From assembly GCA_903860985.1 (NCBI GenBank), contig CAIOSO010000039.1, positions 1-36,471 on the forward strand: a DNA stretch of 36,471 nt, read 5' to 3'. The notes below the pieces were generated by a model, which was not told the DNA's origin, searched no databases, and saw only the letters and a list, made by a program, of their open reading frames with translations. The DNA comes from an uncultured Flavobacteriales bacterium. Lineage in GTDB: Bacteria; Bacteroidota; Bacteroidia; Flavobacteriales_D; Crocinitomicaceae. Positions 1 to 36,471 of this stretch are shown piece after piece (positions within the stretch are counted from its first letter, which is position 1; each line of letters begins with the position of its first letter). The position numbers and the translations under genes are program-made.

Positions 1-1
1 A

Positions 2-649
2 CCAACAGAGGATTTAGTATGGAAAACCTTGGTAGATCTTCTCACCAATACCGAAGAATTGAAAAATTCATTAGACAAAGTACTCACCCAGAACCCCGAT
101 TTCTCAGTACTGGTGAGGAAACAACGACTTAGTTTGACCAGAAAAATTGAAGATCTTGAAAATAATCTGAAAAGGATAACTGAGGGTATTGTTGATTTAG
201 AGAAAAAGAGGATTCTGAATCAATTTCATACGGAAGATATCTACCATCAAATCAAGAAGAAATTAGATACAGAATACAAGGGAATACACCTAAAAATTGA
301 AGACAATAAAAACCTTTTATCCTTTCATTATCAGAAGGATAAGTGGTATAAATCAATGTTAGAAATTTGTAAGGTGTTCACGAAAAACAAGTCCTTTTCA
401 TTCCAACAGAAAAAGGATGTTCTAACCCATTTCATTCACTCCATTATATTGTCATACAACAGTTTGAAGAAGGTTCATGAACTAACCCTTTTTCTTAAAA
501 TACCATTGATTTTCGAGGGTGTAAAACGGACTATTTCCAAAAACGTCCCGAGGAAAAACCTTCTGAAACTATCGAAAACACTAACAGACCAACCAAATAC
601 CCGTTGGGACTACTCCACCGTCACCGACTTCGCCAAGTTTCTTGGTTGA
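2..649 (+). CDS. Large serine recombinase, C-terminal part (5' end beyond window)
   Basis: The frame is already open at base 2, so this is the 3' part of a longer gene; a TTG at 29 is not needed as a start. The first visible residues (TEDLVWKTLVDLL) resemble the segment that follows the recombinase/zinc-ribbon region of large serine recombinases, where 'LE-D/E-LVW' is typical. A charged helical region predicted as coiled coil follows (roughly 35-110 residues into the visible part), as in this family. The catalytic serine domain would lie left of the window. The last 13 codons (608-646) and the TGA (647-649) lie in sequence antisense to the glmS 3' end, giving the tail DYSTVTDFAKFLG. Two sampled 60-base lines here are 30-33% GC, against about 47% in a glmS line, which fits foreign DNA. 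The family call is inference from partial sequence; I see no catalytic motif. Confidence 0.7.
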   Translation, partial: PTEDLVWKTLVDLLTNTEELKNSLDKVLTQNPDFSVLVRKQRLSLTRKIEDLENNLKRITEGIVDLEKKRILNQFHTEDIYHQIKKKLDTEYKGIHLKIEDNKNLLSFHYQKDKWYKSMLEICKVFTKNKSFSFQQKKDVLTHFIHSIILSYNSLKKVHELTLFLKIPLIFEGVKRTISKNVPRKNLLKLSKTLTDQPNTRWDYSTVTDFAKFLG

Positions 650-650
650 T
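600..650. other. Putative element/chromosome junction (attachment site) in the glmS 3' end
   Basis: The AT-rich recombinase frame passes directly into the conserved codons for the glmS C-terminus (RNLAKSVTVE, stop at 610-612). GlmS keeps its canonical ending, so insertion at or just beyond the stop would leave the enzyme intact. The 3' end of glmS is a known safe insertion target (Tn7 recognises it through TnsD), but here the adjacent gene is a serine recombinase. The exact crossover cannot be fixed without the other element end or an empty-site relative. Confidence 0.5.
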
Positions 651-2454
651 CGACATTACAGCCACGCATCACGGCGATGTGGTAGGAAAGTAATTGGAAT
701 GGAATAGTTGCTAATAATGGAACTAGGAACTCATTCGTTTCAGGAATTTCGATCACATGGTCAGCCATTGAACGTACTTGGATGTCTCCCTCGGTTACGA
801 CCGCGATGACTTTTCCTTTTCGTGCTTTTACTTCTTGAATGTTCGAAACTACTTTTTCGTAAGAATTTCCTTGTGTCGCAATCACAAAAATCGGCATGTT
901 TTCGTCGATTAAGGCAATCGGACCATGTTTCATTTCTGCTGCTGGGTATCCTTCTGCGTGGATATAGGAAATCTCTTTTAATTTCAATGCGCCTTCTAAG
1001 GCAACTGGGAAAGAACTTCCTCTACCTAAGTACAAGGCATTGGATGCGTCTTTGTATTCGGCAGCAATTTGTTGAATTAAGGAATCCGTTTCAAGAACTT
1101 GTTTAACTTTCTCCGGAATCGCTTCTAGTTCCGCTAACAAGGTTCTAAAATGCGTTTCGCTAATGGTTCCTTTTTTGTGCGCTAAGGAAAGTGCCATTAA
1201 GGTTAACACGGTAACTTGTGCGGTAAATGCTTTTGTGGATGCTACTCCGATTTCTGGTCCAGCGTGGGTGTAAGATCCACCATCGGTCAAACGTGAAATA
1301 GACGAGCCAACAACGTTGCAAATTCCTAGGATCGTTGCACCTTTGGATTTCGCTAATTCTAAAGCCGCTAAAGTATCAGCCGTTTCACCTGATTGTGAAA
1401 TGGCAATGACCACATCATTTTCATTCAAAATTGGATTTCGGTAGCGGAATTCACTCGCGTATTCCACTTCTACATTGATGCGTGCTAAGTCTTCGATGAG
1501 GTATTCACCAACAAGTCCAGCGTGCCAAGATGTCCCACATGCGACAATGATTAAGCGATTCGCTGAAATCATTTTTTGCTCGTAGTCACTTAGTCCGCCT
1601 AGTTTTACCCATGCTTCTTCTGCGTTCAAACGTCCACGGAAACAATCGTGAATGGAACGAGGTTGCTCATGGATTTCTTTCAGCATAAAATGCTCATATC
1701 CACCTTTCTCAAGCGCTTCCAATTCCATTTCCAATTGCTGGAAAAACGGTGTACGCTCTTGATCGGCAATGTTGTATAATTTTAATCCTTCTTCTAGGTC
1801 GATGACCGCGATTTCTTCGTCGTCTAAGTAAACAACCTTTTTCGTGTATTCGACAATTGGTGTCGCATCAGAAGCTAAATAAAAATCTCCTTCTGCACCA
1901 ATTCCGACCACCAAGGGACTACTTTTTCTTGCGGCAACTAGTCGATTTGGAAAGTCTTTAGAAATTGCCACGATCGCATATGCACCGTGAACTTGTGATA
2001 AGGCTAAGCGCAAGGCCTCACCGTACCATACATTTTCTTTTTTACTAATGTAATCGACCAAGTGAACAATTACTTCGGTGTCCGTTTCACTTTTGAAGAT
2101 GTATCCTTGGTTTTGAAGTTCGCGTTTCAGCACATCGTAATTCTCAATGATTCCGTTGTGGATTAAGGCAATTTTTCCATCCATGGAGGTATGTGGATGC
2201 GCATTGACATCAGATGGTTCACCGTGGGTTGCCCAACGTGTGTGTCCGATTCCCGCATGTCCAACGACGTTTTGTTCGAGCGCAAACTCTTCCATCACGC
2301 TTACTTTTCCTGCTTTCTTGTAAACATTTAAGTTGCCATCGTGTAACAAAGCTACACCTGCACTATCATATCCACGGTACTCTAATCTTTTTAATCCTTT
2401 CACGACAATCGGAAATGCTTCCTTTTTGCCAATATATGCTACAATTCCACACAT
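610..2454 (-). CDS. glmS: Glutamine--fructose-6-phosphate aminotransferase (isomerizing)
   Basis: Makes glucosamine-6-phosphate from fructose-6-phosphate and glutamine, the first step towards UDP-GlcNAc for peptidoglycan and lipopolysaccharide. The protein has 614 residues, the usual length. Cys2 directly after Met1 (MCGIVAYIG) is the class II amidotransferase nucleophile, which fixes the start. The glutaminase domain covers about residues 2-230. Two SIS sugar-isomerase domains follow, with ACGTSWHAG, SQSGETADT and GRGSSFPVALEGALKLKE, and the C-terminus DQPRNLAKSVTVE is the conserved GlmS ending. It starts only 3 bases after the DUF4270 stop, so it is the last gene of the 4583-610 run. Its final 40 bases overlap the convergent recombinase gene on the other strand. 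I see no GlmS riboswitch or ribozyme upstream; there is no room for one. Confidence 0.98.
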   Translation of the reverse strand: MCGIVAYIGKKEAFPIVVKGLKRLEYRGYDSAGVALLHDGNLNVYKKAGKVSVMEEFALEQNVVGHAGIGHTRWATHGEPSDVNAHPHTSMDGKIALIHNGIIENYDVLKRELQNQGYIFKSETDTEVIVHLVDYISKKENVWYGEALRLALSQVHGAYAIVAISKDFPNRLVAARKSSPLVVGIGAEGDFYLASDATPIVEYTKKVVYLDDEEIAVIDLEEGLKLYNIADQERTPFFQQLEMELEALEKGGYEHFMLKEIHEQPRSIHDCFRGRLNAEEAWVKLGGLSDYEQKMISANRLIIVACGTSWHAGLVGEYLIEDLARINVEVEYASEFRYRNPILNENDVVIAISQSGETADTLAALELAKSKGATILGICNVVGSSISRLTDGGSYTHAGPEIGVASTKAFTAQVTVLTLMALSLAHKKGTISETHFRTLLAELEAIPEKVKQVLETDSLIQQIAAEYKDASNALYLGRGSSFPVALEGALKLKEISYIHAEGYPAAEMKHGPIALIDENMPIFVIATQGNSYEKVVSNIQEVKARKGKVIAVVTEGDIQVRSMADHVIEIPETNEFLVPLLATIPFQLLSYHIAVMRGCNVDQPRNLAKSVTVE

Positions 2455-2457
2455 AAA

Positions 2458-3741
2458 TCAATAGGTTGTATAAGTCAAAATGAGTTTGGGTTTCATTTTA
2501 TTGATCGTGTTCGGACCATTAAAAACGATGCGTTCTGCCGAGTTTCTAAAGAAAACAGGAGAAACAACAACACCCGTATTATCAATTTTATCAGCGATTA
2601 ACGCTTGTGTATAGGTTCTTAAATCAATCGTAAAATGTTTTTTACTGTCGATGAATGCGCCAACAACATTTAAGTTTGCCAATTTGATGTCACTAGCCTT
2701 TAAGCGTGCCGCGACAGAAACAGCGGAGCCTGGTTTATATCGGTATCCATTTTGAAATTGTACGGGTAGCGTCAAATCAGCACGGTGAATCACGATATTC
2801 TTCGGAAGATTATCTAAGCCAGGGATTTTTATGACTGCTCGTTGACGAAATGCTTGCGCATAAAAAGTCGATTGTCCTTTCGTGCTGTCTTGCAGTACCA
2901 TCTCCAATGGTGTTCCTGAATGATCTGTATCCAGATGAACAAAATCTGCCGCTTGACTATTCATCACGATGTCATAACTTTTCTTTACACCACCTTGTGA
3001 ATAATAAATGGTCAATTTTGAAGCAGCGTTATTATTGATGTTGAAATAGAATATCGCTCCTTTACCAATAGTTTGAGAAGGATTGTTTACTTGAATTTTG
3101 AATCCTTTGAAAAATGCTTGAAAATTCACATTCGAGGTGAAGGTTCCGTTTGCGGATGCTGACTCTTGAATGAGGCTCTTCGCAAAATTTGTATCGAGCG
3201 GAATGCGTAATTGTGGTGCGAGTGTATCGCTACCCACAACTGTATTCGACAATGGTTTTGGGATAATGCTTCCCATTCCAACTGGCACCAGATTCCCTGG
3301 TTTAATTGGAGTAGTGGAAAAGTCATAATACACGGTATCCATGGATAGGCTATCATTTAACTCATAAACTTCAAAGTTTTGAGCGCTTAGATCTCCGTAA
3401 TATCCAACGTATTGCAAAGCCAAAACACACGAATCATAGACGATGGTTCCAAGGTCACCAAAATTTGGGGTGATTGATTTGAGGCGAAACTCCGTATAAA
3501 AGGATGCGGACACCTTTCCGAATTTTGGGTCAATATAACTTCCTAAAAGAACATTCGCCATGTTGTCGGTAATGGCGGAATCTTCATCGATCGTGTAGGT
3601 AATTAAGTCGAATGTATCCGTCGTAATTCCATTTAATAATTGATCTTGGTCAATCGCTGGTTTACCGATTTCGTGCTTATTCTTTTGGCAAGAGACGAAA
3701 AAGATGAGCAATCCGAGTAAGATAGATGAAAAGCTTCTCAT
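2458..3741 (-). CDS. DUF4270 family lipoprotein
   Basis: The 427-residue product begins with a lipoprotein signal peptide: a basic start, a hydrophobic stretch (SSILLGLLIFFV) and a Cys in 'FVSC' suited to signal peptidase II, so it is probably anchored in a membrane facing the periplasm or surface. The rest resembles DUF4270, a Bacteroidota family of unknown function that I recall sitting between a glycogen-synthase-like gene and glmS, exactly as here. Features such as 'FDLITYTIDEDSAITDNMANVLLGSYIDP' at residues about 43-71 fit that family (recognition, not a search). It lies 20 bases after the upstream gene and 3 bases before glmS, so co-transcription and coupled translation are likely. Function is not known. 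Confidence 0.85.
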   Translation of the reverse strand: MRSFSSILLGLLIFFVSCQKNKHEIGKPAIDQDQLLNGITTDTFDLITYTIDEDSAITDNMANVLLGSYIDPKFGKVSASFYTEFRLKSITPNFGDLGTIVYDSCVLALQYVGYYGDLSAQNFEVYELNDSLSMDTVYYDFSTTPIKPGNLVPVGMGSIIPKPLSNTVVGSDTLAPQLRIPLDTNFAKSLIQESASANGTFTSNVNFQAFFKGFKIQVNNPSQTIGKGAIFYFNINNNAASKLTIYYSQGGVKKSYDIVMNSQAADFVHLDTDHSGTPLEMVLQDSTKGQSTFYAQAFRQRAVIKIPGLDNLPKNIVIHRADLTLPVQFQNGYRYKPGSAVSVAARLKASDIKLANLNVVGAFIDSKKHFTIDLRTYTQALIADKIDNTGVVVSPVFFRNSAERIVFNGPNTINKMKPKLILTYTTY

Positions 3742-3761
3742 GTTGAATGCACGTATTTTGA

Positions 3762-4583
3762 TTAAGCTAAAACGGATTCTTCGATTACTTTATCAAAGAA
3801 AGCGGAAAGTTCTTTCCCTTGATTTTCTTCTGGAATATAGTCCAATTTCAAGGTGTTCGTTTCATCAAAAATCGCTTTCAAATTCGGTGCTAAATTTTCG
3901 CAGGCAATGTTTATTCCGTCGGCGTATTCAGCAAAAACCTTCATGATGTTTTCATGCGTTGGGTCTAACAATTTATTCGTGATTTCTTTGGGAAATCCGT
4001 CGAAGGTTAGTTTCTCATGAAAGCGTTTGTCCCACGTAGTTGAAAAATCATCATTATACAAACTAATCACCACTTTCGTGTTCTTGAAATGTGGGTCTTT
4101 GTTATACACATGTTTGATATACAATGCCATGATTCCGGTCATCCAACCGTGACAATGAATGACATCCGGTTGCCAGCCCAATTTTTTAACGGTTTCCAAT
4201 ACGCCTCGTGAGAAGAACATGGAGCGCTCGTCATTGTCTGGAAAACATTTGCCCTTTTCGTCTTGTAGGGTTGTTTTGCGTTTGAAGTAGTCGTCGTTGT
4301 CAATAAAGTATACTTGCATTCTGGCCGCAGAAACAGAGGCTACTTTAATAATCAAGGGATGATCATTATCGTCAATACAAATATTCAGTCCAGATAGACG
4401 AATAACTTCATGCAATTGATGTCTTCTTTCGTTGATTGCACCAAAACGAGGCGTAAACACACGAATTTCTTTTCCAAGATCTTGAACAAGTGGCGGGATT
4501 CTGCGCGCTGTCGATGAAATATCGGATTTCGGTAAAAAAGGGAAGATTTCTTGCGAAATAAACAGGATTTTTTTCTTTTCCAT
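3762..4583 (-). CDS. Glycogen/starch synthase-like protein, N-terminal GT5 domain only
   Basis: At 273 residues this is about half of a normal GlgA (around 480). It matches the N-terminal Rossmann domain of GT5 glycogen/starch synthases: it opens with KKILFISQEIFPF (equivalent of the start where ADP-glucose synthases have 'E..P..K.GGLADV'), and contains 'PDVIHCHGWMTGIMALYIK' near residues 140-158, the family's DVIHxHDW motif. The glucan-binding KxGGL motif is degenerate (PKSDISST), and the C-terminal GT-B domain that binds the nucleotide sugar is absent. The gene ends cleanly 20 bases before DUF4270, with no remnant of a second domain, so it is not an obvious pseudogene. Activity as a glycogen synthase is doubtful. 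A -7-like element TAATTTTG sits at 4609-4602. Confidence 0.8.
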   Translation of the reverse strand: MEKKKILFISQEIFPFLPKSDISSTARRIPPLVQDLGKEIRVFTPRFGAINERRHQLHEVIRLSGLNICIDDNDHPLIIKVASVSAARMQVYFIDNDDYFKRKTTLQDEKGKCFPDNDERSMFFSRGVLETVKKLGWQPDVIHCHGWMTGIMALYIKHVYNKDPHFKNTKVVISLYNDDFSTTWDKRFHEKLTFDGFPKEITNKLLDPTHENIMKVFAEYADGINIACENLAPNLKAIFDETNTLKLDYIPEENQGKELSAFFDKVIEESVLA

Positions 4584-4601
4584 TCAGTAGTGATAGGAGT
4601 A

Positions 4602-4609
4602 CAAAATTA
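4602..4609 (-). promoter_or_regulatory. Bacteroidota -7 promoter element for the 4583-610 run
   Basis: On the minus strand this reads TAATTTTG, an exact match to TAnnTTTG, ending 18 bases before the ATG at 4583. No convincing -33 TTG at the usual spacing was seen. Confidence 0.5.
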
Positions 4610-4640
4610 AGAAATTTAAATGAACTTTCATAAAAAGCAA

Positions 4641-4648
4641 TAGCTTTG
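4641..4648 (+). promoter_or_regulatory. Bacteroidota -7 promoter element for panC
   Basis: TAGCTTTG matches TAnnTTTG and ends 20 bases before the panC ATG, in the 85-bp divergent region shared with the minus-strand run. The -33 element is not evident. Confidence 0.5.
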
Positions 4649-4668
4649 TCGACGATTCTCTCAATCCT

Positions 4669-5511
4669 ATGTCGAAAGTTAAGGTCATTCATACAGCAGA
4701 AGAGTTGCATCAGTTTCGTAAAAAGCTGAGCGAAAATTCCCAAACGCTTGGATTTGTTCCAACGATGGGGGCGCTGCACGATGGACATGTAAGTCTGATT
4801 AAAAAGTCGACTGAGGAAAACGATTACACGTTGATCAGCATTTTTGTCAATCCTAAACAATTCAACAACAGCGAGGACTTGAAGCAATATCCAAGAACAC
4901 TTTCTGCTGATTTGATGCTTTTGGAAGGCTTGACTAATTGTGTTGTTTTCGCACCAGATGAAGCAGAATTGTACCCAAAAAACGACGGATTTATCCCCTT
5001 GGAGCTCGGTTCCATTGGTCGTGTTTTGGAGGGAGCTTTTCGTCCTGGACATTTTGAAGGCGTGGTGCATGTCGTTCATAATCTTTTTCGCTTGGTGGAG
5101 GCAAATCAGGCCTATTTTGGACAAAAAGACTTCCAACAATTGGCGATAATCAGACTATTAACCAAACATTTTGGCTTTCAAACACGGATAATTGCTTGTC
5201 CAACGGTACGAGAATCCAACGGACTTGCGATGAGCAGTCGAAATATGCGCTTGAGTGAAAAAGAGCGCCAAGATGCCTTGATCATCATTGAAACCCTGCG
5301 CTTTGTCGAAGCAGCAAAAAGCAAACATTCCCTTCAGGAAACATTGGTCACTGCTCGAAGCTTATTTGAACAAGGTTCCTTATCCCTTGAATACCTTGCG
5401 ATTGTCGATCCCGAAACACTCAATGAGTTAAGGGAATGGCAAGAAAAGCAAATTTGTTGCATTGCTGCTCATTGTGGAAGTGTGCGTCTGATTGACAATT
5501 TATTATTCTAA
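4669..5511 (+). CDS. panC: Pantothenate synthetase (pantoate--beta-alanine ligase)
   Basis: Joins pantoate and beta-alanine using ATP to form pantothenate, the precursor of coenzyme A; cytoplasmic. The 280-residue product has the expected length. PTMGALHDGH at residues 31-40 contains the HxGH nucleotidyl-transferase signature. FVNPKQF, GQKDFQQL and SSRNMRL are the conserved pantoate and ATP binding segments. The ATG at 4669 puts the signature at the usual distance from the N-terminus. panD follows after 37 bases, giving the last two steps of pantothenate supply in one place: PanD makes the beta-alanine that PanC uses. Confidence 0.97.
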   Translation: MSKVKVIHTAEELHQFRKKLSENSQTLGFVPTMGALHDGHVSLIKKSTEENDYTLISIFVNPKQFNNSEDLKQYPRTLSADLMLLEGLTNCVVFAPDEAELYPKNDGFIPLELGSIGRVLEGAFRPGHFEGVVHVVHNLFRLVEANQAYFGQKDFQQLAIIRLLTKHFGFQTRIIACPTVRESNGLAMSSRNMRLSEKERQDALIIIETLRFVEAAKSKHSLQETLVTARSLFEQGSLSLEYLAIVDPETLNELREWQEKQICCIAAHCGSVRLIDNLLF

Positions 5512-5526
5512 TCCGTTTATTTGATT

Positions 5527-5534
5527 TATTTTTG
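5527..5534 (+). promoter_or_regulatory. Possible -7 promoter element for panD
   Basis: TATTTTTG matches TAnnTTTG and ends 14 bases before the panD ATG, within the 37-bp gap after panC. It suggests panD may have its own promoter as well as read-through from panC. A T-rich match by chance is possible. Confidence 0.4.
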
Positions 5535-5548
5535 CGACGCAAATTGTT

Positions 5549-5899
5549 ATGTTAATTCAAGTTTTAAAATCTAAAATTCACCGCGTTCGTGTCACACAGG
5601 CTGACTTGAACTATATCGGTAGTATCACCATTGATGAGTCATTAATGGAGGCTGCTAATTTGATTGAAGGAGAACGTGTTCAAATCGTCAACATCAATAA
5701 CGGTGAACGTTTTGAAACGTATGTCATCAAAGGAGATCGTCAATCAGGCATGATCTGTTTGAATGGTCCCGCTGCACGCAGAGTAGCCGTAGACGACGTC
5801 ATCATCATTATTGGCTACGGATTTTTAGAATTTGAAGAAGCAAAAACATTCAAGCCTTCCTTGGTCTTTCCAAACGAATCCACTAATTTGTTGGATTAA
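5549..5899 (+). CDS. panD: Aspartate 1-decarboxylase proenzyme
   Basis: Decarboxylates aspartate to beta-alanine for pantothenate synthesis. The enzyme is made as an inactive proenzyme that cleaves itself between Gly24 and Ser25 to create a pyruvoyl group; here residues 22-28 are YIGSITI with Gly24-Ser25 at exactly the family's position. Other family segments are present: KIHRVRVTQ near the N-terminus, RFETYVI, and NGPAARR near residue 70. Length (116 residues) is normal. Some bacteria need PanZ for maturation; no such gene is in the window. Confidence 0.97.
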
Positions 5900-5947
5900 T
5901 TTTCTTGGTTTCATTTCTTGAAACCACTACCTTTCCAAAAAAATCAC

Positions 5948-6463
5948 ATGGCAAGATTGGCGTATATCCAAGAAAAAATTGTTTCGATTGAAGAAGCTCA
6001 AAAGCGCGTTGCCTTGTACAAGCTCAAAAACGAAGCACTTGTTTTCACGAATGGTTGTTTCGATGTATTGCACCTTGGACACGTGCGCTATTTAGCGGCT
6101 GCGGCAGATTTAGGAAAGCACCTCATCGTTGCAATAAACACAGATGATTCCGTTCGAAGACTCGGAAAAGCGCCCAATCGTCCCATTAATCCAAACGATG
6201 CGCGTGCAACACTAATCGCTGCCTTGGGATTCGTAGACTTAGTTGTTTTTTTCAACGAAGACACGCCATTGGAAGTCATTTCAGCATTGCATCCAGATGT
6301 ATTGGTGAAAGGGGCAGATTACGATAAAAACGAGACAGATCCATCCAAATCTACGTATATCGTTGGTTCCGATGTCGTTCGAAAAGTTGGTGGAATCGTG
6401 GAAACCATTGAGTTGGTGCAAGGATATTCCACTACAGAGATCTTAAAAAAAGGAGCTAATTAA
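5948..6463 (+). CDS. rfaE2: D-glycero-beta-D-manno-heptose 1-phosphate adenylyltransferase
   Basis: Adds AMP to heptose 1-phosphate to give ADP-heptose for the lipopolysaccharide core; corresponds to the C-terminal half of E. coli HldE. TNGCFDVLHLGHVRYL at residues 34-49 carries the HxGH nucleotidyltransferase signature (His42, His45), followed by AINTDDSVRRLGK and the family ending 'GYSTTEI'. I chose ATG 5948 (171 residues). A TTG at 5918 is in frame and adds 10 residues, but the family normally begins close to the Gln/Ala-rich helix seen here. The kinase half (HldA/RfaE1) and phosphatase GmhB are not in the window. The stop is one base from the convergent AsmA-like stop. Confidence 0.92.
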   Translation: MARLAYIQEKIVSIEEAQKRVALYKLKNEALVFTNGCFDVLHLGHVRYLAAAADLGKHLIVAINTDDSVRRLGKAPNRPINPNDARATLIAALGFVDLVVFFNEDTPLEVISALHPDVLVKGADYDKNETDPSKSTYIVGSDVVRKVGGIVETIELVQGYSTTEILKKGAN

Positions 6464-6464
6464 C

Positions 6465-9125
6465 TTAACCTCCTCCTGATCCAAGCTTCACTCCAGACTG
6501 TTGTTCCTTTTCCTGCTGTTCCTTCCATGAATTCAAGGTCTTTTTCAATTTTGAGTCCTTTGTCTGTTTCTTTTCTTCCATGAATTCTTGTTTGCTCGCT
6601 GGACCAAATTTAATTTTCAGGTCTTCTTTGGGAACATCCTTCGGTATGTAGGCTTTCACAGTGGAATCCTTTTGGAAAAAGCCGAATTCCGCTTTCAACA
6701 TGGATTTCGCTTGAACTTTTTCTTCTTGACGGTATTCTTTTGCTTGGGCTTTTCGTCCTTCATTATCCCATTCATAGATGGGTTTTTCGAGTGTGCCGTG
6801 CATGCGCAAGAACAGTCGGACACCCGTTCCATCGTCGATGACTTCGCCAAACTCCGTTTGATTCTTCGTGGCTTTCAGGTCTCTAAGGCGGAAGGCAAAC
6901 CGATAATCGATGACATTTTCAAATGAATGTCGGCCCGAAACATCCATGTCCAATGCCGTGGATCGAATGGTCATTTTTGGAATTTCAATCATTCCATTTT
7001 GAATAATGATGCTGTTTTCCATCATTTCAAAATCGACATTTTTCAATTTCCTTTCTAACAGGTCAATGTTTTCTTTTCCTAGCACCAATTTTCCGGACTT
7101 CGTCTTTAAGCTTTCCGTGATGTCTTTAAAGGATGCCACATTTTTTAGATGTCCGTTGTACACTTTTAAATCCAATTTCGCTTCGATGCCCGAATAGGAA
7201 ATTCCTTTCGCCAAGGTAAACGGAGCGCGAAAGAACAAATTGGCTTCGGCTCTTCCGGATATGTTTTGCTCACGAATGACTGTTTGATCAAAGTTTTCCC
7301 ATTCTTTAAAAAGTGATTTGAAGTTCAAGTTTTTTCCAGCGATCTGTGTTGTGAGCATAAATTTTTCGGGCTCCTTCTCTTCGATGATCAAGGCTCCACT
7401 GAGTAGTGCTTCGGCGTTCACCAAGCTCATTTGTGGGAAATGCAAACGACGGTGCTCGATGTTCATTTTACTGATGAGGTGTTCAAATTGGTGTTTTCCA
7501 TACCGCAGTTTTTCAATTTGTAAATTGATTTCACCTTGAATGTTATCAGGCAAAGAATATACTTCTCCCGCCTCAATTTTCATTTCTTTCGTTGTTGAAC
7601 CTAGGTCTTCCACGCTTAAGTAGTTGCTTTCGAGTAAGATGCTCGTTTTCAAATCACCCTTTCCATTGAGGTATGGAAAAATGTTGCCAAAAATCCCATT
7701 GAGTTTGACATCGCTAGCTCCCAACTTGAGTGCTGTGTTTTCAATTCCTGCTTCATTTCCCCGCAAGAACAAGCGTCCATTCACCTGACTAAACTGACGT
7801 TTGTCGTCAATTAATTTTAAGAAGATATTCTTCAGCGCAAGTTGTCCACTGCATTCATCCACCGCTAACTCACCTGTAGAACTTGTGCTTAACTTAAAGT
7901 TCGTTTGAATGCCCAAATTACCGCGTACCTCATCAATGGAAGGCAAGTGAAAAATTGAATGAATCAAGGCTAAATCCACATTTCCTTTGGCATTCCCTTC
8001 CACCTTTGGCTGATCAAATTCTCGCAGTTCAAACTCACCGGAAAATGGTCCGCCAGCTGTGCGAAAGCGCACATTTTTCATCGAAATAAATTCTCCTTCC
8101 ACTCCGTCGTTACTGTATTTTCCGACTAATTCAATGTCCTGTATGTTCAGTCCATGTTCGGGCTCCGTTAATGTTCCATGTTGAATGCTAAAATCAGCAT
8201 TCACTCCAATGGGCTCAACTGCAGACAATGCCCCTGCTAAATCCAAGTGAAAATCAACTTCCCCACTGCCTTTGAATGCTTTCACATCTTTTGCGGCATC
8301 TAATGAGAATTCATTGACCAATTGTGTCAATTGAATGTTTTTCGATTGAACAGCAAACTGCAGGCTATCGGGACTCACCATTCCGTTCACGGAGAAAGGC
8401 AAGTGTTCGACGCTTAATTCCGCATTTTTGAGGGAATATAATCCCGTCAGTTGATTGACATCCAACGCGAAATTAAACTCCGTATTTTTATTGCGTAGTA
8501 ATGTAATGTCCCCGCTTTTCAAGCGTCCTAACTTCATTTTACCCATGGCTTTTGCCACGAATGCGTCGGAGGAAAAATCACCTTTGATGCGCGCATCCTT
8601 GAACGTTGAGGAAAGGTATTGCTTGGAAGAAACATTGTCATAAATGAATCGGAGTCCATCGATTTTAACTTCTTTCAACGTCAGGTTAAAGTCGGTTTTA
8701 GTCTCACTCGGACTCGGTTTAAAGATGTCGAAGTTTTCTTTTCCGCGTGCGTCGTAGCGAATGGCTAGTTTTCCTTGATTCACTTTCGCCTGTTTCACGT
8801 AGTATTTTCCCTGATAAATATCCCAGGGATTAAAGGTTAAGCGCAATTGTTCTGTGTAAAACAAGGTGTCGGAAACCTGTGCATTCGGCAGCGACTCTTG
8901 AATAAACAAGTGCTCAAAATCCACCGATAAATTGGGAAAGGATGACCAGAAAACCAGGTCCATGTCCGAAACTTGAAGCGGAACATTTAAATGCGTATTT
9001 ACTTCTGTCAAAACGAGTCCGCAAATGCGGTCCTTCAAGAAATAAAGAGAAAGCGTGATCAATAAACAAATACTGATAACGGGGAAGAATACCCATTTAA
9101 GAAGAAGTCGGAGAAATGATTTCAT
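6465..9125 (-). CDS. AsmA-like protein, inner-membrane anchored
   Basis: 886 residues with one N-terminal membrane helix (about residues 11-29, LKWVFFPVISICLLITLSLY) and a long periplasmic part of repeating beta-rich segments, the pattern of AsmA/TamB-like proteins. Support includes the 'NTHLNVPLQVSDMDL' stretch right after the helix and the C-terminal 'IRSTALDMDVSGRHSFENVIDY' at about residues 722-743, typical of the AsmA C-terminal region. Members are thought to bridge the envelope and carry lipids; this is family knowledge, not shown here. The last 80 or so residues are Lys/Glu/Gln-rich and end in GSGGG, probably disordered. Its TAA lies one base from that of rfaE2. A 7-of-8 match to the -7 element (TACCTTCG) is at 9143-9136. 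Confidence 0.8.
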   Translation of the reverse strand: MKSFLRLLLKWVFFPVISICLLITLSLYFLKDRICGLVLTEVNTHLNVPLQVSDMDLVFWSSFPNLSVDFEHLFIQESLPNAQVSDTLFYTEQLRLTFNPWDIYQGKYYVKQAKVNQGKLAIRYDARGKENFDIFKPSPSETKTDFNLTLKEVKIDGLRFIYDNVSSKQYLSSTFKDARIKGDFSSDAFVAKAMGKMKLGRLKSGDITLLRNKNTEFNFALDVNQLTGLYSLKNAELSVEHLPFSVNGMVSPDSLQFAVQSKNIQLTQLVNEFSLDAAKDVKAFKGSGEVDFHLDLAGALSAVEPIGVNADFSIQHGTLTEPEHGLNIQDIELVGKYSNDGVEGEFISMKNVRFRTAGGPFSGEFELREFDQPKVEGNAKGNVDLALIHSIFHLPSIDEVRGNLGIQTNFKLSTSSTGELAVDECSGQLALKNIFLKLIDDKRQFSQVNGRLFLRGNEAGIENTALKLGASDVKLNGIFGNIFPYLNGKGDLKTSILLESNYLSVEDLGSTTKEMKIEAGEVYSLPDNIQGEINLQIEKLRYGKHQFEHLISKMNIEHRRLHFPQMSLVNAEALLSGALIIEEKEPEKFMLTTQIAGKNLNFKSLFKEWENFDQTVIREQNISGRAEANLFFRAPFTLAKGISYSGIEAKLDLKVYNGHLKNVASFKDITESLKTKSGKLVLGKENIDLLERKLKNVDFEMMENSIIIQNGMIEIPKMTIRSTALDMDVSGRHSFENVIDYRFAFRLRDLKATKNQTEFGEVIDDGTGVRLFLRMHGTLEKPIYEWDNEGRKAQAKEYRQEEKVQAKSMLKAEFGFFQKDSTVKAYIPKDVPKEDLKIKFGPASKQEFMEEKKQTKDSKLKKTLNSWKEQQEKEQQSGVKLGSGGG

Positions 9126-9263
9126 ACGTGTTAGACGAAGGTAGTTGAAGAATGGGTACAGCTTTAGGCTTAAAATGCCTATTTATGAACGTGGATTTGT
9201 CAGTTTGTCACATAAATTTTCGTTCAATTGCCTTGAGGCATGAGTAATTTTCGAGAGATGACT

Positions 9264-9271
9264 TATCTTTG
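9264..9271 (+). promoter_or_regulatory. Bacteroidota -7 promoter element deciding the lysS start
   Basis: TATCTTTG is an exact TAnnTTTG match ending 19 bases before ATG 9291. It lies inside the extra codons that an upstream ATG (9240) would add, so transcripts from it cannot use that upstream start. Confidence 0.55.
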
Positions 9272-9290
9272 TAGTCTTAATTCAAATCCA

Positions 9291-10997
9291 ATGAGTCATT
9301 TCGAACTTTCTGAACAGGAAATCCTGAGAAGAGAATCCCTTCAAAAACTACGTGATTTGGGCATCGACCCTTATCCAGCTGCTTTGTATCCCGTTGATGC
9401 GTATGCAAGTCAATTGAAGCAGGATTTCGAAGACGGGAAGGAAGTTTGTTTGGCGGGAAGAATGATGTCTCAACGCATCATGGGAAAGGCGTCCTTCGCT
9501 GAATTGCAAGATTCTTCTGGAAGAATTCAAGTGTACTTTAACCGCGACGAAATTTGTCCGGATGAAGACAAAACGCTGTACAACGAAGTCTTTAAAAAAC
9601 TGCTTGATCTAGGTGATTTTATTGGTGTGAAAGGATACGTGTTTAAAACACAAGTAGGTGAAATTTCTGTTCACGTACAGTCCTTTACTGTGTTGAGTAA
9701 GTCATTACGTCCACTTCCCCTCCCAAAAACGGATACGGATGGAAACGTACACGATGCATTTACCGATCCAGAATTACGCTACCGTCAACGTTATGTTGAT
9801 TTAGTCGTAAATCCACACGTGAAAGAAGTGTTTGTGAAACGAACAAAATTATTCAACGCCATGCGTCACTTCTTCAACGAAGCTGGCTATATGGAAGTGG
9901 AAACACCTATTCTACAAGCCATTCCTGGTGGAGCATCTGCACGTCCATTTATCACACATCACAACGCCTTGGACATTCCTTTATACATGCGAATTGCCAA
10001 TGAATTGTATTTAAAACGCTTAATTGTCGGTGGATTTGATGGCGTATACGAGTTCTCTAAAAACTTTAGAAATGAAGGAATGGACCGTACGCACAATCCG
10101 GAATTTACGGCAATGGAAATTTACGTTTCTTACAAAGACTACAATTGGATGATGGACTTCACCGAGCGTCTATTGGAACATTGCGCGATGAGCGTGAATG
10201 GAAAAACAGAAGCTACTTTTGGTGAGCACCACATTGATTTCCGTGCGCCGTACAAACGCGTAACCATGCGTCAATCGATCATTGATTTCACTGGATTCGA
10301 CATCGATGGAAAAACGGAGCATGAACTATTTGCTGCGGCAAAAGGGATGGGTATCGCCGTTGATGAAACGATGGGGAAAGGAAAATTAATCGATGAAATA
10401 TTCGGAGCAAAATGCGAAGGAAATTACATTCAACCAACATTCATCACGGACTATCCAAAAGAAATGTCTCCCTTGTGTAAAGTTCACCGCGACAATCCTG
10501 AATTAACGGAGCGCTTTGAATTAATGGTTTGCGGAAAAGAAGTAGCGAATGCCTACTCCGAGTTAAATGATCCGATCGATCAACGCGAACGTTTCGAAGA
10601 GCAACTTCGTTTGCAAGAAAAAGGAGACGATGAAGCCATGTTTATCGACCAAGATTTCTTGCGCGCATTGGAATACGGCATGCCGCCAACAAGTGGACTT
10701 GGTATCGGAATGGACCGTTTGATTATGTACTTAACCAACAACGCATCGATCCAAGAGATTTTGTTCTTCCCTCAAATGCGACCAGAAACAAAAAGTGTAA
10801 AAATCGAATTGAACGAGAGCGAACAAGCCATTTTTGCAGCGATGCAAAAACTAGGTGAATCCGTTTTACCTGAGTTGAGAGCTCAATTTGCTGAAATGAG
10901 TAATAAAGTTTGGGACAGCAGTGTAAAAACCTTGACGAAAAACAACTTGTTGAAGGTGAGTAAAGAAGATGAGATTCTTTACATTCGCTTGGTTTAA
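9291..10997 (+). CDS. lysS: Lysine--tRNA ligase, class II
   Basis: Charges tRNA-Lys. With ATG 9291 the protein has 568 residues and starts MSHFELSEQEILRRESL. ATG 9240 is also in frame, but the -7 element at 9264-9271 argues for 9291. An OB-fold anticodon-binding domain (about residues 40-150, 'VCLAGRMMSQRIMGKASF') precedes the class II catalytic core: motif 1 (MEVETPILQAIPGGASARPF), motif 2 (FRNEGMDRTHNPEFTAMEIY) and motif 3 (GLGIGMDRLIMYL). After the usual bacterial end (FFPQMRPE) there are about 70 extra residues, Glu/Lys-rich and helical-looking. The stop TAA overlaps the convergent gene's stop in TTAA (10994-10997). Confidence 0.97.
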   Translation: MSHFELSEQEILRRESLQKLRDLGIDPYPAALYPVDAYASQLKQDFEDGKEVCLAGRMMSQRIMGKASFAELQDSSGRIQVYFNRDEICPDEDKTLYNEVFKKLLDLGDFIGVKGYVFKTQVGEISVHVQSFTVLSKSLRPLPLPKTDTDGNVHDAFTDPELRYRQRYVDLVVNPHVKEVFVKRTKLFNAMRHFFNEAGYMEVETPILQAIPGGASARPFITHHNALDIPLYMRIANELYLKRLIVGGFDGVYEFSKNFRNEGMDRTHNPEFTAMEIYVSYKDYNWMMDFTERLLEHCAMSVNGKTEATFGEHHIDFRAPYKRVTMRQSIIDFTGFDIDGKTEHELFAAAKGMGIAVDETMGKGKLIDEIFGAKCEGNYIQPTFITDYPKEMSPLCKVHRDNPELTERFELMVCGKEVANAYSELNDPIDQRERFEEQLRLQEKGDDEAMFIDQDFLRALEYGMPPTSGLGIGMDRLIMYLTNNASIQEILFFPQMRPETKSVKIELNESEQAIFAAMQKLGESVLPELRAQFAEMSNKVWDSSVKTLTKNNLLKVSKEDEILYIRLV

Positions 10998-12394
10998 TCG
11001 TATTTTATCCTCTTGAGCATTTCCGTCTGACTCTCCCCTAGGTAGTTGTTCCATGTGACGCGAACAAAGTAACAGCCTGCGGCTATTTCCATCGGTAAAG
11101 TCGCATATGATTGCTGCGTAATGTGAAAATCAGCGACAAGGTTTCCGTTCGCATCAACGATGTTTATATCGAATTCCGAAACCTCATCATTTGGTAATCT
11201 GATGTACACTTCCTCGCCAACAGAAGATGGATTCGGATACAATTGCACGTGTTCGGTACTTGGCGTTAAGAACTTCGATCGGTCGAATTCGAATAAAAAG
11301 AGTCCATTGTTTCGGTCCGAAATTAAAATGCGTTCACTTGGCAACAATGCATGCACTCCCCACGCTCCCCACATGGAGAATCCATTCGTTATGGCATTAT
11401 CGATGTAAGTATCGAACACGCCGATTTCTGTGGGTGGATTCTTACGCAAATCAAAAATCCGTAGTCCGTCGTTGTAGTATGCCACAAACGCAAACTCATT
11501 GGTGATGTGAATGTTATGCGGTGTTTTGGGATAAGGGGCGTTCTGTGTTCCGAAAAACTGTTGGACTTGCAACTGTCCATTCGCTAAAACACGGCATTTT
11601 TTTATCGGTAATCCGGCGGTTTCATCGGCAAACACGTAGGTGCTTTCATCCGGACTCAACCATCCTTGGTGATTGTATCCTTGTTGTGGATAGAAGGTCA
11701 AATTATTCACATAAACAGGATTGCTTGGATTGCTAAAATCATAGGTGCGCAGTCCGTCAAATCCACAATTTAAAATCGCTCGATTGTTCTTTACGTAAAG
11801 ATCATGGACCTCTGGAATATCATTTGGGCCTTCCCAAAGTAGCGTTGGAAGAATCGGATTGGACAAGGAATAAACCCGCAAGGGAATGATGCCAAGTTCA
11901 TTTCCATTCACAATCGGGTTGACTAAGGTCAAATAAAGCAGCGCATTTGCGGAATCGACGAATAGATTGTGTGATTTTCCGAAATACTGATCTTGTAAGT
12001 CCGCAACAAGGTGTACAGAATCGGGCAAGTACGATACATCCATGATTTGAAGACTACTCGGACCTTCATCGCACACAGCGTACAAGTAATTTTGGTAGTG
12101 TTTGTACTCGCGTGTAATGGCTTGAGCGGACTGAAAACGTCCTGGAACAAAGTCCACGAAACGCAAGCTATCTTGTTCCGTCAGCTCAAAAATATGTGCG
12201 CCTTCCGTGGAGCCAATGACAGCATATTCCTTTCCGTTTTGCACAAAAGCCCAGCAACTACTGAATCGCACCTGACTTGAGCTCGTCATGATGGTGTCGG
12301 AGTACCAATGATCTAACAAACGAACATTTTTTATTTCTTGGGCTGAAAAGCTTCCGATAATGAAAAGGCAAGAAATAAAAACGATGTGTTTCAT
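10994..12394 (-). CDS. Secreted choice-of-anchor B / LVIVD-type beta-propeller with T9SS sorting domain
   Basis: 466 residues: signal peptide (MKHIVFISCLFIIGSFSAQ), then a repeat region in which segments such as 'GAHIFELTE', 'SLQIMDVSYL', 'PLRVYSLSNP', 'GLRTYDFSNPSNP', 'GLRIFDLRKNP' recur about every 45-60 residues. This is the blade pattern of LVIVD/choice-of-anchor B proteins, which form surface beta-propellers. From about residue 380 a C-terminal domain with 'VQLYPNPSSVGEEVYIRL' and 'ISDRNNGLFLFEF' before it matches type A T9SS sorting domains. Export across the outer membrane and surface attachment are therefore likely. Ligand unknown. It follows the RNA methyltransferase gene by 6 bases, so the two are probably co-transcribed although functionally unrelated. 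Confidence 0.82.
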   Translation of the reverse strand: MKHIVFISCLFIIGSFSAQEIKNVRLLDHWYSDTIMTSSSQVRFSSCWAFVQNGKEYAVIGSTEGAHIFELTEQDSLRFVDFVPGRFQSAQAITREYKHYQNYLYAVCDEGPSSLQIMDVSYLPDSVHLVADLQDQYFGKSHNLFVDSANALLYLTLVNPIVNGNELGIIPLRVYSLSNPILPTLLWEGPNDIPEVHDLYVKNNRAILNCGFDGLRTYDFSNPSNPVYVNNLTFYPQQGYNHQGWLSPDESTYVFADETAGLPIKKCRVLANGQLQVQQFFGTQNAPYPKTPHNIHITNEFAFVAYYNDGLRIFDLRKNPPTEIGVFDTYIDNAITNGFSMWGAWGVHALLPSERILISDRNNGLFLFEFDRSKFLTPSTEHVQLYPNPSSVGEEVYIRLPNDEVSEFDINIVDANGNLVADFHITQQSYATLPMEIAAGCYFVRVTWNNYLGESQTEMLKRIKYD

Positions 12395-12400
12395 GTCCTT

Positions 12401-12946
12401 CTAGATGTAGCGTTTACAAAATTCCCACATGACAATCCCGGCACAAACACTGACGTTTAAGCTGTGTTTGGTGCCAAATTGGGGGATTTCAATGACATAA
12501 TTGGACGCATCGATTACTTGCTGATTCACGCCATTTACTTCGTTTCCAAAAACGAGGGCAAACTTTTCATCCTTTAGTGCATGTATGTCCTGCAGCATCG
12601 TCGTTTTCTCTGTTTGTTCAACTGTACATACAGCATACCCTTGTTGCTTCAATTCGGATGTTAACTCAAGAATATCCGAACGGTATTCCCAGGCAACTGT
12701 TTCCGTAGCGCCGAGGGCTGTTTTGTGGATATCGCGGTGAGGTGGACAAGCGCATATTCCGCAGAGGTAAATTTTCTCTACGTTAAACGCATCAGCGGTG
12801 CGAAAAAACGAGCCGATGTTATTCAAGGAACGAATATCATCCAACACGATGATGATTGGGTTTTTGGCTTGTTCTTTATACGCTTCATCGGAAACACGGT
12901 TTAGTTCCCAAAGCTTTAATTTTTTGTTTTTAGATTCTGTAGTCAT
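12401..12946 (-). CDS. TrmH/SpoU-family (SPOUT) RNA 2'-O-methyltransferase
   Basis: Transfers a methyl group from S-adenosylmethionine to a ribose 2'-OH in tRNA or rRNA; which RNA is unknown. All three SpoU motifs are visible: motif 1 'DDIRSLNNIGSFFRTADAF' (Asn and Arg conserved), motif 2 'ALVFGNEVNGV', and motif 3 'IPQFGTKHSLNVSVCAGIVMWEF' that forms the trefoil knot. At 181 residues it is the short, single-domain form without an N-terminal RNA-binding domain. I use ATG 12946; a TTG nine bases further upstream lies inside the likely -7 element and is an unlikely start. Insertion 'CGICACPPHRDIHKTALGA' is common in the Bacteroidota version as far as I recall. Confidence 0.9.
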   Translation of the reverse strand: MTTESKNKKLKLWELNRVSDEAYKEQAKNPIIIVLDDIRSLNNIGSFFRTADAFNVEKIYLCGICACPPHRDIHKTALGATETVAWEYRSDILELTSELKQQGYAVCTVEQTEKTTMLQDIHALKDEKFALVFGNEVNGVNQQVIDASNYVIEIPQFGTKHSLNVSVCAGIVMWEFCKRYI

Positions 12947-12952
12947 TTGAAT

Positions 12953-12960
12953 CAAAGTTA
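12953..12960 (-). promoter_or_regulatory. Bacteroidota -7 promoter element for the RNA methyltransferase gene
   Basis: Minus strand TAACTTTG matches TAnnTTTG and ends only 6 bases before ATG 12946, so the transcript would be nearly leaderless if this element is used. Confidence 0.4.
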
Positions 12961-13016
12961 AGAGTAATTGTTAAAATGTTCTTGGAAATAGGTGCAGAAG
13001 ACCACATAAAAATTCC

Positions 13017-13024
13017 TAATTTTA
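13017..13024 (+). promoter_or_regulatory. Possible -7 promoter element for mutS (one mismatch)
   Basis: TAATTTTA differs from TAnnTTTG only in the last base and ends 15 bases before the mutS ATG, the same distance seen for exact matches elsewhere in the window. Confidence 0.3.
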
Positions 13025-13039
13025 AGTTCCAATTATAAA

Positions 13040-15676
13040 ATGCCCAACTTGTCAAAATCGCCTACAGAAAAAGCCGTTGTTGAAACGCCTTTGATGAAAC
13101 AATACAATCAAATTAAAGCCCGGCATCCGGAAGCTTTGTTGTTGTTTCGTGTGGGAGATTTTTACGAAACATTTGGAGCGGACGCGGTGAAAACTTCGCG
13201 CATTTTGGGTATTATTTTAACAAAGCGCGGAAGTGGTTCGGCGACTGAAATTGAATTAGCTGGATTTCCTCACCATTCCCTTGATACGTATTTACCGAAA
13301 CTTGTCAGAGCTGGACAGCGTGTAGCGATTTGCGACCAGTTGGAAGACCCTAAAATGACAAAGACGATTGTCAAACGTGGTGTGACGGAATTGGTAACCC
13401 CTGGCGTTTCCTTTAACGATCAGGTACTCGAGCAATCTAGAAATAATTTCCTTTGTGCAATCCATTTTGAAAAAGCGGCAATTGGCGTCGCATTTTTAGA
13501 CGTTTCCACGGGAGAATTTTTGGTGGCACAAGGAAACAAAGAATACATCGACAAGCTCATAAGTGGCTTCGAACCAACCGAAATCATCTACCAAAAAAAC
13601 AAGCGAACGGATTTCGAACAGCAGTTCGGCGAAAATCATTTTACGTTTCGGGTGGAGGATTGGGTATATACCAGTGAGTACGCGAATGAAATGCTCACGA
13701 AGCATTTTGGAACAAAATCCTTGAAAGGATTTGGCATTGAGGGTCTTTCTGCTGCGATTGTCGCCGCGGGAGCAATTTTTCATTACTTAAATGAAAACCA
13801 GCACCATCGCCTAGGACACATTTCGACGATTTCAAGAATCGAAGAAGAAAAATACGTTTGGTTAGATCGTTTCACGGTGCGTAATTTAGAGTTAATCTAC
13901 TCCGCTAACGACAATGCAGTAACGCTCTCAGACGTGTTAGATCATACCTTGACTCCCATGGGGGGGCGACAAATGAAGCGATGGATTGTTTTGCCTTTAA
14001 AAGACCAAAAACCGATCGAAGAGCGTTTAGATATCGTTGATTTTTTAGTCAGTCATTCAGAAATCAGCTATGAAATTGGACAGCGCCTCAAAGAAATTGG
14101 AGATTTAGAACGCCTTATTTCGAAGGTAGCTGTTGGGAAAGTCAATCCGAAAGAGGTCATGCATTTACGTAGGACCCTATTACAAATTGAACCGATTAAG
14201 GCCTTGTTAAATGACAGCGATCTGTTTTCCTTGAAAAAACTACGCGAACAATTAAATGGGTGTCATAATTTAATCGAATTGATTGACCGAACTTTATGTG
14301 ACGAACCCGTTGCACAAGTTGGAAAAGGAATGATTATTCGTTCGGGTTTTGACACGGATTTGGATGAGCTTCGAGAAATTTCATTTAACGGGAAGGGGTA
14401 CTTGGAGGAAATTCAGGAACGCGAATCAAAAAGAACGGGCATTCAAAGTTTAAAAATAGCGTTCAACAATGTATTTGGCTATTATATTGAGGTTAGAAAT
14501 AGCCACAAGGATAAAGTTCCTGAAGATTGGGTGCGCAAGCAAACCTTGGTGAACGCAGAACGATACATCACGGAAGAGCTAAAGGAATACGAAGGGAAAA
14601 TTTTAGGGGCAGAAGAAAAAATCTACGCCATTGAATCAAAGTTGTTCCAAGACTTGGTATTCAGTATGGCTGATTACATTCAGCCCATTCAACACAATGC
14701 CTTACTCATTGCTCATTTGGATTGTTTGTATTCTTTCTCGCAAACCGCTAAGGAAAATCGGTATGTTCGTCCAGAAATCAACGATAGTTTTGTCTTAGAC
14801 ATAAAAAATGGTCGTCATCCGGTCATCGAAAAACGATTGCCAATAGGTGAATCGTACATTGCCAACGACGTGTTACTCGATAACAACGACCAGCAAATCA
14901 TCATGATCACTGGTCCAAACATGAGTGGTAAAAGTGCGATTTTGCGTCAAACCGCTCTTATTGTCCTCATGGCGCAGATGGGTTCTTTCGTTCCAGCAGA
15001 CGCAGCTAAAATAGGCTTGGTGGATAAAGTATTTACGCGTGTTGGGGCGTCGGATAACATCTCCTCTGGAGAATCCACATTTATGGTCGAAATGAATGAA
15101 ACCGCGAGTATTTTGAATAACATTTCTCCGCGAAGTTTGATTTTATTAGATGAAATTGGAAGAGGAACGAGTACCTATGATGGGATTTCAATCGCTTGGT
15201 CCATTGCGGAATTTCTCCATGAAAATGCAAAAGCCAAATGCAAAACCTTATTTGCTACGCATTACCATGAGTTAAATGAAATGAGTAAACGATTTGAGCG
15301 CATCCGAAACTACAACGTGTCGGTCAAGGAACTTGGGGATCGCGTTTTGTTTCTGAGAAAATTAACCCCAGGCGGCAGTGCACACTCCTTTGGAATTCAT
15401 GTGGCACGTATGGCGGGAATGCCCCCAATGGTTCTCCAAAGAGCGGAGCAAGTGTTAAAGGACTTAGAGTTTTCTCATGCGAATATGGGCGCAAATGGTG
15501 GAAGCAAAAAAGGAAAGAAGGACAAAGATCCCAACATGCAATTGAGCTTCTTTCAATTGAATGACCCTGTTTTGGAACAAATACATGAAGAATTGATGGG
15601 AATAGACATTAATACATTGACGCCTGTTGAAGCCTTGATGAAGCTAAATGACATTAAAAAATTAACGGGTGGTTAA
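13040..15676 (+). CDS. mutS: DNA mismatch repair protein MutS
   Basis: Recognises mispaired and looped bases and starts repair. 878 residues, full length for MutS1. The mismatch-wedge motif is present as Phe41-Tyr42-Glu43 (GDFYETFG). The connector, lever and clamp regions follow. The C-terminal ATPase carries Walker A GPNMSGKS (near residue 625), Walker B '[16 protein letters not shown]', and the 'ATHYHEL' switch. The C-terminal tail before residue 878 has a Gly/Lys-rich linker ([12 protein letters not shown]) followed by a short helix, as in MutS tetramer domains. mutL is not in the window. The stop codon overlaps the next gene's GTG start by 8 bases. Confidence 0.98.
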
Positions 15677-16592
15677 AATCAATTTTCTTTTTCTTTTCAT
15701 TTGCTTGATCGGAAGTATGATTTCCTGCTCCATTGATGAGGCACAACCCTTAGCGCATAGAACATTCGTCATTGCCTCTGATTTTCTTTACCAAAAGGAC
15801 GTGAAATTCTTTGCAGACTTCGCTAAAAGAGAAAAGGTAAAGATTGAAATCGAACATATGCGTGCAGATTCCATTCAATACCGCTTGAAGAAGGATGGAT
15901 TCAACACAAACATCGATTTGGTCTTTGTACAATCACTGCTTGGTATAAAGGCCTTGGAAAATCAAACGTTTCAACCTGTACAAAATGGGTTTTCTGACGG
16001 TGAATTATCCGAGCTGAAACAGATTCGAAACAATTGGTTTTTAGTTGGCAAGGATCCATTTGTGATCAGTTATTTGAAGGATAGTTTAGATAAGCCTTCC
16101 ACTTACAGAGAATTAAGTTCCGATTATTTATGGACTAGTCCAGATTTAGCTTCAGTGGAGGTGTTGAAAGCGCATGTACGTTATCAGTTTCAAAAAAAAC
16201 AGGGTAACAATCAAAAGGAATTAAAGGATTGGCTCCGTGGATTGAAAGACCACCGCATCGCTTATCAAGAGGGGACAGACAGTACCGCCAGCACACAATT
16301 ACTTTTTCTGAAGTACAGTGCCTATTCCAAGAATAAACTGCTCACTCAGATGAAAAAACGCAAAGTGATCTTCCCAAAACAGCTTTATTCTGATTACTTC
16401 GCTGTTGCCGTTGTTCCACAAGCAAAAAATTATGCGGTGACCAAATCATTTCTACTGTTTTGGAATGAAAAGGCGAACAGTTCTAAGTTTCTTCAGCACT
16501 TTGGCATGACTGCATTGGGTCGAATTAAAAAAGGAAAAGGTTTCTATATTTCTCCGGAGGAAATTCTTGCTTTACTTTCCAAAAGAAACTAA
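15669..16592 (+). CDS. Lipoprotein resembling type 2 periplasmic binding proteins
   Basis: 307 residues. The GTG start overlaps the mutS end; it is preferred because it alone gives a full lipoprotein signal ([20 protein letters not shown], Cys20), and no later Met precedes the hydrophobic stretch. The body has the look of ABC-type solute-binding proteins related to the ferric-iron family: '[25 protein letters not shown]' then '[21 protein letters not shown]', where binding proteins have a 'DVvl..s..al' segment, then '[18 protein letters not shown]' and an '[10 protein letters not shown]' helix. No transporter permease or ATPase gene is nearby. I infer a binding-protein fold; ligand and even the fold are uncertain. 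Coupled translation with mutS is suggested by the overlap. Confidence 0.55.
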
Positions 16593-16624
16593 TCAAGGTT
16601 TTAAGAAGAATTGATTCTTATCCG

Positions 16625-16632
16625 TAATTTTG
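16625..16632 (+). promoter_or_regulatory. Bacteroidota -7 promoter element for the bacilliredoxin gene
   Basis: TAATTTTG matches TAnnTTTG and ends 19 bases before the ATG at 16652, in the 59-bp gap after the lipoprotein gene. Confidence 0.55.
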
Positions 16633-16651
16633 TAATCTAAAATCGGAAAAA

Positions 16652-17065
16652 ATGTATCCACCAGAATTAGTACAACCAATGAAAGACGACTTAACAAGTG
16701 TTGGGTTTGAACAAATGACAAATAGTGCAGAAGTAGACCAAGCAATTAACGAAACTAGCGGAACAATGTTAGTTGTTGTTAATTCTGTTTGTGGCTGTGC
16801 TGCTGGAAATATGCGTCCTGGAGTAAAGTTGTCCCTTCACCACGATAAATTCCCAAACAAATTAACCACTGTTTTTGCAGGTGTTGATACGGATGCAGTG
16901 GCGCAAGCGAGAAAATACTTCTTGCCTTATCCTCCATCTTCACCGTCCATTGCCTTATTCAAGGATGGTAAGTTAGTTCATTTCTTAGAGCGTCATCACA
17001 TCGAAGGCGGAAGTGCACAAATGATTGCTGCGAATCTTGCTGCAGCGTATGATGAGTTTTGTTAA
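16652..17065 (+). CDS. BrxA/BrxB-family bacilliredoxin
   Basis: 137 residues, the family's normal size. The defining CGC motif is at Cys47-Gly48-Cys49 (NSVCGCAAGNMRPG), followed by 'FAGVDTDAVAQARKYF', 'PPSSPSIALFKDGKLVHFLERHHIEG', all typical of YphP/YqiW proteins. In Firmicutes these remove bacillithiol from mixed disulfides on proteins; whether this organism makes bacillithiol cannot be seen here (no bsh genes in the window). The final TAA overlaps the next gene's ATG as TAATG, so the two are translated together. A -7 element just upstream suggests its own promoter. Confidence 0.92.
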   Translation: MYPPELVQPMKDDLTSVGFEQMTNSAEVDQAINETSGTMLVVVNSVCGCAAGNMRPGVKLSLHHDKFPNKLTTVFAGVDTDAVAQARKYFLPYPPSSPSIALFKDGKLVHFLERHHIEGGSAQMIAANLAAAYDEFC

Positions 17066-17385
17066 TGAAACGAATTTATCAATTAAATACCTGTGACAAT
17101 TGTCGCAAACTGTTAAAAGCATTTTCGGACACCTCCGACTATGAAATCATTGATATCAAAACACAGGGAATCGAAGCGAAAGACTTAGATTTCATGAAGG
17201 AATTAGCAGGGTCTTACGAGGCCCTGTTTTCCAAACGAGCAATTAAATACAAGAACTTAGGATTAAAAGATAAAAATCTTTCTGAAGCCGAAATGCGTCA
17301 ATTTATTATGGACGAATACACCTTTCTGAAGCGTCCAGTTCGTATAGATGGAAACAGCATTTTCATCGGAAAACTAGAAGCTTAA
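17065..17385 (+). CDS. ArsC/Spx-family thiol protein
   Basis: With ATG 17065 it has 106 residues. The fold family is shown by Cys10-Asp-Asn-Cys13 (NTCDNCRKLLK) near the N-terminus, 'SKRAIKYKNLGL' in the middle and 'FLKRPVRIDG' near the end, where ArsC-family proteins have the cis-Pro and Arg. The CxxC spacing is like Spx, but a Cys-x-x-Cys is also found in YffB-like members, and the arsenate-binding Arg set cannot be judged. Partner and substrate are unknown; arsenate reductase activity should not be assumed since no ars genes are present. It overlaps the bacilliredoxin gene by one base, pointing to a joint thiol-redox role. Its TAA overlaps the hemW stop in TTAA (17382-17385). Confidence 0.8.
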   Translation: MKRIYQLNTCDNCRKLLKAFSDTSDYEIIDIKTQGIEAKDLDFMKELAGSYEALFSKRAIKYKNLGLKDKNLSEAEMRQFIMDEYTFLKRPVRIDGNSIFIGKLEA

Positions 17386-18509
17386 TCCACACGAAAAAAA
17401 GAAGAGGCGATTCCGTCAGCCTGAAGTTTACCTTTTTCTGTTAACACAAAAGAAGCATCAGCTTCAATCATCCATTCCGACTTCACGTAAGAATCCATTA
17501 GCGTTAACTCGCTTGAACTCATTCCGCCCATTTCCAGGATGTTCTTCTTTAATATTCCCCATTTGGTGCGGAGTCCAGTGAGGAAATACTCATTCCATTT
17601 TTCGGATTCTGTCAATGTTTCCACCTCAAACCAATCTTGGTTTTTTCCTACTTGTTGGTAATATTTCGTGTTGTTCGCTACGTTCCATCTGCGCTGTTGG
17701 CCGTTAAACGAATGGGCACTCGGGCCAACGCCTAAATAAGGTGAAAAGTTCCAATAGGCAGAATTGTGTTTGGCGTATTTCTGACCCTTAGCGAAATTGG
17801 AAATTTCATATTGTTCGAATCCCGCATGAGCGAGTGTACTCACAAGTAATTCAAATTGTTCACTTTGTTGGTCCTCCGTTGGACGAGTCAACTTCCCCTT
17901 GGCCACAAAATCATTCAAGGCCGTTTTCGGTTCGATGGTCAAACAATAAGAAGAAATATGCTGAACATTCAAGGACATTGCGCGGTTCAAGTGTTCCGTC
18001 CATTGTTCATTGGATAAACCAGGTAAACCATAAATGAGATCGATGCTAATGTTGGTGAATCCGAGGTTTTGAGCGAGACGAACAGCATCCGTTCCTTGTT
18101 CGAGGGTATGAGAACGATTCATCCAACTCAAGTCACTTTGTTGAAAGGACTGAAGTCCTATGCTTAAGCGATTAATCCCGAGTTTATTCCACGCTAATAA
18201 ATTCGCTTCGTGCGCATCTTCAGGATTCACTTCGAACGTTATTTCCGCAGCAGGCGAAAGCTGGTAGTTTTCATGAATGCATGCTAAGATTTGTGTCAGC
18301 TCATCAATGCTGAGTAGGCTTGGAGTTCCACCGCCAAAATAAATCGTTTCGATGGATTCCGAATTCAATTCATCTTTCCGCAAGACCAATTCCAAGCAGA
18401 TAGCCGAAATCAGATCCTGGCGATACTTCGAAAAGGTTGTTGAAAAATGAAAATCACAATACGAACACCGCTTTTTACAAAAAGGAATGTGCACATAAAT
18501 TCCTGCCAT
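17382..18509 (-). CDS. hemW: Radical SAM heme chaperone HemW-like protein
   Basis: 375 residues. The radical SAM cluster motif is Cys11-x3-Cys15-x2-Cys18 (FCKKRCSYCDF), with 'YFGGGTPSLL' (SAM-binding GG motif) and 'NPEDAHEANLLAWNKLGINRLSIGLQSF'. The length and the lack of the extra N-terminal segment and coproporphyrinogen-specific residues fit HemW (a heme-binding chaperone) rather than HemN. Older annotation calls this family 'oxygen-independent coproporphyrinogen III oxidase'. Start ATG 18509 is backed by a full AGGAGG 8 bases upstream. It follows the T9SS protease by 12 bases on the same strand. Confidence 0.92.
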   Translation of the reverse strand: MAGIYVHIPFCKKRCSYCDFHFSTTFSKYRQDLISAICLELVLRKDELNSESIETIYFGGGTPSLLSIDELTQILACIHENYQLSPAAEITFEVNPEDAHEANLLAWNKLGINRLSIGLQSFQQSDLSWMNRSHTLEQGTDAVRLAQNLGFTNISIDLIYGLPGLSNEQWTEHLNRAMSLNVQHISSYCLTIEPKTALNDFVAKGKLTRPTEDQQSEQFELLVSTLAHAGFEQYEISNFAKGQKYAKHNSAYWNFSPYLGVGPSAHSFNGQQRRWNVANNTKYYQQVGKNQDWFEVETLTESEKWNEYFLTGLRTKWGILKKNILEMGGMSSSELTLMDSYVKSEWMIEADASFVLTEKGKLQADGIASSFFRVD

Positions 18510-18517
18510 TCCTGTCG

Positions 18518-18523
18518 CCTCCT
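18518..18523 (-). promoter_or_regulatory. Strong Shine-Dalgarno sequence of hemW
   Basis: AGGAGG on the minus strand, 8 bases before the hemW ATG, overlaps the stop codon of the upstream protease gene (TAGGAGG). Such a perfect site stands out because most genes in this window have none. Confidence 0.75.
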
Positions 18524-20855
18524 AGTGTTTAATAAATGTCTTCGTGGACGTTGATCCATTCGCAAAATTCACTTTCACAAAATAGGTCCCATTGGACAAA
18601 GACTCAGTTGTCAGGTTTCCTATGTTGTTTTGGATGGTTTGACGCAAAATAGTTTTGCCGTACAAATCAAGAATCACCAATTCCGTTGCTTGACCGTGTT
18701 GAACAGCTACGCTTAAGTTTCCTTTTGTCGGATTCGGATAAACATTCCATTGCATGAGTCCAAGTTCTTCTACTCCTGAATTATCTGTGTTTTTAATGAT
18801 GTCTGATGCCTGAGCGCCGAAATCCGCAGCTGAAAGCGTATACAATACCGCAGCAGCATTATCCAATAAGGTTAAATTACCATCGACGTTCGCGCCGCCC
18901 CATTGTGATGCTCCTACACCGTCTCCATAATAATCATAAATCGTAAACGTATAACAATCGGTAAGCGAAATTGGAATGTCATAGTTATACGTAGTATTTC
19001 CAGCTAAAGGAGCGGTAGGATCTGTAGGCGCAGGACTGTTTCCCGTTCCATAATTTCCAACGAAGCTTTCATTCCCTTCAGACCATACAACTGTACCATT
19101 GCTCGCAGTTAATTCCATGTATGTTTCATCTGGATAGTTGTCCGTCAATAATGTGACTTTTAATAATCCTAAGGTTTGATCAATCGGATCAACCGTTAAG
19201 GAGCTATTGGCAACATCGTTTATGGCATTCTCGTCAATTCCTGCATTCGGATTTGAAACACTCGCATTAAACGTATGGTTTCCAGGTATCAAATTGATTG
19301 CTGGCAAGGTAATTAATGCTGTTTGCCATTGTGCTAAAGAACCGCTCCAATTATAGATTTGATTCGCTCCGCCATCAATGGAATACGTCACAACAGCCGA
19401 TGTAAGCACACTGGTTCCGGAATTTGCAATCGTTACTTTTGGCGTATAGTTTGTTCCGCAAAAAGCCGTTGCTTCCAAAACTGGACTTGAAAGACCCGCA
19501 TCTAATTGCGCAACTGTTGCATTGGCAGGGTCAAATCCATCAATGAATTGCGCTCCAGTATTATTCGGATCTAACCAACATTTCAATTGATTGGTCGTGT
19601 TACTTCCTACTGGCTCCCAGGATACACTTACTTTTCCGTATTCATCAGATAGATTGGCTGCACCACAAGCAGATGCACCACCATGAAGTTGACCAATAAT
19701 TCGGTGATTCTGATCAAACAATGGAGAGCCTGAAGAACCTCCTTCAGTTACGCCACTATCCCAGTGAGTTACGCCCCAGTGACTATTTGCTGGACAAGTT
19801 CCAAACGTTGTTGAAATCAATGGGTCATTTTCTAAGGAGATTTTTTTAATGTCTCCAGATGGATGATGTATTCCTACCGCAGAAGTTGGCGTGTTGCCAG
19901 AGTGGTCCCAACCAGAAAAATAAGGGGTATAAGACGCCGGTACAGTTCCTGCTGTAAGTCCACCAGTGATTTCCACTAAACAGAAATCAGAAGCTGTTGC
20001 GCGAGCACGAAGTACTGCTCCAGACATAGATTGAAACGTTGGGGATGCTGCTGGATTATTACAATCTGGAGATTGCCATTGAAATCGGAAAATCCAAGAT
20101 GCAGGATTGCTGTAACAATGGTCAGCTGTTAGCACATATGGTTTTCCATCATTTAAAGTATTGTTGATTAAAGAACCTGAACAAAAGCCACTGCTTCCAG
20201 AAACTAACATCACCGCACCATTGCGTTGTTGTGTCCAAGGTAGCCCCTCTGAACAATTCACATTTCTATTACAAGAGCCCGAACTTCCAAAGGCTTTCAA
20301 TTGAAATTCCGCTGCTGTTCTATAACCATGCGTAACAACACCAATTTGCACATGTCCTTGTGCATTGTTTTTAGGAACAAAATACTCCACAATAGAAGTA
20401 TTTCCAGGTACTAATTCTGTCCCCAATTGTCCTTCATATAAATGATTCGCTGTAAAATTTCCGAGAATAAAATCCTTTTCAGGGTTGAATATATACAACT
20501 GATTTCCAGCAGGAATGACCGTATGGTCAAATGTTAAATTAATGCTTAAGGCATTTTCACATTGCACCACTAAATGCCAAATTCGGTCTCCATTTGGAAG
20601 GGTGGTCCACGTACCTGTATTCTCCGTATTCAGGTTGGTGTAGTTATTCCACCCAAAACGCCAAGGAGCAGTTCCGGTTCCATCGACTAATTCATCTTCT
20701 GCTCTTAAGGCTTGAATATCCGGTTGCGTAAAATTGATTTTTGTCAATTCCTTCAGATCAATTGACGTTTTATAGGCTTTTTTTTCTCCGTCTCCTTGTT
20801 GGGAGAATCCATTAAAAGCGATTATTGCGAATAATAAGGTAAGCGTTGATTTCAT
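18522..20855 (-). CDS. Secreted trypsin-like serine protease (lysyl-endopeptidase type) with T9SS sorting domain
   Basis: 777 residues. A signal peptide (MKSTLTLLFAIIAFNGFSQ) is followed by a pro-region of about 200 residues. The chymotrypsin-fold domain has all three catalytic residues in family context: His246 in LTADHC, Asp290 in ASDFCLVEI, Ser375 in GGSSGSP. The arrangement and many Cys residues resemble Achromobacter lysyl endopeptidase, so cleavage after Lys is possible but not shown. Then come a CARDB-like beta domain (about 470-580) and a segment with 'DYYGDGVGAS', and finally a T9SS sorting domain from about residue 700 ('WNVYPNPTKGNLSVAV' ... 'STKTFIKH'). It probably acts outside the cell in protein degradation. 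The redoxin gene lies 8 bases upstream on the same strand. Confidence 0.9.
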   Translation of the reverse strand: MKSTLTLLFAIIAFNGFSQQGDGEKKAYKTSIDLKELTKINFTQPDIQALRAEDELVDGTGTAPWRFGWNNYTNLNTENTGTWTTLPNGDRIWHLVVQCENALSINLTFDHTVIPAGNQLYIFNPEKDFILGNFTANHLYEGQLGTELVPGNTSIVEYFVPKNNAQGHVQIGVVTHGYRTAAEFQLKAFGSSGSCNRNVNCSEGLPWTQQRNGAVMLVSGSSGFCSGSLINNTLNDGKPYVLTADHCYSNPASWIFRFQWQSPDCNNPAASPTFQSMSGAVLRARATASDFCLVEITGGLTAGTVPASYTPYFSGWDHSGNTPTSAVGIHHPSGDIKKISLENDPLISTTFGTCPANSHWGVTHWDSGVTEGGSSGSPLFDQNHRIIGQLHGGASACGAANLSDEYGKVSVSWEPVGSNTTNQLKCWLDPNNTGAQFIDGFDPANATVAQLDAGLSSPVLEATAFCGTNYTPKVTIANSGTSVLTSAVVTYSIDGGANQIYNWSGSLAQWQTALITLPAINLIPGNHTFNASVSNPNAGIDENAINDVANSSLTVDPIDQTLGLLKVTLLTDNYPDETYMELTASNGTVVWSEGNESFVGNYGTGNSPAPTDPTAPLAGNTTYNYDIPISLTDCYTFTIYDYYGDGVGASQWGGANVDGNLTLLDNAAAVLYTLSAADFGAQASDIIKNTDNSGVEELGLMQWNVYPNPTKGNLSVAVQHGQATELVILDLYGKTILRQTIQNNIGNLTTESLSNGTYFVKVNFANGSTSTKTFIKH

Positions 20856-20863
20856 CGTTAATA

Positions 20864-21478
20864 TTAATTTGTGATACGTTTAATCCCACATCCTTTAGGT
20901 GCAGTTGAGTCCATTTTTATTTTCTTTTGAGCAGCTAGTTGTTGCATAGCATCCACTAGGTAAGGCACATCTTCTTTTCGTTGTTTATCCCAAAGGTTAT
21001 CGATAGAACCCATGTACACCAACTCCATTTTTGCATTTAGAAGAAATACGTGAGGCGTCGTTTTCGCACCAAAAATATTTGCCATTGTTGAATTGACATC
21101 CACTAAATATGGCATTTTATAGTGCTGTGCTTCTGCATGTTTCAACATTTCTTCGTAAGAATCAGCACCTGTTCGTTTTCCTTCGTTTGAATTCACCAAG
21201 ATCATTCCGATATTCAAGCTTTCAGCCAAATCGTAAAGTGTATTGTATTGTCTTTCCCATCCTGGAAAATCTTCGGTTCCAACAACGAATGGACAGGTAT
21301 TACACGAGAAAACAACCAGTATCCCGTTTGCTTTTTTTGAATCATTCACGGAGGTCGTTTCCCCGATGGTGCTTTGAAGTTGATCATCTAACATCACCGG
21401 TACGGCGCCCAATTTCAGTTGAGCGTTTAAAGATATTACACAAAACAGACTGAATAGAACGGAGAGTGTTTTTTTCAT
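20864..21478 (-). CDS. Exported thioredoxin-like/redoxin protein
   Basis: 204 residues with a signal peptide (MKKTLSVLFSLFCVISLNAQ). The thioredoxin fold is shown by 'ILVVFSCNTCPFVVGTE' with Cys59-x-x-Cys62 and 'AKTTPHVFLLNAKMELVYMG', which includes the cis-Pro (TPH). This is the AhpC/TSA-redoxin subgroup common in Bacteroidota (CxTCP rather than CGPC). It probably works in the periplasm on disulfides or peroxides. It lies 8 bases upstream of the T9SS protease, whose mature part has several cysteines, so a disulfide-forming partnership is conceivable (inference). A 7-of-8 match to the -7 element (TAACTTTC) is at 21505-21498, 19 bases before the start. Confidence 0.88.
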   Translation of the reverse strand: MKKTLSVLFSLFCVISLNAQLKLGAVPVMLDDQLQSTIGETTSVNDSKKANGILVVFSCNTCPFVVGTEDFPGWERQYNTLYDLAESLNIGMILVNSNEGKRTGADSYEEMLKHAEAQHYKMPYLVDVNSTMANIFGAKTTPHVFLLNAKMELVYMGSIDNLWDKQRKEDVPYLVDAMQQLAAQKKIKMDSTAPKGCGIKRITN

Positions 21479-21560
21479 AAGAATAAGATTTAAAAGAGAA
21501 AGTTACGATTTTTCTTTTATTTAGCGCATCGATTGAAATAAAAACCTGCCTTACATGTTG

Positions 21561-21568
21561 TATATTTG
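21561..21568 (+). promoter_or_regulatory. Bacteroidota -7 promoter element for udk
   Basis: TATATTTG matches TAnnTTTG and ends 15 bases before the udk ATG. An AAGGAG Shine-Dalgarno-like site (21570-21575) lies between the two, 8 bases before the ATG. A TTG at 21533-21535 is too far (25 bases) to be an ideal -33 element. Confidence 0.55.
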
Positions 21569-21583
21569 TAAGGAGTATCGTGC

Positions 21584-22219
21584 ATGAAAAAGAAACCATT
21601 TGTTGTTGGAATATGTGGAGGTAGTGGTTCGGGTAAAACCACATTGCTTAGAAGATTGTCAGAATCTTTCGGGGGAATAACTCCTTCCGTATTTTCAATG
21701 GATAATTATTACCATCCGCTTGACATGCAATCCATAGATTCCAACGGGAAAGTGAATTTTGACTTACCTACCGCGTTAGACCAGCACAAATTGGAGGAAG
21801 ACCTTCATGCATTAGTTGCCGGAAATCCAATAGAAGTAAAAGAATATTTTTTCAATGCGCCTCCCAATAAGAACGTTTTATTGACCATTCAGCCGAGCGA
21901 GGTAATTATTGTGGAAGGACTATTTTTATTTCATTATCAAAAAGTATTTGACACGCTTGGCTTCAGTATTTTCGTAGATGTTGATCACGAAACACAACTA
22001 GATCGACGCATCTACCGAGATCAAGAAACCCGCGGTTATAAAAGGTCGGAGATTATCTATCAATGGGATCACCATGTTCTTCCGTGTTATCAAAATTACA
22101 TTGAGCCATACAAAGAACAAGCTCATTTTATTTTTAGAAATGATCATCGTGCTGACGAAGATTTTGTACACTTATTTCACGCGCTTTCTGGCTTGACAAA
22201 AATGGAGCTGCAAACATGA
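21584..22219 (+). CDS. udk: Uridine kinase family protein
   Basis: Phosphorylates uridine (and cytidine) for pyrimidine salvage in the cytoplasm. 211 residues. P-loop GGSGSGKT at residues 12-19, followed by 'SMDNYYHPLDMQSID' (the nucleoside-binding DxYY/H motif), 'FDLPTALDQHKL', 'IIVEGLFLF' (Walker B) and 'DRRIYRDQETRGY' (the mobile lid). These match uridine kinase better than phosphoribulokinase. The TGA overlaps the next gene's ATG (ATGA), so translation of the downstream kinase is probably coupled. Confidence 0.92.
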   Translation: MKKKPFVVGICGGSGSGKTTLLRRLSESFGGITPSVFSMDNYYHPLDMQSIDSNGKVNFDLPTALDQHKLEEDLHALVAGNPIEVKEYFFNAPPNKNVLLTIQPSEVIIVEGLFLFHYQKVFDTLGFSIFVDVDHETQLDRRIYRDQETRGYKRSEIIYQWDHHVLPCYQNYIEPYKEQAHFIFRNDHRADEDFVHLFHALSGLTKMELQT

Positions 22220-25200
22220 AAAAATGGGTGCACATAACCCTGAATATCAAGTATTTTATACTTGCTATTGGCTCGTTTAGTGTACTGTTCTTTCAGTTAT
22301 TTAATCTTGAAAAAGAACAAAAATTACCTCATAAAAAGATTCAGGAACTTTTTCTTCAGCAAGAACGAAAAATAAAACAAGTTGCACCGGAGGCCTTGCA
22401 TTATTTTCAGCGAAATGGATCAATTTCAGTCGAAGAAAAATGTCAAGTACACATTTATCAACAAGATCGCTTAGTTAAGTGGAACACGAATAAAGTGCCT
22501 GTTTCCAATTTTTCCAGCATTCAATTCCCCGCCCGTGGACTTATTCAACTTCAAAATGGATGGTATTACGGGGAGTTGTATAAAGAAGGTGGCTATGTCT
22601 GTTGTGCCTCCTTTTGTATTGCACAAGAATACCCTTATTCAAATGAGTTCATTGAATCTCATCCCAATCCCATTTTTGGTAGAACAAAATTCAGTATTTC
22701 CCTGGACATTAATCATGGATTTCCCATTTACAATGCCAAGAAGCACTATTGCTTTTCCATGATTCCTGTTGATCATTCTTCCGAGCCAGCGCCCTGGTTT
22801 ATTTTGCCGCTTTTTTTAGTTGGTCTTATTTCCTTGCTTTATGGTGTTTTTAAACAAATAGAAGCTCATCAAATCGGAAGGTGGTATATGGTTTCGGGAC
22901 TCTTGGTCGTGCGGATTATTCTATATGAAGTGCCGCTAGACCAACTTTTTGAGGAGGCCTCCTTTCACTCAGCCGAGCTTTTTGCATACAACGAATGGTT
23001 TCCAAGTTTTTTGGATTTTTGCATCAATAGCATCTTCATTTCCTTTGGATTTTTAACCATTTTCAAATCTTTCAAAGCAACGAAAAACTTCTTTTTTCTT
23101 TGGGTTCAGTTTGTAGCCATTTATGGAGTTTGGTTATCTATTGTCTATTTGATCAAGATGGTGGTATTACATTCGAGCATTCCTGTCAATTTCAACCAAT
23201 TTTTTGCTTTAAACACAGATTCTTTTGTCTTTTTTGGCGTCATTGGATTGTGCTTCCTGTGTTTCCAAAAAATCATTTTTGGACTGGTTGAAAGCCTATA
23301 CGAACAACAAATGAGCAACACCCTACTCTTAATTGGGTCTATCGTTCTTCTATTCGTTTTTTGGACTGTCGCTGGAACGAGTGATTTTTCTTACTTCACG
23401 ATGCTTATTCCCTTTGTGATTTTATTTGTCAATCTATTGTTTTACCGAAAAAAGGACTCTATTCAACAATTCTCCTTTCAATTGGTGTTATTGTGCCTTT
23501 TTTCCTTGGTTTTTGTTCATGAGTTAATTGGTAAAAACGAGCAAAAGGATGTGGAAAACAGAGCTATTTACGCCAAAAAAATAGCCACCGAAAGAGACGT
23601 TAATTTAGAACTTGAGTATTCAGAGCTCCGAGAAAAACTCCTGTCCGACCGTATTTTTCAACAGTTTTCCACCAAGCTACCTACCAGCATTGAAATTGGC
23701 ACATTAAATGCCATTTTAGAAAAAAGGTATTTTCACGGAATCTGGGACGGGTATGATGTAGCGCTAGATGTATTCGACGCTAGAGGAATTTCGTTTTTCA
23801 CTCAGGACACCTCATCCTTTGATCAGATCAGCGAATTGATTTCCTTGCATGGACAACGATCAGATATTGATTCTTCGATCTTTTTCTTGCCAAACGAAGA
23901 GGAGGGCTTGTCCTATGTTATCTTACAAAACATTCGCTTGGACAAGGATTCCATATTTCTGGGACTGCGCTTAAAATCGAAGAGGATTCCAGAAGAAATT
24001 GGTTTCCCGAGGTTACTCATTTCGGATAAAGCCAACGTGATTCGAGATTTAGAGGAGTATTCGATTGCTAAATATGCGGAGGGACACTTGATACATCAAT
24101 CGGGGGCCTTCAATTATCCCGTTTCTATTTATTCGCTTCTTCCCAGCAACAAGGTGGAGGGCTCATTCTCCCAGGAAGGATTCCATCATTATTTCTATCG
24201 GAAATCCAATCAAAATGCCATCGTTATCTCCATCATGTCTAAGAGTTGGTTTGATTATATTACTTCCTTTGCGTATATCTTTTGTTTTTTGGGGATATTA
24301 ATGGTGCTGATTTTCCTCATCAATGGAAGAGCAGTTTTTAGAGGGGTGGATTTATCCTTCGCCTTTAAAATACAAATTGCCTTTGTACTCGTATTGGTGC
24401 TCTCCTTGCTGTTATATGGTGTTGGAAGCGGAATTTTTGTCGGAAAACAATACGAAGATTTTACTCGTTCGAATATTCAAGATAAGCTTAGTTCCATTCA
24501 AGAAGAATTAAGGTCAAAGGTTGCCAAAAACACTTCTTTAACGATTGCGAAAGACCGTCTGTATTTACAAAATACACTCCGAAAAATATCCGCTATTTTT
24601 CACACGGATTTAAATGTTTATGACAGCAAGGGGCTACTTGTTGCTAGTTCGAGACCTAAGATTTTTGATCTTGGACTCATCAGTGAACAAATGAATCCAG
24701 TTGCATTAATGGAGCTTCAAGTAAAAAACAAGAGTGCCTTTTCTCATTCAGAAGACATCGGGAAATTATCTTTTATTTCTTCCTACCTCCCCATTTACAA
24801 TGAAAAACGGAAAGAAATTGGCTATGTCAACTTGCAGCACTTTGGACAACAACAGGAATACGAGCATCAAATTGAAACCTTTGTTACTTCCATTATCAAT
24901 GTCTTTATTTTACTGCTCGCGCTTTCCGTCATCATAGGGCTCCTCGTTTCGAATTGGCTCATAGAGCCACTCATCATGTTGAAAAAGCATATGTCAAGCA
25001 TCCAATTTGGAAAAGAAAATAAACACATTAAATACCAGCAGAAAGATGAAATTGGCGCCATCGTTCAAGCGTACAATGACAAATTAGATGAACTTAAGAT
25101 TGCCGCACAACGATTGGCCTCTACCGAACGAGAAATGGCATGGAGAGAGATGGCGCAACAAATTGCCCATGAAATCAAGAATCCATTGACTCCCATGAAA

Positions 25201-25797
25201 TTAAGTATACAGCACCTCTTGCGGAGTTATGACCCAAAGAATAAAGAGGGGGAGCAGCAATTGAACCGGGTACTAGCCTCCATCATTGAACAAATCGATG
25301 GACTCACCAGAATGGCCAACGAATTTTCCAACTTCGCGAAAATGCCAGAACCGATTTTACAGCGCGAAAACATGGTGGACATCGTCGGGAAAGTAGTTTC
25401 CCTTTACGAAAATGAAGATCAGATTAAGCTGGAATTTCATCCTGAATCAAGAGCTATTATGGTCAATGTAGACCGCAATTTATGGATTCAGGTCTTGGTG
25501 AATTTATTGCAAAATGCACAGCAAGCTTTGGCCGGTATACCCAATGGGAAAATACGGATTCAGCTTAGTACAGAAAATCCCTTTTGCTTGATTGAAATTT
25601 CGGATAATGGCTGTGGTATTTCAAGCGAAGAATCCTTCCGCATTTTCACACCACATTTCACGACCAAGTCATCCGGTAGTGGCATCGGACTTTCTTTAGT
25701 GAAACAAATCGTTGAAAAACATGGGGGAATAATTTCTTTTGAATCCAAAGAAAATGAAGGGACAACATTCCGCATAGAGCTGCCAATGATTGACTAA
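22216..25797 (+). CDS. Large multi-pass sensor histidine kinase (NtrY-like core)
   Basis: 1193 residues. Membrane helices: one at about 12-30, a cluster of about eight between 190 and 430, further ones near 680-700 and 715-740, and one near 890-915 before the HAMP domain (about 915-960). The soluble segments between (about 440-670 and 745-885) are probably extracytoplasmic sensors. HisKA: phospho-acceptor His985 in 'IAHEIKNPLTPMKLSIQHLLRSY'. HATPase c: N-box 'LVNLLQNAQQAL', G1 'ISDNGCGIS', G2 'GSGIGLSLVKQIV'. The double insertion of membrane bundle plus HAMP and the HEIKNPLTPMKLS motif resemble NtrY-like kinases. No response regulator gene is adjacent, so the partner is unknown. It overlaps udk by 4 bases, and its TAA overlaps the TonB-domain gene's stop. 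Confidence 0.88.
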   Translation: MKKWVHITLNIKYFILAIGSFSVLFFQLFNLEKEQKLPHKKIQELFLQQERKIKQVAPEALHYFQRNGSISVEEKCQVHIYQQDRLVKWNTNKVPVSNFSSIQFPARGLIQLQNGWYYGELYKEGGYVCCASFCIAQEYPYSNEFIESHPNPIFGRTKFSISLDINHGFPIYNAKKHYCFSMIPVDHSSEPAPWFILPLFLVGLISLLYGVFKQIEAHQIGRWYMVSGLLVVRIILYEVPLDQLFEEASFHSAELFAYNEWFPSFLDFCINSIFISFGFLTIFKSFKATKNFFFLWVQFVAIYGVWLSIVYLIKMVVLHSSIPVNFNQFFALNTDSFVFFGVIGLCFLCFQKIIFGLVESLYEQQMSNTLLLIGSIVLLFVFWTVAGTSDFSYFTMLIPFVILFVNLLFYRKKDSIQQFSFQLVLLCLFSLVFVHELIGKNEQKDVENRAIYAKKIATERDVNLELEYSELREKLLSDRIFQQFSTKLPTSIEIGTLNAILEKRYFHGIWDGYDVALDVFDARGISFFTQDTSSFDQISELISLHGQRSDIDSSIFFLPNEEEGLSYVILQNIRLDKDSIFLGLRLKSKRIPEEIGFPRLLISDKANVIRDLEEYSIAKYAEGHLIHQSGAFNYPVSIYSLLPSNKVEGSFSQEGFHHYFYRKSNQNAIVISIMSKSWFDYITSFAYIFCFLGILMVLIFLINGRAVFRGVDLSFAFKIQIAFVLVLVLSLLLYGVGSGIFVGKQYEDFTRSNIQDKLSSIQEELRSKVAKNTSLTIAKDRLYLQNTLRKISAIFHTDLNVYDSKGLLVASSRPKIFDLGLISEQMNPVALMELQVKNKSAFSHSEDIGKLSFISSYLPIYNEKRKEIGYVNLQHFGQQQEYEHQIETFVTSIINVFILLLALSVIIGLLVSNWLIEPLIMLKKHMSSIQFGKENKHIKYQQKDEIGAIVQAYNDKLDELKIAAQRLASTEREMAWREMAQQIAHEIKNPLTPMKLSIQHLLRSYDPKNKEGEQQLNRVLASIIEQIDGLTRMANEFSNFAKMPEPILQRENMVDIVGKVVSLYENEDQIKLEFHPESRAIMVNVDRNLWIQVLVNLLQNAQQALAGIPNGKIRIQLSTENPFCLIEISDNGCGISSEESFRIFTPHFTTKSSGSGIGLSLVKQIVEKHGGIISFESKENEGTTFRIELPMID

Positions 25798-26408
25798 TCT
25801 AGTCGAAAAACAACGGGCATTTTCACTCTTGCTTTGATGGTACGTCCAAGTTCATTTTTGCCCGGAATCCACTTGGGCATACGTTTAATTAAACGCATAA
25901 CTTCTTTTTCACAAGATATATTTCCATTGATGCCTCGTAGGATGCTTACTTGTTGAATGCTTCCGTCTTCAAAAACAACGAAGCTCACATATACTTTTCC
26001 TTCTATTCCAAGCTCTTTAGCGTCTTCGGGATACACCATATTCGATTGAAGGTAATTGATTAAGGACTGTTGGCCACCTGGAAACTCCGGCAAAATCGTA
26101 GGAAAATCATAAATAGTATCTGCTTTTATCACAACGGGATCTGCCGTTGGACAAACGACAGGAGGTTCTACTAAGTAATACGGATATGGTTCTGGGATAG
26201 GATCTGGATCAATTCGAACAACAGGGATTTCTGGCGGGATGATTTGTCGACGTTTTTTATTCGTCTTCGGGGGCTTGGGGGCTTTAGGCGTCGACTTAAT
26301 CAACGCTTTCGGGTGAATCTTCATTGGTGAGGATTTCTTTTCTTCATGTTCACAGGAAATGAATAAAAACAAAATGAATACGGGTAAAAGCCCTTTTAAA
26401 ACACTCAT
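25794..26408 (-). CDS. Lipoprotein with TonB C-terminal domain
   Basis: With ATG 26408 the product has 204 residues and a lipoprotein signal (MSVLKGLLPVFILFLFISC, Cys19). A TTG at 26435 would add nine basic residues. A Pro/Lys-rich stretch (about 25-85; IPPEIPVV, PDPIPEPYPYY) leads to a TonB C-terminal domain (about 110-204): 'FPGGQQSLINYLQSNMVYPEDAKELGIEGKVYVSF' is the recognisable start, followed by 'SIQQVSILRGI' and 'RTIKARVKMPVVFRLD'. The first membrane helix of a classical TonB is replaced by a lipid anchor, so it may not transduce energy; a binding or envelope role is possible. It ends in the CTAA shared with the histidine kinase stop. Confidence 0.82.
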   Translation of the reverse strand: MSVLKGLLPVFILFLFISCEHEEKKSSPMKIHPKALIKSTPKAPKPPKTNKKRRQIIPPEIPVVRIDPDPIPEPYPYYLVEPPVVCPTADPVVIKADTIYDFPTILPEFPGGQQSLINYLQSNMVYPEDAKELGIEGKVYVSFVVFEDGSIQQVSILRGINGNISCEKEVMRLIKRMPKWIPGKNELGRTIKARVKMPVVFRLD

Positions 26409-26475
26409 TGATCTTTTTAATTTTCGACGAAACAAATATCACACCAAATTCCGGATTTAAAAAACAAACAATCCG

Positions 26476-26483
26476 TACTTTTG
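26476..26483 (+). promoter_or_regulatory. Bacteroidota -7 promoter element for ispG
   Basis: TACTTTTG matches TAnnTTTG and ends 25 bases before the ispG ATG, in the 100-bp divergent region with the TonB-domain gene. Confidence 0.5.
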
Positions 26484-26508
26484 TTATGCTTACTTACACA
26501 TCTAGTTC

Positions 26509-28419
26509 ATGAATCTAACTTATTGCATTGATCCATTTAACCGAAAACGACTTCCAACGATGGAAGTGCGTATCGGTCAATTAACATTGGGTGGAGACAA
26601 TCCCATTCGATTGCAATCAATGACCACAACTGATACCATGGATACCGAAGGTTCCGTTGCTCAAAGTATTCGGATGATCGATGCTGGATGTGAATTGGTT
26701 CGTTTAACCGCACCAAGCAAGAACGAAGCAGAGAATTTAGGTGTCATTCACCAAAAATTAGCCGAATTAGGATACCATGTTCCTTTAGTTGCCGACATTC
26801 ACTTTACTCCTAATGCGGCAGAAATTGCAGCAAAATTGATTGAAAAAGTGCGGGTAAATCCAGGGAACTATGCTGATAAAAAGAAGTTTGAAGAAATAGA
26901 TTACACAGACGAAAGTTATCATGCTGAACTTTTGCGAATTGAATCGAAATTCACGCCACTTGTACTTTTGTGCAAAGAATACGGCACAGCGATGCGCATT
27001 GGAACAAACCATGGCTCACTCTCTGATCGTATTTTAAGCCGTTATGGCGATACCCCCGAAGGAATGGTGGAATCCGCGATGGAATTCATTCGTATCTGTG
27101 AAAAGAACGATTACCATGAGCTTGTGATTTCGATGAAAGCGAGCAATACACTTGTGATGGTGCAAGCGTACCGTTTATTGGTTCACCGCATGTTGCAGAA
27201 TGGACGTTGCTATCCACTTCATTTAGGTGTTACAGAAGCGGGTGATGGCGAAGATGGACGCATTAAATCTGCTGTGGGAATTGGCGCTTTATTGGAAGAT
27301 GGGATTGGAGATACCATCCGTGTTTCCTTAACAGAAGAACCAGAATTCGAAATTCCAGTGGCGCGAAAATTGGCGGAAAAATACGCTAGTCAATCTGTTT
27401 ATCCGCTGTCAGTAGCTGCCTCGAAACTAGCACACAATCCCTTTGAATATTCCCGAAGAATCAATCGTGAAATTCACAACATAGGTGGAAAACATGTCCC
27501 AGTTGTCATTGCAGATATGTCCGATAAAACGGATCTTATTCCGGCTAATTTCTACGGCTTTGGTTACAATTATTCAGTCACTTTAGATAAATGGAACCTG
27601 CAAGATCTTGCTGCCGATTATGTGTATATTGGTTCGAATTCCTTGGATTTTGAAGTCCCGGGAACACTTGGTGTTATTTGTGACTTCCACACATGGAAGG
27701 AACATTATGCTGAGCGAGTTGGGTACTATCCTTTGCTCACGGTCGACCAGTTAAGCGAAATACCAAAAAACCAAGCTGGATTTTTAACGTTGGCCGCTGA
27801 AGAAGAGATTCCAACGACACTTGCTGAATATGCAAAATTGACACTGATTGTTTCTACGAAATACGCTAATAAAACACAATTATTTAGGCATTTTTTCAGT
27901 CAATTAGCTGATAATATGAATGATATTCCGGTCATTCTCCATGTAGATTCGCTGGAAACGGATTCTGAGAAATTCCAGTTAAATGTTTCCAGTGATGCCG
28001 GTTCATTGTTCATTGATGGATACGGAGATGGTATTTGGATCACTGGAGAACAGCCGAATACACTGATCAATTCGACGGCATTTGGAATTCTTCAAGCAAC
28101 TCGAACACGCATTTCAAAAACAGAATATATTTCTTGTCCTTCATGTGGACGTACCTTGTTTGATTTACAAGAAACCACTGCAAAAATTCGTGAACGTACT
28201 TCCCATCTTAAGGGAATTAAAATCGGAATCATGGGTTGCATCGTGAATGGTCCTGGTGAAATGGCCGATGCTGATTATGGATACGTTGGAACAGGTCCAG
28301 GTAAAATCCATTTATACAAAGAAAAAACCGTTGTCCGTAAAAATGTAGCCGCCGAAGAGGCTGTTGATGCCTTGATTGATTTAATCAAAGAACACGGTGA
28401 TTGGGTGGAAAGGATTTAA
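26509..28419 (+). CDS. ispG: (E)-4-hydroxy-3-methylbut-2-enyl-diphosphate synthase
   Basis: Penultimate enzyme of the methylerythritol phosphate route to isoprenoids; a 4Fe-4S enzyme. At 636 residues it is the long (plant- and Bacteroidota-type) form: an N-terminal TIM barrel (RLQSMTTTDTMDTEGSVAQ, 'LVADIHFTP', 'IRVNPGN'-like KVRVNPGNY, 'GTNHGSLSDRIL'), an inserted central domain of about 250 residues (around 290-530) absent from E. coli IspG, and the C-terminal cluster domain with Cys543-x2-Cys546 (SCPSCGRTLFD) and Cys577 (MGCIVNGPGE). The Glu following GPG is the fourth cluster ligand in the family. ispH is not in the window. Confidence 0.97.
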   Translation: MNLTYCIDPFNRKRLPTMEVRIGQLTLGGDNPIRLQSMTTTDTMDTEGSVAQSIRMIDAGCELVRLTAPSKNEAENLGVIHQKLAELGYHVPLVADIHFTPNAAEIAAKLIEKVRVNPGNYADKKKFEEIDYTDESYHAELLRIESKFTPLVLLCKEYGTAMRIGTNHGSLSDRILSRYGDTPEGMVESAMEFIRICEKNDYHELVISMKASNTLVMVQAYRLLVHRMLQNGRCYPLHLGVTEAGDGEDGRIKSAVGIGALLEDGIGDTIRVSLTEEPEFEIPVARKLAEKYASQSVYPLSVAASKLAHNPFEYSRRINREIHNIGGKHVPVVIADMSDKTDLIPANFYGFGYNYSVTLDKWNLQDLAADYVYIGSNSLDFEVPGTLGVICDFHTWKEHYAERVGYYPLLTVDQLSEIPKNQAGFLTLAAEEEIPTTLAEYAKLTLIVSTKYANKTQLFRHFFSQLADNMNDIPVILHVDSLETDSEKFQLNVSSDAGSLFIDGYGDGIWITGEQPNTLINSTAFGILQATRTRISKTEYISCPSCGRTLFDLQETTAKIRERTSHLKGIKIGIMGCIVNGPGEMADADYGYVGTGPGKIHLYKEKTVVRKNVAAEEAVDALIDLIKEHGDWVERI

Positions 28420-30078
28420 TTAAAAAGGCGCTGGACAAGTAATTTCCATTCGTTCTTTCGTAATTGGATGCCAGAAACCTAAGAATTCCGCATGTAAATA
28501 CAAGCGATCTGATTTTTGACCATATAGGTCATCTCCAATGATTGGCGCGTGCAATCCGCTGGCATGCGCAGCATGTACCCGTAATTGATGCGTTCGTCCG
28601 GTATGTGGATAGAAATAGACGCGTGTGTATCCTTTCGTGCGCTCTAAGACCTCGTATTTAGTCAAGGCATGCTTTCCGTGTTCATAGCAAACTAACTGTC
28701 TTGGACGATCTTCTAAGTCCACGCGAAGTGGCAGTTCGATTTCTCCATGACTAGATTTAACATATCCTTGGAGAAGAGCCATGTATCGTTTCTCTACACT
28801 TCGTTTTAAAAATTGTTTCTGCAGGGACTGATGAATATCCTTTTTCTTAGCAATTAATATTATCCCTGAGGTCGACATGTCTAGGCGGTGAACCAACAAG
28901 GGACCGGTGGCTTGTGGATATAATTGTTGGATTCTTGTTTGAACAGAATCGACGATTGTTTTACCTGGAACGGATAAAAACTCTGCGGGTTTATTAACAA
29001 GTAGAAGGTATTCATCTTCAAATAAGATTTCCAATTCTTTCCCTTCCGCTGGATTAATGCTCATCGGATTGATGTCCAATTCAATCCCCTTTAACATATG
29101 TGAAAGAATAGGTTCGCATTTCCCCCGACAAGCTGGATAAAATTCTTGGTGGATTTTCACCTCAGATTCCGGCGATATTCCCCACCAAAATTCTGACAAA
29201 GCGATTGGCTTGAGTTCATTTAAAAAAGCATATTGAAGCAATTTAGGAGCTGCACATTCCCCTGCTCCGGCCGGCGGAGTTTTGAAAGGTGTTTCCTTAA
29301 AAATGGCTAATAAACTTTTTGTTTCCAGAGTCGAATTCAAAAACGTATAAGATTGAAAAATCCGGCTTTGTATATCTGCCGACATCGCGGCTCTTTTTTC
29401 CCGCAATTCTGCCAATTGATTTTCAAAGAGACGCAACGATTCTTCCAATTCATCTAGTGCCACCTTTTTTGTGTAGTGCTGCTGTTTGAATTGAATTTGC
29501 TGGCGAATACTCTCTTCTTTCAAGTGCTCAATGAGGAGCTGATAAGCTGAACTATCTTGTTGATTGGCGGCCTCTCGTTTTGCTTGACGTTGTTTTTTAT
29601 GTTGTTTTAATTGTGCTTTTTCATTTTCAATCCATTTGGAAAACGTCATTCGATATTCCTCGACCTTGTTTTTCAATTGGACGTAAGCGTCGTTTTTTTC
29701 CAAGCGATGCAGTTCCAGTGTCAAATCATTGACCTCGATTTCTTCCTTTCTAAAAAAGCCCGATGGATCTAGCAGATCATAAACGGGAGGAACGAATCCT
29801 TCGTGATGGTTTGAATTTCCTAATTTCCCAGAGAACGCGGAGATGTACCCTAATTCCCCCGCTTGATTTTCCACAACGAGCACACCAAACATTTTTCCGA
29901 TAGCTCCGTTTCGTTGTGTATTTCCAATTCCAAAATCATGATGAAAGTTTCCCGTTTTTAAACGGTCTTGTAGGAGTCCTACTGCTTTAAGTGCAATGGG
30001 ATGTGGGGAATAATAGAAGGGAAAGGTGAATTTCGCTGGCAATTCAATTGAATGACCATCTTGAAAAGGAATAAACAT
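28420..30078 (-). CDS. RluA-family pseudouridine synthase with long N-terminal extension
   Basis: Isomerises uridine to pseudouridine in rRNA and/or tRNA. The catalytic domain (about residues 350-552) has Asp400 in VHRLDMSTSGI, 'EKRYMALLQG', 'HALTKYEVL', and 'HTGRTHQLRVHAA'; it is the whole of a usual RluA-type enzyme. The first 345 residues are extra: residues 1-110 (with 'LKTGNFHHDFGIG', 'MFGVLVVE', 'GYISAFSGK'), a long Lys/Glu/Gln-rich coiled coil (about 115-250), and a Cys-bearing segment with Cys275 (GECAAPKLL), EFWWG, and Cys317/Cys321 (YPACRGKCEPIL). The three Cys could bind metal (inference). This architecture is known to me from some RluA relatives of unassigned specificity. The stop codon abuts that of ispG with no gap. 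Confidence 0.88.
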   Translation of the reverse strand: MFIPFQDGHSIELPAKFTFPFYYSPHPIALKAVGLLQDRLKTGNFHHDFGIGNTQRNGAIGKMFGVLVVENQAGELGYISAFSGKLGNSNHHEGFVPPVYDLLDPSGFFRKEEIEVNDLTLELHRLEKNDAYVQLKNKVEEYRMTFSKWIENEKAQLKQHKKQRQAKREAANQQDSSAYQLLIEHLKEESIRQQIQFKQQHYTKKVALDELEESLRLFENQLAELREKRAAMSADIQSRIFQSYTFLNSTLETKSLLAIFKETPFKTPPAGAGECAAPKLLQYAFLNELKPIALSEFWWGISPESEVKIHQEFYPACRGKCEPILSHMLKGIELDINPMSINPAEGKELEILFEDEYLLLVNKPAEFLSVPGKTIVDSVQTRIQQLYPQATGPLLVHRLDMSTSGIILIAKKKDIHQSLQKQFLKRSVEKRYMALLQGYVKSSHGEIELPLRVDLEDRPRQLVCYEHGKHALTKYEVLERTKGYTRVYFYPHTGRTHQLRVHAAHASGLHAPIIGDDLYGQKSDRLYLHAEFLGFWHPITKERMEITCPAPF

Positions 30079-30089
30079 AAAGTATAGTC

Positions 30090-30118
30090 AAAAAAAAACG
30101 CCCTCAATGAGGGCGTTT
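30090..30118 (-). terminator. Rho-independent terminator downstream of the T9SS thioredoxin gene
   Basis: Perfect 10-base stem AAACGCCCTC / GAGGGCGTTT (30096-30105 and 30109-30118) with an AAT loop. On the minus strand the stem is followed by a run of nine T. It lies between the stop of the T9SS thioredoxin gene (30136) and the start of the RluA-family gene (30078), so it should end the former's transcript. It is the only clear intrinsic terminator I found in the window. Confidence 0.92.
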
Positions 30119-30135
30119 CCAAATCGTGAGAGTGA

Positions 30136-31635
30136 TTATCTAACCACTACGTTTTTAGTTGTTTTTGTACCGTTAGAAGCAACAGTAACGATGTAACTTC
30201 CAGAAGCTACGTTTTCAGTTGAGAAAGTAACCAATTGCGTACCGTTCAAGTTAGCCATTTCTTTAGAAGAAATTACACGTCCTTGAAGGTCTGTTAATGT
30301 GATTACGAAATCAGCATTGTTTGCTTCGAAAGAAACATTCAATAAACCTGAAGCTGGATTAGGGTAAACATTCAATGCGATTGTTTCCATTTCATTCAAT
30401 CCTAAAACACCTGTTTTGAAAGCTTTTTGCTCACTTGCAGCAAATGAACCACCTGAACCTAATATTGTACCAGCCATATCAACAACAGAGTAAGCACCAT
30501 TTCCGTATGAACAACATATGCCGTCGCCATATGCATCCAAGATTTCGAATGTGTAACATTGTGAAGGACTTAAAGTAACCATAACTGGCGTTTGAACCGT
30601 TTGTCCAGTTGCAGCTAAGTCAGTCCAAGAACCACCACCTTGAGCAACAATTGCTCCTGTACTATTTTTAATGTTCCAAGAAGTTTCAGATGCGTAACGG
30701 TCAGTTGTAATGTTTACAGTAACATACTGAGAAGTAGCATTTGCAGCAAGTCCAACAGTAGCATTAACACCGTTATTAGTTGCAGAAGCATCTCCAGTTG
30801 TAGTAACTGCTACAGTCAACGCCCCACCCATAAATGATGCGATTGGCGTACATGTTACGTTAGCAACACCATAAGTAGCTAAGTTTCCAGAGTAAGTTCC
30901 TGTAGAAACTGTTGTACCACCCATCGTAATCGTTACAGTAGCACTAGTTAATGCAGTTGTACCATTGTTTTGAATTTGAACAGATGGTGTGTAAGAACCT
31001 TCACAATGTACCAAAGCACCTGTGTAAGCTAAAGCAGCAACGTCAGCTGGTTGAGAAGCTGGTGCTGGACATGCAGCAACTGATGCATACAAGTTAGCAG
31101 CTGTAGCTTGACCAACTTCCTCGATGATACGGTTAGGACAGATTTTGTAAATTGTAGGGAAATAAGCGATGTTATAACCTGACATGAAAGCTGAACCTGC
31201 AGCAGTGTTAGGAAGGTCAACGATTGGATACGTTGTTCCTGTTACCCAGTCACCTTGAGTTGTTGTAGCAGCAGATCCAGTTGAAGCAGCAGGACCATTT
31301 AATTGAGCTGATGTATTTGAAAGTTCTCCTTCTAAAAAGAATACCATTACATCGTTTGTTGTTCCGGCAACCACACTTGGCAATCCAGATGGACCGTGGT
31401 TTTCATATAAATCACGTAACGCGTGCGTGTTGTGGTAGTTCCAACATGGACCACACCAAGCAGCAGAAACATCAATAAAAACGGTTTTTCCTTGGTCTAA
31501 GTAAGAATACAAAGATTGAGTTGTACCATTCAAGTCAGTGAACGTCCAGTTTGGAGCGACACTTCCATTTGCTAACTGTGCATTCGCGCTAACTCCTGAC
31601 ACAAGCAATAAAGCTGAGAATAATAGTTTTTTCAT
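30136..31635 (-). CDS. Secreted thioredoxin-fold protein with T9SS sorting domain
   Basis: 499 residues. Signal peptide (MKKLLFSALLLVSGVSANAQ), a thioredoxin-like domain (about 21-190) with Cys61-Gly-Pro-Cys64 (SAAWCGPCWNYH), then a CARDB-like beta domain (about 200-300; 'VQIQNNGTTALTSATVTI'), a second beta segment with 'DAYGDGICCSYGNG', and a C-terminal T9SS sorting domain ('LNVYPNPASGLLNVSF' ... 'NGTKTTKNVVVR'). It resembles the layout of the protease at 18522-20855, with thioredoxin in place of the peptidase. A thiol oxidoreductase on the cell surface is implied but unproven. It has its own strong terminator and a 7-of-8 -7 element (TATATTTA, 31664-31657), so it may be a separately and strongly expressed gene. 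The 80 bases before hemD's end hold nothing else clear. Confidence 0.9.
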   Translation of the reverse strand: MKKLLFSALLLVSGVSANAQLANGSVAPNWTFTDLNGTTQSLYSYLDQGKTVFIDVSAAWCGPCWNYHNTHALRDLYENHGPSGLPSVVAGTTNDVMVFFLEGELSNTSAQLNGPAASTGSAATTTQGDWVTGTTYPIVDLPNTAAGSAFMSGYNIAYFPTIYKICPNRIIEEVGQATAANLYASVAACPAPASQPADVAALAYTGALVHCEGSYTPSVQIQNNGTTALTSATVTITMGGTTVSTGTYSGNLATYGVANVTCTPIASFMGGALTVAVTTTGDASATNNGVNATVGLAANATSQYVTVNITTDRYASETSWNIKNSTGAIVAQGGGSWTDLAATGQTVQTPVMVTLSPSQCYTFEILDAYGDGICCSYGNGAYSVVDMAGTILGSGGSFAASEQKAFKTGVLGLNEMETIALNVYPNPASGLLNVSFEANNADFVITLTDLQGRVISSKEMANLNGTQLVTFSTENVASGSYIVTVASNGTKTTKNVVVR

Positions 31636-31715
31636 GAATTAAATTTTAAGTTCGGGTAAATATAACAAGAATCCGCGAAGAAAAAAAAGGACTGATGATG
31701 ATTTTTAAAGAAATT

Positions 31716-32465
31716 TTATTTCTTTTTTAATTGTTCCTTTATGAACAATTCGATGGCGCCAACCATGGAAGGAGCCTTGGGGTGAGGGGCATGAACATCT
31801 AATCGCAAATTGTTTTTAATAACGGCATTGGCGGTTGTTGGTCCAAATGCGGCAATGGCCGTATCGTTTTGCTTGAAATCAGGGAAGTTTTTGAATAATG
31901 ATTCGATTCCTCCTGGACTAAAAAACACGAGGATATCGTAGTATACATCTTCTAAATCGGACAAGTCAGAAGCCACAGTACGGTATAAAATAACTTTAGT
32001 AAATGGCAAAGCATGTTGTTCTAAAGTCAAGGGGATGTTGTCTCGGAGAATATCTGTACAAGGCAGCAAGAACTTTTCGTTCTTGTGCTTTTTCATTAAT
32101 TCCGCTAATTCGTCGATGGTTTGTTTCCCGAAAAATATTTTGCGCTTTCTATAGGTCACGTACTTTTGCAGGTAAAGTGCTACCGCCTCAGTAATGCAAA
32201 AGTATTTTGTCGTGTCTGGAACCTCGAATCGTGTTGCCTCTGCAATACGAAAGAAGTGATCAACGGCAACTTTGGATGTTAATATGATGGCTGTATGCTC
32301 CGAAAAATTCACGCGTTGCGCTCGAAATTCTTTTGCGTCAATGCCTTCTACTTTGATAAACGGACGGAAGTCTATTTTCAATTTATACTTTTCAGCTAAG
32401 TCGTAATACGGTGACTTATCCCCCTCAGGCTTCGGCTGCGAAACTAAAATTGTCTTTATGGCCAA
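31716..32465 (-). CDS. hemD: Uroporphyrinogen-III synthase
   Basis: Closes and inverts hydroxymethylbilane to uroporphyrinogen III for haem and sirohaem. 249 residues of poorly conserved sequence. Support is the opening 'KTILVSQPKPEGDKSPYYDLAEKY', 'AIILTSKVAVDHFF', 'FLLPCTDILRDNIPLTLEQHALPFTKVILYRT' and 'ILVFFSPGGIESLFKNF' plus 'AAFGPTTANAV', the pattern of HemD's two Rossmann-like halves. The start is TTG 32465; no ATG lies close enough to keep the N-terminal strand. It follows the DUF4271 gene by 33 bases, a pairing I recall from other Bacteroidota. Confidence 0.88.
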   Translation of the reverse strand: MAIKTILVSQPKPEGDKSPYYDLAEKYKLKIDFRPFIKVEGIDAKEFRAQRVNFSEHTAIILTSKVAVDHFFRIAEATRFEVPDTTKYFCITEAVALYLQKYVTYRKRKIFFGKQTIDELAELMKKHKNEKFLLPCTDILRDNIPLTLEQHALPFTKVILYRTVASDLSDLEDVYYDILVFFSPGGIESLFKNFPDFKQNDTAIAAFGPTTANAVIKNNLRLDVHAPHPKAPSMVGAIELFIKEQLKKK

Positions 32466-32498
32466 GTTTCGTGTTTTTAACGTATACTATTCTTAAAC

Positions 32499-33173
32499 TT
32501 ATTTGAAATTATGCCAAGCTAATTTTGATAAAATTATGAGTGGTAAAATTTCTAGTGTGCAAAGATACAAAATTAAATAATACCATTTGTATCTTAATTG
32601 CGCGCCAAGTATAAGGCCTTTTGTAATGCGCCATATGATTAATAAAAAACTAATGGTGAAGAAAAGTCGCTCGAAAATGGTCTGTGTTTCTTGATTTAAG
32701 ATCCAAAGTAAGGCGAGAATAGTTAACAAGTATCCGCCAAAAGACCAAACCTGTTTGTTCACTGCACTCATTGAATCCAGTATCGCCCTTTCACCTGACA
32801 ACAAAAAAACCAGTCGGAAATTAATGAGTTGAACAAACGTCAATGCCGCTACAATTTTTAAGGTAAGGCTCATTGTCTCCGGTAAGTTTTCATTTTTATA
32901 CAGCAAGAGAAATACACAGGTAGCAAATGAAACAATGTAATTTAGCACAATCAATGCCGCCATGCTAGGCTGTAACTTTGATCCTTCAAATCCATTGCTG
33001 TCAGGACGTTTGATTTTAAAAAAACCCGTGAATGTTTGAGCAATTAAATCCGGTTGTGCGACACGCGCAACGCCAACAAATGCAAAACATAATAGAATGA
33101 TTACGAGTAAGTAACTATTCATGTGCGTATCGCGTTCGATGAGTTCGAATGAGCTTTGTAGGGAATATATCAT
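32499..33173 (-). CDS. DUF4271 multi-pass membrane protein
   Basis: 224 residues with about six hydrophobic helices (around 20-36, 75-95, 105-125, 140-160, 165-185 and 200-217), so an integral inner-membrane protein. The pattern 'FTGFFKIKR' between helix 1 and 2 and 'NFRLVFLLSGERAI' in the middle fits DUF4271, a Bacteroidota family without known function that commonly precedes hemD. Two starts are possible: ATG 33173, which would be almost leaderless behind the -7 element at 33187-33180, or ATG 33122 (MNSYLLVIILLCF), which starts directly at the first helix. A role in haem metabolism is only suggested by the neighbour. Confidence 0.8.
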   Translation of the reverse strand: MIYSLQSSFELIERDTHMNSYLLVIILLCFAFVGVARVAQPDLIAQTFTGFFKIKRPDSNGFEGSKLQPSMAALIVLNYIVSFATCVFLLLYKNENLPETMSLTLKIVAALTFVQLINFRLVFLLSGERAILDSMSAVNKQVWSFGGYLLTILALLWILNQETQTIFERLFFTISFLLIIWRITKGLILGAQLRYKWYYLILYLCTLEILPLIILSKLAWHNFK

Positions 33174-33179
33174 CTAGGA

Positions 33180-33187
33180 CAAAATTA
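33180..33187 (-). promoter_or_regulatory. Bacteroidota -7 promoter element for DUF4271-hemD
   Basis: Minus strand TAATTTTG matches TAnnTTTG, 6 bases before ATG 33173 and 57 bases before the alternative ATG 33122. It lies in the 80-bp divergent region with the dehydrogenase gene. Confidence 0.45.
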
Positions 33188-33225
33188 ATTCAAAAATGTA
33201 TGGGGTGGGCATTTTAATTATTACT

Positions 33226-33233
33226 TACTTTTG
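33226..33233 (+). promoter_or_regulatory. Bacteroidota -7 promoter element for the glutaryl-CoA dehydrogenase gene
   Basis: TACTTTTG matches TAnnTTTG and ends 20 bases before ATG 33254. No -33 TTG at normal spacing. Confidence 0.5.
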
Positions 33234-33253
33234 CAATCAAATTAAGGTGAATT

Positions 33254-34453
33254 ATGAAAACAGATCTATTTACACATCCAGATTACTACGGAATGGATGA
33301 CCTACTTTCGGATGAGCACAAATTAGTTCGAGATGCCGCAAGAGCATGGGTTAAAAAAGAAGTTTCTCCCATTATAGACGAGCACTACGAAAACGCAACA
33401 TTTCCTATGCATATTTTGAAGGGCTTAGGAGAAATTGGTGCGTTTGGGCCTTATATCCCTGAAGAATACGGAGGGCCAGGATTAGATCATATTTCTTATG
33501 GTTTAATTATGCAAGAATTAGAACGTTGTGATTCAGGTTTGCGTTCCACTGCATCTGTACAATCCTCATTGGTCATGTATCCTATTTGGAAATATGGGTC
33601 TGAAGAGCACAAACAAAAATATTTACCAAAACTTTCTACGGGGGAAATGATGGGCTGTTTCGGCTTAACCGAGCCTGATTATGGTTCAAATCCAGGTGGA
33701 ATGATTACCAACTTCAAAGATGCGGGAGACCATGTGATCTTAAATGGTGCTAAAATGTGGATTTCGAATGCGCCATTTGCAGACATCGCAGTAGTTTGGG
33801 CGAAAGATGAAACAGGTAGAATTCACGGAATTATCGTTGAACGCGGTATGGAAGGGTTTTCAACGCCTGAGATGCATGGGAAATTATCGCTTCGTGCTTC
33901 CGCTACAGGCGAGCTCATCTTTGATAACGTTAAAGTACCAAAATCAAATATTCTTCCAGGAAGATCTGGACTAGGCGCGCCATTAAGCTGCCTTGATTCA
34001 GCGCGATTTGGAATTGCTTGGGGTGCGATTGGAGCAGCGATGGATTGTTATGATCAAGCTCTGCGCTATTCGAAAGAACGCACACAATTTAATGTACCTA
34101 TTGGGGCCTTTCAATTGATTCAGAAAAAATTAGCTGAAATGATCACGGAAATCACCAAAGCTCAATTGCTGACATTCCGATTGGGACAATTGCGCAACGA
34201 AGGTCGTGCAACCACTGCACAGATTTCTATGGCGAAACGAAATAATGTTGAAATCGCTTTGAACATAGCGCGTGAAGCTCGTCAAATTCATGGTGGAATG
34301 GGCATCACAAGTGAGTATTCGATGATGCGTCACATGGCTAATCTTGAATCTGTTGTTACATACGAAGGCACGCATGACATTCATTTATTGATTACCGGAA
34401 TGGACGTCACTGGAATTCCAGCCTTTACACGTGAAATGCCGGATTTACATTAA
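33254..34453 (+). CDS. Glutaryl-CoA dehydrogenase-like acyl-CoA dehydrogenase
   Basis: FAD enzyme that oxidises and decarboxylates glutaryl-CoA to crotonyl-CoA in lysine/tryptophan breakdown. 399 residues. It follows human GCDH closely in remembered segments: 'RSTASVQSSLVMYPIWKYGSEEHKQKYLP' (with the Arg that holds the glutaryl carboxylate), 'GCFGLTEPDYGSNPGGM', 'LSLRASATGELIFD', 'LIQKKLAEMITEIT', and catalytic Glu371 in TYEGTHDIH. The specific substrate call rests on these GCDH-type residues, but other acyl-CoA dehydrogenases are close relatives. No other degradation gene is adjacent. Its TAA is one base from the convergent TPR gene stop. Confidence 0.9.
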   Translation: MKTDLFTHPDYYGMDDLLSDEHKLVRDAARAWVKKEVSPIIDEHYENATFPMHILKGLGEIGAFGPYIPEEYGGPGLDHISYGLIMQELERCDSGLRSTASVQSSLVMYPIWKYGSEEHKQKYLPKLSTGEMMGCFGLTEPDYGSNPGGMITNFKDAGDHVILNGAKMWISNAPFADIAVVWAKDETGRIHGIIVERGMEGFSTPEMHGKLSLRASATGELIFDNVKVPKSNILPGRSGLGAPLSCLDSARFGIAWGAIGAAMDCYDQALRYSKERTQFNVPIGAFQLIQKKLAEMITEITKAQLLTFRLGQLRNEGRATTAQISMAKRNNVEIALNIAREARQIHGGMGITSEYSMMRHMANLESVVTYEGTHDIHLLITGMDVTGIPAFTREMPDLH

Positions 34454-34454
34454 G

Positions 34455-36290
34455 CTACTGTTCGTCTGAGTCAACCTCGATGTTTGCATCTCCCCTCAAA
34501 AATCGGATGCGACTTCTTGCCTCGGTTGAGAACAAACTTCCTTTAAAATCAATCATTAAGCGCTTGTAATATTCAAGCGCTTTTTCTTTGTCCTGAAGTT
34601 GGTTTTCCGTTAAGTCGGCTAAGCGAAAAAGTGCGTCATCCCCGAGAATGTCGTCAGAATAAAATTTCAATAAATCCGTGTAGTAATCCATTGCTTCTGT
34701 CCATTTTCCTTGCTGTTCCATCGCTTTCCCTTTTCGAAATAAAATTTCATCTGCCAAAGAATGCATGGGGAAGTTTACTTGAATACTATCAAACAAAACA
34801 AATGCGGAATCATAGCGGTGTTGTTCGATGAGTCTTTCTGCAGTGGCAAACCACAACATCACCTGGTAATTACTGTCCAAACCATAATTATCCGTAATCA
34901 TCACCGATAATTGCAGCGCATCGTTGGCAATCATTTTTGATGTGGATTCTTTCAGTACATTCAATTGTCCTTGAGCAAAATCAAATTCACCATCGAAATA
35001 AAACACGCGGGCATTTTTATATTTTGCTTCATTGCCTATCTGTTCAAACTTAAAATCGGTATCCACTTGCATGTACAATAGGGATGCTTCCCATATGTCA
35101 CCTCCAAGGACATGAACATCTGCTAACTTCATTTTAACTTGTGCGCGTTGCATATCGGTCAAGCCCGGTGTTTCTAACAACCTGTTCAGTAATTCGATGG
35201 ATTCCAACACTTGTTCTGCATAAAACGCTTTGATGTGCGCTAATTCCAAGATAATCTGAAAGGTGAACCTAGATTTTCCAAGTCGCGTTAATGCATCCGT
35301 GTAATCTTGGATCGTGGCTTGGATTTCGGTGGATGAATAGGCCCGATTGGTGGTGATTTCTATGAAACGTGTATTCAATAAGGATTTTTGTGCCTCAAAG
35401 TATAATGCTTGACTCGAACCAAGTGAAATAACATACTCAAAGCATTTGCGAGCGATTTCATACGATTTGTTTTCAATACAAACCAACCCAAGTTCCATCA
35501 CCCGAGATCCATCACCTTGCACCCTCTTGTCCAATGCTTGTGCTTGTATAAAGGCTCCGTTAAAATTCTGGTTTTGGACAAATAACCAAATCAACATCTC
35601 CGCATAGATCAAAGGCGCATTTGTTTTTTGTGTTTTTGTGATTAATAACTCTTTCAGGGCCACGAAGTCAGAACCGTCACTTTTCGTTAAATCCACGCGG
35701 CTATTAATCGCTAATTGAATGGACTCTTTCATGCTTGGCTGCAATTCCAGGTATTCGATGTACTCTCGCATCATCTCAGACTTATTGCCTATCAATGAGT
35801 AATAATCAGCGTATTGGAAGTTAAATGGATAGCTCGGCGCAAGTTTTCTTCCTTTATCCAGACAGGTTTTCGCGAAATCAAATTTTCCCCTCGCGATAAA
35901 AGCCTGGTAAATTTGTATGGTTAATCCTGGATTGCTGTTCACTTCTTCAAGGATGTCCTCATAGATTTTACGCGCTTTCACCGCCTCGCTTATGTCTTCG
36001 TAAAATTGCGCAAAAGTAACTCGAAGTTCCAAGTCACCTGGATTCTGATTTACTTGTTTTTTAATGATTTTCTCCGCCGTTTTGACGTCTTTTATCTCTA
36101 ATAAACACTCAAAGTATCGGGTAAAAACGACTTTTGATGGGTCATTGGCATAGATTTTTTCATAGTAGGAACTTGCCTTTTCAAATTCACCATTGGTGTA
36201 ATAATACTGTGCTAATTGAATATCCGTATCGGTTTGACAAAAAGAACTACCGGCCAAGAAAAGGAAAAATAAGAGGAGAAAGGTTCTCAT
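34455..36290 (-). CDS. Exported tetratricopeptide-repeat protein
   Basis: 611 residues with a signal peptide (MRTFLLLFFLFLAGSSFCQ). TPR-type helix pairs run through the whole length; clear ones are 'QLAQYYYTNGEFEKASSYYEKIYANDPS' (about 26-53) near the N-terminus and 'GKWTEAMDYYTDLLKFYSDDILGDDALFRLADL' (about 534-566) near the C-terminus, the latter resembling YbgF/BamD-like spacing. It is probably a periplasmic scaffold; the partner is unknown. The ATG overlaps the stop of the upstream partial gene (ATGA), so the two are likely translated together. Confidence 0.85.
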   Translation of the reverse strand: MRTFLLLFFLFLAGSSFCQTDTDIQLAQYYYTNGEFEKASSYYEKIYANDPSKVVFTRYFECLLEIKDVKTAEKIIKKQVNQNPGDLELRVTFAQFYEDISEAVKARKIYEDILEEVNSNPGLTIQIYQAFIARGKFDFAKTCLDKGRKLAPSYPFNFQYADYYSLIGNKSEMMREYIEYLELQPSMKESIQLAINSRVDLTKSDGSDFVALKELLITKTQKTNAPLIYAEMLIWLFVQNQNFNGAFIQAQALDKRVQGDGSRVMELGLVCIENKSYEIARKCFEYVISLGSSQALYFEAQKSLLNTRFIEITTNRAYSSTEIQATIQDYTDALTRLGKSRFTFQIILELAHIKAFYAEQVLESIELLNRLLETPGLTDMQRAQVKMKLADVHVLGGDIWEASLLYMQVDTDFKFEQIGNEAKYKNARVFYFDGEFDFAQGQLNVLKESTSKMIANDALQLSVMITDNYGLDSNYQVMLWFATAERLIEQHRYDSAFVLFDSIQVNFPMHSLADEILFRKGKAMEQQGKWTEAMDYYTDLLKFYSDDILGDDALFRLADLTENQLQDKEKALEYYKRLMIDFKGSLFSTEARSRIRFLRGDANIEVDSDEQ

Positions 36291-36471
36291 GGATGGCTTA
36301 AGTTATTTTTCCTTAATAAGGCTAAAGATAACTGATTCAAATCATCATGTAATGCATGATACGTGTGAATCGTTTCTTCTTTTAATCTAAGGTGCTCTTC
36401 AAGTAAGACTTGTAATTGGTTGATTTTGTTTTTTTCGAACAAAATATAGGATTCGTATTTATCCCTGCTCC
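36287..36471 (-). CDS. C-terminal end of an unrecognised gene (5' part beyond window)
   Basis: Reading leftwards from the window's right edge, the minus strand is open for 60 codons to a TGA at 36289-36287 that overlaps the TPR gene's ATG. The visible peptide (ends in LLRKNNLSHP) is hydrophilic and helical, with a Leu/Glu-rich stretch (QLQVLLEEHLRLKEET) suggesting a coiled coil. I do not recognise the family. The 4-base overlap shows it heads the same transcription unit as the TPR gene. Confidence 0.65.
   Translation of the reverse strand, partial: SRDKYESYILFEKNKINQLQVLLEEHLRLKEETIHTYHALHDDLNQLSLALLRKNNLSHP

Follow-up and report, generated by a model that had tools for sequence, protein, structure and literature searches.

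A probable large serine recombinase element seated in the last codons of glmS in Bacteroidota

The window analysed here, a stretch of 36,471 bases that makes up the whole of contig C39 in a 191-contig MAG, very probably begins inside the glmS-proximal end (attR) of an element that was integrated site-specifically by its own large serine recombinase (LSR). In the proposed mechanism, the LSR would recognise an attB composed of the last glmS codons and flanking bases, attP would carry a copy of those glmS codons, and strand exchange would take place at the dinucleotide GT within the core TA(C/T)TCNAC(C/T)GT. Since the exchange would fall inside a shared core, integration would swap the last codons of glmS for an equivalent copy, leaving the GlmS protein unchanged. 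The 3′ end of the LSR gene contains the attP core, so that the LSR frame in the chromosomal state would run over the core and be closed by antisense glmS, whereas in a circular form it would lead instead toward ext, a small HTH gene at the far end. This reading draws on the window junction itself, on full homologous LSRs at the same site, on cores at both ends of the element in relatives, and on empty sites. The features of the junction are as follows.

2 to 649, + strand: the C-terminal 215 codons of the LSR gene, 5′ open at the contig end, with last codons (YSTV TDFAKFLG, stop) that are antisense glmS
578 to 609, + strand: the element-side att arm (P arm), ACACTAACAGACCAACCAAATACCCGTTGGGA, missing in relatives with an empty site
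611 to 621, + strand: the att core, TACTCCACCGT, the reverse complement of the final glmS codons, with exchange placed at GT 620–621 by homology with relatives
622 to 649, + strand: the host half of the junction, i.e., the glmS sequence closing the LSR frame (TDFAKFLG, stop)
610 to 2454, − strand: glmS, the target gene, 614 aa, with an intact ending and homologues in relatives

The LSR frame runs on the + strand from the contig edge (window position 2) to a TGA at 647–649, giving 215 aa, and overlaps glmS by 40 bp, its final codons, YSTVTDFAKFLG and the stop, being the GlmS ending read in antisense. The GlmS of the window, 614 aa long, ends normally in ..VDQPRNLAKSVTVE (..NLAKSVTVE), as an earlier note on this DNA had stated. 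The GC content of window positions 1–609 is 34.3%, vs. 42.8% for glmS and 40.4% overall, and a value as low is found in two of 718 sliding 609-nt windows, 1–609 itself counted. The fragment alone gives no significant Pfam match, but phrog_95, a phage integrase family, is matched at E = 2e-6. The C-terminal part of a 553-aa protein of the genome G061, in which Resolvase and Recombinase domains are recognised, shares 72% identity with the fragment, and the domain assignment of the window's LSR is by homology, as the window holds the C-terminal part alone. The partial, AT-rich LSR-like gene recognised by the earlier note is thus confirmed. Its claim that this gene ends exactly at the conserved glmS codons is right in that antisense glmS codons form the end, but the frame crosses the boundary and reaches its stop within 28 bases beyond the core, in glmS.

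A match to the LSR frame was found in 12 of 299 genomes of the order, and in all 12 (11 relatives and the window) it lies at the glmS 3′ end, a position that is partly automatic for the four shortest matches (21–28 codons), in which up to 12 codons are glmS itself. Four of the matches reach at least 200 codons, namely those of the window, G260, G061 and G146, and the other eight are fragments or scars. The LSR of G260, a genome of the window's genus, is 85% identical to that of the window and is likewise cut by a contig end. The LSR of G061 is full (553 aa), as is that of G146 (558 aa), which is 27% identical over the window's part and 48% identical to G061 overall. Full-length LSRs of 553–558 aa are present at glmS in four other Bacteroidota MAGs. 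Resolvase and Recombinase domains were found in the full homologues tested (G061 and G628), so the serine catalytic domain that the earlier note had proposed to look for is present there; in G061 the domains occupy residues 8–267 of 553, all upstream of the core.

A scan of a genome-contig collection with two short C-terminal patterns returned at least six loci. Three of these, L099, L100 and L101, were taken as the same records as G146, G061 and G260, and the new ones are L098 (G627) and L103 (G628) in Flavobacteriaceae MAGs and L102 in a Chitinophagaceae MAG, the last cut by a contig end; the LSR frame ends in antisense glmS in all three. The contig CAMDFX010000008.1 (L100) is titled Chryseobacterium gleum, whereas G061, which is the same contig, belongs to the window's family, apparently Crocinitomicaceae, and the title is likely a mislabel. 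When the G628 LSR was compared with 395 genomes of the phylum, three matched at E ≤ 1e-20, one of which, G982, lies at glmS. G389 has a more distantly related LSR (26%), which overlaps glmS as well but in a different frame. No member of the glmS LSR family turned up in two scans of viral contigs, and the matches in phage (608) and plasmid (135) records were all below 60% identity.

Since the window is the complete contig C39, its first base is an end of the assembly, with no sequence further left. The catalytic half of the LSR and the far element end are missing from this contig, and the element body would extend leftward from it. Searches of the window's MAG with the fragment, the Recombinase/Resolvase families and the ext alignment found neither the N-terminal half nor the far end, and Resolvase matches occur in two places, on C28 and C61, neither of which is joined to the glmS fragment. 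Tracing of the native neighbours (phhB, and the neighbour protein of close relatives, which had no match) gave no attL contig for the window. That the window shows one end only, its MAG having yielded neither the N-terminal half nor a far core nor ext, counts against the proposed model. The LSR on C28 (L001 913–2514) is a second one, of 533 aa, whose frame ends antisense inside a tRNA-Met gene.

This leads to an alternative that we regard as unlikely, namely that a past LSR insertion has become a truncated relic, its N-terminal half lost by decay rather than by an assembly break. Such relics are common at glmS, since 8 of the 12 matches in the order are shorter than 130 codons, some with stops, and the failure to find the N-terminal half or ext in the window's MAG would fit as well. 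However, the window frame is open across all 215 codons and is cut by the contig end, and its first 168 codons differ from those of G061 at 132 bases, of which 81 are at third positions, a strong bias as in a recently working gene. Furthermore, the contigs of G260, G212 and G146 break at similar places, pointing to assembly. A chimeric join of an unrelated recombinase contig to glmS is hardly credible, even though the MAG is fragmented and the junction is at one of its contig ends, given that MAGs of different families, each assembled independently, have the same in-frame junction (G260, G061, G146, L098, L102 and L103).

Empty sites were observed in close relatives. The LSR is absent beside glmS in four of four congeners of G061, in which glmS adjoins a peptidase gene that lies 4.7 kb off in G061, and a terminator-like hairpin occupies the gap between glmS and the peptidase gene in the two closest to G061 (G121 and G626). 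Within the window's genus, 27 other loci among the matches listed match the junction from window position 595 or later, mostly from 609–611. G336 represents the empty counterpart of G008, being approximately 89% identical to it on both flanks, between which G008 has 3.2 kb. The empty glmS-downstream site that the earlier note had suggested seeking in relatives is therefore found, and its proposal of a distinct mobile element agrees with the LSR domains, two-ended cores and empty sites, all seen in relatives. A native, non-mobile gene that simply adjoins glmS would account for the recurrence of the gene there in several families, but it has next to no probability given the empty sites of close relatives and the patchy distribution (12 of 299 genomes).

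Short remnants resembling the P arm were also seen. In another genus, L025 (6669–6704) and L026 (7633–7668) carry a short P-arm-like stretch at glmS, with no LSR match and with the same ordinary neighbour genes, which may be an old scar or a natural variant. The closely related G321 (L036 898–912) shares with the window just the final 15 bases of the P arm (AAATACCCGTTCAGA-like) at glmS, and the remainder differs.

The consensus core, TA(C/T)TC(A/C/T)AC(C/T)GT, equals the final glmS codons (T-V-E-stop) reversed. It is present at each end, in direct orientation, in G008 (3.2 kb), G627 (21 kb), G050 (1.8 kb) and G290 (5.9 kb): in G008, TTACTCCACCGTA stands at either end of the insert, and in G627 one core is at contig position 205,504 and the other at glmS. 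In G260 and G146, far ends with the core are located on other contigs, the far flank in G146 being another element. The second end and att half anticipated by the earlier note are thus represented by matching cores in G008, G627, G260 and G146, whereas the far end of the window's own element was not found.

The position of exchange was read from base differences between the two ends. On the left of GT, G627 has C in attL but T in both attR and the internal attP; on the right of GT, attL and attP have A and attR has G. The attL and attR of G260 differ from each other both in the variable core base and in the base following GT, in the manner that exchange at GT predicts. Because these polymorphisms sort around GT, the exchange falls there. 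One earlier core base of G627, which is C in the internal attP and T in attR, fails to sort if this attP is the exact parent, suggesting that the internal attP has mutated or is not the exact parent. Homology would place the window's exchange at 620–621, so that the glmS stop, GAG, GTG and one base of ACG would come from the element side. The att core is inside the LSR frame in the attR of all LSR copies read, as well as in the internal attP of G627 and G628. The element-side arm shows signs of constraint at the DNA level, as its last 10 codons before the core (194–203) are the same in the window and G061, compared with 132 differing bases in codons 1–168. Against this, and against the proposed model, 5 of those 30 bases differ between the window and G260.

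Bacterial transposons have their best-known safe harbour at the glmS 3′ end, which is used by Tn7 as well as by glmS-targeting CRISPR-associated transposons. Tn7, whose transposition proteins are TnsABCD, inserts downstream of the glmS stop codon and duplicates 5 bp of its target. These transposons and the present element have the glmS 3′ end in common, but the enzyme class differs, and the crossover of the LSR element lies in the last codons, which are re-supplied, whereas Tn7-type insertion is downstream. Instead of an insertion past the stop with a 5-bp duplication, we found a core of at least 11 bp with exchange inside the last glmS codons. The suggestion of the earlier note that the element picked the same safe site as Tn7 therefore holds for the gene but not for the exact point. 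A Tn7-like element carrying the LSR gene as cargo would share the target gene generally known for Tn7; this reading is extremely improbable, as the core and crossover lie inside the last codons rather than downstream of the stop and the LSR 3′ end is itself the boundary in the lineages seen.

At the far end, ext lies beyond the core, reads away from it and encodes approximately 95–104 aa as aligned. A search with the ext alignment gave matches in 15 of 399 genomes of the order, in 8 of which the match is in the same locus as glmS. In G069, G135, G173 and G652, ext abuts the glmS core, as if these elements sat the other way round. Similarity of ext to the Recombinase domain is weak and below the cut-off (E 0.0026–0.016), and a structural model of 97 residues (mean pLDDT 79.9) shows three helices and gave no significant match in the PDB, the best (E 0.97) being to Bxb1. 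The assignment of ext as a known directionality factor was therefore rejected, and any role that it may have in the element is putative. A model of the LSR itself was poor (mean pLDDT 53.4, 4 sequences) and was left unused. G050 and G290 possess two cores and ext, with no LSR found by tblastn, and these elements may have decayed, or they may be mobilised in trans.

Between the core and ext, the frame stays open in G008, G260, G290, G627 and G628. However, the spacer before the ext ATG differs between G008 and G260 by 2, 4 and 3 bases at the three codon positions over 33 codons, with no third-position bias, vs. 5, 2 and 13 over 43 codons of ext. In the LSR tail before the core, the window and G061 differ by 5, 5 and 7 bases in 25 codons, indicating that coding constraint is lost. 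Because the spacer and the LSR tail show little or no coding constraint, a functional LSR–ext fusion in the circle, or a C-terminal switch, was kept outside the best explanation.

The cargo of the 21-kb element of G627 (L107 11825 to L098 8466) includes a 1995-aa protein with its best score to DruE, a 950-aa protein with its best score to DrmD, a 467-aa protein that matches type II methyltransferases (ParB/methyltransferase-like) and a 1595-aa protein; these Druantia/DISARM-like genes make a possible defence island. On contig C24 of G146 (L134 3000–12395), a second element adjoins the glmS one. Its LSR, of approximately 30% identity, is split over two frames and is accompanied by a small resolvase, by genes resembling those for ParB and methyltransferases, and by ext at the core; this is tandem occupation of the glmS site. 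G061 has an 825-aa cargo frame (L017 14512–16989) with no Pfam or PADLOC match, the stop codon of which abuts an inverted LSR fragment.

The LSR start codon of G627, like that of G628, has an inverted copy of the last ~90 LSR codons directly upstream of it. This copy includes the P arm, core and P′ arm, i.e., an intact attP, and the G146 contig breaks inside the same inverted copy. The core inside the LSR frame, the far-end HTH gene and this inverted 3′ copy in three MAGs were not foreseen in the earlier note. The two arms within a genome are 98.0%, 100% and 98.5% identical in the three MAGs, the last value being over 137 bases. Between genomes, the right arms are 85.1% (G627/G628), 87.6% (G146/G628) and 96.4% (G146/G627) identical, values near those of the LSR bodies (86.0%, 88.1% and 94.8%, respectively). 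As the arms are alike within and divergent between genomes, they have been homogenised since G628 separated. Other repeats are present as well: in G627, ext and a small serine resolvase are repeated as a 1,340-base inverted pair (99% identical), and G061 has a 148-base inverted copy (82%) at the far end. An LSR piece in G246 begins at codon 463, one codon before the start (464) of the inverted copies in G627 and G628. G982, a genome of another class, has its LSR start directed away from glmS and an LSR C-terminal piece facing it.

These observations in G627, G628, G146 and G982, with the window outside their basis, lead us to propose, tentatively and as a possibility we rather doubt, that the LSR gene is an invertible cassette, in which flipping of its 1.39-kb core would switch the enzyme from ending in antisense glmS to reading through attP toward the HTH gene, or back. 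The integrase would then have two C-termini and two directions of transcription while chromosomal. However, the arm identity is also explained by gene conversion alone, the difference between genomes is also small for G146 and G627 (96.4% identity), both LSR orientations were seen in none of the genomes read, and coding constraint is small or absent in the spacer upstream of ext and in the tail that precedes the core.

Like elements of the phiC31, Bxb1, TP901-1 and A118 type, the glmS element has an LSR with Resolvase and Recombinase domains, and its LSR family gives weak but significant PDB matches to TP901-1, A118 and another integrase chain. It also resembles LSR elements and prophages in having a short core with exchange at a 2-bp position. 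Two differences from phiC31-type systems stand out. First, the target is the 3′ coding end of glmS and the att core falls within the LSR frame. Second, in G627 and G628 the LSR start is closely preceded by an intact attP in inverted orientation. An attachment site within the integrase gene, with integration altering the 3′ part of the gene, is described for archaeal SSV-type suicidal integrases, which are tyrosine recombinases split by integration, in the review PMC8371274. The glmS LSR likewise has its att site inside the integrase gene, but it is of the serine type and unsplit: exchange affects only the tail past the core, upstream of which both known domains remain.

Among 26 LSR loci that yielded a row out of 29 entered, eight overlap a tRNA gene, the frame ending antisense in it or running through it. 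The tRNA-seated LSRs of Bacteroidota, approximately 23–29% identical to the G061 LSR, likewise have frames that end antisense inside the target, which in their case is a tRNA gene. Running into the target is thus a recurrent LSR layout, and what is distinctive here is the glmS target, the re-supply of codons and the inverted attP copy. No description of an LSR element at glmS was found among the titles and abstracts returned from the open-licence PubMed Central literature. The main text of an LSR survey (PMC10083194) contains neither glmS nor tRNA, its target lists being in supplements where a prior listing is possible, and glmS was not found in PMC12884075 either. In the papers searched, glmS is new as a target of LSR integrative elements.

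A separate enzyme class that acts at glmS and re-supplies the codons it replaces represents a clean convergence on an essential gene. The family also offers predicted LSR/att pairs that would insert beside an essential gene in Bacteroidota with its product unchanged. If the LSR gene does invert, it would provide a new way of tying the form of an integrase to the state of its element.
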